From Corynebacterium urogenitale (GTDB taxonomy: Bacteria; Actinomycetota; Actinomycetes; Mycobacteriales; Mycobacteriaceae): DNA of 64,000 nucleotides. Positions within the stretch are counted from its first letter, which is position 1, and every line of letters begins with the position of its first letter. The DNA is taken from contig NZ_CP045032.1 in NCBI RefSeq assembly GCF_009026825.1, forward strand, positions 806,001-870,000, in the 5' to 3' direction. The notes beneath the pieces were generated by a model. The model saw only the letters and a program-made list of their open reading frames with translations. It was not told the DNA's origin and searched no databases. Of this stretch, positions 1 through 64,000 are shown one piece after another. The translations under genes and the position numbers were made by a program.

Positions 1-242
1 ACGTCTTCAACAGGATGCGCGAAGTGGTGCAGCGTCTGGTGAAGGAACACGAAGGCCAAAATATCGTGCTGGTCAGCCACGTCACGCCGATTAAGGCGAT
101 CATTCGGCATGCGCTGCAGGCCAGTGGTTCGTGTTTCCGGACAATGCACCTGGATCTCGCAGGATTGAGTGTTGTCGAGTTCTACGATGATGGAAACTCC
201 GTGGTCAGGCGAGTAAACGATACCCACTACCTCGAGGCCTAG
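1..242 (+). CDS. C-terminal end of a histidine-phosphatase domain, probably bifunctional RNase H/acid phosphatase (5' truncated)
   Basis: The frame is open from the window edge to the TAG at 240-242, so only about 80 C-terminal residues are present. The segment VLVSHVTPIKAII carries the second conserved histidine of the phosphoglycerate mutase-like (histidine phosphatase) superfamily, placed near the C terminus as usual. In actinobacteria a protein of this type fuses an N-terminal RNase H domain to a CobC/acid-phosphatase domain (Rv2228c in M. tuberculosis) and lies upstream of the panB/glnA2/glnE block, which fits this neighbourhood. The RNase H half is outside the window, so the fusion is inferred from synteny only. 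A stand-alone phosphatase cannot be excluded. Confidence 0.7.
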   Translation, partial: VFNRMREVVQRLVKEHEGQNIVLVSHVTPIKAIIRHALQASGSCFRTMHLDLAGLSVVEFYDDGNSVVRRVNDTHYLEA

Positions 243-334
243 TACGCAAAATCCGAGGGACACCGGCACGTCGTCGCCTTGCAGGTGGCGGGGTGAAGTA
301 TTCGAATTCGTGGCATCCAGGTAATGTAGCTGTC

Positions 335-853
<519 letters not shown>

Positions 854-1008
854 TTCTAAGCTTTGCTTTTCTACCTTCAGTTCTTGGAACTGCTGGTTAT
901 TTCCGGGGAAGCGGTTACATTGCAGAGTGGCCGAATTCTATGGTGCGGTGTCCTTCGTGGAGTAGCTGGGCCTTTTCTGTAGAAGTGGCAAAGTTTCCGT
1001 GCCATCCG

Positions 1009-1094
1009 AAATTTCGCCACCGTTGTGGCGGCTTTTTGGGGATTTCGCCCTCGTTGTTGTGGCGAAATTTAAAATCGAGGGACATTTCGCCACC
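1009..1094. repeat. Inverted and direct TTTCGCCAC repeats
   Basis: AAATTTCGCCAC at 1009-1020 and GTGGCGAAATTT at 1059-1070 are perfect 12-bp inverted repeats 38 bp apart. A third copy, ATTTCGCCACC, is at 1084-1094, and a related ATTTCGCCC is at 1042-1050. The short terminator-like hairpin at 1015-1037 uses the left arm, so two exclusive hairpins are possible. Confidence 0.7.
1015..1037 (+). terminator. Possible rho-independent terminator downstream of rnpB
   Basis: CGCCAC (1015-1020) pairs with GTGGCG (1025-1030) around a CGTT loop and is followed by GCTTTTT (1031-1037). The stem is short but perfect with a T run directly after it. It lies about 160 nt past the rnpB P1 helix, so the primary transcript would have a trailer. 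Confidence 0.45.
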
Positions 1095-1260
1095 TGGCTG
1101 CCTGCAGACCGCCTGGCCGTACCAACCCCCGCCCTGGCCGCGAATACCTCCGAGCGACCGTGGACACTCCGCCAGCCTCCCCTTCGTGGGCTCAGCCTCT
1201 CGACATTGGGCAAATCGCAAACTCAGCAATACTTCCTGGCCGTCAGTACGCTGGAGGAGC

Positions 1261-2916
1261 ATGAAGCTCTTCGCCGCTGAACTGGACTTCCGCGCCATCG
1301 CCCGAGAATTTGAACTACCTGACCACTTTCCAGAGGAGGTGGAGGCGGAAGCTGCCCTCGTCAGCGATCGAGTGGCCTCCAATCCTCACGATTACGCCAT
1401 GGGAAGCACTGTGCAGAGAACACAGACTGATTCCACCAGAATCCCCAGTGGCGCGCATGCCAGTACCACCAATTCGCACAGCGCCACCACCAATTCGCAC
1501 AGCGCCACCACCAATTCGCACAGCGCCACCACCAATCCGCACAGCGCCACTACCAGCCAGCAATCCACCAACACCACGAACCAGCGTGTCGACCTGCGCG
1601 AAGTGGAGTTCGTCACCATCGATCCCGCTGGTTCAATGGACTTGGATCAAGCAGTAAACATCGCCGAGGCCAGCGTCGATGGCGCGCCGGGCTGGCGAGT
1701 CCTCTACGCGATCGCTGACGTCGCTGCTTTTGTGGAACCCGGTGGAGCCGTGGATGCGGAATCGCTCAAACGTGGCCAGACCATTTACCTCCCGGATGGC
1801 CATGTGCGATTGCACCCGGCGGAGCTCTCCGAGGGAAGCGCGTCCCTCCTGCCTGACCAGGATCGCCCAGCTGCGGTGTGGGACATGCATGTGCGGCAGG
1901 ACGGGGAGGTTGCGAATTTCAGCGTCTACCGTGCGCTGGTTCGCAGCCGGGCACGCTTTGATTATGTGGAGGTGGAGCGCGACAGAGTTAATGGCACCCT
2001 CCATCCCGCGATTCGCCACCTGCCTGCGGTAGGTCAGGCTCGGCAGCAATCAGATTTGCGCCGCGAGGCGATTAACTTGCGCCTGCCGTCTGTGTCTGTG
2101 GAAAAGGACTCCGGCGGGGATTACCACCTGGTCATTGAGCCCCGCGAACTGATGAATGATTACAACTCCGAGCTATCCCTCATGGCGGGCATGTGCGCAG
2201 GGAAGCTGATGATGGAGGCGGGTATCGGATTGCTCCGTACTTTGCCGCCCGCGTCGCCCAAGGACGTGTCGAAGTTCGACGCCGCCGCGGCCGCCTTGGG
2301 CTTCTTCCGCGGGGATAAAGGACTTGGTGAGCTGCTCGCGGAGATCGACGCTAGTACTCCGCAAGGCATGGCCCTCATGCGCGACGCGCAGTCCCTCCTG
2401 AGAGGCGCTAGCTATGTGGCTTTTGGCTTCGGCTCCGGGGAGGCAGCTGGTGGCGTCGATCAAAGGGAACGGCCGGGAGACAAAGTCGAACCGGCTGTGC
2501 ACGCGGGGGTGGGTGGATTTTATGCTCATGTCACGGCACCACTGCGGAGGTTGGCGGACCGCTACGCCACGGAGGTGTGCCTCGCGATACAGGGAGGAAG
2601 CGATGTGCCGAAGTGGGTGACCGCGGGGATTGAGCGGGTTGTGGACACGATGAAGAGTTCCACTCCGAGAGCGAACCAGGTTGATCGGGCGTGCCTCCGC
2701 CTCACCGAGGCTATGGTGTTGCAGCCGTGGGTGGGGCAGAACTTCAGCGCGGCCGTGATGCACACTGGTGCGGAGGAGGCGGATGTGTTCGTTGCCGAGC
2801 CTCCCGTGATTGCCGATTGCGTAGGCACCCCGGAGGAGGGAACGACGGCACTAGTCACCCTGGTCAAGGCAGATACACAGGAACGAAAAGTGGAGTTTGC
2901 CTGGCCAGCGGACTAG
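1261..2916 (+). CDS. RNB-domain ribonuclease (RNase II/R family)
   Basis: Predicted 3'-5' exoribonuclease of the RNB family, 551 residues. The catalytic block TIDPAGSMDLDQAV starts near residue 119 and contains D121, D127 and D129; the fourth canonical acidic position is Gln130, as I recall from other actinobacterial RNB proteins. HVTAPLRRLADRYATE near residue 421 matches the C-terminal RNB signature (HFTSPLRR). There is no clear cold-shock or S1 domain, so it is a compact form. Residues about 71-98 are four copies of an NSHSATT-type heptad within a Ser/Thr/Asn-rich linker ahead of the catalytic domain. The ATG at 1261 was chosen because GGAGG precedes it at about 3 nt; the upstream extension would run into rnpB. 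The short spacing leaves slight doubt about the start. Confidence 0.85.
   Translation: MKLFAAELDFRAIAREFELPDHFPEEVEAEAALVSDRVASNPHDYAMGSTVQRTQTDSTRIPSGAHASTTNSHSATTNSHSATTNSHSATTNPHSATTSQQSTNTTNQRVDLREVEFVTIDPAGSMDLDQAVNIAEASVDGAPGWRVLYAIADVAAFVEPGGAVDAESLKRGQTIYLPDGHVRLHPAELSEGSASLLPDQDRPAAVWDMHVRQDGEVANFSVYRALVRSRARFDYVEVERDRVNGTLHPAIRHLPAVGQARQQSDLRREAINLRLPSVSVEKDSGGDYHLVIEPRELMNDYNSELSLMAGMCAGKLMMEAGIGLLRTLPPASPKDVSKFDAAAAALGFFRGDKGLGELLAEIDASTPQGMALMRDAQSLLRGASYVAFGFGSGEAAGGVDQRERPGDKVEPAVHAGVGGFYAHVTAPLRRLADRYATEVCLAIQGGSDVPKWVTAGIERVVDTMKSSTPRANQVDRACLRLTEAMVLQPWVGQNFSAAVMHTGAEEADVFVAEPPVIADCVGTPEEGTTALVTLVKADTQERKVEFAWPAD
1471..1554 (+). repeat. Four tandem 21-bp units in the ribonuclease coding sequence
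   Basis: The 21-bp unit AATTCGCACAGCGCCACCAC(C) is present at 1471-1491, 1492-1512 and 1513-1533 without change, and at 1534-1554 with two substitutions. The period is a multiple of three, so each unit encodes seven residues (NSHSATT; the last is NPHSATT) and copy-number change would keep the frame. Confidence 0.95.
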
Positions 2917-2944
2917 GGCGCGGGGAGGTTACACGCTCGGTGCT

Positions 2945-3004
2945 GGGCTGAGGCACTGCGGAGTGGGCTGAGGCACTGCGGAGTGGGCTGAGGCACTGCG
3001 GAGT
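2945..3004. repeat. Three tandem 20-bp repeats in an intergenic region
   Basis: GGGCTGAGGCACTGCGGAGT is repeated three times without mismatch at 2945-2964, 2965-2984 and 2985-3004, followed by a partial GGGC. It lies 28 bp after the ribonuclease stop codon and 55 bp before the next small gene. No coding role is evident. Confidence 0.95.
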
Positions 3005-3058
3005 GGGCAGCGGGCCGAGAGGCACGAGGACGCCAGCGGAGTGTGGTAGGAAAGTGGC

Positions 3059-3235
3059 ATGACTGAAAAGTGGTACTACGACACGAAGACTGGACAGGTG
3101 AGCCAGGGCAAGGCCTCGGGTTGGGATTCCCGTATGGGGCCCTACGACACGCAAGAGGAGGCTGCCGCTGCGCTGGAGACTGCCCGCAAGCGGACAGAAC
3201 AGGCAGATGCCTACGACTCGGAAGACGAGGACTAG
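3059..3235 (+). CDS. Small acidic conserved-type protein (58 residues)
   Basis: ATG at 3059 opens a 58-codon frame ending with TAG at 3233-3235. TAGGAAAG at 3047-3054 supplies a plausible ribosome-binding site. The protein starts MTEKWYYDTKTGQV, has a central MGPYDTQEEAAAALETAR segment and ends in an acidic tail (DSEDED). The WYYDTKTGQV...GPYDTQEEAA pattern is what is seen in short actinobacterial proteins annotated as SPOR-domain-like, and it resembles the GPF-T-EEA part of SPOR repeats. It has no signal peptide or membrane segment. Its function is unknown. It is convergent with panB. Confidence 0.7.
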   Translation: MTEKWYYDTKTGQVSQGKASGWDSRMGPYDTQEEAAAALETARKRTEQADAYDSEDED

Positions 3236-3313
3236 CGTCTTGTGGCAGTCCCAAGGCAGTACTGAACGTCCCCGACAGCGCTGGTCACATCAAGTGGCAG
3301 CGCTAAAAACCGC

Positions 3314-4153
3314 TTAAAAGCAGTGCTCTTCGGCGGGGAAGCTGCCCTCGGCAACTTCGCGCTTGTACTCAGCGGCGGCGTGGGTCATTGCTTCGCCCAC
3401 AGCTGCCCACTGCTTGGCGAACTTCGGCCGGTGGCCATCGGAGGGGAAGGCCACCATGTCGTGCCACACCAGCACTTGGCCATCGCAGTCCGGCCCGGCT
3501 CCAATGCCAATCGTCGGGATCGGACACATCTCGGTGACACGCTTGGCTAGCTTTGCCGGGACCATTTCCATCACGACGAGATCGGCACCCGCGTCCACTA
3601 CGGCCTGAACGTCGGCGATCAGGGCTTCGGCATCCTCGCCACGTCCCTGCACCTTGTAGCCGCCGAGGTTGTTAACGGACTGTGGGGTGAATCCAATGTG
3701 AGCGCACACGGCCATGCCTGCATTCTTTACTGCCCTGATGCGTGACGCCATGCGCACCCCGCCTTCAAGTTTGACGCAGTGCGCTCCAGAGCGGCGCAGG
3801 ATCTCCGCAGAGGTGAGCACAGCTTGCTCATCGGAAGCCTCGTAAGTTCCGAAGGGCAAGTCGACGACCACGAAAGCATTGCCAGCGCCGCGGACAACAG
3901 CGGCCGCCAGATAGGACATTTCGTCGAGGGAGATGGCTGCTGTCGTCGGATAACCAAAAACGACGTTGGCAGCGGAATCGCCAACCAGCATGATCTCTAT
4001 GCCTGCCTGGGCGAAGGCGCGGGCAGTCGAATAATCGTATGCCGTCACCATGGCAAAGGGAGTGCCTGAGCCTTTGCGAGCGGTGATATCGCCGAGGCGG
4101 ATCTGCTTGGTCGGGACCATGTAACCCTGAAGTGCCGTGTTGTTGTCAGCCAT
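3314..4153 (-). CDS. panB: 3-methyl-2-oxobutanoate hydroxymethyltransferase (ketopantoate hydroxymethyltransferase)
   Basis: PanB transfers a hydroxymethyl group from 5,10-methylenetetrahydrofolate to 2-oxoisovalerate, the first committed step to pantothenate. The family signature is clear: KGSGTPFAMVTAYDYSTARAFAQAGIEIMLVGDS at the N terminus (metal-binding VGDSA), HCVKLEGG in the middle, AHIGFTPQSV and PTIGIGAGPDCDGQVLVWHD near the C terminus. With the start at 4153 the protein is 279 residues, normal for the family. GAGGGG lies just upstream of this ATG, and longer starts at 4162 or 4243 add unconserved residues. panC is not adjacent. The divergent neighbour is glnA2, about 120 bp away. Confidence 0.95.
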   Translation of the reverse strand: MADNNTALQGYMVPTKQIRLGDITARKGSGTPFAMVTAYDYSTARAFAQAGIEIMLVGDSAANVVFGYPTTAAISLDEMSYLAAAVVRGAGNAFVVVDLPFGTYEASDEQAVLTSAEILRRSGAHCVKLEGGVRMASRIRAVKNAGMAVCAHIGFTPQSVNNLGGYKVQGRGEDAEALIADVQAVVDAGADLVVMEMVPAKLAKRVTEMCPIPTIGIGAGPDCDGQVLVWHDMVAFPSDGHRPKFAKQWAAVGEAMTHAAAEYKREVAEGSFPAEEHCF

Positions 4154-4275
4154 GCCCCTCATCTTGCCATGCGAGCGGCGCGGGTCCGAAACTTCATCTG
4201 CTGGAAACATAAACCGCCCCCTCATGGGACTTACCCTCACCACAAAGGGCGAAAAGAGAACTACAATGGTCGCTT

Positions 4276-5616
4276 ATGAATCGCCAGCAGGAATTTGTGT
4301 TGCGTACGATTGAAGAGCGCGACATTCGCTTCGTTCGTCTTTGGTTTACCGATATCCAGGGCTACCTTAAGTCTGTCTCCGTGGCTCCAGCTGAGCTCGA
4401 GGGGACATTCGAGGAGGGCATTGGTTTTGACGGCTCTGCTATCGAAGGCTTCTCCCGCGTCGCCGAGTCCGACACGATCGCCAAGCCGGATCCGAGCACG
4501 TTCCAGATCCTGCCATTCGAATCGGAACGCGATGGCAGCCTGTCTGCTCGTATGTTCTGCGACATCACCATGCCTGATGGTGAGCCTTCGTGGGCAGATC
4601 CGCGCCAGGTGCTGCGCAGACAGATGAACATTGCCGCCGAGATGGGCTTCACCTGCTACGTGCATCCCGAGATCGAATTCTTCCTGGTGCAGTCCACGGA
4701 AACCGATGGCGAGCGCCCGACCCCGACGGATACCGGCGGGTACTTCGATCAAGCTGTCACGGATGATGCACCGCACTTCCGTGCAGATGCCATCAATTCC
4801 CTCGAGCGCGTGGGCATCTCGGTGGAGTTTTCTCATCACGAGACGGCGCCGGGGCAGCAGGAGATCGACCTGCGTTTCGCCGATGCGCTGTCCATGGCGG
4901 ATAACGTGATGGCCTTCCGCTACATCATCAAGCAGGTCGCCCGCCACAACGGTGTGCGTGCCACGTTCATGCCGAAGCCATTCAGCGAATACGCTGGCTC
5001 CGCGATGCACACGCACATGTCCCTGTTTGAGGGCGATGAGAACGCTTTCCACGACCCAGATGATGAGCTGCGCCTGTCCACCACAGGTAAGTCATTCATC
5101 GCCGGCATTCTGGAGCACGCCTCTGAGATTTCTGCGGTGACGAACCAGTGGGTGAACTCCTACAAGCGCATTTCCTCCGGTGATGAAGCGCCGCGTTCGG
5201 CCGCTTGGGGTGCATCGAACCGTTCGGCGATGGTTCGCGTGCCGATGTACACGCAGAACAAGCCGGCGTCACGCCGAGTGGAAATTCGCACACCGGACAC
5301 CGCCTGCAACCCGTACCTCACCTACGCCGTGCTCATGGCCGCTGGTCTGAAGGGCATCAAGGAGGGCTACGAGCTGCCCGCCCCAGCCGAGGGCGATATT
5401 GCCCTGATGACCGCGCGCGAGCGCCGCGCAGCCGGGTTTAAAGATCTGCCTAATGACCTCGATTACGCGCTGCGTGAGATGGAGCGTTCCGAGCTGGTCG
5501 CTGATGCTCTTGGCGAGCACGTCTTTGAGTACTTCCTGCGCAATAAGTGGCGTGAGTGGAATAGCTACCAGTCCCAAATCACTCCTTGGGAATTGAAGCA
5601 CAACCTGGAGTTCTAA
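4276..5616 (+). CDS. glnA2: Glutamine synthetase type I, GlnA2 subgroup
   Basis: This 446-residue protein belongs to the type I glutamine synthetase family (ATP-dependent ligation of ammonia to glutamate). Visible family blocks are GFDGSAIEGF near residue 50, HPEIEFFLV near 132, AMHTHMSLFEG near 240 and RVEIRTPDTACNPYL near 335. Two features separate it from the main glnA1: the adenylylation loop NLYxLPPE is missing (the segment reads EGDIALMTARERRAAGF, without Tyr), and the metal/glutamate loop reads YAGSAMH instead of NGSGMH. Actinobacterial GlnA2 proteins are generally not the main glutamine-forming enzyme, and in Streptomyces relatives gamma-glutamylpolyamine synthetase activity is known. 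glnE follows after 129 bp, as in C. glutamicum and M. tuberculosis. Confidence 0.93.
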   Translation: MNRQQEFVLRTIEERDIRFVRLWFTDIQGYLKSVSVAPAELEGTFEEGIGFDGSAIEGFSRVAESDTIAKPDPSTFQILPFESERDGSLSARMFCDITMPDGEPSWADPRQVLRRQMNIAAEMGFTCYVHPEIEFFLVQSTETDGERPTPTDTGGYFDQAVTDDAPHFRADAINSLERVGISVEFSHHETAPGQQEIDLRFADALSMADNVMAFRYIIKQVARHNGVRATFMPKPFSEYAGSAMHTHMSLFEGDENAFHDPDDELRLSTTGKSFIAGILEHASEISAVTNQWVNSYKRISSGDEAPRSAAWGASNRSAMVRVPMYTQNKPASRRVEIRTPDTACNPYLTYAVLMAAGLKGIKEGYELPAPAEGDIALMTARERRAAGFKDLPNDLDYALREMERSELVADALGEHVFEYFLRNKWREWNSYQSQITPWELKHNLEF

Positions 5617-5623
5617 ATCGATT

Positions 5624-5665
5624 GAGCCCGCAATCCGCGCCTCTTGGCGCAGGGTGTGGGCTCTT
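5624..5665 (+). terminator. Possible attenuating hairpin between glnA2 and glnE
   Basis: GAGCCC (5624-5629) can pair with GGGCTC (5658-5663), with an inner CGCGCC/GGCGC helix, followed by TTGT. The T run is weak, so partial readthrough into glnE is likely if it acts as a terminator. Confidence 0.4.
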
Positions 5666-5745
5666 GTCGGATTAATCTGAGAAGCAGATAGCTGTTCACT
5701 GAGCGCTGCAGGTTATGGAGCGCCGATACGAAAGGTCCCCGAAGG

Positions 5746-8700
5746 ATGACTCGCCCTCGGTCGTCACGTTCCCGAATTCCCAGTGCGCGAACCTTGGGGT
5801 TGACGCGTCCGCGTGCTCAGGAGGATCTCGAGCTCCTGGGGTGGGTGGAGGAGCAACACGTTCCTGTTTTGGTGACTTTGAGCTCATGTGGTGACCCGGA
5901 TCTGGCACTGAATAATGTCGTGCGGCTGGTGGAGGAATTGCGTTCGCAGGAGGAGGCCGGAACTCTTGCCTCTGTGTCCGTCGAGGGAGAGGTCGGCTCT
6001 TTTTCCGACGCCACGGCGGACACCTTGCTGGAGGCGCTGACTAATAACAAGGGGCTGCGGCGCCGCTTGCTGGCATTGTTCGGAGCTTCCAGCATGCTCG
6101 GCGATCACATCGTTGCGCACCCGGAAGACTGGGTGCAGTTGGCTCTGCCGATGCCAGATACCCAGGCCATGATGGATGCCATGCTGGGGTCCGTGGACGC
6201 AGTGCCGGTGAAAGAAGTGTTGGCGTTCGATGAATCCGCCGAATTTAAGAGCACTTCTGACGAGAAAAAAGCTACGGAGCCTCCTCATGAGGGTTCGCGT
6301 CTTTTCCGGGCCCGCATTACTGGTCCGGAGGCGGATACGGCGATGCGTGATGCGTACCGCACGCTGCTTGCGCGTGTGGCGGCGATTGATACTGAGGGTA
6401 CGTTTATCGTTCGCGGGGAGCCGGATCCGGAGCCACTATCCTTCGTCACTCTGTCACAAGCGTTGGCTGATTCCGCCGACGCGGCGCTCACTGCGGCTTT
6501 GGCAGTGGCATGTTCGACTGTCTATGGCGGCCCGGATGACGAGAATGCAAAGCCGCCGGCTCGACTGGCTGTGCTGGCGATGGGCAAGTGCGGTGCTCGC
6601 GAGCTGAACTACATCTCGGATGTGGACGTCATCTTCGTTGCCGAGCCCGCCGATGCCCGGGCGACTCGCTGGGCTGGCGAGTTCATCAATATTGGTTCCC
6701 GCGTGTTCTTTGAAGTGGATGCCGCCTTGCGCCCGGAGGGTAAGCAGGGAGCGCTGGTGCGCACATTGGCGTCGCACAAGACGTATTACGACCGTTGGGC
6801 GGCGACATGGGAGTTCCAGGCTTTGCTCAAGGCGCGCCCCATGTCTGGCGATTTGGAGCTTGGCCAAGAGTACGTGGATGCGCTGGCACCGAAGGTCTGG
6901 ACAGCCTCCCAGCGTGAGGATTTCGTCCCAGATGTGCAGAAGATGCGCCGACGGGTCATCGACAATGTGCCGGATGAGATTCGCCATCGTGAGCTGAAGC
7001 TGGGCCCCGGTGGCCTGCGTGACGTGGAGTTCGCCGTCCAGCTTTTGCAGATGGTGCACGGCCGTGTGGACGAATCTCTGCGCGTCCGCTCCACTGTGCA
7101 GGCGTTGGCCGCACTGGTGGATGGGGGTTATATCGGCCGCGAGGATGGCCAGATTCTCCAGCGTTGCTACGAGTTCATGCGCCTGCTGGAGCATCGCTTG
7201 CAGCTATTCCGCCTCAAGCGCACGCACACCCTTCCGGCGAAGGACGACGCTGAGCAGCTCACGTGGCTTGCACGCACTTCCGGCCGCAAGCCCGAGGGTT
7301 CGGCGAGTTACGCGGAGCAGTTGGAAAAAGATGTGCGTGGGGTGAGCGTGCAGATTCATCAGCTGCACTCCAAGCTGTTCTACCGTCCTCTGCTCAACTC
7401 TGTCGTCTCCTTGGACGACGACACCATCCGGCTCACTCCAGAGTCCGCGAAACGCCAGCTGGCTGCCTTGGGCTACGAGAACCCAGATCGTGCGTACGAC
7501 CACCTGATGGCTCTGGCGAGCGGTTCGGCACGCAAGAACAAGATGCAGGCAATTATCCTGCCGATGTTGTTGGAGTGGCTGGCGCCAACAGTTGACCCCG
7601 ACGCTGGGTTGCTGGCCTACCGCAAACTCTCAGAGACGGCGAGGGAGAAAAAGTGGTATCTGCGGCTGCTGCGCGATGAAAACGTCGTGGGTCAGCGGTT
7701 GATGTATCTGCTGGGAACCTCGCCCTACGTGGCGGAACTGCTGCTTAACAGCGTGGATACCGTGAAGCTGCTCTCCGATGGAGCGAATGGGCCGAAGCTC
7801 GTCGAACGCGATCCAGCGGTGGTGACGCACTCCTTGGTCGCTGCCGTTGCGCGTCACCGCAACCCCGAAAAGGCAATCCAGATTGCGCGATCCCTGCGCC
7901 GTGCGGAATTGGCTCGCGTGGCAGCCGCTGACCTGCTGGACTTCATGACGACGGAGGAAGTCTGTAGCTCCCTGTCTTGGGTGTGGGATGCCGTGCTGGA
8001 AGCTGCACTGCAGTCGGAGATCCGAGCCTGGGAAGATGCTCATGATGAGAATGCCCCGGCAAAGATTTCGGTTATTGGCATGGGGCGCCTCGGGGGCGCG
8101 GAGCTGGGCTATGGCTCGGATGCGGACGTCATGTTCGTCACCGAGTCGGCGGACATCCCGGAGGATCCGGCGGCCCAATCTGAGGCGGATAACAAGGCCG
8201 TCAAGTGGGCTGCCCATATTTGTGACTCGGTGCGTGCTCGCCTGGGGCGCCCTTCCCAAGACCCGCCGCTAGAGGTGGACTTGGACCTGCGCCCGGAGGG
8301 GCGCAACGGCGCAGTTGTCCGCACTCTGGAATCCTATGAACGCTACTACCGCGAGTGGGGCGAAACTTGGGAGATGCAGGCATTGCTTCGTGCGACGTGG
8401 ATCGCGGGTGACAAGGACTTGGGCATTCGCTTCCTGCGCATGATTGACCAGTTCCGTTATCCAGCAGGTGGCGTGACAGACGAAACTGTCCAGGAAGTGC
8501 GCCGCATGAAGGCCCGTGTGGATGCAGAGCGGTTGCCAGCCGGTGCAGATAAGAAGACCCACACCAAATTGGGCCGTGGCGCTCTCACGGACGTGGAGTG
8601 GACCGTGCAGCTGCTGATGATGCAGAACGGTCAGGTCGCGGAGAATTTACGCAATACATCCACGCTGGAGGTGTTGCAGGAACTCGCCAATTCTGAACTG

Positions 8701-8985
8701 CTGAGTCAGGCCGATGCCACGATTCTGCGCGAAGCATGGATCACCGCCACGAACGCCCGCAACGCGATTGTTCTGGTCAACGGCAAGCGCAAGGATCAGC
8801 TGCCGACATTTGGCAAGCCACTGGCACAGGTGGCTGCGGCAGCCAATTGGGATCCGAGCGATTCGCAAGGCTTCTTGGACGATTATCTCAAGAAGACCCG
8901 CCGCGCACGGCGCGTGGTGGACCGTGTCTTCTGGGGTGAGGATGTACTCCATGATTTTGCTAGTGACTACTCGGATTTCCGCTAG
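5746..8985 (+). CDS. glnE: Bifunctional glutamine synthetase adenylyltransferase/deadenylylase
   Basis: GlnE attaches AMP to, and removes it from, the regulatory tyrosine of type I glutamine synthetase. The 1079-residue protein has the expected duplicated architecture. An N-terminal nucleotidyltransferase domain reads LAVLAMGKCGARELNYISD near residue 275 with Asp292 and Asp294 (deadenylylation half). A C-terminal copy reads VIGMGRLGGAELGYGSDADV near 776 with Asp793 and Asp795 (adenylylation half). Each is followed by a DLRPEG and a GPGGLRDVEF/GRGALTDVEW block. AAAGG at 5731-5735 is 10 nt upstream of the ATG. The likely target here is GlnA1 at 33.8-35.2 kb (Tyr406), and possibly the paralogue at 30.8-32.3 kb, since GlnA2 lacks the tyrosine. 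Confidence 0.96.
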   Translation: MTRPRSSRSRIPSARTLGLTRPRAQEDLELLGWVEEQHVPVLVTLSSCGDPDLALNNVVRLVEELRSQEEAGTLASVSVEGEVGSFSDATADTLLEALTNNKGLRRRLLALFGASSMLGDHIVAHPEDWVQLALPMPDTQAMMDAMLGSVDAVPVKEVLAFDESAEFKSTSDEKKATEPPHEGSRLFRARITGPEADTAMRDAYRTLLARVAAIDTEGTFIVRGEPDPEPLSFVTLSQALADSADAALTAALAVACSTVYGGPDDENAKPPARLAVLAMGKCGARELNYISDVDVIFVAEPADARATRWAGEFINIGSRVFFEVDAALRPEGKQGALVRTLASHKTYYDRWAATWEFQALLKARPMSGDLELGQEYVDALAPKVWTASQREDFVPDVQKMRRRVIDNVPDEIRHRELKLGPGGLRDVEFAVQLLQMVHGRVDESLRVRSTVQALAALVDGGYIGREDGQILQRCYEFMRLLEHRLQLFRLKRTHTLPAKDDAEQLTWLARTSGRKPEGSASYAEQLEKDVRGVSVQIHQLHSKLFYRPLLNSVVSLDDDTIRLTPESAKRQLAALGYENPDRAYDHLMALASGSARKNKMQAIILPMLLEWLAPTVDPDAGLLAYRKLSETAREKKWYLRLLRDENVVGQRLMYLLGTSPYVAELLLNSVDTVKLLSDGANGPKLVERDPAVVTHSLVAAVARHRNPEKAIQIARSLRRAELARVAAADLLDFMTTEEVCSSLSWVWDAVLEAALQSEIRAWEDAHDENAPAKISVIGMGRLGGAELGYGSDADVMFVTESADIPEDPAAQSEADNKAVKWAAHICDSVRARLGRPSQDPPLEVDLDLRPEGRNGAVVRTLESYERYYREWGETWEMQALLRATWIAGDKDLGIRFLRMIDQFRYPAGGVTDETVQEVRRMKARVDAERLPAGADKKTHTKLGRGALTDVEWTVQLLMMQNGQVAENLRNTSTLEVLQELANSELLSQADATILREAWITATNARNAIVLVNGKRKDQLPTFGKPLAQVAAAANWDPSDSQGFLDDYLKKTRRARRVVDRVFWGEDVLHDFASDYSDFR

Positions 8986-8999
8986 CGCGTGCGGGGAGC

Positions 9000-9018
9000 T
9001 AAGGCTGTGCTAACCTAA
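9000..9018. promoter_or_regulatory. Predicted DtxR iron-box operator
   Basis: TAAGGCTGTGCTAACCTAA matches the DtxR consensus TTAGGTTAGSCTAACCTAA at 15 of 19 positions, with the whole right half intact. It lies 15 bp past the glnE stop and 95 bp before the heme-oxygenase-like gene. The TAACCT inside it could serve as a -10 element, so bound DtxR-Fe2+ would block transcription when iron is plentiful. Similarity was judged by eye against the known consensus. Confidence 0.65.
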
Positions 9019-9113
9019 CGACAAAATAAGTCCACGGCTATCGCAAAGATCTGCTGAGATGCCGTGGGGCTGAAACTTTTGAGAGGACATCCAGGAGGAG
9101 GTGCCAACCCACC

Positions 9114-9752
9114 ATGAGTGCTGCTGAGAGGCCAGCCGGAACCATTGACGTGAACCCCGTGATCACCGCAACCAGCGAAAACGTGCGGGAAATGCTCCAG
9201 CGTTCCGCTGTGTGGACGCGCATGAGCGATGGCAGCCTGCCATTCGCTGGGCGTGCCTCCTACCTCGAGCAGCACTGGGATGGCCTGCGTGTTCTGCTCG
9301 GAGCGCTCGATAACTTCGAGAACATCCCCGACCTTCGAGGCCTCCGCGACCAGGTACGCCTGACCGTGGAGAAGATGGGGGATGCTCTGGATCGCTCCCA
9401 CGCCACGGCTCGGTGGCGGGAACACCATGTGACGATGCCCTCGATGCTGCAGTTCCGCCGTCGCGTGACGGAAATGACGAATCACGGCGATCTCATCGGC
9501 CTCGTAGCACACACGGTGGTACGCCTCGCAGCTGTCAGCGCCTGCCCAGTGCCCACCACAGATGAACTGACCAGCCCAAGTGTGACGCTCATCCATAACG
9601 AAGAGCAGGAAGAACTTTTCGTTGAGGAAATGTCCGCCGCGTTGGTATTCCTGATGGCGCACGGAAGTGACGTCGTTCGCGCATACCAGGGGCAGAAGCA
9701 GGAGAGCACCTGTGCGGTGACAGCGGCGATGATCCGCAACGCCCTGCGCTAA
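9114..9752 (+). CDS. Heme-oxygenase-like fold protein lacking canonical catalytic residues
   Basis: The 212-residue protein lines up with corynebacterial heme oxygenase HmuO over its helical core: VREMLQRSAVWTRM at 24-37 with the proximal-helix region, SYLEQHWDGLRVLLGALDNF at 49-68 with the LQEQAWLFYTALE helix, and DLIGLVAHTVVRL at 126-138 with the distal LVAHHYVRYLGDLSGG helix. The proximal heme-ligand histidine position is occupied by Arg25, and the flexible GDLSGG distal motif reads AVSACP, so canonical heme cleavage is doubtful. A strong AGGAGGAGG site ends about 12 nt before the ATG. The DtxR-type box upstream suggests iron control. It may be a divergent oxygenase, a heme or biliverdin handling protein, or another member of the HO-like diiron superfamily. 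The fold assignment is inferred from a remembered alignment. Confidence 0.6.
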   Translation: MSAAERPAGTIDVNPVITATSENVREMLQRSAVWTRMSDGSLPFAGRASYLEQHWDGLRVLLGALDNFENIPDLRGLRDQVRLTVEKMGDALDRSHATARWREHHVTMPSMLQFRRRVTEMTNHGDLIGLVAHTVVRLAAVSACPVPTTDELTSPSVTLIHNEEQEELFVEEMSAALVFLMAHGSDVVRAYQGQKQESTCAVTAAMIRNALR

Positions 9753-9817
9753 AACACGGGGTGCAGTGACCGCAATGACCCCCGCTCATGGGGCGAGCCG
9801 GTGTGAGAACGGGCGGC

Positions 9818-10618
9818 TCACGACACCAGTTGGCCTTCGACGATAACGTTGTAGCCCAAGTCCTGGGAACCGGAGACGCTGCACGCGATGAGTACAATTC
9901 TTCCGCGCCGGTCAGCGGCCATGATGTCCGGATCGACGATCGCCTCATTCTTATCCACCAACCACGAACGCGTCACCCTCCACGTTCGCGCGTTGCCCTG
10001 CGGATCCGCCATGGTGATCTCTGAACCGTTGAGGACGTTAGAAGAATAACGCTTCACCGGCATGTTATCCGTGCCATTGACCTGTTCAGGAGCGGCTGAT
10101 AGATCGACATGAGCGGTCACCACCTCCGAGATTGGGTTGAACACCAGTGGTGCCTGGCCCCATGCGTGACCGAGTACGTAGACAGTTCCGGCGTCAGCAT
10201 TGCTAGGCGATTGACCCCACCCTTCCACCCACCGAACCATCGTTTTCTGAGGGCCCGCAGGATTCAACGGAAGAACGTAAGGCATGGAATCGAACGTCGC
10301 GCCACTGACGGCCGCAGGGCCACTCATAGAGAAAGATCCGGTAGCGCTGGGTGCATGGCCCTCGTTTGTCGGAGCCGGTGGCTGAGAGGACGGAGGTGCT
10401 TCGGAACTTGCGCTGTGGTTATTAGTTTCAACGTCGTGCTTCGTCGTAGAGGCGGCTGTGGGTGAGGATGAAGAATCGGCGGCCACTGATTGCTCTGCCT
10501 GGCCGGTATCACGAGTAAAAACAACGGCCAACACCGCTGTGATACAGATGAAAAGCAGCGCTACCACGGCGATCACGCGGACGGAGCAAGCCTTCGCGAT
10601 TCTGAAATTTTCGTGCAC
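9818..10618 (-). CDS. Sortase-like membrane-anchored protein (class E/F type)
   Basis: This 266-residue protein has an N-terminal membrane segment at about 13-33 (VRVIAVVALLFICITAVLAVVF), then a Ser/Pro/Thr-rich spacer to about residue 105, then a C-terminal sortase-like domain. GTVYVLGHAWG places the catalytic histidine at H151 and RIVLIACSV places the cysteine at C246. After the cysteine, sortases usually carry an arginine two to three residues before the last beta strand (as in YRDNVVV); here that stretch reads DLGYNVIVEG, with no arginine. Sortases attach sorting-signal proteins to the cell wall; no substrate gene is seen nearby. The start is GTG at 10618. It is convergent with the heme-oxygenase-like gene and divergent from the permease. 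Confidence 0.72.
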   Translation of the reverse strand: MHENFRIAKACSVRVIAVVALLFICITAVLAVVFTRDTGQAEQSVAADSSSSPTAASTTKHDVETNNHSASSEAPPSSQPPAPTNEGHAPSATGSFSMSGPAAVSGATFDSMPYVLPLNPAGPQKTMVRWVEGWGQSPSNADAGTVYVLGHAWGQAPLVFNPISEVVTAHVDLSAAPEQVNGTDNMPVKRYSSNVLNGSEITMADPQGNARTWRVTRSWLVDKNEAIVDPDIMAADRRGRIVLIACSVSGSQDLGYNVIVEGQLVS

Positions 10619-10675
10619 GGACTTATTGTAAGCGTGTCATGTTACCTGCTGAAAGCTCCCGGTAAGCTCAACATC

Positions 10676-11422
10676 GTGACAGTTGTGCTGGCGATCTTCT
10701 TGGTGTTCCTCGTGGGCGCCCTCATGCAGCGGGTCAGCGGTATGGGCGTGGGGCTGCTCGCCGGCCCCGTGGTGAGTCTGCTACTCGGTCCGATCGAGGG
10801 CATCCTCGTTGTCAACCTCGTCGCGGCAGTCAATGGTGCGATGGGTGCCTGGAGCCTACGGCGCGATATCGAGTGGCACAAAGTCGCGCTGATCGGTCCC
10901 GTGATGATCTTCGGCGCGATCACCGGCACCTGGTTCATCGCCTTTGTGAGTACGGGCTGGTTGCAGGCTATCGTTGGCGCGCTGTTGTTGGTAGCGCTGC
11001 TAACTATGACCGTGGGCAAAAACTATGTACCCGTCGCCCGCGGAAAGGCACCTGCTCTCGGGGCGGGACTATTCGCCGGCTTCATGAACACTCTCGCAGG
11101 CGTGGCGGGGCCCTCCATTACGGTCTATGCGCTCGCGAGCCGCTGGCCACAGAGACCTTATGCGGCAACGCTTCAACCTCTTTTCGCTATTGCCGGCCTG
11201 TTGAGCTTCATCGTGAAGAGCTTGGGCGGTATGGGGGACCTCAGCGGAGTCCCGCCAGCTGTGTGGCCCGCAGGCATTGTTGCGTGCATTATCGGCATAT
11301 TTTTCGGCACCCACATCTCCCGCTATGTCAACCGAGAAAAAGCCCGAAACATAGCCATTACCATCGCTTCGCTGGGGGCGGTCACGGTCTTCGTGCGTGG
11401 AGTTTTCGAGCTCATCCGGTGA
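10676..11422 (+). CDS. TauE/SafE-family membrane permease (probable sulfite/sulfonate or anion exporter)
   Basis: The protein has about 248 residues if the GTG at 10676 is used and contains roughly eight hydrophobic segments. Family hallmarks are visible: VSGMGVGLLAGPVVSLLLGPIEGI near the N terminus and GLFAGFMNTLAGVAGPSITVYAL in the second half, the two inverted TauE/SafE repeats with G-x-G and GxxGP motifs. Members export sulfite, sulfoacetate or other organic anions; the substrate here cannot be predicted. Start choice is uncertain: an in-frame GTG at 10634 is an alternative, and no strong ribosome-binding site is visible for either. It diverges from the sortase-like gene. Confidence 0.8.
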   Translation: MTVVLAIFLVFLVGALMQRVSGMGVGLLAGPVVSLLLGPIEGILVVNLVAAVNGAMGAWSLRRDIEWHKVALIGPVMIFGAITGTWFIAFVSTGWLQAIVGALLLVALLTMTVGKNYVPVARGKAPALGAGLFAGFMNTLAGVAGPSITVYALASRWPQRPYAATLQPLFAIAGLLSFIVKSLGGMGDLSGVPPAVWPAGIVACIIGIFFGTHISRYVNREKARNIAITIASLGAVTVFVRGVFELIR

Positions 11423-11461
11423 GAGTTGCCCCATCCCATTCGCAGCGTAAGGTGAGGGGGC

Positions 11462-12829
11462 GTGACTCAATCCGCAGCTAACGCACATCCACCAAGTCCG
11501 CGCCCCGCCGCGTCCGTTGCGCGCACAACCCTGTCCGGCAAAGCGATCGTTGTGTGGCTTGCGGGTTTGCTCCTCTACACCATGGCCGTCACTGGCCGTA
11601 CCTCCTTCGGCGTGGCCTCCGTGGAAGCGATGGAGCAGTTCCACATTGATGCCTCCCGCCTTGCCGTTTTCGCCACCCTGCAATTGGGCACCTACGCGCT
11701 TGCACAGATCCCCGTTGGTCTTCTGGTGGATCGCTTCGGCCCGCGAAAACTGCTCATCGCTGGTGCCTTGATCATGGGCGTGGGCCAAATGGTGCTCGCT
11801 TTCAGTAGTAATTACTACATCGCCTTGTTCGCCCGCATGCTCGTCGGCGCGGGTGATGCGACTGCCTTCTCCTCCGTCATGCGCATCATTCCTGCGTGGA
11901 TTCCGCTGAAGCACACGCCACTGATCAGTCAGCTCACCGGTGCGGTGGGGCAGTTCGGTCAGTTCCTCTCCGCCGTGCCGTTCATGGCGATCCTCCATGC
12001 GGCAGGATGGACAACTGCTTTCCTGTCGCTGGGTGCGCTGGGTTTGCTCCTTGCACTCATCGCCTCCGTCGCGATCCAAGACACGCCGGATTCCCCAAAC
12101 CGTGCACAGCGGAGGCAGATGCGACGTGGCGGGGCGGTGGCGTCGGAAAAGAAAGAGGGGGAGACGGCACGCAGCCGGGAGGTACTCGCGACGGTGCTGC
12201 GTTCACGGGTGTGCTGGCACGGTTTCTTTGTGCACTGGACGGGGTTGGGCACGCTGGTGGTTTTCACGATGCTGTGGGGGCTGCCGATCATGACCTTGGG
12301 GATGGGTTTGAGCAGTGAGTACGCCGGATTCATGCTGACCGTCGCCACGATCGCAACAGTTGTCGCCGGTCCTTTCGTTGGCTATATTTCCGCACGCCTA
12401 GGGCACAAGCGTTGGGTGGTGACGCTCACGGGCTCCGCGATCGCCATGGTGTTGTGGGTTTGGCTGTTTGTGTCTGCCGATCCACGCGGCGCTGTAGCTG
12501 CGGTGGTGGTGAATATCGCGATGGGGTTGTTCGCGCCGGTGTCTAACCTGGGCTTCGACTCTGTGCGCGAGCAAGTTGATCGGACGATGGTTGCCACTGG
12601 TACGGGCTTGGCGAACATGGGCGGTTGGACCGCTGGCATGATCTCCGCACAGCTCGTTGGTGTGATCCTCTCCGTTAGTGCGCCCGCGGGGAATTACGCC
12701 TGGCCAGATTTCCGTCTTGCATGGATCGTCGTGGTGGCGGTCTGGCTGTGCGGCGTAATCGGTGTGGTGCTCACCCGTCCGTCTTTGTCTCGACGCCACC
12801 GTGCGCGCCTTCAGCGCTTAGCTCACTAG
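11462..12829 (+). CDS. Major facilitator superfamily transporter
   Basis: A 455-residue integral membrane protein with about 12 predicted transmembrane segments in two halves of six, separated by a cytoplasmic loop near residues 205-240 (DTPDSPNRAQRRQMRRGG). The MFS motif A, GLLVDRFGPRKLL, follows the second helix near residue 85. GTG at 11462 is preceded by GGTGAGGGG. A hydrophilic N-terminal tail of about 28 residues precedes helix 1. The substrate is not apparent. It lies 39 bp after the TauE/SafE permease gene on the same strand and may be co-transcribed; it is convergent with the glycosyltransferase gene. Confidence 0.88.
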   Translation: MTQSAANAHPPSPRPAASVARTTLSGKAIVVWLAGLLLYTMAVTGRTSFGVASVEAMEQFHIDASRLAVFATLQLGTYALAQIPVGLLVDRFGPRKLLIAGALIMGVGQMVLAFSSNYYIALFARMLVGAGDATAFSSVMRIIPAWIPLKHTPLISQLTGAVGQFGQFLSAVPFMAILHAAGWTTAFLSLGALGLLLALIASVAIQDTPDSPNRAQRRQMRRGGAVASEKKEGETARSREVLATVLRSRVCWHGFFVHWTGLGTLVVFTMLWGLPIMTLGMGLSSEYAGFMLTVATIATVVAGPFVGYISARLGHKRWVVTLTGSAIAMVLWVWLFVSADPRGAVAAVVVNIAMGLFAPVSNLGFDSVREQVDRTMVATGTGLANMGGWTAGMISAQLVGVILSVSAPAGNYAWPDFRLAWIVVVAVWLCGVIGVVLTRPSLSRRHRARLQRLAH

Positions 12830-12875
12830 GTAGGTTTTCGCCGGAGGGGAGGTGAGAGCTGGGGAGGGTGAGAGC

Positions 12876-14243
12876 TTAGCGGGTTGCTGCCACAGAAGAC
12901 TGAGATTGCGCTGTGCGGCGGACGGGTTCGGAATGCTTGTTAAGGCTGGTATCTGCATCGCGAGAACCACGGCAGGCACGGAACAAACAGAAACCCACGT
13001 AGATTGTCAGCACGACGATTCCACTGTTACGCAGCGCCAGGAGGATAAGGGGCAAGCTGGCGTTGTCCTCGATCAGCTGCAGGTAAGTCACAGGGTAAAC
13101 GAGAGTGGTCAATACGGAAATGACCAGCGTCATTATGAACAGCGTACGGGTGGAGATCGTGGTGACAACGAGGGAAGCCACCGCGATGAGTGGAGCCAGC
13201 CACACCATGTACTGCGGGCTGAAAACCTTGTTCGCCAGGATGAGCATGCATACCATTAGCAGTGCGAACAGGACCGCTGTTTCGTGGGTCCAACCACCAC
13301 GAAGGAAACGCCACAGCGCGAAGCACAGAGCGAAGGCGACTGTGGCCAGCAACAGGACATCGGCCACTTGGACGGCTTGAGCGACACCAGGGCCGAAAAT
13401 TTCGAAGCTTTTCGACTGTGCGTAATCGATCGTCCACTTGGCAGGGTCTGCAATCCGCGCTGCCATGAAGGGCGTGGCCATGACGGATTCAACCTGGAGA
13501 CCGCGCACGTCTTGGTAGGTGATGGGGGACACGAGGCGGTTAACGCCACTGGAGAACACGGTCACCAGAGCAAGGCCGAGCAGGGAAGCGCCAAATGATA
13601 GAAGGCGCACCCACGTGGCACGGATATTGAACTTGCCCACGAATGCGGCAGCTAGGACGCCAGGCCACAGCTTGGATAGTGTTGCGAACGCCAACAGAAA
13701 AGCAGAGACGCGTGGGCGGGTGAGCATCCACGCGGCACTCATCGCCACAAGTACGCCGGAGACAATGTCCAGGCGAGTAAGAAGTAGCGGCCCAGCCGCC
13801 GCGCAGAACATCACCCAAAACCAACCAGCGGTGATGCGGCAATTCCTTTTGTCCGTGGCGGTATTCAGTTGTGCGTTATCGCGCCCCCAGCGCAGGATGT
13901 ACCAGAGGAATAGCCCGGAGATGATTGCGCACATCAGGCTGAATAGCTTGATGAACGCAGTCTCGTTGTCAAAGCTGATGAGGTCGAGGGCACGCAGAGG
14001 CCAAGTACCCGTGTGCGGATATTCGGTGAGGGGGCCATTACCCGATTCTGCTGCCATCTGTGCCGCATTGTTCGGGTTGGCGGGATTAGAGCTCGGGCCG
14101 TCCTTGTCCGGGGCATTCGGATTCATGCCGAGGAAGTAGTAGTGCACATCTTCGTCGGTCGTTCCGTAGATCAAGACGGTCGCGAGCAGCAGACCATGGA
14201 CCACAGCCCAGCCTGCCCAGAGGGCCTTGATGTTCTTCAGCAC
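12876..14243 (-). CDS. GT87-family polyprenol-phosphate-mannose-type glycosyltransferase (DUF2029)
   Basis: A multi-pass membrane protein of 455 residues. After the first helix (AGWAVVHGLLLATVLIYG) comes an acidic extracytoplasmic loop with DEDVHYYF, then PLTEYPHTGTWPLRALDL, followed by about nine more helices; this layout and the early acidic loop match the GT-C fold GT87/DUF2029 family, which includes mycobacterial and corynebacterial PIM and lipoarabinomannan mannosyltransferases. I infer transfer of mannose from polyprenyl-phosphate-mannose onto a cell-wall glycolipid, without knowing the acceptor. The GTG at 14243 was chosen because AGGA sits about 9 nt upstream and it leaves only 11 bp after the aminotransferase stop, indicating an operon. 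Confidence 0.75.
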   Translation of the reverse strand: MLKNIKALWAGWAVVHGLLLATVLIYGTTDEDVHYYFLGMNPNAPDKDGPSSNPANPNNAAQMAAESGNGPLTEYPHTGTWPLRALDLISFDNETAFIKLFSLMCAIISGLFLWYILRWGRDNAQLNTATDKRNCRITAGWFWVMFCAAAGPLLLTRLDIVSGVLVAMSAAWMLTRPRVSAFLLAFATLSKLWPGVLAAAFVGKFNIRATWVRLLSFGASLLGLALVTVFSSGVNRLVSPITYQDVRGLQVESVMATPFMAARIADPAKWTIDYAQSKSFEIFGPGVAQAVQVADVLLLATVAFALCFALWRFLRGGWTHETAVLFALLMVCMLILANKVFSPQYMVWLAPLIAVASLVVTTISTRTLFIMTLVISVLTTLVYPVTYLQLIEDNASLPLILLALRNSGIVVLTIYVGFCLFRACRGSRDADTSLNKHSEPVRRTAQSQSSVAATR

Positions 14244-14254
14244 GGCGATTGATC

Positions 14255-15484
14255 CTAGCCGAAGTGAGTCCGAAGTCGTTCGAGGGCGCGCTGCAACGTG
14301 GCAGGTTCCTTGCAGAAGGTCCACCGCACAAGGGTCGTAACTGCTGGGTCTTCAGGGTTGCTCACGAAGGCGCTGACAGGAATGGCGGATACGCCCACGG
14401 TTTCAGGCAGACGCTGGCAGAATTCAGCGGCGTTTTCGCCAATGCTCACACCGCGGTCGACCAACGGTGCAATGTCCGTGATGAGGAAATAGGTTCCCTG
14501 CGAGGGGAGTACCTCGAAGCCCATTTCATTCAAGCCCTGGCCGAGCATGTCTCTGCGTTCAGCCAGGGTGCTTCGCCATCGTTCGGACCAGTCATCGGCG
14601 TGTTCGAGTGCCCAAGCCACCGGGGTTTGGAAAGGTGTCGCGCCCACATAGCTGAGGAACTGCTTGGCCGCAATGATTGGGGTGAGTAACCGTGCCGGGG
14701 CGCATACCCAGCCGGTTTTCCAGCCGGTGACGTTAAAGGTCTTCGACGCCGAGGAAATGGTCACGGTGCGCTCGCGCATGCCCGGCAGCGTGCCAAATGG
14801 CAGGTGCTCACCCTCGAAAACAAGGCGTTCATACACCTCATCGGTGATGACAATTGCATCCGATTCCGCCACGACCTCCGCGATGAAGCTGAGATCATCG
14901 CGGCCCAAAACTGCGCCGGTGGGATTGTGCGGACTGTTGAGGATGATTGCTGACGTCGCCGGGGTCACCGCCTCGCGGAACGCCTCTCGGTCGAGCACCC
15001 ATCCATGCTCCTCATCCTTGCGCAATCTCACCGGCTTTAGGTTCGCCTCCGCAAGATCAGTGATCGCCGGGTAGGCATCGTAGGTCGGCTCGAGCGTGAC
15101 CACTTCGGTGCCATACTCAACCAAACCAAGCACGCTGGCCGCCAGCGCCTCAGTCGCTCCCACCGTGACGAGGATTTCCGTGGCTGGGTCAAACTCCTGC
15201 CCATAGCGGCGCGCCCGATCCTCCGCGATCGCCTTCCGCAGCTCCAGCTGCCCGCGACCGGGCGCGTATTGGTTGTTCGTGGCAACGCCCTCCCCGCCAA
15301 TGATCTGCTCGGCTGCCTTGGCGAGCATCTCCGCCGGCCCATCTTCATCGGGGAAGCCTTGGCCGAGATTGGCGGCGTCGAATTGAACAGACAGTGCGGT
15401 GATGGTGGCGAAGATAGTTTCTCCGGTCCCGGCAACGCGGCGCGCTGCATGGCCGATTGCGGGGGAGTGTGCGGAATCCGTCAT
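14255..15484 (-). CDS. Class I/II PLP-dependent aminotransferase, DapC-like (Rv0858c type)
   Basis: The 409-residue protein is an aspartate-aminotransferase-fold enzyme. Diagnostic segments are AANLGQGFPDEDGPAEML near residue 40, NNQYAPGRGQLELRKAI, TVGATEALAASVLGLV, INSPHNPTGAVL, the PLP-lysine motif SSASKTFNVTGWKTGW, and LSYVGATPFQ. The combination closely matches M. tuberculosis Rv0858c, annotated as N-succinyldiaminopimelate aminotransferase; related enzymes act as kynurenine or methionine aminotransferases, so the substrate is uncertain. The ATG at 15484 has no clear ribosome-binding site and may be leaderless. It is followed closely by the GT87 gene and diverges from the kinase-like gene. 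Confidence 0.83.
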   Translation of the reverse strand: MTDSAHSPAIGHAARRVAGTGETIFATITALSVQFDAANLGQGFPDEDGPAEMLAKAAEQIIGGEGVATNNQYAPGRGQLELRKAIAEDRARRYGQEFDPATEILVTVGATEALAASVLGLVEYGTEVVTLEPTYDAYPAITDLAEANLKPVRLRKDEEHGWVLDREAFREAVTPATSAIILNSPHNPTGAVLGRDDLSFIAEVVAESDAIVITDEVYERLVFEGEHLPFGTLPGMRERTVTISSASKTFNVTGWKTGWVCAPARLLTPIIAAKQFLSYVGATPFQTPVAWALEHADDWSERWRSTLAERRDMLGQGLNEMGFEVLPSQGTYFLITDIAPLVDRGVSIGENAAEFCQRLPETVGVSAIPVSAFVSNPEDPAVTTLVRWTFCKEPATLQRALERLRTHFG

Positions 15485-15579
15485 GTCCACACAGTAGACG
15501 ATGGGTGGGACAAAGCAGCTCAGGCGTGCGCGCGGAGGTCCGCTGAGGTCGAGGAGTGCTTTCGGGCACACTGGGAAGC

Positions 15580-16467
15580 ATGGCTCAGCACAATGACGCG
15601 CATGATGTCCCGACCTACGTGAAGAACAATCCCGGCCGCGCTGGCGACTGGGAAGCCACGGGTCTGCGCTGGTTACACGGCCACGCGCAGGCTTACTCAG
15701 GGGCAGGGGAAGGTTCTGGACTGCGGGTTGCTCGCGTGCTCGAACGTGCCGGGGATCGGCTGGTGCTCGAGCGCGTAACGACCTCCTCGCCCAGCGCCGC
15801 GGCCGCCGAGAACTTCGGTCGGGGCCTCGCCGCGCTGCATTCCCGCAGGCAGGACCTCGACGGCCAGTCACTTCGTTTCGGCTCCGGTCCCGCTGGCTGG
15901 GACGGCGACGGCTACCAAGGCCCCAACGACTGCCTCCTGCCGCTGCCCCTCACGCCGACCGACAGCTGGGGAGCCTTCTACGCCGACCTCCTCGAATCCC
16001 TCTGCACGAACGCCGCCGGCCGCGACAGCTTCTCCACCGCTCACCGCGCCGAGATTGACACCCTGTTGTCGCGCCTCCGTTCCTCCGATTTCGACGCCAC
16101 CGCCTCGCCAGCTCCAGTCCACGGCGATCTCTGGAGTGGCAACGTGCTCTGGGGCGGTGCAGGCGGTGGTCGTGCGATTAGAGATGGGGAGGAGCTCGCT
16201 GGCGGTGACGTCGGCGGGGCAGTGCTCATTGATCCTGCGGCACACGTGGGGCATCCGGAGACAGATCTCGCTGCGCTGCAGCTCTTCGGTGCCCCTCACC
16301 TCGAGCGCATCCTCGGTGCCTACGCCGAGGCAGCGGGTCTCGACCGCGACTGGCGCGAGCGCACCCCGCTCCACCAGCTGCACCTACTCTTCCTGCACGT
16401 CGCCGTGTTCGGCGACGGCTATAAGTCCCAAGCCATGAGCGCCGTCCGCGCCAGTCTTACACTCTGA
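15580..16467 (+). CDS. Fructosamine/ketosamine-3-kinase family protein
   Basis: The 295-residue protein carries PAPVHGDLWSGNVLWGG near residue 183, the HGDLWSGN catalytic-loop signature of fructosamine kinases within the APH-like kinase fold, followed by LIDPAAHVGHPETDLAALQLFG (the metal-binding DP and substrate-side ETDLA). LARGLAALH-like GRGLAALHSR near residue 90 also fits the family. Members phosphorylate sugars bound to protein amines and so reverse glycation; bacterial homologues often prefer ribulosamines or erythrulosamines. The ATG at 15580 follows GGGAAGC. The 87-bp palindrome begins 56 bp after its stop codon. Confidence 0.85.
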   Translation: MAQHNDAHDVPTYVKNNPGRAGDWEATGLRWLHGHAQAYSGAGEGSGLRVARVLERAGDRLVLERVTTSSPSAAAAENFGRGLAALHSRRQDLDGQSLRFGSGPAGWDGDGYQGPNDCLLPLPLTPTDSWGAFYADLLESLCTNAAGRDSFSTAHRAEIDTLLSRLRSSDFDATASPAPVHGDLWSGNVLWGGAGGGRAIRDGEELAGGDVGGAVLIDPAAHVGHPETDLAALQLFGAPHLERILGAYAEAAGLDRDWRERTPLHQLHLLFLHVAVFGDGYKSQAMSAVRASLTL

Positions 16468-16522
16468 CCCCCAAGTCAAGTCTTACACTCTCACCTCGTG
16501 TTGAGGGGTGTGTCGTGGGGCG

Positions 16523-16609
16523 TGAACAAATCTCCCTCACGTTGGCTTGGGGCTATGCAAAAACCCAGGTCGAGATTTCTCGAGAGGCAACGTGAGGGAG
16601 ATTTGTTCA
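16523..16609. repeat. 87-bp hyphenated palindrome, copy 1
   Basis: A 22-bp arm (16523-16544, beginning TGAACAAATCTCCC) is perfectly complementary to 16588-16609; the loop is 43 nt and contains a further small TCGAG/CTCGA hairpin. It starts 56 bp after the kinase stop codon, between convergent genes. A second copy with the same arms, an unrelated loop and the same total length lies at 18818-18904. No T run follows, so it is not a standard terminator. Confidence 0.95.
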
Positions 16610-16625
16610 GAATGTAGGAAACCGT

Positions 16626-16681
16626 GCTCAGCCTAGAACGCTCAGCCTAGAGTGCTCAGCCGAGAGCCCCCAGCCTAGAGC
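16626..16681. repeat. Four degenerate 14-bp tandem repeats at a gene 3' end
   Basis: GCTCAGCCTAGAAC (16626-16639) is followed by GCTCAGCCTAGAGT, GCTCAGCCGAGAGC and CCCCAGCCTAGAGC up to 16681. The last unit overlaps the stop codon and last codon of the secreted-protein gene on the minus strand, so expansion or contraction here could move its C terminus. Confidence 0.85.
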
Positions 16682-17175
16682 GAGCCGGGGATGCCGAAGG
16701 CGTTGCCCGCGGAGGCCTGCGTGCCATCGACGCGGGCAACGTGGCGGGAGTTCTGGACATCGAAAACATCCAGGCCGCCATTGAAGTCCGAGACGACCAT
16801 GTAGCCGTCGGCGAAGCGGACCTGGCCGCCCGACAGATGGTGCTTGGCGCCAACGAGGCCCTGGTTCCAGCAGCCCTCATGCGCGCGACCGCCAGCGTTG
16901 TAGCGCACGGACGGTACCAGCTCGTTCGGTGGGTTACAGGACGGACGATCGGCGCGGGCGCCCTTTGTATTGGAGATGCACAGTACGGAACGCACACTGT
17001 CGACGGTGATGATCTGGCAGGCGACGGTGCCCTTGGCGTTCCAGAACTGGACACCTTGGTTGTTCTGCGCCTGAGCAGCAGACGCGAGCAGCGTGGCAGA
17101 GAGAGCCACGGCAGATCCGGTGGCGACTGCGGCGCGGGAGAGGTGGCGTCGGAGAGAGGAAAGAGATGAAAACAT
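16675..17175 (-). CDS. Small secreted protein of unknown function
   Basis: A 166-residue protein with a clear Sec-type signal peptide: basic n-region SLRRHLSR, hydrophobic AAVATGSAVALSATLLAS, and a cleavage site after about residue 35 (ASAAQA-QNN). The mature part of about 130 residues has four cysteines (VACQ, VLCI, PSCN, EGCW), enough for two disulfides, and no known domain that I recognise. GGGAGG at about 8 nt upstream supports the ATG at 17175. The C terminus ends in a 14-bp repeat array. It diverges from thrC by about 130 bp. Confidence 0.75.
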   Translation of the reverse strand: MFSSLSSLRRHLSRAAVATGSAVALSATLLASAAQAQNNQGVQFWNAKGTVACQIITVDSVRSVLCISNTKGARADRPSCNPPNELVPSVRYNAGGRAHEGCWNQGLVGAKHHLSGGQVRFADGYMVVSDFNGGLDVFDVQNSRHVARVDGTQASAGNAFGIPGSL

Positions 17176-17308
17176 GGTGGGCGACCTCCCTTGCGGATAG
17201 TGGTCCGTGTGGTGTGATGTGGTTAACAGCGAGCGTAGCGCGGGGGAATCCGAATTTCTAGGTGGGCAGCGGTTCGCGCACGTCACGTGACCGGCTAGGA
17301 TGGGGCAC

Positions 17309-18763
17309 GTGGAATACATCTCGACGCGCGACGCATCCCGGAAAACCGCAACGTTCACCGACATCCTGCTCGGTGGTCTGGCTCCCGACGGTGGCCTTTA
17401 TCTGCCTGCCAAATACCCGCAGCTGGACGGCGACACCCTGACTTCGTGGCGTGAGCTCCTGCAGCAGCCAGGTGGCTACGCAAAGCTCGCGGCCGAGGTG
17501 CTCAAGCTGTACATCGATGACATCCCGGCGGAGGACATCGAGGGCATCGCGGCGCGCGCCTACGCCACGCCGAAGTTCGCGCACGAGGACATCGTGCCCG
17601 TGACCAAGCTGGAGGGCAACCTCTACATCGGCCACCTGTCCGAAGGTCCGACCGCGGCGTTTAAGGACATGGCGATGCAGCTGCTCGGTGAGCTGTTCGA
17701 GTACGAGCTCGGTCGCCGTGGCGAGACGCTCAATATCCTGGGCGCGACCTCTGGCGACACCGGCTCCTCAGCGGAGTACGCGATGCGCGGCCGCGATGGC
17801 ATCCGCGTGTTCATGCTGACCCCAGCTGGGCGCATGACCCCGTTCCAGCAGGCGCAGATGTTCGGCCTCGATGACCCGAACATCTTCAACATCGCGCTGG
17901 ACGGTGTCTTCGACGATTGCCAGGATGTCGTCAAGGCCACTAGTGCGGATGCGGAATTTAAGAAAGCCAATCGCATCGGTGCCGTCAATTCCATTAACTG
18001 GGCGCGCCTGATGGCACAGATCGTGTACTATATCGCCTGCTGGCTGCGTGTGACGGAAAGCAATGAGCAGAGGGTGAGCTTCTCCGTGCCGACCGGGAAC
18101 TTCGGTGATATTTGTGCTGGCCACATCGCCCGGCAGATGGGGCTGCCAATCGATCGCCTGATCGTTGCAACCAACGAGAATGACGTGCTCGATGAGTTCT
18201 TCCGCAGTGGCGATTACCGTGTGCGCACGTCCGCCGAGACTTTTGAGACATCGAGCCCGTCGATGGATATCTCCCGCGCCTCCAACTTTGAACGCTTTGT
18301 TTTCGATCTATTGGGTCGTGACGCTGAGCGCGTTGCGGATCTGTTCGGAGTGAAGGTGAAGCAGGGAGGCTTCAGCTTGGCGGACGATCCAGCATTCCCG
18401 GAGGCTGCGGAGCGGTATGGCTTCCTGTCCGCCACCAGCTCTCACGCTGATCGTGTGCGTATTATTGCGGATGCCGCCGAGCGACTTGGTGTGTTGATGG
18501 ATCCGCACACTGCAGATGGCGTGAAGGCGGCTCTCGAGTGGGCTGACCAGGTGGATTCCCCGATCGTGTGCTTGGAGACCGCGCTGCCGGTGAAATTCTC
18601 GGAGACGATTGTGGAGGCCACGGGGAAGGAGCCTGAGGTTCCGTCCCGCTTCGCCGACATCATGAACGCGGAGCGCCATGTGACCGACCTTCCAAACGAC
18701 GCCACGGTGGTCAAGCAATTCATTCTCGATTCCATCGCCGAAACCCCTGAGGTTGCCAACTAG
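17309..18763 (+). CDS. thrC: Threonine synthase
   Basis: ThrC converts O-phosphohomoserine to threonine with pyridoxal phosphate. The 484-residue protein matches the corynebacterial enzyme almost throughout, with YISTRDASR at the start, the PLP-lysine block LSEGPTAAFKDMAMQ near residue 110, ILGATSGDTGSSAEYAMRG, GAVNSINWARLMAQ and VPTGNFGDICAG. The GTG at 17309 is preferred over the ATG at 17300: the AGG ribosome-binding site abuts that ATG but is about 9 nt from the GTG, and family members start at the equivalent (M/V)-(D/E)-YISTRD. It stands alone, away from hom-thrB. Confidence 0.96.
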   Translation: MEYISTRDASRKTATFTDILLGGLAPDGGLYLPAKYPQLDGDTLTSWRELLQQPGGYAKLAAEVLKLYIDDIPAEDIEGIAARAYATPKFAHEDIVPVTKLEGNLYIGHLSEGPTAAFKDMAMQLLGELFEYELGRRGETLNILGATSGDTGSSAEYAMRGRDGIRVFMLTPAGRMTPFQQAQMFGLDDPNIFNIALDGVFDDCQDVVKATSADAEFKKANRIGAVNSINWARLMAQIVYYIACWLRVTESNEQRVSFSVPTGNFGDICAGHIARQMGLPIDRLIVATNENDVLDEFFRSGDYRVRTSAETFETSSPSMDISRASNFERFVFDLLGRDAERVADLFGVKVKQGGFSLADDPAFPEAAERYGFLSATSSHADRVRIIADAAERLGVLMDPHTADGVKAALEWADQVDSPIVCLETALPVKFSETIVEATGKEPEVPSRFADIMNAERHVTDLPNDATVVKQFILDSIAETPEVAN

Positions 18764-18817
18764 CCCGCGCTTCTTCCCTACCTAAAGGGCTTAAACTGAC
18801 GGGGGTTATGGCCGGCT

Positions 18818-18904
18818 TGAACAAATCTCCCTCACGTTGCACTTCCTCAACTCGCGACCTGCGGTTTTGTGTCGCCAGTAAGCAACGTGAGGGAGATTTG
18901 TTCA
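18818..18904. repeat. 87-bp hyphenated palindrome, copy 2
   Basis: Arms 18818-18840 and 18882-18904 are perfectly complementary over 23 bp; 22 bp of each arm are identical to copy 1 (16523-16609). The 41-nt loop is unrelated to that of copy 1, yet total length is again 87 bp, and again the element begins about 55 bp after a plus-strand stop codon (thrC). Confidence 0.95.
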
Positions 18905-18955
18905 TAGGGGTGCGCAGGAAGATTTGAACAGCGGGACCAGTGGGCGCAAGCTGCG

Positions 18956-19041
18956 TGCGGGAGGTTGTGCGTGCGGCGGTGTTCATGTGTGAGGGAGTGC
19001 GCCGGTGCGCCTAGATGCGGGAGGTTGTGCGTGCGGCGGTG
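18956..19041. repeat. 26-bp direct repeat pair, 60-bp period
   Basis: TGCGGGAGGTTGTGCGTGCG(GCGGTG) occurs identically at 18956-18981 and 19016-19041. The 34 bp between copies is not repeated. It lies about 100 bp upstream of the pyruvate-kinase-like start codon and could overlap its promoter region. Confidence 0.9.
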
Positions 19042-19138
19042 AGTGCGGGGACTCGGAAGTTGCGCTGCCGACATGCCCAGACCTTGGCACAATAGGGCAA
19101 AGGGCCAATTGGATACGCATGCCAAGGAGAGAATGCTC

Positions 19139-21046
19139 GTGAACGCCCAGCTTGCCGACCTTATTGAGCAGGTCGATCAACTTATGGAAACCCTGGAAGG
19201 CCACGCCGCCCGGCACCAAGACAAGATCGACCGCGTCCACGAGTCACACCGGGAAGGAGCCACCAACCTCCTGCACTACGCCCAGCTGCGCACGCGAGAT
19301 TTCCGCAGTCTCCAAGCGGGTCTAGCCAGCATTGGCGCTACCCGCCTAAGCACCACCGAACCTGCAGTGCTCGCCCGCATGAAATCCGCACGCAACGTCC
19401 TGTCCGCCTACGCCGGCGAGGACTTGAAATACACGGGCGAGGATGTAGTGAACGCCTTTGCAAAGGCCGATGACCTGCTGGAAGCTCGTGCCGAACGCTT
19501 GCTCGGGACATTGCAGGAACAGGAACACTCTCGGATCATTGTCACCCTACCTTCCGAATCGGCGGATGACCCGCAACTGATCCACGGCTTTGTGGAAGCC
19601 GGCATGGATCTCGCTCGCATCAACTGTGCACACGATGATGCAGAGACCTGGTTGCGCATGATAGAACACGTCAAAGCGGCTGCTCGCGATGCCGGCCGCG
19701 AGATCAAGATCGCAATGGATCTGGCCGGCCCGAAGGTGCGCACCGGTGAGATCCAGCAGGGCCCCGCCGTGGCGCGAGCAAGAGTCACCCGCGACCAGGC
19801 TGGCCAGGTGCTGCAGACGTCGAAGCTATGGATCACCGCCGAAGGGGACGATACCGACGTTCCGCCCGAGATTGCGGAACTGCCAGGCAGGCCCGCCCTC
19901 CCGATCCAGGTCGAAGCACCGTGGCTGCACAAGCTAGAGGAGGGACAGCGCATCTCCCTCTACGACAACCGCAACCGGAAGCGCTCCTTCACCATCACGC
20001 GCGTGTATAGCGAGTCTGATTCTCACGGCCCGACGGAAAAGTTTGCCGTCCTGGCCGAAGGTTTGCAGAACGCTTACATCAGCAACCACACGATGCTCCG
20101 CCGCGATTTCGACCGCACCCGAGTCTTCGGGATCCCGCCGACGGAGCAGAAACTACGTCTGCACATCGGTGATCGTCTGGTTCTCACGGATGCTGAGGTG
20201 GTGTGCGATCCGACACCCGCCGACGGAAGCATCCCCCGCATTAGCTGCACACTGCCGGAGGCCATCGCCACTATTGAGCCCGGTCACCCTGTTCTTTTCG
20301 ATGATGGTGCCATTGCGGCTCGTGTCGTCGAAAAACATAAGGGGATGGACGGCTACACGGACGTGACGCTGGAGGTCGTTCGTGCCAAGCCGAACGGCAC
20401 CAATTTGGCAGCCCATAAGGGTATTAATTTGCCCGATACGGATTTGCCGCTGCCGAGCCTGACGGAGGAGGACATAGCGGCGTTGGAGTTTGTGGCGACG
20501 CACGCCGATGTGGCGAATGTGTCCTTCATCCGTAATGCCGATGACGTTGCCTACCTGCTGGAGCAGTTGGAGCAGATCGCCCTTCGTTCCGACGACGCCG
20601 AGAAGGTCAGAAATCTAGGCCTCGTGTTGAAGATTGAGACGATCCCGGCCTATACGGGCTTGCCGGGTGTGTTGCTCGAAGGGATGCGTCATCCCAACTT
20701 AGGGGTGATGATCGCGCGCGGCGACCTGGCAGTGGAGCTGGGATTCGACCGGATGGCGGAGGTGCCTTTGCTGATCTCGCAAATGTGTGAGTCAGCGCAC
20801 GTGCCGGTCATACTCGCGACTCAGGTGTTAGAGAACATGGCTAAGACGGGGCTGCCATCCCGGGCGGAGATTACCGATGCAGCGGAGGCTCTGCGCAACG
20901 AGGCCGTGATGCTGAACAAGGGGCCACACATCACTGACTGCATCCGGGTGCTTGACCAGCTGAGTCGCAAGCTGGGAAACTCTCAACGCAAAAACCGGCA
21001 GCTCCTGCGCAAGATCGTCAGTTGGTCGGTCGGCCCGCAGGTCTAG
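19139..21046 (+). CDS. Pyruvate-kinase-like protein with N-terminal extension and no C domain (Pyk2-type)
   Basis: The 635-residue protein holds a pyruvate kinase core: RIIVTLPSESADDP near residue 140, MDLARINCAHDDAETW (canonical RLNFSHG), IKIAMDLAGPKVRTGE, a B-domain-like insert, GINLPDTDLPLPSLTEEDIAAL, LGLVLKIET, LGVMIARGDLAVELG and PVILATQVLENMAKTGLPSRAE. Two things are unusual: about 135 extra N-terminal residues, largely helical, and loss of the allosteric C domain, since after RAEITDAAEALRNEAVMLNKG it ends within about 45 residues. C. glutamicum has a similar second gene (pyk2, NCgl2809). The GTG at 19139 is 9 nt from AAGGAG, whereas the ATG at 19133 is only 3 nt away. Full glycolytic activity is unproven. 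Confidence 0.85.
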   Translation: MNAQLADLIEQVDQLMETLEGHAARHQDKIDRVHESHREGATNLLHYAQLRTRDFRSLQAGLASIGATRLSTTEPAVLARMKSARNVLSAYAGEDLKYTGEDVVNAFAKADDLLEARAERLLGTLQEQEHSRIIVTLPSESADDPQLIHGFVEAGMDLARINCAHDDAETWLRMIEHVKAAARDAGREIKIAMDLAGPKVRTGEIQQGPAVARARVTRDQAGQVLQTSKLWITAEGDDTDVPPEIAELPGRPALPIQVEAPWLHKLEEGQRISLYDNRNRKRSFTITRVYSESDSHGPTEKFAVLAEGLQNAYISNHTMLRRDFDRTRVFGIPPTEQKLRLHIGDRLVLTDAEVVCDPTPADGSIPRISCTLPEAIATIEPGHPVLFDDGAIAARVVEKHKGMDGYTDVTLEVVRAKPNGTNLAAHKGINLPDTDLPLPSLTEEDIAALEFVATHADVANVSFIRNADDVAYLLEQLEQIALRSDDAEKVRNLGLVLKIETIPAYTGLPGVLLEGMRHPNLGVMIARGDLAVELGFDRMAEVPLLISQMCESAHVPVILATQVLENMAKTGLPSRAEITDAAEALRNEAVMLNKGPHITDCIRVLDQLSRKLGNSQRKNRQLLRKIVSWSVGPQV

Positions 21047-21122
21047 TTCGCAACAGCCGGAGCTGCGGACCTGAGTCCAAAATAAGGGAACTGGGTTCTG
21101 TCAACGGACTAAGGTGGTGCCC

Positions 21123-22052
21123 ATGAAGATTGGATTTTTGGGTGCAGGGGCTGTCGGAGGCTACTTCGGCGGGCTGATGGCGAAAGCAGGGCAGGATGTG
21201 GGCTTCGTGGCCCGTGGGGAGACGCTGGCCAGGTTGCAGGACACAGGGCTCAAGCTCACCGATTCGGAGGATCATGTCCACGACATCCCCGTCGTATCCG
21301 CCGCCGATTTTGGTGAGCTGAAGAGGAAACTCGGCGGCCTGGACGTGGTGGTCGTGGCGACCAAAGCGTTGCCTGGAAATGAGACCTTCCCAGCTGTGCA
21401 GGGCGTGCCAGTGGTGACCACGCACAATTCGGTGGAAATCCCCTATATCGCCGCGGAGCGCTTCGGTGCGGAGAATGTGATTCCCGGCGTGATTCGTGGT
21501 TATCTCACGCACACGGGACCTGCTGCGGTGAAGCTCTACCCGGGGCCATTGAGCCTGAATGTCGGAGCATTCCCACGGTCGGACGCAAGTTCTCACGATC
21601 ATGCAGCCAGCATCGGCCGCGAGCTCGTGGAGCACCTCCACGCCGCGGGCATTGGGGGAAGCTATTACGAGGACATTTTTCGGGACGTGTGGTCCAAAGC
21701 CATGTTTGTGACGACGACGGGGGAGCTGGGTGCGCTTGCGCACCAGCCACTGGGGTACCTCCGAACGGAGTTGCGCCCCACGCTGCAGCGCCTCATGGAG
21801 GAGGTGGAGACTGTTGGCCGCGCTCATGGGGTGAATTTGCCGAAGGACATCGTGGCAAAGACCTTGGCTTTCGCCGATGAGCAGATTCCGTCCGCGACGA
21901 GCTCTATGCAGCGCGATATCACCGCGGGACTGCCGAACGAGATGGACGCACAAGTCGGTGCGATTCGTCGCATGGGTCAGCGCGCGGGGGTCGAGACTCC
22001 TTTGCACGACTTGGTCCACGGCGCTCTTGTCGGGCGGCTGGCCAGCACTTAG
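21123..22052 (+). CDS. 2-dehydropantoate 2-reductase (ketopantoate reductase) family protein
   Basis: The 309-residue protein begins MKIGFLGAGAVGGYFGGLMAKAG, the GxGAxGxxxG NADPH-binding Rossmann motif of the ApbA/PanE family, followed by FVARG and LDVVVVATKALPGNE (family VKAYQ region; the key lysine is K in ATKA). DIFRDVWSKAMFVTTTGELGAL holds the catalytic lysine of the second domain. PanE reduces ketopantoate to pantoate, using the product of PanB. Several paralogues of this family exist in actinobacteria, so this copy may serve another 2-hydroxyacid. AAGGTGG precedes the ATG at 21123. Confidence 0.85.
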   Translation: MKIGFLGAGAVGGYFGGLMAKAGQDVGFVARGETLARLQDTGLKLTDSEDHVHDIPVVSAADFGELKRKLGGLDVVVVATKALPGNETFPAVQGVPVVTTHNSVEIPYIAAERFGAENVIPGVIRGYLTHTGPAAVKLYPGPLSLNVGAFPRSDASSHDHAASIGRELVEHLHAAGIGGSYYEDIFRDVWSKAMFVTTTGELGALAHQPLGYLRTELRPTLQRLMEEVETVGRAHGVNLPKDIVAKTLAFADEQIPSATSSMQRDITAGLPNEMDAQVGAIRRMGQRAGVETPLHDLVHGALVGRLAST

Positions 22053-22152
22053 CTCGGCAAGGTATTACCTAAGGGTGATCCTATGGGAATCAACGGTTCT
22101 GACTCAGGGGCTTAGCTTTTCTTCACAGAGGGGCAGCACTGGTGTGGCATCA

Positions 22153-25100
22153 CTACTGGTCAATCTGGTCCAACTGCGGTTCCGCACTAATACCGCCCAT
22201 GACCACGTTTTTCGCCAGTGGGATCTGGTGGCTGGCGCTTTCAAGGATGTGCATGAAGTACCCGGCAGTGTTGGGAATTGCGATGATATCCCCGGCGGCA
22301 ATCCCTTCTGGGAATTCCATCTTGCGTCTGATGATCACTTCGTCCTCGATGCAGTAGGCACCGACGAGGAAACCCTCGGTGCTCTCGGCATGGTCATCAG
22401 CACCATTCCCCGCACGATCCGCAGCTGGTTGCCCGGCACCATCCGTGATCTTTTCCGGCCTGTCGCTGGCCGGGATGAGCAGAGGATCGAGCAGGATATC
22501 GTCGGCAGTGGTGCGGCACTGCGTGCGGTTCATCTCCAACCCAACGAGTGGGGTGCCATCGGACATGGTTTTGGTGAAGGCCACTCGTGCCAGGATCATT
22601 CCGCAGCCATCGAGGATGCTTCGGCCTGGTTCCAGGTGTAGCCGTAGATTCCGCTGTTGCAATCCGGCGACGATCGAGTCATCGAGAACCTCCTGCAACC
22701 ACGCGCCACGCGTCGGTGACTGGTGGAAGGGGTAGGTGTTGGCCAATGGGTCTGCCTTCCATGTGAAAGGTTCACGCCGTCCGTCGATCATCGCCTGCCG
22801 TTGCGTGTGGAAGTTTTCGAATTCCTCCGCGTCGTCGAGGTAACTCATCGGCACGCCACCACCCAGATCAATGAACTGCGGTGTGTGTCCTCCATCTGCG
22901 ATTGCGTCGATGAGTTCGAAGCATTGTTGCAACGCAGTTCGACGATCCGCAGCGGCGTAGCCGTGGAGGTGAACGTGCACGCCGGCGATGCGGACCCGTG
23001 TGGCGTCGAAGGAAGATAGGGAGGCGGACCAGGTGCCACCGAGCTCGCCGAAGCGGGTGGCGGGCAAGGTGTCCGGGCGTGGGGCTAGCCGCGGTGCCAC
23101 GATGGCTGTGGTCTGGAGGCTTGCGGCGAGGGCTTCGATCCGCCGCATCTCCGCGACGTTGTCTGCGGAGATTGTGACGTCGTTCCGGATCGCCAACTCG
23201 AGCAGTTCATCGGGTTTGATCGCGGCGCTGAGGATGATGCGCGGCCCCGGAACACCGCGGTCGAGGACGTGTGCGAGTTCTCGGTAGCTGGCAACATCCA
23301 CGCCGTGTCCGGCATCGCGCATCGTATCGACGAAGCACAGCGCCTTATTGGCCTTGCGTGCGTAGAACACACGCACGTCGATTCCACGGTCACGGCCAGC
23401 GGTGACGAGCTCTTCCACGTTGTCACGCATTGCCGCGGTATGCAGCACGTTCGCGGGAGAGCCGTAGGTCTCAATGATGCGCTGCGCCCCGGCAGGGTCG
23501 GCAGCCAAATCGACCATCCAAGGTTCCAGGCGCGCAGTGAGCGGTACCGTAGCGCGGGCGCGAGAGCGCACGTCCGGTTCGGGTGCAGTGGTGTGAGCGT
23601 TCATGTTCGAGTGTTCCTTCTTCGCATCTTCGACGACGCCACGAGCCCAGCGGGTGACAACATCGTGCAATGTACGCGACAGTGTATCCGGCCCAAGGAC
23701 AACGTCTTCCGTATCTCGTCCCACGATGGCGAGGGTGGGATGGTCGGGTAGGCTGCCATCCCGATGAACTTCAATTCCCCGGTGCCCCTGGGGGACGTGG
23801 GCGATGCCCTGCGACACAAGTTCGGCAGCCAGTGTTCCTGGAACGAGGCCGGGCGGTGCGATGACACAGTCGGTAAAACCCTGGGTTGTGGCTCGGGCGG
23901 CTTGTTCATCCGTGAGGTGCTGGGTGGAGAGGATTCCAGCGTCAAGGAGGGCCAGGATCTTTGCCGAGTTGATGATCGGTGGGCCGAAAGCGACACGTTC
24001 CATCCGGCGGGCGAGATCGCCAAATCCGGGGAAGTCCATGCGTCCTCCGAAGGAGGTGCGCTCCACAATAGCTGGGTAGAGTGTCCGAAATGCGTGCCCT
24101 GCAGCCCACCGCGCCGTCGGCGGTGTGGATCCCGTAGCTACGAGCAAAGACTGACGCAGATCCTCCACAGGCTCGCCGACATCGGATCCGGCCAGGACTT
24201 GGTGAATAGCTACCAAGTCCTGCTCATCGTGATTCGCAGGAGTATCGACGTTCCCAATGCTTTGCGCCTGCGTGCGGTAGACGCAGCGGGCCACGGAGAG
24301 CATCTCGCAGGCAGTATTCGCGATGGCAGCGGTGAGCTCCTCATCCGTGCTGGCAAGCCGCACCTGGTTGCTGCCGCGAATGATGCTCTCCTCGAGATCG
24401 AGGTGAGCCAGCATCCCTTCCGGATCAACCTTGGTCTCCATGAACCTTCCGGAACGGCTGAAAGGCACGATAGCCCGCGGTTCACGACCACTGGGAACGT
24501 AGGTGAGCTGACCAGGAAACTCCGGTGTCTCGGCCGGCTGGAAGTACCCGCCGCGGCCTTCGGTGAGGTCCAAGGTGGCGTCGATGAAAGTCAGGGCCAA
24601 TCCGCGCAAGGCGATTGGGTCGCGATCCTCGGCAACCACGGGGTCGAGCGCGCCAGGCCACGTGCTGGCATGGCCTGCTGCGAGGAGAACACGGTCGAAG
24701 CTGGATCCGTTGACGGACCAACGCTCCGCGGATTCGGGCGCGGAATCCCATGGTTGCAGTGTCGTGACCTTCTCGTGGTGCACGGTGACTGTGACACGGC
24801 GCGGGAGGTTGCCAAGGGTATGCTCCCACGAGGCAATTAGGAATTCGCCAACGAGCGCGCGGGCGGGGAAGTAGTCATCTGCAGAACTGAACAAGTCTTC
24901 AGCCTCGCTGTGGCGAGGAGCCGTTGCAGAGCAGGCGCGGCACCATTGCGTGAAAGAGCCGAGTGCTGTGGACACTATCCGAGACGTGACATTCATGCGC
25001 TTGTAGCTCGGTTGCTGCGGGGAATAGGCCGAGCCCGGCCCCAACTGCCCAGGCTCAAATACGTGCACGTCTAGAGAGACTCCGGCGCGACCAGCGCGAG

Positions 25101-25161
25101 AGGCCAGCTCCTCCACAGCCCACAGACCGCGGGGACCTCCGCCGATGATTGCCAGCTTCAT
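22153..25161 (-). CDS. Fusion of a FAD/NAD(P)-binding protein and a Y4yA-like fold-III PLP decarboxylase-family enzyme
   Basis: One uninterrupted frame of 1002 codons. Residues 1-519 form a FAD/NAD(P)-binding protein starting MKLAIIGGGPRGLWAVEEL (dinucleotide-binding glycines) and containing VLLAAGHAS. Residues 520-1002 form a fold-type III PLP enzyme (ornithine/diaminopimelate decarboxylase family): PLP lysine K603 in VFYARKANKA, HVHLHGYA, FIDLGGGVPMSYL, LEPGRS, the active-site cysteine C937 in VGAYCIEDEV, and NTAGYF. The second half most resembles the Y4yA-like subgroup. A possible independent start, ATG at 23604 (Met520) with AAGGA 10 nt upstream, may yield a separate 483-residue protein. 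The first ATG overlaps the SbnA-like stop codon (ATGA), so the two are coupled. Substrate unknown; a role in a metallophore-like pathway is inferred. Confidence 0.8.
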   Translation of the reverse strand: MKLAIIGGGPRGLWAVEELASRAGRAGVSLDVHVFEPGQLGPGSAYSPQQPSYKRMNVTSRIVSTALGSFTQWCRACSATAPRHSEAEDLFSSADDYFPARALVGEFLIASWEHTLGNLPRRVTVTVHHEKVTTLQPWDSAPESAERWSVNGSSFDRVLLAAGHASTWPGALDPVVAEDRDPIALRGLALTFIDATLDLTEGRGGYFQPAETPEFPGQLTYVPSGREPRAIVPFSRSGRFMETKVDPEGMLAHLDLEESIIRGSNQVRLASTDEELTAAIANTACEMLSVARCVYRTQAQSIGNVDTPANHDEQDLVAIHQVLAGSDVGEPVEDLRQSLLVATGSTPPTARWAAGHAFRTLYPAIVERTSFGGRMDFPGFGDLARRMERVAFGPPIINSAKILALLDAGILSTQHLTDEQAARATTQGFTDCVIAPPGLVPGTLAAELVSQGIAHVPQGHRGIEVHRDGSLPDHPTLAIVGRDTEDVVLGPDTLSRTLHDVVTRWARGVVEDAKKEHSNMNAHTTAPEPDVRSRARATVPLTARLEPWMVDLAADPAGAQRIIETYGSPANVLHTAAMRDNVEELVTAGRDRGIDVRVFYARKANKALCFVDTMRDAGHGVDVASYRELAHVLDRGVPGPRIILSAAIKPDELLELAIRNDVTISADNVAEMRRIEALAASLQTTAIVAPRLAPRPDTLPATRFGELGGTWSASLSSFDATRVRIAGVHVHLHGYAAADRRTALQQCFELIDAIADGGHTPQFIDLGGGVPMSYLDDAEEFENFHTQRQAMIDGRREPFTWKADPLANTYPFHQSPTRGAWLQEVLDDSIVAGLQQRNLRLHLEPGRSILDGCGMILARVAFTKTMSDGTPLVGLEMNRTQCRTTADDILLDPLLIPASDRPEKITDGAGQPAADRAGNGADDHAESTEGFLVGAYCIEDEVIIRRKMEFPEGIAAGDIIAIPNTAGYFMHILESASHQIPLAKNVVMGGISAEPQLDQIDQ

Positions 25162-26210
25162 CGCGCGTCATCTTTCGGGGAACCGAGGCGAGCGATCCGT
25201 TCCTCCACCTCAGAGACAGTGAGACTCAGAGTATCCTCCACCCACGCATCGTTGTACACCGTGTTCATGTAGGCTTGGCCATCGTCATGGAGCAGCAGGA
25301 CCACCGTGGCTCCTTCCGGGAGCACATCCTGTTGGGATAGGAGGGCAGAGACAACGGCGCCACCGGAGGCCCCGGCGAGAATGGCCTCGCGCCGGGCAAG
25401 TATGCGTGTGCCCACTACTGATTCACCATCCGAAACTCGGCAGATTTGATCCGGTTGGGTCAATCGAGCCAGCTCCGGAACCATGCCGGCACCGAAGCCA
25501 GGAAGTGTGCGAGTAGCACGGCAGCCGCCAAACAGGACCGAACCTTCAGCGTCCACCCCGACAAGCGTAGTGCCGGCACCGATTCTTTGAAGATGACGAG
25601 CACACCCGCCAATAGTGCCCGTGGTGGACATGGCCACGAACACGTAATCCGGTGTTGCCCCTAAAGCGTCGATGACCTCCGCCATGGTGCCCTGGTCATG
25701 AGCGTTAAGTGCAGCCTCGTTGGAATACTGGCCAAGATTGATTGAACCGGGGATCTCTTCCAGCAGCTTTTCGACACGTGAGCGACGGGCTACCAGCCAG
25801 TCGCCGGTCTCAGGATCCGGTTCGCTCACTACGTGCACGGTTGTGCCCAGAGCCTTCATCGTGGCCACCGTCTGTTCGTTGGCTCGCGGGTCAACCACAC
25901 AGTGGAAATCCCAGTCGCGCACGGCACACTCACGGGCAAGGGCCATGCCAAGGTTTCCAGAACTCGACTCGACGAGTGCGGGCCTCGTGGTGTCGGATGG
26001 GGAAGAAGGGACGACGCCAGAGGCCAGCGCATCATCAACGAGTGCTTTGGCCGTGCGGTCCTTGGCCGAATGCATGGGGTTGAAGCTTTCGAGCTTTGCG
26101 AAGACCTGAACATCCTTGCGGCGCTCGAGCAGGTGGTCGAGGCGCACAAGGGGAGTAGAACCGATGGTGGCATTGATGCCGACCACCGGCGTGGAAGAAT
26201 CTGGGGACAT
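25158..26210 (-). CDS. SbnA-like PLP-dependent beta-substituting synthase (cysteine synthase superfamily)
   Basis: The 350-residue fold-type II PLP enzyme has its PLP lysine at K50 (MHSAKDRTAK) and the SSSGNLG loop at 82-88 in place of the TSGNT of cysteine synthases. ESSSGNLG, CVVDPR, and the TEPDP-TGD...AR stretch (here SEPDPETGDWLVARRSRV) match, from memory, staphylococcal SbnA, which joins O-phosphoserine and glutamate to form N-(2-amino-2-carboxyethyl)-L-glutamate, the precursor of L-2,3-diaminopropionate. A GxGxG-like MSTTGTIGGCARHL phosphate loop is present. It begins with ATG at 26210 (GGAAAG upstream), 109 bp after the amidohydrolase gene, and overlaps the next gene by 4 bp. A plain cysteine or cystathionine synthase role is less likely because of the SSSGN loop. 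Confidence 0.8.
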   Translation of the reverse strand: MSPDSSTPVVGINATIGSTPLVRLDHLLERRKDVQVFAKLESFNPMHSAKDRTAKALVDDALASGVVPSSPSDTTRPALVESSSGNLGMALARECAVRDWDFHCVVDPRANEQTVATMKALGTTVHVVSEPDPETGDWLVARRSRVEKLLEEIPGSINLGQYSNEAALNAHDQGTMAEVIDALGATPDYVFVAMSTTGTIGGCARHLQRIGAGTTLVGVDAEGSVLFGGCRATRTLPGFGAGMVPELARLTQPDQICRVSDGESVVGTRILARREAILAGASGGAVVSALLSQQDVLPEGATVVLLLHDDGQAYMNTVYNDAWVEDTLSLTVSEVEERIARLGSPKDDAR

Positions 26211-26319
26211 ACTTTCCCACTGTACGCTTTCCAGTCAGTTCTCCACGCGCTCGACTCAGTTCTCCGAGAAAAGCGGTATGTCTTCTACTGGATTCTCTGG
26301 AGACTGATGGCGGAGTCAG

Positions 26320-27657
26320 TTACTCGACCCCGACTTCATCGGACTGCACATTGCCCATGAGGTGATCCACGGCGATGTGAGAGTGCAGACGAACACCGTA
26401 TTCAAGGGCCGCGTCATTGACGTAGAACTTCGGGCTGTGGTTAGGAACCAGGCCGCGACTGCCCTCCTTGCTCGGCTCCAGAGTGCCCTTCTCTGTGAAG
26501 ACCACGTCCTGGCCACCCAGCAGTGCGTAGACACCGCCGAAACGAGCGATGAACTCGGACACATCGTCGTAGCCCATGCTGACTGGTAGCTCCGCAACCG
26601 GGTTATCGCCAGCCACGCGCTTGTACACCGGCAGTACGGCATCGATCCACTCTGGGGAATTGACCACAGGCGGGATCTGGTCGAAGAACTCGACCTTGCC
26701 GGTGCAGCCGTGAGCGGCAGCCAGGTTCTCCACGTAGCGGGTGATACGCGCGTTGACATCCTCAACGACCGCGGAAGTGACTGAACGGACGGTGCCCCAA
26801 ATCTCGACCTGATTACCGACGATGTTGAAGCGCCCCTGATCGACGATGTGGCCCAAGGAAATGGAGAAACGCTCCTTGACATCGACCTGGCGGTAGATCT
26901 GCCCAATGTTGCTCAGGACATCGCCAACGGCAGGCATCGGGTCGATACCCTGCCACGGGGTGGAAGCGTGAACCTGCTCACCAGTGATGGTGATCTTCAC
27001 AGTCTCCGACGCAGCATTCTGAACTCCGCGGGAGTAGCCGATGGTGCCAATAGGGCCGGGGCCGATGTGAATGCCGAATGCCATCGTCGGCTTGGGATCG
27101 AAGAAGCCCTGCTCCTGCATTTGCTCAACCATGTAATCGGCGCCACCATCCTCGCCTGGAGGTGGACCTTCCTCGGCGGGCTGGAAAACGAGCATGATGT
27201 CGCCGTGGATGGAGTCCCTCAATCCGAAGAGAACCTTCGCAGCACCCAGCAGCATCGCCACGTGGGTGTCATGGCCGCAGGCGTGGGCGACGGGGAAGGG
27301 GCCACCAGGGTAGTCGTTGTCGACGACCTTGGAAGCAAAGCTTTCGCCCGAGTCCTCCTTCACGGGAAGAGCATCCGTGTCAGCACGCAGGAGGACGGTG
27401 CGCTTTTCCCCCTCGCCATCGCTGCCGCCGCGGATGAAGGCCACCACGCCGTGACCTCCAACGCCGGTCGTGATGTCGGCGTCGTCGATGCCGATGTTCT
27501 TCAGCTGTTCGATGATGAACTCTTCAGTTTTGGCTTCGCGGTTAGATAGTTCTGGGTTTTTGTGAATGTGATGGCGCCATTCGATCACTTCGTCGGCAAT
27601 CGAAGAGGCCGCTTCGTCAATGCTTTTGTAGTACGCAGATAGGTCGGTGTCAGTCAC
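26320..27657 (-). CDS. M20-family amidohydrolase (N-acyl amino acid hydrolase type)
   Basis: The 445-residue metallohydrolase has the usual bimetal-site motifs: HACGHDTHVAMLLGAA near residue 117, FQPAEEGPPPGEDGGA near 150 (catalytic glutamate), GIHIGPGPIGTIGY, then a lid domain with QVHASTPWQGIDP, and LVPNHSPKFYVND at the C terminus. The M20 amidohydrolase/hippurate hydrolase subgroup includes AgaA, the N-acylglutamine aminoacylase of axillary corynebacteria; AgaA-like activity is possible but not established. The GTG at 27657 is placed 6 nt from GAGGAG and is preferred over the in-frame ATG at 27687, where the same GAGGAG would lie inside the gene. It is the first gene of a probable three-gene unit. 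Confidence 0.85.
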   Translation of the reverse strand: MTDTDLSAYYKSIDEAASSIADEVIEWRHHIHKNPELSNREAKTEEFIIEQLKNIGIDDADITTGVGGHGVVAFIRGGSDGEGEKRTVLLRADTDALPVKEDSGESFASKVVDNDYPGGPFPVAHACGHDTHVAMLLGAAKVLFGLRDSIHGDIMLVFQPAEEGPPPGEDGGADYMVEQMQEQGFFDPKPTMAFGIHIGPGPIGTIGYSRGVQNAASETVKITITGEQVHASTPWQGIDPMPAVGDVLSNIGQIYRQVDVKERFSISLGHIVDQGRFNIVGNQVEIWGTVRSVTSAVVEDVNARITRYVENLAAAHGCTGKVEFFDQIPPVVNSPEWIDAVLPVYKRVAGDNPVAELPVSMGYDDVSEFIARFGGVYALLGGQDVVFTEKGTLEPSKEGSRGLVPNHSPKFYVNDAALEYGVRLHSHIAVDHLMGNVQSDEVGVE

Positions 27658-27796
27658 GGTGAACTCCTCTGGCGGTGCGGACGGCACATCTGTGTAGATG
27701 CTTTAGGATCCCTTCAGCGTGAAGCCTACGCTTGCTCAGCGGATGCTGTCTGGATCGTTATAGGTCTGTGAAGGGCCGGCTGGGGGAATACGAACA

Positions 27797-27850
27797 AACC
27801 CTTGTGCGCATTATCGGGAGATTGTCCGGGCACAAGGGTTATCACTCCCT
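27797..27850 (-). terminator. Rho-independent-type terminator after the FGE-domain lipoprotein gene
   Basis: On the minus strand an 11-bp stem AACCCTTGTGC/GCACAAGGGTT (27840-27850 and 27797-27807) is followed directly by TTGTTCG. The 32-nt loop is long for a terminator. It lies 19 bp past the stop codon at 27869. Confidence 0.6.
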
Positions 27851-27868
27851 TAACGATGTGAGCGGGAC

Positions 27869-29326
27869 TTAGAGCTCGCGAACGAGGCGGAAGCCCCACA
27901 TGGTGGAGTGAATGTAGTTGTTGTAGTACGCCGAACGGTAGGCGATGCGCAGGTTCTGCGGCATGTAGTCCCATGCTCCGCCGCGCAGGACGGGGAACGT
28001 GGAAACACCCTCGGTGCGTGGCTCCTCGTTGGATGGGCCGGACTCGAGGTTCGGCTCCCAGTAGTCGGAAACCCACTCGCGAGCGTTGCCAGTCATGTCG
28101 TAAAGACCCCAAGGATTGGGCTTGTAGGACTTCACCTCTGCGGTGTAGGCTGCGCCGTCGTCTGACTCCATGATCGGGGAGAAGCCGTATCCGGTCGCCT
28201 CGTCGGTGCGTCGGTCGTAGCCTGCTGCGTACTCCGCGCCGTCGTTGACATCCTCGCCCCAGAAGTACGCAGTGTCTGTGCCGGCGCGGGCAGCGTACTC
28301 CCACTCGGCTTCGGATGGCAGGCGCCACTTTTGCCCGGTCTTGGCGCTCAGCCACTCGGCGAAAGCCTCTGCATCGGCACGGGAGACCTGCACCACTGGG
28401 TGCTTATCGGAATCCTGTGGAATGCCAGGCTCCTGCCAGGTCACACCCTCGCGGTACATCGACGAGGTCGGCTCGGTGGAGTCCGGTGGCTCTGGGAAAC
28501 CGACGCCATTGGGTGCCGTGGCGTAGCCGGTGTCCTCAACAAAGGCTGCAAACATTTCGCGTGTGACCTCGGTTGGCATGATGCCGAAGCGCTTGGAGAT
28601 ACTGACCTCGTGCTTCGGGGACTCCCAGTCCTGGCGGTAATCGTCAACGTCGTGGCGATCCCACTCTGCCTGGTCGCCACCCATCTGGAAGGAGCCTGTG
28701 GGCATCACTGTGAAGTCGAGGTCGAAGTCGCCGACCTTGTCGGAGTAGGTTTCCAGGTCTTTTAGTTCGCCGTCGTTGGCGGAGCTGCTGTCCTGGCTCA
28801 CGGCTTCGATGCCGTCAGTGGGCTTGCTGAGGTTGTGTGGATTCTCGAGGGCGAAAGCTAGACGGTCGCGCCACAGCTGCATATCGGCGCGTGTGTAGCG
28901 GTTCTCCAGCTGCGCTGGGCGGTTTTCTTGCTCGAAGTTATCCTCTTCGTCGAGCATGGCCTGCGCCTGGGAGCGGAGGATCGTCGCGTCCAATTCGAGT
29001 TGCGGGTTGTCACCGTCCTTCGTTGCGTCGACAAGCTTATTGGCGCCATCAAGGACGCGGGAGTAGACGCCGCGGTAATAGCCTGGCTGCCATTCGACGT
29101 TGGCCTCGGCCTCCTCGAAGACCTTGTTGAGCTCGTCAATGACTGGCTTGGCTTTGTCGTTGGTCTGGGGAGTCTCCGCCTTTTCTGCGCTCTCTGCCGA
29201 GGCGCTCGTGGACTGCGATGCCTGCTGGGAAGCGTCATCGGAGTTGGCGCAGGCTGCGAGGGTAAGTGCCAAAGATGCGGACAAGAGTGTTGCAGATGTG
29301 GCGCGGAGGCGATTGTGCTTGGACAA
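27869..29326 (-). CDS. Lipoprotein with FGE-sulfatase (SUMF1-like) domain
   Basis: The N terminus SKHNRLRATSATLLSASLALTLAAC is a lipoprotein signal with a LAAC lipobox, so the protein should be anchored outside the membrane. A Ser/Ala/Glu-rich linker and an alpha-helical stretch follow to about residue 190. The C-terminal 300 residues are an FGE-sulfatase domain: FTVMPTGSFQMGGDQ, HPVVQVSRADAEAFAEWLS, WRLPSEAEWEYAARAG, YDMTGNAREWVSDY, VLRGGAWDYMPQNLRIAYRS and WGFRLVREL. The paired cysteines of copper-dependent formylglycine-generating enzymes are absent, and no sulfatase gene is nearby, so another role is likely. The TTG at 29326 has AAAAAGG 8 nt upstream; the alternative GTG at 29404 would be almost leaderless from the promoter at 29413-29441 but adds 26 residues before the signal. 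Confidence 0.8.
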   Translation of the reverse strand: MSKHNRLRATSATLLSASLALTLAACANSDDASQQASQSTSASAESAEKAETPQTNDKAKPVIDELNKVFEEAEANVEWQPGYYRGVYSRVLDGANKLVDATKDGDNPQLELDATILRSQAQAMLDEEDNFEQENRPAQLENRYTRADMQLWRDRLAFALENPHNLSKPTDGIEAVSQDSSSANDGELKDLETYSDKVGDFDLDFTVMPTGSFQMGGDQAEWDRHDVDDYRQDWESPKHEVSISKRFGIMPTEVTREMFAAFVEDTGYATAPNGVGFPEPPDSTEPTSSMYREGVTWQEPGIPQDSDKHPVVQVSRADAEAFAEWLSAKTGQKWRLPSEAEWEYAARAGTDTAYFWGEDVNDGAEYAAGYDRRTDEATGYGFSPIMESDDGAAYTAEVKSYKPNPWGLYDMTGNAREWVSDYWEPNLESGPSNEEPRTEGVSTFPVLRGGAWDYMPQNLRIAYRSAYYNNYIHSTMWGFRLVREL

Positions 29327-29412
29327 AATGCGTACCTTTTTCTCTTGTAGATCGATGGGTTGCAATGTCGGCGCGTTGTAACTTGTTTGGTACAGGTCGT
29401 GCACTAAAACCC

Positions 29413-29441
29413 AACGTAGATATGCATAGGTGTCATGTCAA
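29413..29441 (-). promoter_or_regulatory. Sigma-A-type promoter for the FGE lipoprotein gene
   Basis: On the minus strand TTGACA (29441-29436) is followed after a 17-bp spacer by TACGTT (29418-29413), a TANNNT -10 element. Transcription would start near 29406, about 80 nt before the TTG start and almost on the alternative GTG start. Confidence 0.6.
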
Positions 29442-29463
29442 CTAAATTTTTACGGTGACTCTG

Positions 29464-29499
29464 AAAAGAAAAACCGCCACGCCTTGGGAAGCGTGGCGG
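29464..29499 (-). terminator. Strong rho-independent terminator
   Basis: On the minus strand CCGCCACGC (29499-29491) and GCGTGGCGG (29482-29474) form a perfect 9-bp G+C-rich stem with an 8-nt loop, followed by TTTTTCTTTT. It lies about 275 bp downstream of the small orphan gene at 29775-30062. Confidence 0.85.
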
Positions 29500-29774
29500 G
29501 AGGTTTCACACCCCTTTGGGGGGATTCAGAAAACCTCCAAACCGGCTCTGAACTGCACTAACAAGACGTTCCCCTGCGATTCCCCCGACCGTTCCCCTCG
29601 GTTTCACCTGAAATTCCCCTAAAAGTCCCGCCACCTGCGCTAACTCATTAGTCCAGCTAGGGCGGTGTACGATCCCCCACAATCGCCCACAATGCGCCTA
29701 AATAGTAAGGAATAGACCAACTCTCATCGCCGTTCCCATGGAATCGGAAACGGCAGGGTGTTGTGTCCTAGCGC

Positions 29775-30062
29775 CTACATGTTGGGGCGCATATCAGAGA
29801 CGTTCGGGACTTGACCATCTTTCAACATTTTCTTGATGGTGTCCTTGATTGCGTCACCGAAGTTCTCTAGTCCCGTTCCCTTGTAGGCGGTGTTGAACTC
29901 GCGGGCAATCGCGGTGACCTTTTGGTCAAGAGTCTTGTTAGACTCCGCGATCTTTTGAATGTTCTTGTTCGCGGTGTTCGCCTTGTGGGTGGGAACTTTG
30001 CCGAAGTTCTGATTGAACTTGAAATCTACCACTGTGTAATTACCTCCAATCCGGTGCTGCAT
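29775..30062 (-). CDS. Orphan small lysine/asparagine-rich protein
   Basis: A 95-residue protein I do not recognise. ATG at 30062 is preceded by AAAGGA with 7-nt spacing. A second start, GTG at 30032, has GGAGG at 10 nt and would give 85 residues (MVDFKFNQNFGKV...). The protein is rich in Lys, Asn and Thr, has no signal peptide or membrane segment, and is predicted largely helical from KANTANKNIQKIAESNKTLDQKVTAIAREF and NFGDAIKDTIKKMLKDG. Composition is unlike the surrounding G+C-rich genes, and a transposase remnant lies next to it, so recent transfer is likely. It could be a phage or plasmid gene or a small regulatory protein. Confidence 0.5.
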   Translation of the reverse strand: MQHRIGGNYTVVDFKFNQNFGKVPTHKANTANKNIQKIAESNKTLDQKVTAIAREFNTAYKGTGLENFGDAIKDTIKKMLKDGQVPNVSDMRPNM

Positions 30063-30104
30063 ATCTTAGTCCTTTGTCTAGACATTCACACGAACAAGAC
30101 AAGT

Positions 30105-30476
30105 GTGACATTCCCAGTAGAAGCGGGTGCAAAGCGTGCCCAAACTCAAGGAATCGCGTGGAAATCAAGGGAATGGAAAGCAGTATACCAACCACCACGT
30201 TCCACGATTGAATCCCGCAACGACTTGCTCAAGTCCGCTCGTGGCGCTGGCATTGGCGATTCCACTTTCCGCCTTATGCGTGGGTGGGCTGCACAAATCT
30301 TCCATGTCGCGCTAGGTGTAGTGAGCGTGAATGTCGCGCTTATTTCCGCGTGGCTGAACAAGGACAACAACAACGACGGTTGGACTGACCCAACCCCGCC
30401 ACCAGACCCAACGAACCTGGAAGATCTTTCCCAGCGTGAGCTTGCAGATGTGAACGCACCACCGCTGGCTGCGTAA
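30105..30476 (+). pseudogene. Transposase C-terminal remnant
   Basis: The frame from about 30105 to the stop at 30474-30476 encodes RSTIESRNDLLKSARGAGIG, then GDSTFRLMRGWAAQIFHVAL and VVSVNVALISAWLN. This matches the pattern seen at the C terminus of several DDE transposases (VESRNxLLK...RxxRGxAxQxxxxALxxVAxN). The catalytic DDE core is missing: upstream sequence is antisense to the orphan gene and has no homology that I can see. A Pro/Asp-rich tail (NNDGWTDPTPPPDPTNLED) follows. No terminal inverted repeats were found. I read it as a decayed insertion-sequence end; family assignment is uncertain. Confidence 0.45.
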
Positions 30477-30806
30477 CCAATTATGTGCACCCCTTGTGTG
30501 GCGCCAGGGCTCCCCAATGTGTGGTGAGATGGACAATGACTCTTGAGACCGTCACAGACGAAGTGGCGGGCGCATGGGTGCTGTGGCGTACCCCCGTGGA
30601 CGCTGTGGCGACCGTGAAAGTGATTAAGTGGCTGACCGTGGCTGATTAGGTGTGCCCAAGGCAAAAATGACCCCCCCGCGACTGGCTGATTTTTGCCAGT
30701 CGCGGGGGTTCTTTGCGCCCTGAATCAGGGAGCTAAGTTGCTGCTAAGAACGGGTTTCGGGGTTTTCCGAACAAGTGGCGGAAGTTTTCCGAAAGCCCCG
30801 TGCGGT
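30477..30806. other. Intergenic region between transposase remnant and glutamine synthetase paralogue
   Basis: About 330 bp. It contains a strong hairpin terminator (30673-30714) and an imperfect inverted repeat (about 30759-30771 with 30786-30798, 11 of 13 positions) close to the end of the glutamine synthetase paralogue. A 37-codon frame at 30536-30649 is not convincing as a gene. Confidence 0.6.
30673..30714. terminator. Strong bidirectional rho-independent terminator
   Basis: CCCCCGCGACTGGC (30673-30686) pairs perfectly over 14 bp with GCCAGTCGCGGGGG (30695-30708); the loop is TGATTTTT. TTCTTT follows on the plus strand, and on the minus strand the stem is followed within a few bases by ATTTTTGC. 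It separates the islet from the glutamine synthetase paralogue. Confidence 0.88.
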
Positions 30807-32276
30807 CTAGACGTCAAAGTACATCTCGAACTCCTGCGAAGTCGGACGTTGACGCACCGGATTGATCTCATTCTCATACTTGAATGCGATGTAGTTGTCG
30901 ATGAAATCCTCTGTGAATACGCCACCGGCAGTGAGGAAGTCCGAATCTTCCTTGAGGCACTTCAGAGCTTCATCCAGGGATGTCGGCACCTGAGGGATAT
31001 TCTCCACCTCCTCTGGAGGCAAGTGATAGATGTCCTTATCCACCGGCTCGTGTGGCTCAATTCGGTTCTTGATGCCATCGATGCCCGCCATCAACATCGC
31101 AGAAAAAGCGAGGTACGGGTTGCCCGAAGGATCAGGTGCGCGGAACTCGATGCGCGTCGCCTTGGGGTTGCCATCCGTCAGCGGCACACGAATTGCAGCC
31201 GTGCGGTTGGCTTGGGAATACACCAAGCTCGTCGGAGCCTCGAAGCCAGGCACCAGACGATGATAAGAATTGGTCGTTGGGTTGGAAAAAGCCAAGATGG
31301 CGCCAGCATGCTGCAGGATTCCGCCGATGTAGTGGCGAGCCATTTCGCTGAGGCCCGCATAGCCGTTTTCGTCGTGGAACAGTGGCTCGCCATCCTTCCA
31401 CAGTGACTGGTGGGCATGCAGCCCGCAGCCGCCATCATCGGCCAATGGCTTCGGCATGAACGTGGCGACCATGCCATTCTCCTTGGCGGTGTTCTTGGTG
31501 ATGTACTTGAAGCTCATCAAGTCATCAGCCGCGCGCAAGAGCGTATCGAAGCGATAGTTGATTTCCTGAATGCCGCCAGTGGCGACTTCGTGGTGGAAGC
31601 GCTCGATGGAGAAGCCATAGTCCTGGAGGCGGCGCACCATGCGGTCGCGGATCTTCACCGTGCCGTCATACGGCGCCACGGGGAAGTAACCGCCGAATAC
31701 GCGGACCTTGTTGCCCAAGTTCGGTGACCCATCCACCATGGTCTTCGCACCTCGGTTCCACCAGCCCTCATCGGAATCCACTTCGTGGAAGGAACTGTTG
31801 ATGCCGCTGGAATAGCGCACCGAATTGAAGACGTAGAACTCCGGCTCAATACCAAAGTTGCAGGTATCAGCGATGCCGGTTTCCTGGAGGTACGCCTCTG
31901 CCTTCTTGGCGATATTGCGCGGATCACGTGGATACTGGGCCCGCGTACGAGAATCATGTACGAAGAAGCGCACATTCAGCGTCTTCTCCTCACGGAAAGG
32001 ATCAAGCCGCGCTGACTGAGGATCGGGCAGCAGGTGCATGTCCGAGTTCTCCACCGAAGCAAAGCCACGGATCGAGGAGCCGTCGAAAGCCAGTCCGGCC
32101 TCCGCAGAACTCTCATCGAATTCCTCTGCCGGTATGGAAAAGTGCTGTTCTACGCCCGGTACGTCAGTGAAACGAATATCAATGAAGCGAACGTCCTCCT
32201 CTCGGATATAGTCGACGAGATGGCTCACGGTCTCGATATTCTTCGGCTGGACGGGAGAGAAGGACTGATGAGTCAC
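30807..32276 (-). CDS. Glutamine synthetase type I paralogue with altered glutamate-binding loop
   Basis: A 489-residue protein closely related to GlnA1 at 33777-35213. Retained are [26 protein letters not shown] (metal ligand H287), [34 protein letters not shown] and a GlnE-type loop [11 protein letters not shown] with Tyr417. The loop that is NGSGMH in canonical enzymes (Asn264 and Gly265 in Salmonella numbering contact glutamate) reads GGCGLH, with Gly282 replacing the asparagine. This suggests another amine or acid substrate, as in gamma-glutamyl ligases of the family. The GTG at 32276 has AGGAG about 11 nt upstream; the longer frame overlaps the SbnB-like gene. It lies 101 bp downstream of that gene and is probably co-transcribed with it. 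Confidence 0.88.
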
Positions 32277-32377
32277 GGTAGAGGCGGCTCCTAACAAGCC
32301 GCAGGAAATCTTTGGGTTTGGCCGGCGCCACGAATACGTGGCGCCAGCAGAAGAGGTGCCTAGGGAGAGGTTGGAGA

Positions 32378-33556
32378 CTAGGACAATGTCGGCTGATCCC
32401 ACAGGTTCAGCGTGGTGCCGATGCCCTTAGCCTTGGCGTTGTTGTACACATCCATTGCCCACGCGACATCCTCCACAGGCATGCCGCCAATGGAGTAGCA
32501 GAAAATTTGCTCATCGTTTGTGCGGCCAGGAGCAGTGCCATCGGCGATATCGCCGATATTCACCAGCTTGGATGCAGGAAGAGTGCCCTCTTCCTTCATG
32601 TCCCACCAGCGGTTGCCAGGAATGCCCAGCAGATCCTCATAGGTGACATTCGGGCCGTTCTCGTTGAACCATTCCTCGTACAAGCCTGTGTAATCCAACA
32701 CCAGGTTTGCATCGTCTGATGCAATGAACTCGTCGTCGAAGCGCGCGGCGGCAGGAGCTAGAATGAGGGCGCCAGGCTTGATGTACTCCTTCTTGAAGTA
32801 CGGGAAGCCACTTGGGCCGTCCTTCGACGTGGACGTACCCGCGATGGCAATATCGCTACCCTCAATCGCCTCCTGCTCCGAGGTAACAACCGAAACGCTG
32901 AGTTGAGGGTACTTCTCGCGGAAGTATTGGGCTGCGCGCTCCGTGGACTTCTCCGAACGGCCCTTGATCTTCAGGGTCTTGATACCCGGGCGCTGGGAGA
33001 GGGTGGCGTCGAAAATCGTCCTCGACATCACGCCTGGGCCGATGATTCCCACAGTCTCAGCATTTTCGACGGCCAAATGCTTCACGCCCACGCCTGGGAC
33101 TGCACCCGTGCGGTAGGCAGACAGGAGGTTCGCTGACATGATCGACAACGGTGCGCCCGTGACCGCATTATTGAGGACAAATACGTGGATAGAACGTGGC
33201 AGGTCATGCTCTCGATTCTCTGCATTTGAGCCGTACCACTTCACACCTGAAGCGCGGAATCGGCCGCCGAGGTACGCAGGCATTGCCATGAAGCGGCGAT
33301 CCGGACCATCTGCCGGCATTTCTTCATGCTCAGGGTTGGCGGGGAAATTGATCTGCGCGCCGTGCGAATTAGCGGAGGCGCCAGCCATTCTGTAGTCACC
33401 GCGAGCCAAGAGGATGAGCGTCTCCTCCATTGTTTCCACGCACTTTGCGGAATCCGTCACGCCGGCTTCGATCATGTCCGGCTCGCTCAAATAGAGGAAA
33501 TCGATCTTTGGTGAAGTTGGGAAGTCGTTGCCAGAAGTGTCCTGAGTAGAGGGCAC
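32378..33556 (-). CDS. SbnB-like NAD(P)-dependent dehydrogenase (ornithine cyclodeaminase/mu-crystallin family)
   Basis: The 392-residue protein belongs to the ornithine cyclodeaminase superfamily: [13 protein letters not shown] at the N terminus, [43 protein letters not shown], the NAD-binding [12 protein letters not shown], and a C terminus ending GIGTTLNLW. The LYL-x3-D-I-x-A-G opening, the MP-x3-GG-x5-SG-KW-GS block and the IGTTLNL ending match, from memory, staphylococcal SbnB, which oxidatively splits the SbnA product to L-2,3-diaminopropionate and 2-oxoglutarate. Ornithine cyclodeaminase or opine-type dehydrogenase activity are alternatives. The GTG at 33556 has AAAGG 5 nt upstream; longer in-frame starts lack a ribosome-binding site. 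It lies between glnA1 and the glutamine synthetase paralogue on one strand. Confidence 0.78.
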
Positions 33557-33707
33557 AAATACCTTTCGGGGGTTGGGTGCACGCTTGCTTATGGAGGCAG
33601 AGGATGACTGCCCCATAAAGTCCAGCATACAGATTTCCGTTTTAGGGAAAAGGTATTCGAGGTCCTGCGAAGAAATTGGGGTGTTAGATTGCCGATTTCT
33701 AGCAACA

Positions 33708-33739
33708 CAAAAGGCCCGCCCCTCAATGGGACGGGCCTT
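33708..33739 (-). terminator. Terminator after glnA1
   Basis: On the minus strand AAGGCCCG (33739-33732) pairs with CGGGCCTT (33718-33711), extended by CC/GG pairs, followed by TTGTGTTG. It lies about 40 bp downstream of the glnA1 stop and should limit readthrough into the SbnB-like gene. Confidence 0.75.
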
Positions 33740-33776
33740 GACGCTCAAGCAGGAAGTACCTGCCGATGAGTTCGAC

Positions 33777-35213
33777 TTAGCAGTCGAAGTACATCTCGAA
33801 CTCCTGCGGGGTTGGGCGCAGGCGAACTGGTGCGATCTCGTTGTCGTACTTGTAACCGATGTAGGTATCGATCAGGTCATCGGTGAAGACACCGCCGGCG
33901 GTGAGGAATTCGTGATCCTCCTCCAGAGCCTTGAGAGCAGCCTCGAGGGAAGTAGGAGCCTGAGGAATGTTCTTTGCTTCCTCCGGTGGGAGCTCGTAGA
34001 GATCCTTGTCCACTGGGGCGTGAGGCTCGATGCGGTTCTTGATGCCGTCCAGGCCGGCCATCATCATGGCGGCGAAGCCGAAGTATGGGTTGCCGGATGG
34101 GTCTGGAGCGCGGAACTCGAGACGCTTTGCCTTCGGGTTGGAGCCGGTGATCGGGATACGCACAGCAGCGGAGCGGTTGCGCTGGGAGTACACGAGGTTG
34201 ATTGGAGCTTCGAAGCCCGGCACCAGGCGGTGGTAGGAGTTCAGGGTTGCATTGGTAAAGGCCAGCACAGCGCCTGCGTGCTCCAGGATGCCGCCGATGT
34301 AGTAGCGGGCGATGTCGGACAGGCCACCGTAGCCGTTCTCATCGTGGAAGAGTGGCTGGCCATCCTTCCACAGGGACTGGTGGGCGTGCATGCCGGAGCC
34401 GTTGTCGCCAGCGAGTGGCTTTGGCATGAAGGTCGCAACCTTGCCGGCAGCCCACGCGGTGTTCTTGATGATGTACTTGAAGGTCTGCAGATCATCAGCA
34501 GCGTGCAGCAGGGTGTTGAACTTGTAGTTGATCTCCTGCTGGCCACCGGTGCCCACCTCGTGGTGAGCGCGCTCCAGCTCGAAGCCACCGTTGATCAGGT
34601 TGCGGGACATGTCGTCGCGCAGGTCCTGGAAGTGGTCGTATGGAGCGGTAGGGAAGTAGCCACCCTTTGGACGGGTCTTGTTACCGCGGTTAGGGGTGCC
34701 GTCTGGGTTCAGCTCTTCGCCACGGTTCCACCAACCCTCGATGGAATCGACCTCGTAGAAGGCGTGATTCATCTCTGCGGAGTAGCGAACGTTATCGAAA
34801 ACGTAGAACTCAGCCTCAGGGCCGAAGAAGCAGGTGTCAGCAATGCCGGTGGAGGACAGGTACTGCTCAGCCTTGCGGGCAACGTTACGAGGGTCGCGGG
34901 AGAATGGCTCGCGAGTGAAAGGATCGTGGACGAAGAACTTGATGTTCAGGGTCTTCGCCTGACGGAAAGGATCGATACGAGCGGTCGCGAGGTCCGGCAG
35001 CAGGTTCATGTCGGACTCTTCGATGGTAGTGAAGCCGCGGACGGAGGAGCCGTCGAATGCGAGGCCTTCCTCTACAACATCTTCGTCGAACGCGTCAGCC
35101 GGGATGGTGAAGTGCTGCTCCTGACCCGGGACATCGGTGAATCGGATGTCGACGAACTCAACGTCGTTATCCTTGATGTACTTGACGACTTCTTCGGCAG
35201 TCTTGAATGACAC
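33777..35213 (-). CDS. glnA: Glutamine synthetase type I (main enzyme)
   Basis: The principal ammonia-assimilating glutamine synthetase, 478 residues, forming a dodecamer in this family. All canonical blocks are present: [74 protein letters not shown] and [13 protein letters not shown]. The adenylylation loop is [11 protein letters not shown] with Tyr406, the predicted target of GlnE encoded at 5746-8985. In C. glutamicum glnA is repressed by AmtR under nitrogen sufficiency; I see only a weak half-match to the AmtR box in the upstream region, so control is uncertain. The order glnA1, RDD protein, DUF4191 protein, lipA, lipB, dlaT follows the mycobacterial Rv2220-Rv2215 arrangement. Confidence 0.97.
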
Positions 35214-35603
35214 TGTCTTACTTCCGTTCCTTGCAGTTGGAATTTGCTACGAGCCAGACCATCGAGCGCGGGGTGCTAGTGGTCTCGATCATGAAAGTGA
35301 TACTACGAAACATCTATTGCTCGTTGATCAATCTCATGTTTCCGACTTATTAACTTATCGGTTAACTTGTTTCCGGCTGATTATCTGACTTTTGGCCATA
35401 CTTGCGCCGCACGCTGCTGATCCAGAGCTGGAGCCACACAAAAGTTGTGACGGCTCACACCATGGCAGGAGCAAGGTGCGCCGAAGCACTGTCCATAAGT
35501 CTATTAGTTTTTGCTGCCCCTCGTGTCCCCTTGGGGGTAGTAGAGCATATTGGGGTCGGCGGATTGTGTGTTTTCTCCGCGTCCCTATACTCTCGAAGTC
35601 ATC
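35214..35603. other. Divergent regulatory region of glnA1 and the RDD gene
   Basis: About 390 bp, A+T-rich between 35280 and 35400. On the minus strand it contains repeated CGGAAACA (two copies about 34 bp apart) and AAGTTAA (two copies) motifs upstream of glnA1, and on the plus strand the RDD promoter at 35564-35591. No gene is evident. Confidence 0.55.
35564..35591 (+). promoter_or_regulatory. Promoter for a nearly leaderless RDD-protein transcript
   Basis: TTGTGT (35564-35569) and TATACT (35586-35591) are separated by 16 bp. The -10 element ends 12 bp before the ATG at 35604 and no ribosome-binding site is present, which suggests a leaderless or nearly leaderless mRNA. Confidence 0.6.
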
Positions 35604-36080
35604 ATGACTGACAAGCGCTCTTGGCTCGAAGGCCCGCAGGTCCCGGGTGAAAATGAGAACCCCCACAACCTTTCCTCCTACGCCGGAGAGAACCTCGGCT
35701 TGCCGAAGTCAGGGGCGGGCTCGCTGGCGACGCTGATGCCGCGCATGGCAGCGCTGCTGCTGGACTGGCTACTGTGCTACGCCATGGCCTTCTTCATCAC
35801 CAGCGTCACCGACTGGTTTGGTGATAACGCCACAGTGACTGCGATTCTGTGGATGGTTCTGAGGGTGGTCAGCGTAACGCTTTTCGCCCAATCACCGGGG
35901 CATGCGATCGTGGGTATCGGTGTGGCTCGTCTGGATGATCCAACCCAGCGAGTGGGATTCTTCCGCGCCCTGTTCCGCACTGTGCTGACTTTCTTCCTCT
36001 TCCCGCCGGTCATCCAAGACACCGACGGGCGTGGCATGCATGACCGCGCCACCGGTACTGGAGTGATCCGCACTCGCTAA
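35604..36080 (+). CDS. RDD-family membrane protein
   Basis: A 158-residue protein with a hydrophilic N-terminal segment of about 45 residues followed by the RDD domain: ATLMPRMAALLLDWLLCYAMAFFI (R and D of the first helix), VTAILWMVLRVVSVTLFAQSPGHAIVGIGVARLDD, and VGFFRALFRTVLTFFLFPPVIQDTDGRGMHDRATGT at the C terminus with the typical GRGxHDRxxGT ending. It has three hydrophobic segments. The function of the family is poorly known (some members are ion exchangers). The mycobacterial counterpart Rv2219A sits in the same place next to glnA1. Confidence 0.88.
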   Translation: MTDKRSWLEGPQVPGENENPHNLSSYAGENLGLPKSGAGSLATLMPRMAALLLDWLLCYAMAFFITSVTDWFGDNATVTAILWMVLRVVSVTLFAQSPGHAIVGIGVARLDDPTQRVGFFRALFRTVLTFFLFPPVIQDTDGRGMHDRATGTGVIRTR

Positions 36081-36091
36081 TCCTCTTGTAG

Positions 36092-36135
36092 CCGTGGCAT
36101 TTTCTGACTCACTGACAGAAAATGCCACGGTTTCT
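36092..36135 (+). terminator. Rho-independent terminator after the RDD gene
   Basis: CCGTGGCATTTTCTG (36092-36106) and CAGAAAATGCCACGG (36116-36130) form a perfect 15-bp stem with a 9-nt loop, followed by TTTCTC. It separates the RDD gene from the convergent LysE-type gene. Confidence 0.85.
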
Positions 36136-36195
36136 CAACTTTCTGGCCGCAATTCCCGGGCATTATCTAGCACCCCGTCGGAAACTGCCATTCAC

Positions 36196-36837
36196 TCAAT
36201 AAATCCCCTTGATGCCGTGAAACAACAGCACGCAACCAGCCACGAGGAAAAACAAGCCCGCTGCCACGTCAATCCACGGGCCGGCCGCCAGAAGGCGCCG
36301 GCGCACCGGTCCCGTCGAGATGAAAATCGCTAGCGATGCGAAGACCACAAAAGCCTGCGCTACGATGACGAAACCCAAGGCCAAGTTCGTCCATAGCGGA
36401 GCAGCTGCTGGTAGCAGGGGAGCCATGATCGCCGCGAAGTACAAAACGATCTTCGGGTTGGACACATTTGTTGCCAAGCCGTGGCGAAAATTTGACCAGC
36501 GCGAACCCAATAACACATTCACATCAATATCCGCCGGTTTTAAACCCCACTGCGCACGCGCGGACTTCAGTAGCCCATAGGACATATACAGAATCCACAG
36601 GCCACCAAACAGCTGGATCAAGCCCAGCAGCTCTGGGTAGCGCGCCAGGATCACGGCGGCACCTGCGATTGTCAGCGTTACCCAGAAGCTGACACCCAAT
36701 ACAATGCCCGCAATCGCGGACAAAGCATGCGGGCGTGACTTCGCGGCCAAACGCAGTATCAGGAACATGTCTGGACCTGGGGTAATGATGCCTACGAAGT
36801 TGAGCACTAGGACGGTGCCCACAAGTTCAAGAGTCAT
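36196..36837 (-). CDS. LysE/RhtB-family amino-acid exporter
   Basis: A 213-residue membrane protein with about six hydrophobic segments. The N-terminal LNFVGIITPGPDMFLILRLAAKS contains the (S/T)PGP(N/D) signature of the LysE/RhtB translocators, followed by SRPHALSAIAGIVLGVSFW, and the central SNFRHGLATNVSNPKIVLYFAAIMAPLLP carries the NPK motif of the family. Members export amino acids such as threonine, homoserine or leucine; the substrate is not predictable. It is convergent with the RDD gene and is followed upstream on its own strand by the DUF4191 gene. Confidence 0.87.
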   Translation of the reverse strand: MTLELVGTVLVLNFVGIITPGPDMFLILRLAAKSRPHALSAIAGIVLGVSFWVTLTIAGAAVILARYPELLGLIQLFGGLWILYMSYGLLKSARAQWGLKPADIDVNVLLGSRWSNFRHGLATNVSNPKIVLYFAAIMAPLLPAAAPLWTNLALGFVIVAQAFVVFASLAIFISTGPVRRRLLAAGPWIDVAAGLFFLVAGCVLLFHGIKGIY

Positions 36838-37049
36838 AAAGTCTGTGATGAATCCTCGTGCAGAGTGTGAGAAACGACTGGCCCAGCCCCACGGTGAAGC
36901 TAACAGCCCCTCGGTGAAGCCACCAAGCTAGCGAGGGAAGCCAGCAAGCGAAGAGCCAAGCTTCCAAGAAAAAACCCAAAAAGGGCGCCCTTGGCGTCGA
37001 ACAAAAAGAACGACACGGACCAAGAGCGCCGTAGGAAAAGAGAGAGGAG
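36838..37049. other. Short intergenic region with possible minus-strand terminator
   Basis: Contains AAGGGCGCCCTT (36981-36992), which on the minus strand is followed by TTTGGGTTTTTT, a weak terminator for the DUF4191 gene. Two similar GGTGAAGC segments occur near 36890-36920. No gene is seen. Confidence 0.35.
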
Positions 37050-37823
37050 CTAGCTCTTCTTACCACGTGCTGCGGCACGGCGAGCACGGCGGTTCATGCC
37101 AGCCATCTGACCGCCCTTAGGCAGCGGACCCTTCGGCAGGGCATTAGCAGGATTATTTAAGCGAGCGATGGAAGCCACGCGACCGTTGAGAGAGTCGACA
37201 TCCTTCTTCTTGATGTTGCGAGGCAGGCGCATCAGGTGATTCTGCAGCTTCTTCAGCGGCACCTGACCCTCTTCTTCACCAACGATCACGTCGTAGATTG
37301 GGGTATCGCCCAAGATGCGAGCGAGCTTCTTGCGCTCCTGCGCCAGCATTGGCTTCAGGCGATGTGACTTGCCCTCGCCCACGAGCACGACGCCAGGGGT
37401 TCCCACCACTCGGTGTACGGCATCCATGTGGTGATTCGTAGCAACGCCATTCTCCGTAATCCACTTCATCCCCACGCCATCGCGCATATTGGACAAAGCC
37501 CACGCGGCAGCGCCTGCCTCGCCGTCGATCTGGTCATACACACCAGTCTGCAGGCGACGCGTGAAGACGAACAGCGCGGCCATCACGCCGAAGAGAATGC
37601 CGGTGATGAGGTTCAGCCACCACCAACCCCACACCAAGGACAGCAGCAGGAAAAGAATAATCGGCACGAGGAAAGCCAGCAGCATGTAAGGCACGAGCTT
37701 CTTGTCGCGCTTCCGCTGCAGTTGGAACGCCTGCCACATCTGGGCACGCGTCTGCTTACCGCGAGCGCGCTTCGCCGCACGCTCCGCCTTCTTGTTTTCC
37801 TTTTCGCGGATGTCCTTCGCCAT
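37050..37823 (-). CDS. DUF4191-type membrane protein (Rv2219-like)
   Basis: The 257-residue protein has a very basic N terminus (KENKKAERAAKRARGKQTR), two adjacent transmembrane helices near residues 44-90 (LVPYMLLAFLVPIILFLLL and LNLITGILFGVMAALFVF), and a cytoplasmic C-terminal domain with GAAAWALSNMR, HRVVGTPGVVLVGEG and ARILGDTPIYDVIVGEEEG, ending in an Arg/Ala/Lys-rich tail. This architecture is that of the uncharacterised actinobacterial DUF4191 family, located next to lipA as in mycobacteria. Function unknown. The conserved linkage suggests but does not prove a role connected with lipoylation or the envelope. Confidence 0.85.
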   Translation of the reverse strand: MAKDIREKENKKAERAAKRARGKQTRAQMWQAFQLQRKRDKKLVPYMLLAFLVPIILFLLLSLVWGWWWLNLITGILFGVMAALFVFTRRLQTGVYDQIDGEAGAAAWALSNMRDGVGMKWITENGVATNHHMDAVHRVVGTPGVVLVGEGKSHRLKPMLAQERKKLARILGDTPIYDVIVGEEEGQVPLKKLQNHLMRLPRNIKKKDVDSLNGRVASIARLNNPANALPKGPLPKGGQMAGMNRRARRAAARGKKS

Positions 37824-37867
37824 GTCCTTAACAATAGGCCATGGCCGGGACAGACAAAAAGTAGCCC

Positions 37868-38911
37868 CTATCGAGTGGTCACCGGGGTGTCCTGGGATGG
37901 ACCGTACTTATCCAGCAGTGCAGAGGCCTCCTGGGCGGTCGTGCCATCGAGCGTGTCCTCGAGGTGAGAGAGGTTTGCAGGGATCTTCTCTCCACGAGCC
38001 TGCTTCGCCTGCGCGTACAACCGGCCGGCGCGGTAGGAGGAGCGCACCAAGGGTCCAGACATGACCGCATTGATGCCGGCCTCATACGCTGCGTCGGAGT
38101 GCTGGAGGAACTCCTCCGGCTTAACCCAGCGCTCGATTGGGTGGTGCATGGAGGTCGGGCGCAGGTACTGGGTGATGGTCAGGATATCCGTACCGGCGGC
38201 GGCGAGATCCTTGATTGTATCGCGCACCTCCTCGGGCGTTTCGCCCATGCCGAGAATGAGGTTGGATTTCGTCACAAGGCCGTAGTCATGGGCAGCATTG
38301 ATGACTTCCAGCGAACGGTCGTAACGAAATGCCGGGCGAATGCGCTTGAAAATGCGCGGCACCGTCTCCAGGTTGTGCGCGAAGACCTCCGGTTCGGAAT
38401 CAAACACGATCTTCAGCAGCTCGGGCTTGCCGGAGAAGTCTGGGGTCAGGTTCTCCACGCCGGTGTTTGGGTTGAGCTTGTGGATCTGGCGAACAACCTC
38501 GGCGTATAGCCACGCGCCTTCGTCGTCGAGGTCATCACGGGTCACGCCGGTAATCGTCGCGTAGTTGAGACCCATCTCCTTGATGGATTCGGCCACGCGT
38601 CGCGGCTCGTCCCGATCTAGGGGCGAGGGGCGACCGGATTTGATCTGGCAGAAATCGCAGCGGCGGGAGCATGTATCGCCGCCGATGAGGAAGGACGCCT
38701 CGCGGTCCTCCCAGCATTCGTGGATATTTGGGCAGCCTGCCTCCTGGCACACAGTATGCAGGTCGGCTCCGGAGACGCGGTTTTTCATGTCTCGGAACTC
38801 AGGGCCCATTTTGGCCGTGGTCCTGATCCATCGAGGTTTTGCCTCAATGGGTGTCTGGGAGTTCTTCGCTTCGATTCGAAGCATGCGGCGTCCATCAGCA
38901 CTAACAGTCAT
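37868..38911 (-). CDS. lipA: Lipoyl synthase
   Basis: LipA is a radical SAM enzyme that inserts two sulfur atoms into octanoyl groups attached to lipoyl domains. Both iron-sulfur motifs are visible in the 347-residue protein: the auxiliary cluster cysteines C55, C60 and C66 ([13 protein letters not shown]) and the radical SAM cysteines C81, C85 and C88 (CSRRCDFC). [34 protein letters not shown] and [12 protein letters not shown] are further family blocks. The C-terminal SSYRAG supplies the serine ligand of the auxiliary cluster. The ATG at 38911 lies 10 bp after the lipB stop, so the two are co-transcribed. The main customer, DlaT, is encoded just upstream. Confidence 0.97.
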
Positions 38912-38921
38912 GCGACCCACA

Positions 38922-39620
38922 CTACACGTCGGAGATTTTCAGATCGCCGTTGAGCGCGTCGATGATGTTCTTTTCCAACTCTGCCTGAACTTCTTCGGGC
39001 GATACATCGCGGCCAAGTTCCAAGCTCATGCTGGTCACGCCAGCATCCGAGATGCCGCAAGGCACGATGTGGTCGTAGAACTCCATGGTGTTATCGCAGT
39101 TCAGCGACATTCCGTGCATGGTGACCCCACGGGTGATGCGAATGCCGATTGCGGCGATCTTCCGCGCGGGCTTGAGCTCGCCTCCGACCACACCTGCGGG
39201 CAACCACACCCCGGAACGTCCTTCCACGCGCCCCACGCCGTCAATACCGAAGGCCTGGCAGGTGTGGATCAAGGCCTCTTCGAGGCGGCGTACATAATCA
39301 ACGACGTCAACTGGATCCGCAAGTTGGATGATCGGGTAAGCCACCAGTTGGCCGGGTCCATGCCAGGTGATCCTTCCACCCCTATCAACATCAACTACTG
39401 GTAGGCCGTTGGTTGGCCGGTCGGAGTCCTCGGTGCGCTTGCCCGCAGTGTAGGTGGAGGGGTGCTGCAGGAATAGAACCGTATCGGGGATCTTTCCATC
39501 GGCGCGGTCGGCCGCCATGGCTGCTTGCCGGTGCCACGTATCGGTGTAATCGACTTCCCCCAGCTCCTTGACTTCGATGGGGTCCTCGGAGCGGCGGATA
39601 CTTCCGTGTTGAAATCCCAT
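38922..39620 (-). CDS. lipB: Octanoyl-[acyl carrier protein]:protein N-octanoyltransferase
   Basis: LipB moves an octanoyl group from acyl carrier protein to the lysine of lipoyl domains, the step before LipA. The 232-residue protein has [67 protein letters not shown] (the conserved lysine and histidine) and [18 protein letters not shown] (catalytic cysteine). The start is uncertain: the ATG at 39620 is 13 nt from GAGGAG, and the ATG at 39632 is only 1 nt from it. lipA follows after 10 bp. Confidence 0.95.
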
Positions 39621-39673
39621 GGTCGCGATCATACTCCTCGTCCCGCGCAGAATTCCTTGAGCCAAGAACGAGG

Positions 39674-39708
39674 AAAACCCCGCACTTTCCGATTGAGTGC
39701 GGGGTTTT
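39674..39708 (-). terminator. Rho-independent terminator after dlaT
   Basis: AAAACCCCGCACT (39674-39686) and AGTGCGGGGTTTT (39696-39708) form a perfect 13-bp stem with a 9-nt loop. On the minus strand the stem ends in TTTTCCTC, 23 bp past the dlaT stop. Confidence 0.8.
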
Positions 39709-39730
39709 CTACGACGCGGGAGTCGGAGGC

Positions 39731-41920
39731 TTAGAGTTCCAGGTCAGCCTCGAAGTCACCGGTTTCCAGGCGATCACGAACCGTGGAAAGGAATCGGCCA
39801 GCGTCGGCGCCGTCGATGACCTGGTGATCGTAGGTCATCGGCAGGTAGACCATGTGACGGATGGCGATTGCCGAGGCACCGTCTTCGGTGAGAACTACAG
39901 GGCGCTGGACAATTGCACCGGTGCCCACCATCGCAGCCTGTGGCGGTACGAGGATTGGCGTGTCCGTCAGGGCGCCTTCGGAACCAATGTTAGTGATGGT
40001 GAAGGTACCGCCGGACAGATCATTCGGCTTCAGCTTGTTGTTGCGGGCGCGGTCTGCGATGTCCACAATCGCTGCGGCCAGCTCCGGCAGGCTCATGTCT
40101 TGGGCGTTGTGGATGACAGGGGAGAGCAGGCCAGCTTCCGTATCCACGGCGATACCCAGGTTGACCTGGCCGTGGTAGGTCATCTCCTTGGAGTCAGCGT
40201 TGTAGGACGCGTTGACATTCGGGTGTGCAACCAGGGCCTCGACCATTGCCTTGGCGAAGAATGGCAGGTAGGTCAGCTTCACGCCGTGCTTGGACTGGAA
40301 GGCATCCTTGTTCTTCGCGCGCAGCTCGGCGACACGGGTCATATCGACCTCGTGAACCTGGGTGAGCTGTGCGGAAGTACGCAGGGATTCGAGGGTCTTG
40401 GCAGCGGTGATCTCGCGAATGCGGTTGACCTTCTTGGTGGTGCCACGCAGCTCTGCCTTTGCAGGATCCACCTTGTAGGTGGAAGCGCGGGAGCCGGAAT
40501 CCTTGGCATCGCCTTGGTCTGCGGTGTCGCCATTGGCCGCAGCGAGGACATCCTGCTTGCGGATGCGACCGCCCACGCCGGTGCCCTCGACCTTGGAGAG
40601 ATCCACACCATGCTTGTCCGCGAGCTTGCGAACCAGTGGGGTGACGTATGGCAGGGAGCCCTCAGCCGGCTTGTTCGTGGACTCCTTCTTGGCCTCTGGC
40701 TTCTTATCTTCCGCCTTCGGCTGCGGCTCAGCCTTATCCTCCTTGGCTGGCTCCTTCTTCTCGGACTTCTCCGCCTGGGCGTTGGCCTTCTCGTCAGCGG
40801 AGTCGTCCGATGGCTTGTCTGCAGCCTTTTCTTCTGCTGCCTCGTCCTTGTCGTCCTCGGCTGGCTTGTCGTCCTTGGCTGGGGTGGATGCCTTGGCTGC
40901 TCCGTCGCCGATCTTGGCGATGACGGCGCCGACGTCGACGGTGTCGTCTTCCTCAGCGAGGATTTCGACGAGGGTACCGGCGACTGGGGATGGGATCTCG
41001 GTATCGACCTTGTCGGTGGAGACCTCCAGCAGTGGTTCGTCGACCTCGACCTTGTCGCCTGGCTTCTTCAGCCACTGGGTGATGGTGCCTTCGGTGACGG
41101 ACTCGCCGAGTTCTGGCATGGTCACGTCTTGAGTCTCGCCGGAGGCTTCGGAGGAGCTGGTGTCTTCGGCGTCGTCGGAAGCATCCTCGTCAGCGGAGTC
41201 GTCCGATGGCTTGTCTGCAGCCTTTTCTTCTGCTGCCTCGTCCTTGTCGTCCTCGGCTGGCTTGTCGTCCTTGGCTGGGGTGGATGCCTTGGCTGCTCCG
41301 TCGCCGATCTTGGCGATGACGGCGCCGACGTCGACGGTGTCGTCTTCCTCAGCGAGGATTTCGACGAGGGTACCGGCGGCTGGGGATGGGATCTCGGTAT
41401 CGACCTTGTCGGTGGAGACCTCCAGCAGTGGTTCGTCGACCTCGACCTTGTCGCCTGGCTTCTTCAGCCACTGGGTGATGGTGCCTTCGGTGACGGACTC
41501 GCCGAGTTCTGGCATGGTCACGTCTTGGGTCTCGCCGGAGGCTTCGGAGGAGCTGGTGTCTTCGGCGTCGTCGGAAGCATCCTCGTCAGCGGAGTCATCG
41601 GCATCCTCGGACTCGGAGGAGCCCTCAGCGGATGCGTCCTCGTCAGCGGAGTCATCGCTGGAATCGGAGGATGCTTCCTCGCCCTCTTCGCCGATCTTGG
41701 CGATGACGGCGCCCACGTCGACGGTATCGTCCTCTTCGGCGAGGATCTCCAAGAGTACGCCCGCGGCAGGGGATGGGATCTCGGTATCGACCTTGTCGGT
41801 GGAGACCTCGAGCAAAGGCTCGTCCACCTCGACTGTGTCACCGACCTTCTTCAGCCACTGGGTTACAGTGCCCTCTGTTACGGACTCGCCCAGTTCGGGC
41901 ATTTCGACGGAGTACGCCAT
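39731..41920 (-). CDS. Dihydrolipoamide acyltransferase (E2) with three lipoyl domains
   Basis: Core E2 of a 2-oxoacid dehydrogenase complex (in actinobacteria DlaT/SucB serves pyruvate dehydrogenase), 729 residues. Three lipoyl domains have lipoylated lysines at about K43, K172 and K304 ([13 protein letters not shown] in each), joined by long acidic Ser/Asp/Glu/Ala linkers. A peripheral-subunit-binding domain follows ([33 protein letters not shown]), then the catalytic domain with H699 and D703 in [16 protein letters not shown]. Domains 2 and 3 with their linkers are encoded by an almost perfect 396-bp duplication. The ATG at 41920 opens [13 protein letters not shown]. lipB and lipA lie downstream on the same strand. 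Confidence 0.96.
40791..41582 (-). repeat. 396-bp tandem duplication within the E2 gene
   Basis: 40791-41186 and 41187-41582 match at 394 of 396 positions by direct comparison. One difference changes Ala to Val (GCC/GTC at the PxAGT position of the lipoyl domain) and one is silent. The unit covers one lipoyl domain plus one acidic linker, 132 codons. A short further stretch of the unit's beginning recurs at 41583. The first lipoyl domain (about 41690-41920) is clearly older and more diverged. Confidence 0.97.
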
Positions 41921-42068
41921 AGTGTTGATGCTCCTCTAGCTAAACAGAAATCAGCTGTGGTCGTATGTGGTTGAAATACTACCTAAGTCTACGCCTGACA
42001 GTTTGCGCACACAGGGTGGGGCAACCGAAGCCGTCGGATGTCCTTATTGGGCAGGTAAACTGTGCCGC

Positions 42069-42476
42069 GTGTTTAATCTTTTCGGCCGTTCGAAGAACCA
42101 GAGCGTGAAACCACCCCGGGCTCCGGGGGATACCGTTCGTCCTAAGGATCTCGCTTACCTGCAGGAATGGGCTGCCAAGCGTTCGGGGGTAGAGGGCTTC
42201 ATCGAGCCGGAAACGATCGTCAATGAGATGTCGGTCGTCTTCGTGGATGCTTCAGGGGAGTGGACACGGCGCAAGATCGGCGGCCCAAAAGGCATTGATG
42301 TCGTTCACCGCAAGACGGGGGTTCCGCTCTACTTCGCCGAGGAAACTGGCTACCCGCAGCGGATGCGAGATCGTATAGAAAAAGATCGAATTGTGCGCGA
42401 ACGCTTGAAACAACGCGAAAGGCGCGCCCGTCTAGAGCAAGAACGTCTAGAGCGAGCGCGCCACGAGGAGAGTTAG
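42069..42476 (+). CDS. Conserved-type hypothetical protein with basic C-terminal helix
   Basis: A 135-residue protein of unknown function. It opens MFNLFGRSKNQSVKPPRAPG, has a central globular stretch with RPKDLAYLQEWAAKRSGVEGFIEPETIVNEMSVVFVDASGEWTRRKIGG and GIDVVHRKTGVPLYFAEETGYPQRM, and ends in a strongly charged helix (ERLKQRERRARLEQERLERAR). The start was set at the GTG at 42069, which has a TAAACT -10-like element just upstream and no ribosome-binding site, pointing to a leaderless mRNA. I recall similar proteins beside pepA in other corynebacteria. Its stop codon overlaps the convergent pepA stop by 4 bp. Confidence 0.7.
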   Translation: MFNLFGRSKNQSVKPPRAPGDTVRPKDLAYLQEWAAKRSGVEGFIEPETIVNEMSVVFVDASGEWTRRKIGGPKGIDVVHRKTGVPLYFAEETGYPQRMRDRIEKDRIVRERLKQRERRARLEQERLERARHEES

Positions 42477-44002
42477 TTAGCGAGGGCCTCCAAGGTCGCG
42501 AGTATGGTCCGCACTGGCACACCCGTTCCGCGCTTCGGGGTGTAGCCATGCGGAGCGGAGGTGTTGTAGGCAGGTCCCGCAACGTCGATGTGCACCCACT
42601 GCACGCCTTCCGTGACGAAGCGTGACAGGTAATGCCCGGCGACCGACATTCCGCCCCAGCGGCTGTTGGAAATGTTCTGCATATCGGCCACATCACTGTT
42701 GAGCGCCTCGTTGAGCTCCGGTGGCAGTGGCATTGGCCAGCCGTTTTCTCCAACTTCCTGGCTGTGCAATGCGACCTTGTCTCGGAACGCTGGGGTGCCC
42801 ATGATGCCAGGGGTGCGCTCGCCGAGGGCGACCATCTGGGCGCCGGTGAGAGTCGCTGTTTCGATGAGGTACTGGGGTTTATCTTCACAGGCACGAGCGA
42901 TCGCATCCGCGAGAATCAGGCGCCCCTCAGCGTCCGTGTTGAGAACTTCCGTGGTCTGGCCACCGTAGTGCCGCAGGATGTCGCCGGGGCGGGTGGCCTT
43001 CCCAGAGGGCATGTTCTCTGCCATCGGTACGGTCGCAGTGACCTTCACGTTGATCTTCAATTTCGACGCCGCCAGCGTCGCGGCGATAACTGCAGCCGAA
43101 CCTCCCATATCGGAGATCATGTTCCACATATTCGCGCCCGGCTTCAGCGAAATGCCGCCGGTATCGAAGGTGATGCCCTTGCCAACGAGTGCCACGGATG
43201 GGGTTGCGTCGTTGGCGCCTTCCGGGGTGTAGGTCAGGCGGACGAGGCGCGGTGGGTTTTCGGATCCCTTACCCACACCGATGATGCCTCCGAAACCTTG
43301 GCGTTCGAGCTCGCTTTCATCGAGCACCTCGACGTCGATGCCTTCGGCTTTTGCCTGCTCTGCGGCGAAGTCTGCGTAAGCGGCAGGGTAGAGCTCATTA
43401 GCTGGGGCGTTGACGAGGTCGCGGGCGAGCGCCACCGCGCCGGCGATGATGGTGACACGATCCACGAGACCCTCATCGACATCCCCGCCGCCGAGCACGG
43501 TGAGGGAACCGATGGTCTCCGCATCCTTGGATGTCTTCTGGCCGGTGTATTGGTAGGCGCCTAGGGCGTGCCCGAGCAGTGCCGCCTCGGCATTGAAGAT
43601 ACCCAAGCTGGAGACAACGTTGTCTCCCTTGCCGATGGCGCGTGAAGCGCTTCCCGCAGCGATGCGGATATCTTCATCGGTGGTCTCCTCCACATCGCCC
43701 AGTCCAATAGCGAGGATCGTATGCACTGTGGGGGAGGAGTCCGCATCAGGGGAGGAGAGGACCGCACCCGGCAGGGTGGTTACCTCGCCCGTGGTTCCCT
43801 GCGCTCCGACGGAGGTGAGCAGCTTCCACAGTTCGATTTCTTGCTCCGAGGTCAATACGCGGGTGGGGCCGCCAGCCAGTTCAAGGCCAGTTTCTCCCCG
43901 AAACACGGGCACCACGAAGGTATCGATGTCGTCGGAGATGTCGGATAGCGTATGGGCGAACTTCAGGGTGGGAAGGGCGCCACGGGACAGCAAGTCGGTC
44001 AT
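42473..44002 (-). CDS. pepA: Leucyl aminopeptidase (M17 family)
   Basis: A cytosolic two-metal aminopeptidase of 509 residues, usually hexameric. The C-terminal catalytic domain shows VGKGITFDTGGISLKPGANMWNMISDMGGSAAV (metal and catalytic lysine region), VPMAENMPSGKATRPGDIL, the signature NTDAEGRLILADA, and TATLTGAQMVALG. The N-terminal 170 residues form the usual variable M17 N domain. The start at 44002 begins MTDLLSRGALP. The gene is convergent with the small gene at 42069 and divergent from ilvE by about 100 bp, as in M. tuberculosis (pepB-Rv2212 region). Confidence 0.95.
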   Translation of the reverse strand: MTDLLSRGALPTLKFAHTLSDISDDIDTFVVPVFRGETGLELAGGPTRVLTSEQEIELWKLLTSVGAQGTTGEVTTLPGAVLSSPDADSSPTVHTILAIGLGDVEETTDEDIRIAAGSASRAIGKGDNVVSSLGIFNAEAALLGHALGAYQYTGQKTSKDAETIGSLTVLGGGDVDEGLVDRVTIIAGAVALARDLVNAPANELYPAAYADFAAEQAKAEGIDVEVLDESELERQGFGGIIGVGKGSENPPRLVRLTYTPEGANDATPSVALVGKGITFDTGGISLKPGANMWNMISDMGGSAAVIAATLAASKLKINVKVTATVPMAENMPSGKATRPGDILRHYGGQTTEVLNTDAEGRLILADAIARACEDKPQYLIETATLTGAQMVALGERTPGIMGTPAFRDKVALHSQEVGENGWPMPLPPELNEALNSDVADMQNISNSRWGGMSVAGHYLSRFVTEGVQWVHIDVAGPAYNTSAPHGYTPKRGTGVPVRTILATLEALAN

Positions 44003-44100
44003 GGAAAACTCAATTCCTCACTTCTACGATGTTTTGCACTCACTCTAACTGAACCCCCAACCTACCCTCTTGCACGATCCCATGGAGTACGATCTGCACC

Positions 44101-45219
44101 ATGAGTACTCAACCTGCGGCACCGGAAGCATTCACCATCACGAGGTCGGAGAATCCGACATCCTCGGAGCGTATTAAGGAAATCTTGCGCAATCCGGGGT
44201 TTGGTAGCTACTTCACCGACCATATGGTCCTCATCGACTGGGACGAGGCTAATGGTTGGCACAATGCCCGCGTGGAGCCTTACGCTCCTTTCCAGATGGA
44301 TCCAGCCTCCACGGTTTTCCACTATGGCCAGGCAATTTTCGAGGGCATTAAGGCCTACCGCCAGCCCGACGGATCCATCAAAACTTTCCGCCCCGACCGC
44401 AATGCCAAGCGGCTCCAGGACTCTGCCCGTCGCCTGGCGATGCCTGAGCTGCCGGAGGAACTGTTCCTCGAATCGCTGCGCCAGATCGTGGAAGTGGACA
44501 AGGAGTGGATTCCAGCCGCTGGTGGCGAGGAAGCTCTGTACCTGCGACCATTTATGATTTCTCGTCAGGTTTCCCTCGGCGTTTACCCGTCGAATAGCTA
44601 CACCTACTGCGTCATCGCTTCGCCTGCAGGAGCGTACTTCTCCGGCGGCATCAAGCCAGTGAGCGTATGGCTTTCCACCGACTACGTGCGCGCGTGCCCT
44701 GGCGGTACGGGTGCGGCAAAGTTTGCCGGAAACTACGCCGCATCCCTGCTGGCGCAGAAACAGGCAGAGGCCAAGGGTTGCGACCAGGTCGTATGGTTGG
44801 ACGCCATCGAGCACAAGTACATCGAAGAGATGGGCGGCATGAACCTCGCCTTCGTGTTCGGCTCCGGTGCCGATGCGAAAATCGTTACCCCGGCGCTGTC
44901 CGGCTCGCTGCTGCCGGGCGTGACGCGCTCCTCACTGATCGACGTCGCAAGGGACCTCGGCTACGAGGTTGAAGAGCGAAAGATCAGCACTCAGGAGTGG
45001 CATGAGGCCGCCGACTCCGGCGAGATGACCGAAACCTTTGCTTGTGGCACCGCTGCTGTGGTGACCCCGGTGGGCTTTGTGAAGTACAACGAGGGCGAAT
45101 TTGCCGTCTCCGAGGGAGCAACGGGCGAGGTCACCATGAAGTTGCGTGAGCACCTCACAGGCATCCAGCGAGGCTCCGTGGAGGATACTCACGGCTGGAT
45201 GTACACCCTGCTGGATTAG
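44101..45219 (+). CDS. ilvE: Branched-chain amino acid aminotransferase
   Basis: IlvE interconverts leucine, isoleucine and valine with their 2-oxo acids, using glutamate and PLP (fold type IV). The 372-residue protein has [56 protein letters not shown], the PLP-lysine block [16 protein letters not shown], and [13 protein letters not shown]. The ATG at 44101 has no Shine-Dalgarno; TACGAT about 9 bp upstream suggests a leaderless mRNA. It is followed by a hairpin terminator and by convergent cobT. Confidence 0.96.
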
Positions 45220-45237
45220 TTCCCGCGGACACGGAAT

Positions 45238-45275
45238 AACTGCCATTGCACGACGCTGTGCGATGGCAGTTTTCG
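45238..45275 (+). terminator. Rho-independent terminator between ilvE and cobT
   Basis: AACTGCCATTGCAC (45238-45251) pairs with GTGCGATGGCAGTT (45258-45271), 14 bp with one T-G wobble and a 6-nt loop, followed by TTCG. The T run is short. Confidence 0.7.
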
Positions 45276-45297
45276 ACTTAGTAGAGGCGCGTGGCCG

Positions 45298-46368
45298 CTA
45301 ATTATCTGTAGCGGAATCGCCGCTGACCGCTTCTTTAACTTCGCCGACGGATTCAGGGGCGAGGGGATCATCGGGGGCGCCAGCCGAGAGGGTGTCCACG
45401 GCTTGGCGGAGAAGTGGAAGGGCGAGAATGGCGCCGAGGCCCTGTCCTGTACCGATGCCTACTGAAAGTAGTGGCTCTAAGTGCAGAGCCTTGAGAGCCG
45501 GAAGGTGGGCAGGTTCCTCGCCTAAAGACCCGGCAACCCACCATGCGGCGGCTCCTGGCGCCAAGATTTGCGCACACAGAGCGGCGGCGGCAACCCCCAA
45601 CCCGTCGATGAGTACTGGGGTTCGTCGCACGGCAGATTGTGCCAAAATGCCAGTCAAAACGGCCAGGTCAGGGGAACCGATGCGCTGCAGGACGCGGTGG
45701 GCATCAGCCCGGTCATCGCGGACACGGTACATCGCATCGCGAATAGCGCCGGTTTTCACACGCCACGCGGAATCACCAATTCCGGAACCCCAGCCCACAA
45801 CCTTGACGGGCTCGATTCCACAAATGGAACCGATAACGGCAGCTGCGACGGTCGTCAGACCCCGCCCCAAATCACCGAGGAGGAGCAGTTGAGTGCCCTT
45901 ATCCGCTTCGGTATCGGCAATAGCCATGCCGTGTCGAAGGTGTTCGCCGAGCTCCGCCTCTGACATCGCATCTTCGACATCGATCGAGCCTGAAGGGCGC
46001 GCACTGGTGGCGTCGACCAAAGAGACGAAAATGCCAGCGGCGCTGGCGGCGGAAATCAACGGTGCCCGTCCATCGATGATCGCGGACATTGCGTCTGCAG
46101 TGAAAGACGATGGCAATGCGGAGATCTCAGGCTGGCGCTGTGCGATGCCGTGTTCACCGGCGACGACGATCAGCCTCACCTCGTGGAGCTGGCGCGGAGG
46201 AAGCTGACCCTGGCAGGCAGACATCCACGCACCGAGGCTCTCCAAGCGTCCCAGAGAGCGTGGAGGTACTCCGTATTCCGGCGGTAAGGCGTTGCGCGCA
46301 GACAGAGCGTGCTCCAGTACATCCTCATCAGGAGGAAGCACTGGCGGGAACTCGGGCAAGACACTCAT
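45298..46368 (-). CDS. CobT-like nicotinate-nucleotide:dimethylbenzimidazole phosphoribosyltransferase family protein
   Basis: A 356-residue protein of the CobT family, which makes alpha-ribazole phosphate for the lower ligand of cobalamin. VVAGEHGIAQRQP (family AGDHGVxxEGV), LGDLGRGLTTVAAAVI (G-E-M-G-I-x-N-T-T-A region), VLIDGLGVAAAALCA and LHLEPLLSVGIGTGQGLGAILALPLL are recognisable. Against Salmonella CobT ([22 protein letters not shown]), the catalytic glutamate E317 falls on Gln309. cobU and cobS are not adjacent. Activity as a standard CobT is therefore uncertain; the Gln may be normal for corynebacterial members. It follows the DUF3043 gene after 3 bp and is probably co-transcribed with it. 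Confidence 0.82.
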   Translation of the reverse strand: MSVLPEFPPVLPPDEDVLEHALSARNALPPEYGVPPRSLGRLESLGAWMSACQGQLPPRQLHEVRLIVVAGEHGIAQRQPEISALPSSFTADAMSAIIDGRAPLISAASAAGIFVSLVDATSARPSGSIDVEDAMSEAELGEHLRHGMAIADTEADKGTQLLLLGDLGRGLTTVAAAVIGSICGIEPVKVVGWGSGIGDSAWRVKTGAIRDAMYRVRDDRADAHRVLQRIGSPDLAVLTGILAQSAVRRTPVLIDGLGVAAAALCAQILAPGAAAWWVAGSLGEEPAHLPALKALHLEPLLSVGIGTGQGLGAILALPLLRQAVDTLSAGAPDDPLAPESVGEVKEAVSGDSATDN

Positions 46369-46371
46369 GAA

Positions 46372-47112
46372 CTAAACAGTATCGCCAATGTTCTTCTGTG
46401 GGGCGGGAGTGCGCATGCGTCGAAGCATAGTCGCGCGGGTAAAGGCATACATGCCCAAGCTGAACTTGCCGTGCGGGTTCTTCGGGAAACGCTCGTTGAC
46501 TTGGCGATTAACCCGGCGGCCGATGATGAGTCCTTCAGCAAGCATCAGTGCGAAGATGACGACCATCACGATGGACGCCAGGTTGGCGATCGCCGGGTTG
46601 CGCATGCCCAGCAGCATAATGACGATCACGATGAAGGTCATCGGTAGGAAGAGGTTCATGAGGAAGCGGCGGGAGTCCACCCAGTCGCGCACGAAGCGCT
46701 TCTCTGGACCCTGATCACGTTCCAGGAGGTAGTCCTCGTCACCTGCCATCATGCGCTCGTTAATACGACGGCGTTCCCGAGCCTTCTCGTCGCGCTCGCG
46801 CTGCTTCATGGCCTTGTATTCCTCCTTGGACATGGAGTTCTTCAAAGCCTTGCGGCGCTTGCGTGCCTCACCTGGAGTAGCTGGAGCCTCGTACGCCGTG
46901 CGCCGTACGCCCACGCGACGTTCCACCTCATTGCGTTTTGGGGTGGGGCGACCCTTCTTGGGGGTGAATGCCTTACTCGGTGGGGTTGCCGGAGTGGCCC
47001 CTGAAGAATCAGCGGACGCGGTAGCCTGGTCGGGCTCCACAGTGTTGTTAGCAGGGCCATTCTCGACGGCGTCGCGCGCCGGAGTCTCATCCTTTTTCCA
47101 CGGCATTTTCAC
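46372..47112 (-). CDS. DUF3043-type membrane protein
   Basis: A 246-residue protein starting MKMPWKKD, with a long charged N-terminal region (TPKKGRPTPKRNEVERRVGVRR, RKALKNSMSKEEYKAMKQRERDEKARERRRINERMMAGDE), the conserved YLLERDQGPEKRFVRDWVDSRR segment, two transmembrane helices (FLMNLFLPMTFIVIVIMLLG and ANLASIVMVVIFALMLAEGLIIG), and GRRVNRQVNERFP. This is the uncharacterised actinobacterial DUF3043 family, usually adjacent to cobalamin or ilvE genes. The GTG at 47112 gives the typical MKxPWKK opening; the ATG at 47106 is an alternative. No ribosome-binding site is evident. Confidence 0.85.
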   Translation of the reverse strand: MKMPWKKDETPARDAVENGPANNTVEPDQATASADSSGATPATPPSKAFTPKKGRPTPKRNEVERRVGVRRTAYEAPATPGEARKRRKALKNSMSKEEYKAMKQRERDEKARERRRINERMMAGDEDYLLERDQGPEKRFVRDWVDSRRFLMNLFLPMTFIVIVIMLLGMRNPAIANLASIVMVVIFALMLAEGLIIGRRVNRQVNERFPKNPHGKFSLGMYAFTRATMLRRMRTPAPQKNIGDTV

Positions 47113-47330
47113 GCCATTAAGGCTAGAGGACAGGAGATAGGCAAACCAACTTGACTCACCGGCGAGAGAAAAGAGTGTGAGGAAGAGGTTGATCGGGGGA
47201 AGGAGCTGGAATAATGTTGCGAGAGTCTAGCGTTAATACTCATAAGCGTGATGAGGTGCCGATAGCCCGGAATCGGGGCGCGACGCACTAGTCTTGTCTG
47301 ACATAAGAATTTTCCATCCAAGGAGGAAGC

Positions 47331-47675
47331 ATGACTGCCCCAGAGAAGGTCACGGGTGTGGAACTGACCGCTGCCGCTGCAGAAAAGGCAGCAGCGCTGC
47401 TGGCTCAGGAGGGTCGTGACGACCTCTCCCTTCGTATTGCTGTGCAGCCAGGTGGCTGTGCCGGACTGCGCTACCAGCTGTTCTTTGACGACCGTTCCCT
47501 CGATGGCGACTTGGTTGATGAGTACGACGGCGTCAAGCTGGTCGTGGACCGCATGTCCTCCCCATACCTGATGGGCGCGAAGATCGATTTCGCGGACACC
47601 ATCGAGTCCCAGGGTTTCACCATCGATAACCCGAACGCCACCGGCTCCTGCGCCTGCGGCGATTCCTTCAGCTAA
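47331..47675 (+). CDS. A-type iron-sulfur cluster carrier (IscA/ErpA/HesB family)
   Basis: This 114-residue protein carries assembled Fe-S clusters to target proteins in the family. The three conserved cysteines are at QPGGCAGLRYQLFF and, at the C terminus, GSCACGDSFS (CxC). VELTAAAAEKAAALLAQEG at the N terminus and FADTIESQGFTIDNPNA are typical. AAGGAGG ends 6 nt before the ATG at 47331. The mycobacterial equivalent is Rv2204c. Likely clients in this window are LipA and the Rieske protein. It stands alone with a strong terminator after it. Confidence 0.93.
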   Translation: MTAPEKVTGVELTAAAAEKAAALLAQEGRDDLSLRIAVQPGGCAGLRYQLFFDDRSLDGDLVDEYDGVKLVVDRMSSPYLMGAKIDFADTIESQGFTIDNPNATGSCACGDSFS

Positions 47676-47698
47676 AGCGCTACAGACCGCATAAGCAC

Positions 47699-47750
47699 AA
47701 AAGTCCAGGCTTTTCGTAGTCGAGATAAGCTACGAAAGCCTGGACTTTTT
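47699..47750. terminator. Bidirectional terminator between the Fe-S carrier gene and ltsA
   Basis: A nearly perfect 20-bp stem, AAAGTCCAGGCTTTTCGTAG (47700-47719) with CTACGAAAGCCTGGACTTTT (47730-47749), ending in a T run on the plus strand and flanked by A residues, so it also has a T run on the minus strand. It serves both converging genes. Confidence 0.9.
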
Positions 47751-47802
47751 GTGTGCCTACCGGGCGAGGCCGCCAATGGGCCGGCCCGAGTAGTTCAGCG
47801 GG

Positions 47803-49740
47803 CTAGAGCTGGACCGGGTATTCCTTCTGGTCGATCTGCGGCACGATGCGCTTTTCGACGAAAATTCCGTACCAGATCATGAAGGCGATGATCGTCCAGA
47901 GGCGGCGTGAGTGGTCTGGACCAGAGCCGCTGGTCATGGCGATGCGGTGCTCCTCCAGCATCTTCAGCACCTCTGCCTTATTAATAAGGTCATCGGTCTG
48001 AGATGCTTCAATATTGTCCTTCGCCCAGCCGTAGAGCTCATCACCAGCCAGCCAGTGACGCATGGGTACAGGGAAGCCCAGCTTCTTGCGGTGCAGGACG
48101 TGCGCTGGCACGATGCGCTCCATCGCCTTACGAAGGGCGTACTTCGTGGTGCCGTGAGAGATCTTCATCTCCACAGGCAAGGTTTCAGCGACATCGAAGA
48201 CCACCTTGTCCAGGAAAGGAACACGCAGCTCCAGGGAGTTGGCCATCGTGATCTTGTCTGCCTTGACGAGGATATCGCCGCGAAGCCACGTGAACATATC
48301 AAGGTGCTGCATACGCGCGACTGGGTCGAAGTCTTGAGACTTGGCGTAAATAGGTGCGGTCACCTCGCGGTGATCCCACTCGGGGCGGATGTGGCGTAGC
48401 ACTCGCTCCAACTGTTCGTAATTGAAAGAGCGAGCATTGCCGTAGTAGCGATCCTCCATGCTCATCGTGCCGCGTTCCAGAAGAGACTTGCCGCGCATGC
48501 CGTCGGGCAGGGCGGCTCCGAGCTTGGATAGCACACGCTTGAGCGGAGATGGCACTTTGTCGAATGGAGCCAAACTCAATGGCTCCTTGTAGATGGTGTA
48601 GCCACCGAAGAGCTCGTCGGCACCTTCACCGGAGAGCACGACCTTCACATGTTTACGTGCCTCGGCAGCGACGAAATAGAGGGGTACCAGTGAAGGGTCT
48701 GCTACGGGGTCGTCGAGGTACCACATGATTTTCGGCACGGCGTCCGCATATTCCTCGGGGCTTACGACCTTGACGATGTGCTCTGCTCCGATGGCGGCTG
48801 CAGACTCGGCGGCAACGTCAACCTCGGAATATCCTTCGCGTTCGAAGCCCGTGGTGAAAGTCAACAGATCAGGGTTGTGGCGCTTGGCCAGGGTGGCAAT
48901 GGCAGTGGAATCGATTCCGCCGGAGAGGAAGCTGCCCACAGTCACATCGGCGCGCATGTGCTTGGCCACGGAATCCTCCAAGGCCTCAGCAATGCGTTGG
49001 AAAACAGCGTCCTCACCGCCGGCGGGCACCTTCTTCACAGGGAATCGAGGCTCAAACCAGCGCTCGTGGAGGGGCTGCTGCCCCGGAGTGATGATCGCGT
49101 AGCTGCCGGACTCTACGCGTCGAATCGCCTTGTGCAAGCTCTCTGGCTCCGGAACGTATTGCAGATCCGTGTAGTGAGCCAGGGCGCGGATATCGAGTTC
49201 CTCGCTCAAGTCGAGAGCATCTGCCATGGAAAGAATGCACTTCTTTTCCGACGCAAAGACGGTGCCGGCTGCGGTCGTCGCGATGTACATGGGCTTGATC
49301 CCGAACTGATCACGGGCGACGAAAAGCTGCTGCTCCTTTGAATCCCAGACTCCGAAACCGAACATGCCGCGAAGGTGCTTGACGACATCGATGCCCCAGT
49401 GGTGGTAGCCGACAACGATGGTCTCGCCATCACCTTCGGTATTAAAGGTATAGCCCGCTGCCTGCAGCTCCTCGCGCAGCTCCACATAGTTGTAGATCTC
49501 ACCGTTGAAGGTGAGTGAGTAGCGGTTGGGCTCGCCTTCTGGGCCCCACTGGAGGGGCTGATGGGAGTGCTCAATGTCAATGATCGACAGTCGATTGAAG
49601 CCGAAAACGACGTGGTCGTCGTTCCATGTACCGCTGTCATCAGGGCCACGATGGTGCATGCAGGGGAGTGCGCCCTCGATAGCACCAGTGAAACGAGAGG
49701 CCGACGCATCGGCCGAAATAAATCCAAGCAGTCCACACAT
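47803..49740 (-). CDS. ltsA: Glutamine-dependent amidotransferase LtsA (AsnB-type)
   Basis: A 645-residue class II glutamine amidotransferase. The mature protein would begin with the nucleophile Cys2 (MCGLLGF); glutaminase blocks MHHRGPDDSG, FNRLSIID and FNGEIYNYVELR follow. The synthetase domain has GSFLSGGIDSTAIA (ATP pyrophosphatase P-loop) near residue 260, LSGEGADELFGGY, and ADKITMANSLELRVPFLD. In C. glutamicum the orthologue LtsA lies next to ctaC and amidates the diaminopimelate of peptidoglycan, with loss causing lysozyme and heat sensitivity; the same neighbour here supports that role over asparagine synthesis. The ATG at 49740 is fixed by the need for Cys2. It diverges from ctaC. 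Confidence 0.92.
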   Translation of the reverse strand: MCGLLGFISADASASRFTGAIEGALPCMHHRGPDDSGTWNDDHVVFGFNRLSIIDIEHSHQPLQWGPEGEPNRYSLTFNGEIYNYVELREELQAAGYTFNTEGDGETIVVGYHHWGIDVVKHLRGMFGFGVWDSKEQQLFVARDQFGIKPMYIATTAAGTVFASEKKCILSMADALDLSEELDIRALAHYTDLQYVPEPESLHKAIRRVESGSYAIITPGQQPLHERWFEPRFPVKKVPAGGEDAVFQRIAEALEDSVAKHMRADVTVGSFLSGGIDSTAIATLAKRHNPDLLTFTTGFEREGYSEVDVAAESAAAIGAEHIVKVVSPEEYADAVPKIMWYLDDPVADPSLVPLYFVAAEARKHVKVVLSGEGADELFGGYTIYKEPLSLAPFDKVPSPLKRVLSKLGAALPDGMRGKSLLERGTMSMEDRYYGNARSFNYEQLERVLRHIRPEWDHREVTAPIYAKSQDFDPVARMQHLDMFTWLRGDILVKADKITMANSLELRVPFLDKVVFDVAETLPVEMKISHGTTKYALRKAMERIVPAHVLHRKKLGFPVPMRHWLAGDELYGWAKDNIEASQTDDLINKAEVLKMLEEHRIAMTSGSGPDHSRRLWTIIAFMIWYGIFVEKRIVPQIDQKEYPVQL

Positions 49741-50059
49741 GTCAGCCGACTTTACGCTGAACACATAGAGGGGAGCTAGCTGCCACGCTGTGAAGAGATA
49801 ACTGAAGTTGGTGGCCTGTGACGTCGGGTACATAATGAGAGAGATCGATCACAGCCTGGCCCTCAGTAGTGGGAGTTTTTCAGGGCTTCACACCCGAATA
49901 GGGAAAACCAGCTTGTGGGATAGTGGCAAACCGCTGTCAATGGTCTAAGGTTTCTGATTGAAGCGGTCTAAGACTGTTGGCTGCGGACATACTGCAGGTC
50001 CCAGTCATTCAAATGCGGACTTAGACCAAGTGACGTGTGAACGAGGAAGGCAAACTCGC

Positions 50060-51151
50060 GTGGAGAAGCGAAAAGTGCACGGATTGACTCGCCGTATGGG
50101 TTTGGCAGGCTTGCTTGGTGCAAGTGCCCTTGCCCTGACCGGTTGTACGGTCGCGCCGCCGGATAACGCATTCTTTGACGCCCTGCGTATGGGCTGGCCG
50201 AAGGGCGTAACACCGGAATCTCAAGACCTCGGCAACTTCTGGGTGTGGACCTGGGTCGCTGCATGGATCATCGGCATCATCATGTGGGTGCTCATGTTCG
50301 TGGTCATCTTCCGCGACTCTGACAAGGCTCAGAAGCGCCGCGGAAACAACGAGGAATTCCCACGCCAGACCGGATACAACGTCCCACTGGAGCTCGGCCT
50401 GACCACCGTGCCAGTGCTGATCATCATGGCCCTGTTCTTCTTCAACGTGCAGGTTCAGGACAAGGCGACCGCTCTGGACAAGGATCCAAAGGTGACCGTG
50501 GATGTCACCGGTTTCCAGTGGAACTGGAAGTTCGGCTACAGCAACATCGCCGGTGAATTGACCCCTAGTGGCCAGGAGTACGTCGGTGTTGACGAAGAGG
50601 CTCAGGCTAAGGCCGAGGCTTCCAAGACCGAAGGCGTAACCGAGGAGAAGCCTGGTCCGATCCACGGCAAGTCTCGCCAGGATTACTCCTACCTGAACTA
50701 CAACAAGATTGAGACCGTAGGCTCCACGGAGGAGATTCCAGTTCTGGTTCTCCCATCCAAGACTGCCATCGAGTTCAACCTTGCTTCCGCTGATGTGGTT
50801 CACTCCTTCTGGGTACCGGAGTTCCTGTTCAAGCGCGACGTGTTCCCACACCCAGCTGAGAACCGCTCCGAGCGTCTGTTCCAGATCGAGGAAATCCAGG
50901 AAGAGGGCGCCTACGTGGGTCGCTGCGCCGAGATGTGCGGTACCTACCACGCAATGATGAACTTCGAGGTCCGCGTGGTCTCTCCAGAGGACTTCAAGAA
51001 GTACATCGAGTTCCGCGAGGCTAACCCAGAGACACCTAACTCTGAGGCTCTGGAGTCCATCGGCCAGGAGCCATACGCCACCTCCACCGCTCCATTCGTG
51101 GCTGACCGCAAGGGCTCCCGCGACGGCGAAGAGATCAACCGCAACGCGTAG
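50060..51151 (+). CDS. ctaC: Cytochrome c oxidase subunit II
   Basis: CtaC holds the binuclear CuA centre that receives electrons for the aa3 oxidase. The 363-residue protein begins with a lipoprotein signal (MGLAGLLGASALALTGC), has two transmembrane helices (WTWVAAWIIGIIMWVLMFVVIF and LGLTTVPVLIIMALFFF), then the periplasmic cupredoxin domain with GFQWNWKFGY, SADVVHSFWVPEF and the CuA motif C289-AEMC293-GTYHAMM. Actinobacterial insertions are present in the cupredoxin domain (about 165-205). The GTG at 50060 has AGGAAGG 9 nt upstream and gives an ideal signal peptide; longer in-frame starts do not. ctaF follows after 28 bp. Confidence 0.96.
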   Translation: MEKRKVHGLTRRMGLAGLLGASALALTGCTVAPPDNAFFDALRMGWPKGVTPESQDLGNFWVWTWVAAWIIGIIMWVLMFVVIFRDSDKAQKRRGNNEEFPRQTGYNVPLELGLTTVPVLIIMALFFFNVQVQDKATALDKDPKVTVDVTGFQWNWKFGYSNIAGELTPSGQEYVGVDEEAQAKAEASKTEGVTEEKPGPIHGKSRQDYSYLNYNKIETVGSTEEIPVLVLPSKTAIEFNLASADVVHSFWVPEFLFKRDVFPHPAENRSERLFQIEEIQEEGAYVGRCAEMCGTYHAMMNFEVRVVSPEDFKKYIEFREANPETPNSEALESIGQEPYATSTAPFVADRKGSRDGEEINRNA

Positions 51152-51179
51152 GCGATAGGAAAAGGAAGAGGATAGAACA

Positions 51180-51611
51180 ATGACCTCAGGCGCAAAGCTT
51201 TTCTACGGCATCGCGGTGTTCCTTGGCATCGTGACCACCGTGTACATCATCGCCACCTCCATGGTGAAGGATCCTGGTTCCCTCATGGGGCTCGAGTGGG
51301 CAGGCACCACAGGTCTGGTGATGTCCACCCTGTTGGCCCTCATGCTGGCCGGCTACTTGCACCTCACTGACAACAAGACTGACATCAGCCCAGCTGACTG
51401 GGAAGAGGCAGAGATCGTCGACGGCTCCGGCGTGCTGGGCTTCTTCTCCGCAAGCTCCATCTGGCCACTCGTGATGACCATCGCGATCACCATCATGGCC
51501 TTCGGCCTTGCCTTCTGGCACCTGTGGCTGGTTGTCTTCGGCGCAGTCATCCTGATCTGGTCTGGCACCATGCTGAACCTGCAGTACGGTCTGCCGCCAG
51601 AGAAGCACTAG
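51180..51611 (+). CDS. ctaF: Cytochrome c oxidase subunit IV (actinobacterial type)
   Basis: A small 143-residue membrane subunit of the aa3 oxidase with four hydrophobic segments (FYGIAVFLGIVTTVYIIATS, GLVMSTLLALMLAGYLHL, LVMTIAITIMAFGLAFWHLWLVVFGAVILIW). DISPADWEEAEIVDGSGVLGFFSASSIWPL is typical of CtaF. GGAAGAGG sits about 6 nt upstream of the ATG. It is co-transcribed with ctaC and followed by a strong terminator. Confidence 0.93.
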   Translation: MTSGAKLFYGIAVFLGIVTTVYIIATSMVKDPGSLMGLEWAGTTGLVMSTLLALMLAGYLHLTDNKTDISPADWEEAEIVDGSGVLGFFSASSIWPLVMTIAITIMAFGLAFWHLWLVVFGAVILIWSGTMLNLQYGLPPEKH

Positions 51612-51647
51612 CAGCTCACTGCTGACGACGTGAAGCGTCACGCATAA

Positions 51648-51690
51648 GGCCCCGTCCCTCTTGCAGTAGGGACGGGGCCATTTTCTTTCT
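51648..51690 (+). terminator. Rho-independent terminator after ctaF
   Basis: GGCCCCGTCCCT (51648-51659) pairs perfectly with AGGGACGGGGCC (51668-51679), 12 bp with an 8-nt loop, followed by ATTTTCTTTCTT. Confidence 0.9.
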
Positions 51691-51740
51691 TCATTCTTGG
51701 AGGGAATGAAGGAAGGGACGAATAGGCTCGGTGGGCGGGA

Positions 51741-52838
51741 CTAGCCGCCCAGAACGTTCCTCATGGCTTCCTCGGCTGCACCGGATTCCAGAGCCTCGCG
51801 GGCAGTTACGATGTTCTGCTTGAGAGCTTCCTGCAACCCCGTCTCTTCCCAGCCGTGGACTGCGGTCAAGGCAGCAGCAGCGTTAATCAAGACGGAATCC
51901 TTGATCGCGCCGTCAATTTCGTTGGCGAAAAGCTTGCGAGCGATTTCCGCGTTGTAATCGGCATCGCCACCACGCACGTCGGCCAGCGGGTAGAAGTCGA
52001 GGCCGAGCTCACGTGGATTGATGACCTCTTGGCCGGTCCGTCCTGAAGCATCCACGGTAACTACTTCGGTTGGGGCGGACACTGAAATCTCGTCCATGCC
52101 GTCCATGGAACGCACGACGAGCACGCGGGAACCCTGGTGCGCAAAAGCACCACCGACGATTGGCATCATCTCGCGGAAGGCGCAACCGATGAGGCCGTAT
52201 TTAGGTGCCGCTGGGTTAGTCATCGGGCCCAGGAGATTGAAGATGGTGGAAACCTTCAACTCGCTGCGGACAGGGCCAGCAAATCGCATTGCTGGGTGGT
52301 AGGTCTTGGAGAAAAGGAAAGCAAACTTGTGCTTCTTGGCGTCTTCTTGAACCTGCTCAGGGGAACGCTCGATGTCGTAACCAAGGGCCTCGAGCATATC
52401 CGCGCCGCCGCACTTGGAGGATGCTGCGCGATTGCCGTGTTTGACCACCGGAACGCCACATGCGGCGACGACAAAGCTGGCCATCGTGGAAATGTTCACG
52501 GTGTGGTGACCATCGCCGCCGGTGCCCACGATGTCGACACGTTGTGGAACGTCGCTGAAATCAACCGGGGTAGCGAAGCTGCGCATCGTATTTGCCGCTG
52601 CGGCAAGTTCGGCCGCGGTGATTCCCTTCACCCGCATACCAAAGGCGAAAGCTGCGATCTGTGCATTGGTTGCACGTCCGTCCATAATTTCGCGGACTGC
52701 CCATGACACCTGGGATTCGCTGAGTTCGTCGCGCTTACCCATGCGGTCGAGTACGCCCGCCCAGGTGAAGTAGCTCTCTGGGAGTTGATCTGCATTGAGC
52801 GCGTAACTGTGAGAGGGTGCGCTGTGCTGTGCGTCCAC
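51741..52838 (-). CDS. trpD: Anthranilate phosphoribosyltransferase
   Basis: TrpD transfers phosphoribose from PRPP to anthranilate, the second step of tryptophan synthesis. The 365-residue protein has the glycine-rich PRPP loop DIVGTGGDGHHTVNISTMA near residue 105, VVKHGNRAASSKCGGADMLEALG, FLFSKTYHPAMR, TIFNLLGPMTNPA and VVRSMDGMDEIS. The GTG at 52838 has AAAGG about 11 nt upstream. It stands apart from other trp genes, between ctaF and ctaE on the opposite strand, as trpD does beside ctaE in M. tuberculosis. Confidence 0.95.
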   Translation of the reverse strand: MDAQHSAPSHSYALNADQLPESYFTWAGVLDRMGKRDELSESQVSWAVREIMDGRATNAQIAAFAFGMRVKGITAAELAAAANTMRSFATPVDFSDVPQRVDIVGTGGDGHHTVNISTMASFVVAACGVPVVKHGNRAASSKCGGADMLEALGYDIERSPEQVQEDAKKHKFAFLFSKTYHPAMRFAGPVRSELKVSTIFNLLGPMTNPAAPKYGLIGCAFREMMPIVGGAFAHQGSRVLVVRSMDGMDEISVSAPTEVVTVDASGRTGQEVINPRELGLDFYPLADVRGGDADYNAEIARKLFANEIDGAIKDSVLINAAAALTAVHGWEETGLQEALKQNIVTAREALESGAAEEAMRNVLGG

Positions 52839-53285
52839 GCTGGTAGCTACCTTTCTGTTTGTGTGCTTCGTCTCGGACTGCTTGTGGCGACGTTAGCACC
52901 TGAGTTTTCGACGCCCGGAGGGCCGTTTCCTGTCAGTTACCTGTCAGGAGGGGTGCATTGTGTCAGTCATGCATTAGCCATCGTAGTGGCCGGTGGCGTC
53001 GTCGCAGAGGAGAGCAGGGGATTAGAGAGGCGGCACTATTTGTGCAGCAGGCGGGAGAAGGGCCCCACGTAAGGGGGTGCACGGAGTGTCCGTGCTTGAC
53101 GAGAGTGCCCTCTGACCTCCCTATTTGTATCGCGTCGGATGGGCGGGCTGAAAAGTTCCCGGTATCCCCCTAACGGGGTGGGCTCACAGCTTTTCACAAG
53201 ATTTTACCTGCGCTTTTCCAGAAAGCTCGAAGAAACGTCGCGGAGGGAATCGACTATGGGGCCAGAAACGGCCATACTGTTAGAC
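52839..53285. other. Divergent region between trpD and ctaE
   Basis: About 450 bp without a credible gene; frames that run into ctaE from upstream lack ribosome-binding sites and family similarity. CATACT at about 53273-53278 is a candidate -10 element 8 bp from the ctaE GTG, pointing to a leaderless ctaE mRNA. Confidence 0.5.
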
Positions 53286-53897
53286 GTGACGAGCGCAGTT
53301 GAAAACCCAGGTATGGCAGCACCACAACGTGTTGCGACGCTGAACCGACCAAACATGGTCAGCGTCGGCACGATTGTGTTCCTGTCTCAGGAATTGATGT
53401 TTTTTGCTGGCCTGTTCGCGATGTACTTCGTGTCCAAGGCCAACAGTGGTGGTGAATGGCCACCGCACCCGACCCACCTTAATGTGCCGTGGGCGGCGCT
53501 GATCACCGTGATTCTGGTGTCTTCGTCGTTCACCGCTCAGTGGGGTGTCTTCGCGGCTGAGCGAGGTGACGTATTCGCACTGCGTAGGTGGTATGCACTG
53601 TCTGCGCTGCTCGGTACGGTCTTCCTCGCCGGTCAGGCATGGGAGTACATCGAGCTGGTCGGCCACGGCACCACCATTGGTGGCTCCGTGTACGGTTCGG
53701 TCTTCTTCATCACAACCGGCTTCCACGCAGCCCACGTTCTGGCTGGTGTCCTCGCCTTCGTTGTGGTGTTGCTCCGTACTTTCAAGTCGAAGTTCACCCC
53801 GGCACAGGCCACCGCGGCCGTCGTTGTGTCTTACTACTGGCACTTCGTCGACGTTGTGTGGATCGGCCTGTGGATCACTATTTACTTCATCCAGTAG
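53286..53897 (+). CDS. ctaE: Cytochrome c oxidase subunit III
   Basis: CtaE is a five-helix subunit of the aa3 oxidase, 203 residues here. It follows the corynebacterial pattern closely: [47 protein letters not shown] at the start, then [50 protein letters not shown] and [21 protein letters not shown] at the end. The GTG at 53286 corresponds to the known start of C. glutamicum CtaE; no ribosome-binding site is present, so a leaderless mRNA is likely. qcrCAB follow on the same strand. Confidence 0.96.
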
Positions 53898-53977
53898 GCC
53901 GTAGCGGTCGGCAATCTCCGTGATCGTCGGCCTACATACAGCCCATCGCATTCCATTGACGAGTTAAAGGGAACAAG

Positions 53978-54877
53978 ATGGATACCACTTCCACGAACGC
54001 GACGAGCGAAGGTGTGACGACCTCCGCTCCGCGTAAGGCAGGCGCGCTTCGCCGCCGCCGCAAGATGCGTAAGGCCTTTGCCGGTGCCCTGGCTATGGTT
54101 GTTGCGCTCACGGGTGCTGGCTTCATTGCCAACGCCCTGACTCCAGATGCTCAGACCGCCGTCGCAGAGCAGGATGCAACTGCCATGGTCGACGAAGGTA
54201 AGCAGATCTACGAAGTTGCATGTATCACCTGCCACGGTGCCAACCTGCAAGGTGTGAAGGATCGCGGTCCTTCCCTGGTTGGTGTTGGTGAAGGGGCTGT
54301 GTACTTCCAGGTGCACTCCGGTCGTATGCCGATGCTGCGTAACGAAGCTCAGGCCTCCCGCAAGACTCCTCGCTACTCCGAGAATCAGGCACTGGCTCTC
54401 GCGGCCTACGTCAACGCCAACGGCGGTGGCCCGGGCATCGTGCGTAACGAGGATGGCTCCATTGCTATGGAGTCCCTGCGTGGTTCGAACAACGAGAACG
54501 GCAAGATCAACCCTGCCGACGTTGCTCGCGGTTCTGACCTCTTCCGTCTGAACTGTGCTTCCTGCCACAACTTCACCGGTCGTGGTGGTGCACTGTCCGG
54601 CGGTAAGTACGCACCAGTGCTCGATCCTGCCAACGAGCAGGAGATTTACCAGGCGATGCTGACCGGCCCACAGAACATGCCAAAGTTCTCCGATCGACAG
54701 CTCACCGCTGACGAGAAGAAGGACATCATCGCCTTCATCAAGTCCTCCAAGGAAACCCCGAACCCAGGTGGCTTCGGACTGGGCGGTATCGGCCCAGTTA
54801 CTGAAGGTATGTTCATGTGGTTCGTTGGCATCCTCGTGATGATCGCCTTCGCTATGTGGATTGGAAGTCGACAGTGA
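53978..54877 (+). CDS. qcrC: Cytochrome bc1 complex diheme cytochrome c subunit
   Basis: QcrC carries electrons from the bc1 complex directly to the aa3 oxidase and replaces soluble cytochrome c in actinobacteria. The 299-residue protein has a basic N terminus and a membrane anchor near 36-52, two heme c sites (C82-ITC85-H86 and C193-ASC196-H197), and a C-terminal membrane helix ([18 protein letters not shown]). AAAGGG lies 7 nt upstream of the ATG. Its stop codon overlaps the qcrA start (GTGA). Confidence 0.97.
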
Positions 54878-56079
54878 GCGATAACAAGAAGCAATACACC
54901 AAAGCAGAGCTCGACAAGATGAGCAATGACGAGCTCGCCCGCCTGGGTACCGAGCTCGACGGCGTGACGGTTGCGTACCGCAAGGAGCGCTTCCCGCTCG
55001 CCAATGACCCAGCCGAAAAGCGTGCCGGACTGGCAGTAGGCACCTACTTCGCCCTGTCCGTCGTCTTCGGCTTGGCTTTCATCGCCGTTTACCTCTTCTG
55101 GCCATGGGAGTACAAGCACCTCGAGGAAGCTGGCATGTGGTGGCACACCCTGTACACCCCAATGCTCGGCGTTACCTCTGGTCTGGCAATCATCATGCTG
55201 GGCATGGGTGCGGTGAAGTACACCAAGACTTTCGTGCCAGAGGAAATCTCTGTTCAGACCCGCCATGACGGTCCGTCCGACGAGGTAGACTCCCGTACTC
55301 TGGTCGCTCTTCTCAACGACTCTTGGCAGACGTCCACCCTCGGTCGTCGCCCAGTAATTGCTGGCCTCGCGGGTGCGGGCGCTGTTCTTGCTGGCCTAGC
55401 CGTGGTGCTGCCAATGGGCGGCATCGTCAAGAACCCATGGAAGCCAAAGGCAATGGGTATCGCAGGCGATGGCACCCTCTGGACCACCGGCTGGACTCTG
55501 GTTGAGGAAGGCAAGAAGGTCTACCTCGGCCGCGATAACGGCAATATCGCCGAAGAGCACGATGGCCACTGGTCCACAAAGGGAATCTCCCGCCTGGTGC
55601 GCATGCGTGCAGAGGATCTGGACGCTGGCTCCATGGAAACCGTCTTCCCGCTTACCGAGGAGATGGTCAACGACGGTGACAAGTACGACCCGCAGCGCGA
55701 CGTCTATAAGGAGCACATGCACTCCATTCACGGTGCACGTAACTCCGTCATGCTCATCCGTCTGCGTCACGAGGACGCACAGCGCGCAGTGCTGCGCGCC
55801 GGCCAGGAAGATTTCCACGCCGGCGACTACTTTGCGTACTCCAAGATCTGTACTCACATTGGCTGCCCTACGTCCCTGTATGAGCAGCAGACCAACCGCA
55901 TCCTTTGCCCTTGCCACCAGTCGCAGTTCGACGCACTGCACTACGGCAAGCCAGTCTTCGGCCCAGCAGCCCGTGCTCTGCCACAGCTGCCGATCGCCGT
56001 GGATGAGAAGGGTTACATGTACGCCAAGGGCAACTTTGCTGAGCCTGTTGGCCCTGCTTTCTGGGAGCGTCGTTCATGA
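54874..56079 (+). CDS. qcrA: Cytochrome bc1 complex Rieske iron-sulfur subunit
   Basis: The 401-residue Rieske protein has the large actinobacterial form with three membrane helices ([59 protein letters not shown]) before the cluster domain. Cluster ligands are C326 and H328 (CTHIGC) and C345 and H348 (CPCHQS), with C331 and C347 for the disulfide. The GTG at 54874 overlaps the qcrC TGA, and the last codons overlap the qcrB ATG, so the three are translationally coupled. Confidence 0.97.
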
Positions 56080-57701
56080 CCACTAAGACTTCACGCCTAA
56101 GCCAGGCCGCCAAGAACATCGACGACCGTTACACGGCGTCCGGCCTGATCCGACCACAGATTAATAAGGTCTTCCCGACCCACTGGTCCTTCATGCTGGG
56201 TGAGATCGCACTCTACGCGTTCGTCATCCTGCTGCTGTCCGGTGTCTACCTGACCCTGTTCTTCGACCCTTCCATGTCGAAGGTGATCTACGACGGCGCC
56301 TACGCACCACTCAACGGTGTCGAGATGTCCGCCGCCTACCACACCGCCCTGGATATCTCCTTCGAGGTTCGCGGTGGCCTGTTCATTCGCCAGGTTCACC
56401 ACTGGGCAGCGCTGCTGTTTGCAGTGTCCATCATGGTCCACATGTTCCGCATCTTCTTCACGGGTGCGTTCCGCAAGCCTCGCGAGGCCAACTGGGTCAT
56501 CGGCTGCCTGTTGCTGCTGCTGTCCGTGGCTGAGGGCTTCATGGGCTACTCCCTGCCAGACGACCTGCTCTCCGGTGTCGGTCTGCGCATTATGTCTGCG
56601 ATTATCGTGGGCCTGCCGATTGTCGGTACGTGGCTGCACTGGATCATGTTCGCGGGTGACTTCCCAGGCGAGATCATCATTCCTCGCCTCTACATCGCTC
56701 ACGTGCTGCTGATCCCAGCGATCCTGCTGGCTCTCATTGCAGCTCACCTTGCCCTCGTGTGGTACCAGAAGCACACCCAGTTCCCTGGACCGGGCCGCAC
56801 TGAGAACAACGTCGTCGGCGTTCGTATTCTCCCAGTGTTCGGTCTCAAGGCCGCTTCCTTCGGCCTGATCACCGCTGGCGTGATTGCCCTGATGGCTGGT
56901 GTGACACAGATCAACGCAATCTGGAACCTTGGTCCATACAACCCGTCTCAGGTTTCGGCTGGATCCCAGCCGGATATCTACATGCTGTGGACTGACGGTG
57001 CTGCTCGCGTGATGCCAGCATGGGAGCTCTACCTCGGCAACTACACGATCCCTGCAGTGTTCTGGGTAGCACTTCTGCTCGGACTGCTCGTTGTGCTGCT
57101 CATTGCCTACCCATGGATTGAGCAGAAGATGACCGGTGACGACGCTCACCATAACTTGTTGCAGCGCCCACGCGACGTTCCTACGCGTACCGCAATCGGC
57201 GTTATGGCGATCACCTTCTACGTCATCCTGACGATTTCCGGTGGTAACGACCTGGTGGCGTACCACTTCGATATTTCCCTGAACGCGATGACCTGGCTCG
57301 GTCGTATCGGTCTGGTGCTTGCTCCACCAATCGCCTACTACGTCACGCACCGTATTTGTGTCGGTTTGCAGCGTAGTGATCGCGAGGTGCTGGAGCATGG
57401 TATCGAGACCGGTACCATTCGCCAGCTCCCATCCGGCGGGTTCATTGAGGTTCACCAGCCACTCGGTGGCATCGACGAGCACGGACACGCGATTCCTCTG
57501 GATTACCAGGGCGCCTACGTGCCGAAGACCATGAACGAGCTCGGCTTCGCTGGTGCTCCAGGCCGCGGCGGCTGGTTCAGCCCAGATTCCCAGGAGATCA
57601 CTGACGAGTTCGAGGACATCCAGCACCGTAACCACAAGGAGCAGAAGGAAATGTTCCAGAAGCTTACGGAGCAGTCCCGCCAGAACTCTGAGGACCACTA
57701 G
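56076..57701 (+). CDS. qcrB: Cytochrome bc1 complex cytochrome b subunit
   Basis: QcrB is the membrane core that oxidises menaquinol. The 541-residue protein has the usual eight helices of cytochrome b plus a long hydrophilic C-terminal tail (about 110 residues) as in other actinobacteria. Heme-ligand regions are seen as [26 protein letters not shown] and [36 protein letters not shown] and [14 protein letters not shown] are typical. ATGA overlap with qcrA indicates coupling. A terminator follows. Confidence 0.97.
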
Positions 57702-57787
57702 ATCCGTAGGGGACTCCATCGCCTCAGGTCGCTAGTATTTCTAGCGCCTAGGCCGGAGCCTCATCCTTAGGGACAACTGCGCCACAG

Positions 57788-57845
57788 AAAAACTCCCTCC
57801 CTTGTACGAGTAGTACGTAATGGGGAGGGAGTTTTGCTATATCTT
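57788..57845. terminator. Rho-independent terminator after qcrB
   Basis: AAAAACTCCCTCCC (57788-57801) pairs with GGGGAGGGAGTTTT (57832-57845) around a 30-nt loop; GTTTTGC closes the plus-strand side and the A run gives T residues on the minus strand. It lies between qcrB and the convergent exonuclease gene. Confidence 0.75.
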
Positions 57846-57937
57846 CATGCGGCATCTGCGTTAAGGATGAACACAGAGGAGCTGGTGAATAGGAGAGAAG
57901 GGGTCTGCCACCGCAAGCGGAAGAGATGCCCTGCGAA

Positions 57938-58573
57938 TCAGTTAGTTGTGGATTCAATGCTCTCGAGTTTGATGAGTACCTCGACAGTGGCTTTCACATC
58001 GGCGAGCGCCCGGTGAGACGGTTTGAATTGCGTCTGTAGGTATTCAGTGAGATTCAATAATGTGTATCGGCCAACGCGCTGGCGAGGAATTAGTCGTCGA
58101 GCTAGATCTGCAGTACACAGCGAATGCCATTGAGGCAATGTGTTGCTCGTTTGTATTCTTTCGAGTTCTGCTCCAAGAAATGAGAGATCGAAAGCTACAT
58201 TGTGTCCTACGAAACAGCAGGCCCTTCGACAGCTTGTAGTGTTGTCTACCTGTGAGGCGCTCTGAATATAAGAGAGAAACTCCGGTAGTACCTCGTGGCT
58301 ATCGCGTGCGCTAGCAATTCTGCGGTTTTCCAGGCCGGTGATCTCCTCGATGAAGGGAGAGATCGGGCGGTGAGGATTGATCAATTCGTGAAATACGCTA
58401 CGCACCGTTCCCTCGATGACGTGGGCCGCGCCGATTTCAATGATGCGATCCTCTGAGGGATCAAGACCAGTAGTCTCAACATCGATCACCAATGCATTCC
58501 CCAATGCTTCGCTGGCAGAGAGCGGCGCGACAGTAGTTCGGTGAGGCCTAGGTACGTGGTTCACCGTGCCCAT
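57938..58573 (-). CDS. DEDDh 3'-5' exonuclease (DNA polymerase III epsilon-like)
   Basis: The 211-residue protein has the three exonuclease motifs: Exo I VIDVETTGLDPSEDRIIEIG (Asp and Glu), Exo II VGHNVAFDLSFL (Asp), and Exo III HRALADV (His and Asp). It lacks a BRCT, GIY-YIG or polymerase domain, so it is a stand-alone nuclease related to DnaQ, RNase T and similar enzymes. Codon use looks more A+T-rich than the respiratory genes beside it, and it interrupts the qcrB-NlpC/P60 order that I recall from C. glutamicum; acquisition or local insertion is possible. The ATG at 58573 lacks a clear ribosome-binding site. Confidence 0.85.
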   Translation of the reverse strand: MGTVNHVPRPHRTTVAPLSASEALGNALVIDVETTGLDPSEDRIIEIGAAHVIEGTVRSVFHELINPHRPISPFIEEITGLENRRIASARDSHEVLPEFLSYIQSASQVDNTTSCRRACCFVGHNVAFDLSFLGAELERIQTSNTLPQWHSLCTADLARRLIPRQRVGRYTLLNLTEYLQTQFKPSHRALADVKATVEVLIKLESIESTTN

Positions 58574-59100
58574 TCTAGTGAGGCGACAGACGGGCTTATC
58601 GGTGCGGCTCTGAATGCGCTTCTGTAAGGGGTCTTCCCAGTTTGCGCGCTGTCCGTGTCATGTCACCTATGTGATCGTTATCGGCGATATGAAGCATGCT
58701 GTGTGACTGGAGGTGCTCGTGGTACAAGACGCCCTCTAGTGTGAGAAGGATCACAATTGTGCCGAGGTGGTTCAATGCGAAGTTCTCAATCGATTTTTGT
58801 AGCCCTTGGACGCTAGGTAAAAGTGCTGCTCAGGGGAATGTTGCGAAAGTGTAACGATGTGTTGATTTTGCGCAGTTTGAGTTAGAAAAATCCCGCATCG
58901 GAACCTTAGTTGTAATCAAAACGAGATTTTTTTAGAGATTCATTGGACACGGACCGCAATCATTTCGTAATCTTTTCGAGACCTTAAAGGCGAGGGCAAC
59001 TCGTCATGGCCCTCCCGGAAGCCGCGGGAGAGAAAACTCTTCCAGCGAGGAGCTCCAACCGGAGCTTCGGACAACGGATCGAAAGGTAACAGACGACAAC
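58574..59100. other. Long upstream region of the first NlpC/P60 gene
   Basis: About 530 bp with no credible gene. From about 58850 to 58960 it is A+T-rich and likely holds the promoter. From 58985 to 59090 it can form consecutive hairpins (AGGGC/GCCCT near 58993-59015, CCCG/CGGG near 59017-59030, and GGAGCTCC/GGAGCT near 59048-59070), so a structured 5' leader is likely. GAAAGG lies about 11 nt before the ATG. It does not match the cyclic-di-AMP (ydaO) riboswitch consensus as I know it. Confidence 0.45.
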
Positions 59101-59700
59101 ATGGGTAAGCACAATCTGAAGAAGACCAACAGCACCAAGCGCAATGCGGCAATCATTGCAGCAGTTGGTGTTGGTGCGGCCGTTATCAACCCGGCAGCCG
59201 CACAGGCCGCTCCAGTTAAGGTGCCGAACACCAACCTCACCGTTGAGGTCCCAGACCAGCTCATGCAGCACCTCGAGCCTCACATTGGCAAGGTCACCCA
59301 GGCGGCCGCCGCTGCTCCAGCCAAGGCTTCCAAGCCTGTTGCTGCTCCAAAGTCTAAGGGTCAGCAAATCGTGGACTTTGCTATGAGCAAGCAGGGTGCT
59401 CCTTACGCTTGGGGCGCTGCAGGTCCTAACGCCTTTGATTGCTCCGGCCTGACCTCCTGGGCGCACAAGATGGCCGGCATCCAGATCCCACGCACCTCTG
59501 ATGCTCAGGCTTACTCCGGCAAGCCAGTCTCCCTGGACAACCTGCTTCCGGGTGACGTTATTTCCTACTACGGTGGCGCTTCCCACGTTGCTATCTACAT
59601 TGGAAACGGCAAGGTTGTTCACGCGGTGAACTCTGGCACCCCAGTTCAGGTGAACGACATTCACTACATGCCAGTCAACAACGCGGTCCGTTTCTTCTAA
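59101..59700 (+). CDS. Secreted NlpC/P60 peptidoglycan hydrolase
   Basis: A 199-residue exported endopeptidase. The signal peptide runs to about residue 37 (basic KHNLKKTNSTKR, then AAIIAAVGVGAAVINPAAAQA). An Ala/Pro/Lys linker follows, then the NlpC/P60 domain with the catalytic triad: C114 (FDCSGL), H162 (SHVAIYIGNG) and H174 (HAVNSG). Such enzymes cut D-glutamyl-meso-diaminopimelate bonds, probably in cell separation. It lies in the C. glutamicum cg2402-type position after qcrB. A second, longer NlpC/P60 gene follows. Confidence 0.93.
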   Translation: MGKHNLKKTNSTKRNAAIIAAVGVGAAVINPAAAQAAPVKVPNTNLTVEVPDQLMQHLEPHIGKVTQAAAAAPAKASKPVAAPKSKGQQIVDFAMSKQGAPYAWGAAGPNAFDCSGLTSWAHKMAGIQIPRTSDAQAYSGKPVSLDNLLPGDVISYYGGASHVAIYIGNGKVVHAVNSGTPVQVNDIHYMPVNNAVRFF

Positions 59701-59739
59701 GATTTTCACACCGGTTGACGGCTGCCACAGTAATCACAG

Positions 59740-59783
59740 AGGGACTGGTATCTGCCCCCGAACGGGCAGTGCCAGTCCCTTTG
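59740..59783 (+). terminator. Terminator between the two NlpC/P60 genes
   Basis: AGGGACTGG (59740-59748) with CCAGTCCCT (59772-59780), plus an inner CTGCCC/GGGCAG helix (59752-59757 with 59764-59769), followed by TTG. The T run is short. Confidence 0.7.
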
Positions 59784-59851
59784 CTCTGCCAAAAGTTGTG
59801 GCAGAATATCCAATCGATTCACTCCACTCCTCTTTGATCAAGAAGGTTTAA

Positions 59852-61009
59852 GTGTCCACTTCCTCTCTGCGCGTTCGTCGCCCTGTGAGCCGTCTGATCG
59901 GCGCAAGTATTCTTAGCATTGCCGTCGGCACTGCAACTGCCCCCGTCGTATCTGCCGATCCAGCCCCGGCCACGCAAGATCAGGCGTCTGCTGATGGATC
60001 TCTCACCGATCAACAGATCGATGAGCTACTGTCTGCGCCTATCCCAGAAGATTTTGATGGGCTGCTCGCGCATATGAAGAACATCTCCCATGCAGCGGGG
60101 GCCACCAATGAGGAAGTAACACAGATCGGTATTGATCTGAAAAAGGCTAAGGGACAAGTCGATGAGGCTAACAAGGCCGTGGGCGACTCTCAGCGCAGGG
60201 CCGAAGACGCCCAGCGCAAGCTAGAAGTTTCTCGCACCGAAGTCTCCGGTGTGGCTCAAGCAGTCTATCGTGGGGCGACTATCGATCCCGTGTCCGTTGT
60301 TGCAGGTGCATCTGGCCCCCAGGCTGCTATTGAACGCAATAGCTACATGGTTAGCCTCGAGGACTCGAACAACCGTCAACTCGATGGCTTGGACAAGAAC
60401 CTGCTCGAAGCGGTGCAGGCAACCTCGGACGCAAATCGTGCTAAGTTCCGCGCAGATTTCCGAGTCAACGATCTCAATGCCCGCCAGAAGAAGCTCGATG
60501 GCCGTTCTGCAAAGTTAGATGACCTCAAGAACAAGGTCATGGACATCGTTGACGGCTTCAGCCCCGAGGACCGCCAGCGTTGGGTCGATAGCAACGGCCC
60601 GATCGATGTCGACGTGGAAACCTTCCTTCGTGACCTCAAGGCACCAGGAGGGGGACAGATTTCCGCTGATCTATCGGGCGTCGTAGCCGCTGCAATGTCC
60701 AAGCTCGGCTCGCCTTATGGTTGGGGAGCAGCTGGCCCAGACCAGTTCGACTGCTCCGGCCTCATGTTTTGGGCGTATCAGCAGATGGGTAAGACCATCC
60801 CACGGACCTCTCAGGCTCAGCTGAGCGGTGGTACTTCAGTGAGCATGGATGCCCTCCAGCCGGGTGACATCGTGGCTTACTACCCTGGTGCTACCCATGT
60901 CGGCATGTACATCGGCAACGGCCAAGTGGTTCACGCCTCTGATTACGGCATCCCAGTGCAGGTCGTGCCGGTAGACTCCATGCCAGCCGTGGGTGCAGCG
61001 CGTTACTAA
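59852..61009 (+). CDS. Secreted NlpC/P60 hydrolase with coiled-coil N-terminal domain (RipC-like)
   Basis: A 385-residue protein with a signal peptide (RVRRPVSRLIGASILSIAVGTATAPVVSA, cleavage near residue 36), a long helical coiled-coil region (about 60-225, e.g. KKAKGQVDEANKAVGDSQRRAEDAQRKLEVSRTEV) and a C-terminal NlpC/P60 domain with C301 (FDCSGL), H349 (THVGMYIGNG) and H361 (HASDYG). This is the architecture of mycobacterial RipC and corynebacterial FtsEX-regulated hydrolases, where the coiled coil controls access to the active site. The GTG at 59852 has AGAAGG 5 nt upstream. It is followed by the pimB'-like gene after 28 bp. Confidence 0.92.
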   Translation: MSTSSLRVRRPVSRLIGASILSIAVGTATAPVVSADPAPATQDQASADGSLTDQQIDELLSAPIPEDFDGLLAHMKNISHAAGATNEEVTQIGIDLKKAKGQVDEANKAVGDSQRRAEDAQRKLEVSRTEVSGVAQAVYRGATIDPVSVVAGASGPQAAIERNSYMVSLEDSNNRQLDGLDKNLLEAVQATSDANRAKFRADFRVNDLNARQKKLDGRSAKLDDLKNKVMDIVDGFSPEDRQRWVDSNGPIDVDVETFLRDLKAPGGGQISADLSGVVAAAMSKLGSPYGWGAAGPDQFDCSGLMFWAYQQMGKTIPRTSQAQLSGGTSVSMDALQPGDIVAYYPGATHVGMYIGNGQVVHASDYGIPVQVVPVDSMPAVGAARY

Positions 61010-61037
61010 GATCCGCAGGAGGTGAGCAAAAGCCCTA

Positions 61038-62252
61038 ATGACAACTCCGCGCGTCCTCGTCGTCACGAATGACTTCCCACCGACTCTCGGTGGCATTCAA
61101 ACCTATGTGCGCGATTATCTCGCTGCTCTGTCGCCTCAGGACGCGCACGTAGTTGTCTTCGCTTCCACACAGGACGCTGAAGCCGCACGTCAGTACGACT
61201 CAACGCTGGAATACACAGTCGTTCGTTGGCCACGCTCCGTCATGCTGCCCACACCTGCCACCGCACGCAGGATGCAGGAATTGATTCGCGAACACCGTAT
61301 CGACACAGTGTGGTTTGGTGCAGCGGCCCCTCTGGCCTTGATGGCTGGGCGTGCGCGTGCCGCAGGTGCAACGCGTATTATTGCGTCCACTCATGGGCAT
61401 GAGGTCGGCTGGTCCATGTTCCCTGGTTCGCGCCAAGTGCTTGGCCGCATTGGTCGCCACGTACACTGCCTCACCTACGTATCGCACTACGCACGTAATC
61501 GGATGAGCGCTGCTTTCGGCTCTACGGTGGCATGGGAGCCGATGCCCGGTGGCGTCGATACCGAAACATTCCACCCTGATCCACAGATGCGGGACATCCT
61601 GCGCCGTCGCTATGACATCGAAAACAAGAAGGTCATTGTGGCGGTGTCACGGGTTGTGCCACGAAAGGGCCAAGACACCCTCGTTGAAGCTATGCCACAC
61701 ATCGTGCGCCACGAACCGAATGCCCACTTGTTGATCGTTGGGCCGGGGGAGTACGCCTCCACGCTGCGCCGCCGTGCGTCTTCGCTGGGCGTGGGTTCGA
61801 ACGTGACTGTGACCGGCGCGGTGGATTACGAGGAGTTGCCCGGCCATTACTGCGCTGGTGATGTCTTTGCCCTTCCCGTGCGTACCCAAGGTGGTGGGCT
61901 TAGCGTGGAAGGTTTGGGCATTGTCTTTCTCGAGGCCCAGGCATGCGGTGTTCCCACCGTCGCAGGTATGGGTGGAGGAGCACCGGAAACCGTAGTTGAT
62001 GGAGAGACGGGCCTCGTGGTGAACGGTCGTGATACTCATGCGGTGGCCGCCACCGTACTGTCCGTTCTGTCCGACGCCACGCTGGCGGCACGTCTCGCTG
62101 AGCGTGGAAGAGCGCGGGTGGAGGCTGCCTGGACGTGGCAGCGCCTGAGGAGTCAGCTCCTCGCAGTGCTGGCTGGTGATGGGCGGGTGCCACCCGAAGC
62201 CGCCTGGAGCGTCCCCATCAAACCCATCAATACGAAAGGCTCATCGAGCTGA
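61038..62252 (+). CDS. pimB: GT4 mannosyltransferase, probable PimB'
   Basis: A 404-residue GT-B glycosyltransferase of family GT4. The N-terminal acceptor domain begins VLVVTNDFPPTLGGIQTYVRDYL (glycine loop), followed by STHGHEVGW and MPGGVDTETF. The donor domain shows VAVSRVVPRKGQDTLVEAM, LLIVGPGE, and EGLGIVFLEAQACGVPTVAGMGGGAPETV with the EX7E motif. The orthologous gene in C. glutamicum (pimB', between the NlpC/P60 genes and glk) adds the second mannose to phosphatidylinositol mannoside; position and sequence both agree. The ATG at 61038 follows GGAGGTGAGC at 16 nt or less. Confidence 0.9.
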   Translation: MTTPRVLVVTNDFPPTLGGIQTYVRDYLAALSPQDAHVVVFASTQDAEAARQYDSTLEYTVVRWPRSVMLPTPATARRMQELIREHRIDTVWFGAAAPLALMAGRARAAGATRIIASTHGHEVGWSMFPGSRQVLGRIGRHVHCLTYVSHYARNRMSAAFGSTVAWEPMPGGVDTETFHPDPQMRDILRRRYDIENKKVIVAVSRVVPRKGQDTLVEAMPHIVRHEPNAHLLIVGPGEYASTLRRRASSLGVGSNVTVTGAVDYEELPGHYCAGDVFALPVRTQGGGLSVEGLGIVFLEAQACGVPTVAGMGGGAPETVVDGETGLVVNGRDTHAVAATVLSVLSDATLAARLAERGRARVEAAWTWQRLRSQLLAVLAGDGRVPPEAAWSVPIKPINTKGSSS

Positions 62253-62414
62253 TCGGGCTTCCCGGCGCCTGTCACTGTGCATGGTTGCCTAAGCCCTCGT
62301 GATGTACAGCGTGATTAGGGGACTAAACAGCAGTTTCGATACGCTGTTAAGGGTTTTCCCAGCGGCGGAATAGCCGACTATGACGGTTGAGAGAAGATAA
62401 GTCGAGGTGTACGC

Positions 62415-63386
62415 GTGCCGGAGCAATCATTGACCATCGGCGTGGACATCGGTGGCACCAACCTTCGTGCTGCGGTGGTCGACAGCACAGGCACTGTTCT
62501 CGACGTGGAACAGCTGCCCACTCCACCCTCCGTTGGTGCTCTGGAGCAGGCTCTTTCCAGCGTGGTGTCTTCGCTTCGGTTGAAGCATCCGGCCGTCGGT
62601 GCCATCGGATTGGCCATTGCAGGCTTCCTCACGGAGGATCAGACCACGGTGCGCTTCGCCCCACATCTGCCGTGGCGTAACAGCGAGATCAAACGCCGGT
62701 TGACGAAGCGACTGGAGCTACCCGTCGTGATTGAACACGATGCGAATTCTGCCGCGTGGGGCGAATACGTGCTGGGTGCGTCGCGAGGCAGCACTAATTC
62801 GGTGCTTTTTGCCCTTGGAACCGGCATCGGTGGAGCGGTGATTATTAATGGCCAGCTCTACCGTGGCTCTTTCGGAACCGCGCCAGAGTTCGGTCACCTT
62901 ACCGTCGTCCCACACGGTCGAAGTTGTCCGTGCGGCAAGCGCGGGTGCCTGGAGCGTTATTGCTCCGGCTCGGCGCTGCCGCTGACCGCACAAGATTTCA
63001 TCGCGTTAGGAACACACAGAGATTCCGCACTGTCCCAGGAATTCGGCTCCAGGCCGGAGGAGATTACCGGCCGCACCATCGTGCGAATGGCTAGGGAAGG
63101 AGATGCGCTGGCGTCGGCCATCATCAAGGAGATGGCCACGTGGCTGGGGCGCGGTCTCGCAATGGTCCAAGACATCTTCGACCCAGAGCTGATTGTCCTC
63201 GGCGGCGGGGTAGCTCAAGATGCTGAGCTCATGTTCGAACGCGCGGAGAAAGTGATGCACTCGTCGATCGTTGGCGCAGGACATCGCCCCGTCGCGCGTG
63301 TAGCAATCGCAGAATTGGGCAGTCAGGCCGGTATGATCGGCGTGGCAATGCTGGCGCGCCAGGCGCTAACTCGTGACGTGCAATAG
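62415..63386 (+). CDS. glk: ROK-family glucokinase
   Basis: The 323-residue sugar kinase begins with the phosphate-binding IGVDIGGTNLRAAVVD, has VVIEHDANSAAWGEY (catalytic aspartate), FALGTGIGGAVIING, PEFGHLTV and the zinc-binding CPCGKRGCLERYCSG typical of ROK proteins, then LIVLGGGV. In C. glutamicum the gene next to pimB' encodes the main ATP-dependent glucokinase. GTG at 62415 has GAGGTG 6 nt upstream. The acyltransferase gene follows after 24 bp. Confidence 0.92.
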   Translation: MPEQSLTIGVDIGGTNLRAAVVDSTGTVLDVEQLPTPPSVGALEQALSSVVSSLRLKHPAVGAIGLAIAGFLTEDQTTVRFAPHLPWRNSEIKRRLTKRLELPVVIEHDANSAAWGEYVLGASRGSTNSVLFALGTGIGGAVIINGQLYRGSFGTAPEFGHLTVVPHGRSCPCGKRGCLERYCSGSALPLTAQDFIALGTHRDSALSQEFGSRPEEITGRTIVRMAREGDALASAIIKEMATWLGRGLAMVQDIFDPELIVLGGGVAQDAELMFERAEKVMHSSIVGAGHRPVARVAIAELGSQAGMIGVAMLARQALTRDVQ

Positions 63387-63410
63387 AAACAAGAGGAGAG
63401 GGTTGCCACG

Positions 63411-64000
63411 TGAAGAACAAGACCTACTGGTGGCTAAAACATGTTTTCATTGGCCCTTGGCTCTGGGTTTATAACCGACCCTTCACACGTGGGCTCAAAA
63501 AAATTCCGGCGGAAGGCGCAGCCATCCTGGCCTCTAATCACTTAGCCGTGATGGACAGCTTTTATCTTCCTTTGGTGGCGAAGCGTCAGCTGACCTTCCT
63601 GGCGAAGAAGGAATACTTCACCACCCCGGGGTTCGTGGGTGGGGTGCAGAAGTGGTTTTTTACCTCTGTTGGCCAGGTGCCCATCGATCGAAAGGATAAG
63701 GATTCACAGGATGTGGCGATGGACACTGCCGTGAAGGTACTGGAGCGTGGTGATGTGTTGGGCATGTATCCCGAAGGCACCCGCAGTCCGGATGGACGTC
63801 TTTATCGCGGTAAGACCGGCCTTGCACGTATCGCCCTGAAAACCGGGGAGAAGGTGTACCCGGTGGCCATGATTAACACGAACAAGGTCAATCCCATCGG
63901 CAGCTGGATTCCACGTCCGTTTCGGTGCGGAGTGGTGGTAGGCGATCCACTCGATCCTGCCGACTACCGTGACGCAGGCGACGACTACGCGCAGGCCCGT
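63411..64000 (+). CDS. 1-acylglycerol-3-phosphate acyltransferase family protein (3' truncated by window edge)
   Basis: The frame opens at GTG 63411 (MKNKTYWWLKHVFIGPWLWVYN), with AGAGGAGAGG about 10 nt upstream, and stays open to the end of the window, so at least 196 codons are present. SNHLAVMDSFYLP is the catalytic HX4D box, FLAKKEYF and GQVPIDRKDKDSQD follow, and MYPEGTRSPDGRLYRGKTGLARIAL is the EGTR substrate-binding block of the PlsC family. The enzyme would acylate lysophosphatidic acid, or in related corynebacterial proteins PIM-type lipids; the pimB'-like gene nearby makes an envelope-lipid role plausible. The C terminus is missing. Confidence 0.88.

Follow-up and report, generated by a model that had tools for sequence, protein, structure and literature searches.

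A conserved two-gene unit in Corynebacterium urogenitale and other bacteria that combines an SbnA-like synthase with a flavin/PLP fusion protein

Genes and features of the locus

The window (the whole 64,000-nucleotide stretch of Corynebacterium urogenitale contig NZ_CP045032.1 that was analysed) carries an SbnA-like synthase gene, a gene for a FAD/Y4yA-like fusion protein and an M20 amidohydrolase gene (Table 1). A first-pass annotation made from the sequence had called these three minus-strand genes; their open reading frames were borne out, although the M20 gene in fact extends to 27687, and the end at 27657 given to it is an in-frame internal start. The ATGA overlap of the last two genes is present, as are both the SSSGNLG and EPDPETGD motifs noted in the 350-aa SbnA-like protein, whose best NCBIfam model is TIGR03945 (SbnA) and which also belongs to the PALP family. 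The proposed division of the fusion into a FAD/NAD(P)-type half and a fold-III PLP half agrees with its matches to PF13454 (residues 4–164) and PF02784 (residues 590–782), and its AlphaFold model has a mean pLDDT of 91.3. Relatives of this pair of genes are found in scores of genomes, so the two frames are not there by chance.

Table 1. Positions of genes and features in the window
Feature	Position	Strand	Remarks
FAD/Y4yA-like fusion gene	22153-25161	minus	1002 aa
Fusion C-terminal half, residues 535-1002 + stop	22153-23559	minus	Y4yA-like fold-III PLP decarboxylase
Fusion N-terminal half, residues 1-515	23617-25161	minus	CreE/FzmM-type flavin N-monooxygenase fold
ATGA stop/start overlap, SbnA-like gene/fusion	25158-25161	minus	4 nt
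SbnA-like fold-II PLP synthase	25158-26210	minus	350 aa; PLP lysine K50
M20 amidohydrolase gene	26320-27687	minus	ORF and family scan
FGE/PvdO-like gene	27869-29404	minus	upstream of M20; lipoprotein-like appearance
GlnA paralogue, type I	30807-32402	minus
OCD-family gene	32378-33748	minus	between both GlnA genes; NCBIfam 'tyramine oxidase subunit B'
GlnA, type I	33777-35213	minus

The M20 gene is separated from the SbnA-like gene on the same strand by a 109-bp gap, in which a hairpin scan of the window listed no terminator-like site. Hairpins of that kind at 30708–30673 and 29499–29474 separate the GlnA and OCD genes from the rest, terminator-like sites being no more numerous in the window than in shuffled sequence. 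No IucA/IucC ligase gene lies inside the window, and a genome-wide search found a single one, outside and far from it.

Conservation and distribution of the unit

The three genes had been proposed to form one pathway unit that should co-occur across genomes, and this holds for the SbnA homologue with the FAD/Y4yA-like fusion and fails for the M20 gene. The conserved unit is two genes, the SbnA-like synthase and the flavin/PLP fusion, that encode three enzymes; it is not three genes. A scan of genomes gave 77 loci. Two PLP peptide patterns served to select them and the whole fusion to rank them; adjacency of FAD and PLP parts was therefore selected for in this set, and adjacency of SbnA was not. 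SbnA lies directly upstream of the FAD-PLP pair in 73 of them and 1.6 kb upstream in one (C. jeikeium L072, where an opposite-strand RtcB-like frame, named by eye, is in between); the remaining three are cut by contig ends. Matches to the M20, FGE and window-type OCD genes were each near the unit in 0 of the 77 loci, and M20 is not beside it in the nearest sampled relative (G147, fusion 65% identical). The M20 gene is thus most likely a bystander.

In 45 of 72 measurable loci the frames of SbnA and FAD overlap, by 4 nt in 35, and in 70 they lie within 158 bases of each other, with gene starts chosen by script; the other two are L072, described above, and L085, for which the script settled on a later start. 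FAD and PLP parts form one frame in 36/77 loci and two frames in 41/77 by the script's calls, L085 being ambiguous. Fusions of SbnA to FAD (PF00291 with PF13454) account for at least 26 proteins among the 120 matches listed, where their carriers include Zunongwangia, Mesonia, Pricia and Gracilimonas, and at locus L124 the SbnA-FAD frame is open across the junction. The FAD-PLP and SbnA-FAD fusions tie the three steps together.

Among Corynebacterium relatives (20 loci fetched, 19 counted, as L045 gave no PLP frame) the fusion recurs in varied surroundings; SbnA adjoins it in 15 of 19 by the ORF caller, a transposase-like gene adjoins it in one other, and M20, FGE and OCD genes are absent among the neighbours shown. 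As an independent check, separate SbnA, FAD and PLP alignments were each run against 396 Actinomycetota genomes. Scores of the FAD family are at least 470 bits in four genomes and then fall to 261 bits, the four best SbnA matches sit in those same four genomes, and PLP frames follow right behind on the same contig in each (the PLP match of G308 is in two pieces). Together with 20 further loci, of which at least six repeat one of the 77, and 2 plasmid loci, the 77 make up a set of 99 FAD-type loci; clustering of 999 neighbour ORFs from 97 of these (L065 and L045 gave no anchor) turned up no general extra partner gene. The widest clusters were those of an ABC-ATPase-like protein (13 loci in 5 groups), of frames overlapping the unit itself, of a short-chain dehydrogenase (6 loci), and of an oxidoreductase and a catalase (3 loci each). 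When 109 neighbour proteins, hand-picked from 233, were tallied by Pfam family, none was dominant. A link of the unit to general stress (catalase, Usp) is anecdotal.

Of 201 Corynebacterium genomes sampled, 88 have a fusion match with a best E below 1e-50, by a list compiled by hand that takes in decayed or fragmentary copies. Carriers of the unit among the 77 loci include four C. tuberculostearicum-group genomes and C. striatum ATCC 6940. Also among the carriers are Rothia, Arthrobacter, Phycicoccus, Propioniciclava, Tessaracoccus, Hoyosella, Nocardioides and Patulibacter, and further carriers are Rhodopirellula and other Planctomycetes, Sphingobacterium, Zunongwangia, Mesonia, Myroides, Pelagicoccus and an acidobacterium. 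The unit is also present on plasmids of marine Sulfitobacter and of Tsukamurella. We take the carriers to represent five phyla, Planctomycetes and Bacteroidetes among them, besides the Sulfitobacter plasmids.

The OCD gene of the window, 6 kb away, was considered as a missing SbnB and rejected, since it is linked to the unit in none of the 77 loci; it belongs to the 'tyramine oxidase subunit B' subfamily. A gene of its type is present in 20 of 61 genomes, and by hand count fusion matches are present in 9 of these 20 against 26 of the 61 overall.

Active sites and a putative three-step pathway

The best solved relative of the SbnA-like protein is Staphylococcus aureus SbnA (206.9 bits), the next different protein being CmnB (139.3). 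Against TIGR03945 the window protein scores 318.5 bits, below the cut-off of 349.95, and five FAD-type relatives lie on both sides of it (358.1, 385.6 and 392.5 above; 329.8 and 348.5 below). SbnA residues R132, Y152 and S185, which select O-phosphoserine according to the available part of PMC12414870, correspond to R142, Y162 and S195 of the window protein and are kept in all 30 aligned FAD-type proteins (28 chosen of 72 SbnA frames, plus those of the window and Sulfitobacter). The S195 position is Gly in both of the OCD-type proteins aligned. In single FastTree runs with one cysteine-synthase outgroup, 31 FAD-type SbnAs are set apart from 8 OCD-type ones with a support of 0.761, but they are no longer monophyletic once ten further SbnAs, three of them known OCD-domain fusions, are included. 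The ten fall inside the FAD-type group beside its Bacteroidetes-type members; the joint clade of these 20 has a support of 1.0 and the whole group of 47 has 0.869.

The flavin half is homologous over its full length, and similar in fold, to the aspartate N-hydroxylase of PDB entry 8cp2, an enzyme that the accessible text of PMC10404684 describes as converting aspartate to nitrosuccinate. The entry-chamber residues R412, N413 and R416 of 8cp2 align, in a mapping made by eye, with Y362, P363 and V366 of the window protein, and are kept in 0, 1 and 2 of 40 aligned rows, respectively. With these three Asp-site residues changed, any substrate named for the flavin step is putative, and this half may act as an oxidase without N-hydroxylation. 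In the PLP half, K603 (the PLP lysine), C937 (the catalytic cysteine) and E844 and R847 (EPGR) are present in 26 of 26 aligned FAD-type rows, and E939 is also conserved. The PLP gene of the Sulfitobacter unit is labelled 'Y4yA family' by NCBI.

These features suggest a free-standing pathway of three steps, SbnA-type synthesis, N-oxygenation and decarboxylation, encoded by two overlapping genes, and we give this reading a probability of about one half. Judging by its family and residues, the SbnA-like enzyme would join O-phospho-L-serine, with elimination of its phosphate, to an amino acid; L-glutamate is the likeliest one, and the product, an N-(2-amino-2-carboxyethyl)amino acid, would in that case be ACEGA. 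Homology and gene order suggest that the flavin half then uses NADPH and O2 to N-oxygenate this product, at the point where diaminopropionate synthesis employs the NAD-dependent SbnB, and the fold-III decarboxylase half would remove a carboxylate. Such a route would yield a small diamino compound, either N-oxygenated or N-O-derived, with no dedicated exporter or assembly line attached to it. Support for such a predicted three-enzyme pathway comes from homology, gene order, the fusions, active-site residues and phylogeny. More tentatively, and at clearly less than even odds, the product may be an intracellular, non-exported, N-O-containing decarboxylated aminocarboxyethyl-amino acid, for example N-hydroxy-N-(2-aminoethyl)glutamate, which would be a new metabolite class made by a pathway in which a relative of aspartate N-hydroxylase has replaced SbnB.

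Alternative readings and known systems

The flavin enzyme could be a mere substitute for SbnB, oxidising the secondary amine of ACEGA so that C-N cleavage gives 2-oxoglutarate and L-2,3-diaminopropionate, from which the decarboxylase would make ethylenediamine or a simple derivative with no N-O bond left. Three observations fit this scheme: the SbnA-FAD fusions have a counterpart in SbnA-OCD fusions, the OCD-fused SbnAs fall in one clade with the FAD-type ones, and a second N-O-processing gene is not generally conserved. However, 8cp2, the nearest relative of solved structure, is an N-hydroxylase according to the part of the paper at hand (PMC10404684), and we consider the substitution rather unlikely. 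Ordinary sulfur and nitrite metabolism, in which the SbnA homologue would serve as a cysteine synthase and aspartate would be turned into nitrosuccinate by the flavin half, is suggested by membership in the PALP and 8cp2 families and by the report, seen in excerpt, that Sinorhizobium fredii Y4xP, a neighbour of y4yA, is a cysteine synthase (PMC3973906). It is very unlikely in view of the O-phosphoserine residues kept in every aligned protein, the near-complete loss of R412, N413 and R416, and the close linkage of the three enzymes' coding regions. That the M20 enzyme is a working operon member, which might deprotect an N-acyl intermediate, is highly improbable: its strand, short gap and lack of a listed intervening terminator-like site favour it, and its absence near the 77 loci and from the side of the unit in G147 argues against it. 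The shortfall against TIGR03945, the changed Asp-site residues, the non-exclusive grouping of the FAD-type SbnAs and the Y4xP report are observations that count against the three-step reading.

The first-pass annotation had also raised a metallophore as a possible product, and this part of its proposal is weakened. The OCD-type Corynebacterium cluster (L181–L184, gene names taken from search queries and by eye) contains OCD, Y4yA-like, SbnA-like and MATE genes, with FecCD and binding-protein genes. Twelve FAD-less SbnA-Y4yA loci (four from Corynebacterium, pMAH135, a Rhizobium plasmid and six from five other Actinomycetota genomes) have both OCD and MATE in 11 cases and neither in L175, with FecCD in 5/12 and a binding protein in 4/12. 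We take the SbnA-OCD-Y4yA-MATE clusters to be EDDS-like. Were our unit likewise to make an exported aminopolycarboxylate metallophore such as [S,S]-EDDS, or a staphyloferrin precursor, one would point to the aminopolycarboxylic-acid or EDDS-like clusters reported in C. striatum and skin corynebacteria (PMC10486106 and PMC12542688, each available in part). C. striatum ATCC 6940 and the four C. tuberculostearicum-group genomes hold the unit and match OCD-type dehydrogenases at only 26–32% identity, so this label may fall on the unit. Of the 99 FAD-type loci, 2 have a FecCD-like gene nearby and 16 have some kind of ABC ATPase, and L051 has an unassigned ABC-transporter-like gene set directly upstream; in some species such neighbours may have a transporter role. 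Against this, MATE and binding-protein genes are near 0/99 FAD-type loci, compared with MATE at 11/11 OCD-type loci, though the MATE and FecCD queries came from L182, an OCD-type locus, and distant transporters could be missed. A DtxR-box scan gave no good match, the window's best being 10 of 19 and none of 45 Corynebacterium upstream regions exceeding 12 of 19, and there is no association with IucA/IucC, which 27 of 201 Corynebacterium genomes have: 9 of these 27 have a fusion match, against 88/201 (Fisher p 0.30, a value that ignores kinship). The metallophore reading is therefore the less likely one for this unit, and we regard it as unlikely.

Searches of open-access literature on Y4yA with and without SbnA, on SbnA in general and in Corynebacterium and on the enzyme combination turned up no description of the unit, so the earlier suggestion of an undescribed small-molecule pathway stands to that extent. 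The unit is genuine and widespread; its putative three-enzyme pathway, undescribed in the literature searched, would pair SbnA-type synthesis with a flavin monooxygenase that stands where SbnB otherwise would. If the three-step reading is true, many different bacteria produce a small N-oxygenated compound, likewise undescribed there, from two common precursors, and possess an alternative to SbnB; an automatic 'metallophore' label, should it fall on the unit, would be corrected. With its three enzymes and two likely substrates, the unit lends itself to direct testing.

To our knowledge, the nearest known chemistry is that of the alanosine pathway. There, according to the portion of a review available (PMC7347517), a CreE-type enzyme is found together with an N-hydroxylase whose substrate is carrier-bound diaminopropionate. 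The CreE/FzmM-type L-aspartate N-hydroxylases (8cp2, 8cp5) resemble the flavin half in that the positions of N62, R266 (as Lys) and R409 are mostly kept; they differ from it in that the unit's protein mostly has Tyr, Pro and Val at R412, N413 and R416 and is coupled to SbnA and a decarboxylase. S. fredii Y4yA is similar by neighbourhood and family name, its gene lying beside a cysteine-synthase gene in the part of PMC3973906 available, whereas the other members of that cluster, y4xM–y4xO and y4yB, are unlike the unit; y4yA is not among the genes listed in pNGR234a 440000–478000. The OCD-type clusters share a PALP synthase and a Y4yA-like decarboxylase with the unit, but have an ornithine-cyclodeaminase-family dehydrogenase and a MATE exporter, some with a FecCD-type importer, and their synthases lie outside the SbnA clade, the two aligned ones being without S185. 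The SbnA/SbnB/SbnH system of staphyloferrin B has an SbnA-type synthase with the same O-phosphoserine residues and a fold-III PLP decarboxylase of the SbnH/diaminopimelate decarboxylase fold; unlike it, the unit has no IucA/IucC in the window and no adjoining SbnB (an OCD-type dehydrogenase is near 0 of the 99 FAD-type loci), and in that place stands the flavin monooxygenase.

Genes near the unit and elsewhere in the genome

The ornithine-cyclodeaminase (OCD) family protein encoded between the two GlnA genes belongs to the "tyramine oxidase subunit B" subfamily, and is present in 20 of 61 Corynebacterium genomes, where it shows no visible association with the pathway. The FGE-sulfatase/PvdO-like protein is likely a lipoprotein; no match to it was found close to the unit in the 77 relatives' loci searched.

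Coordinates of the features discussed (no prefix, window; G000, the window's genome; L-numbers, relatives' loci)
Feature	Position	Remark
IucA/IucC-family gene (one)	G000:C1:1989250-1990029	beyond window
Two type I GlnA paralogues flanking OCD-family gene	30807-35213	
FGE-sulfatase/PvdO-like domain protein	27869-29404	upstream of M20 gene
Lone FAD half	L185:7589-9040	Corynebacterium
Lone FAD half	L186:7996-9420	Corynebacterium
RtcB-like frame (named by eye)	L072:5365-6702	C. jeikeium, opposite strand

Incomplete or separated units in Corynebacterium

The lone FAD halves, and for L186 also a short piece of PLP sequence lying some 9 kb from its FAD half in the same genome, suggest that the pathway has decayed in some species. 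The C. jeikeium SbnA and FAD-PLP genes are parted by the RtcB-like frame.

SbnA genes in other contexts

Four distinct Corynebacterium clusters (L181, L182, L183 and L184) have the order OCD-Y4yA-SbnA-MATE plus FecCD and binding-protein genes, and are likely aminopolycarboxylate metallophore loci. The SbnA-like/Y4yA-like gene pair of L175, within 17 kb of which no FAD, OCD or MATE gene was matched, is perhaps a third variant. A further candidate SbnA context is found in Paenibacillus, where, among the matches listed, P0200, P0205, P0207 and similar SbnA proteins are fused to a PF27279 domain.
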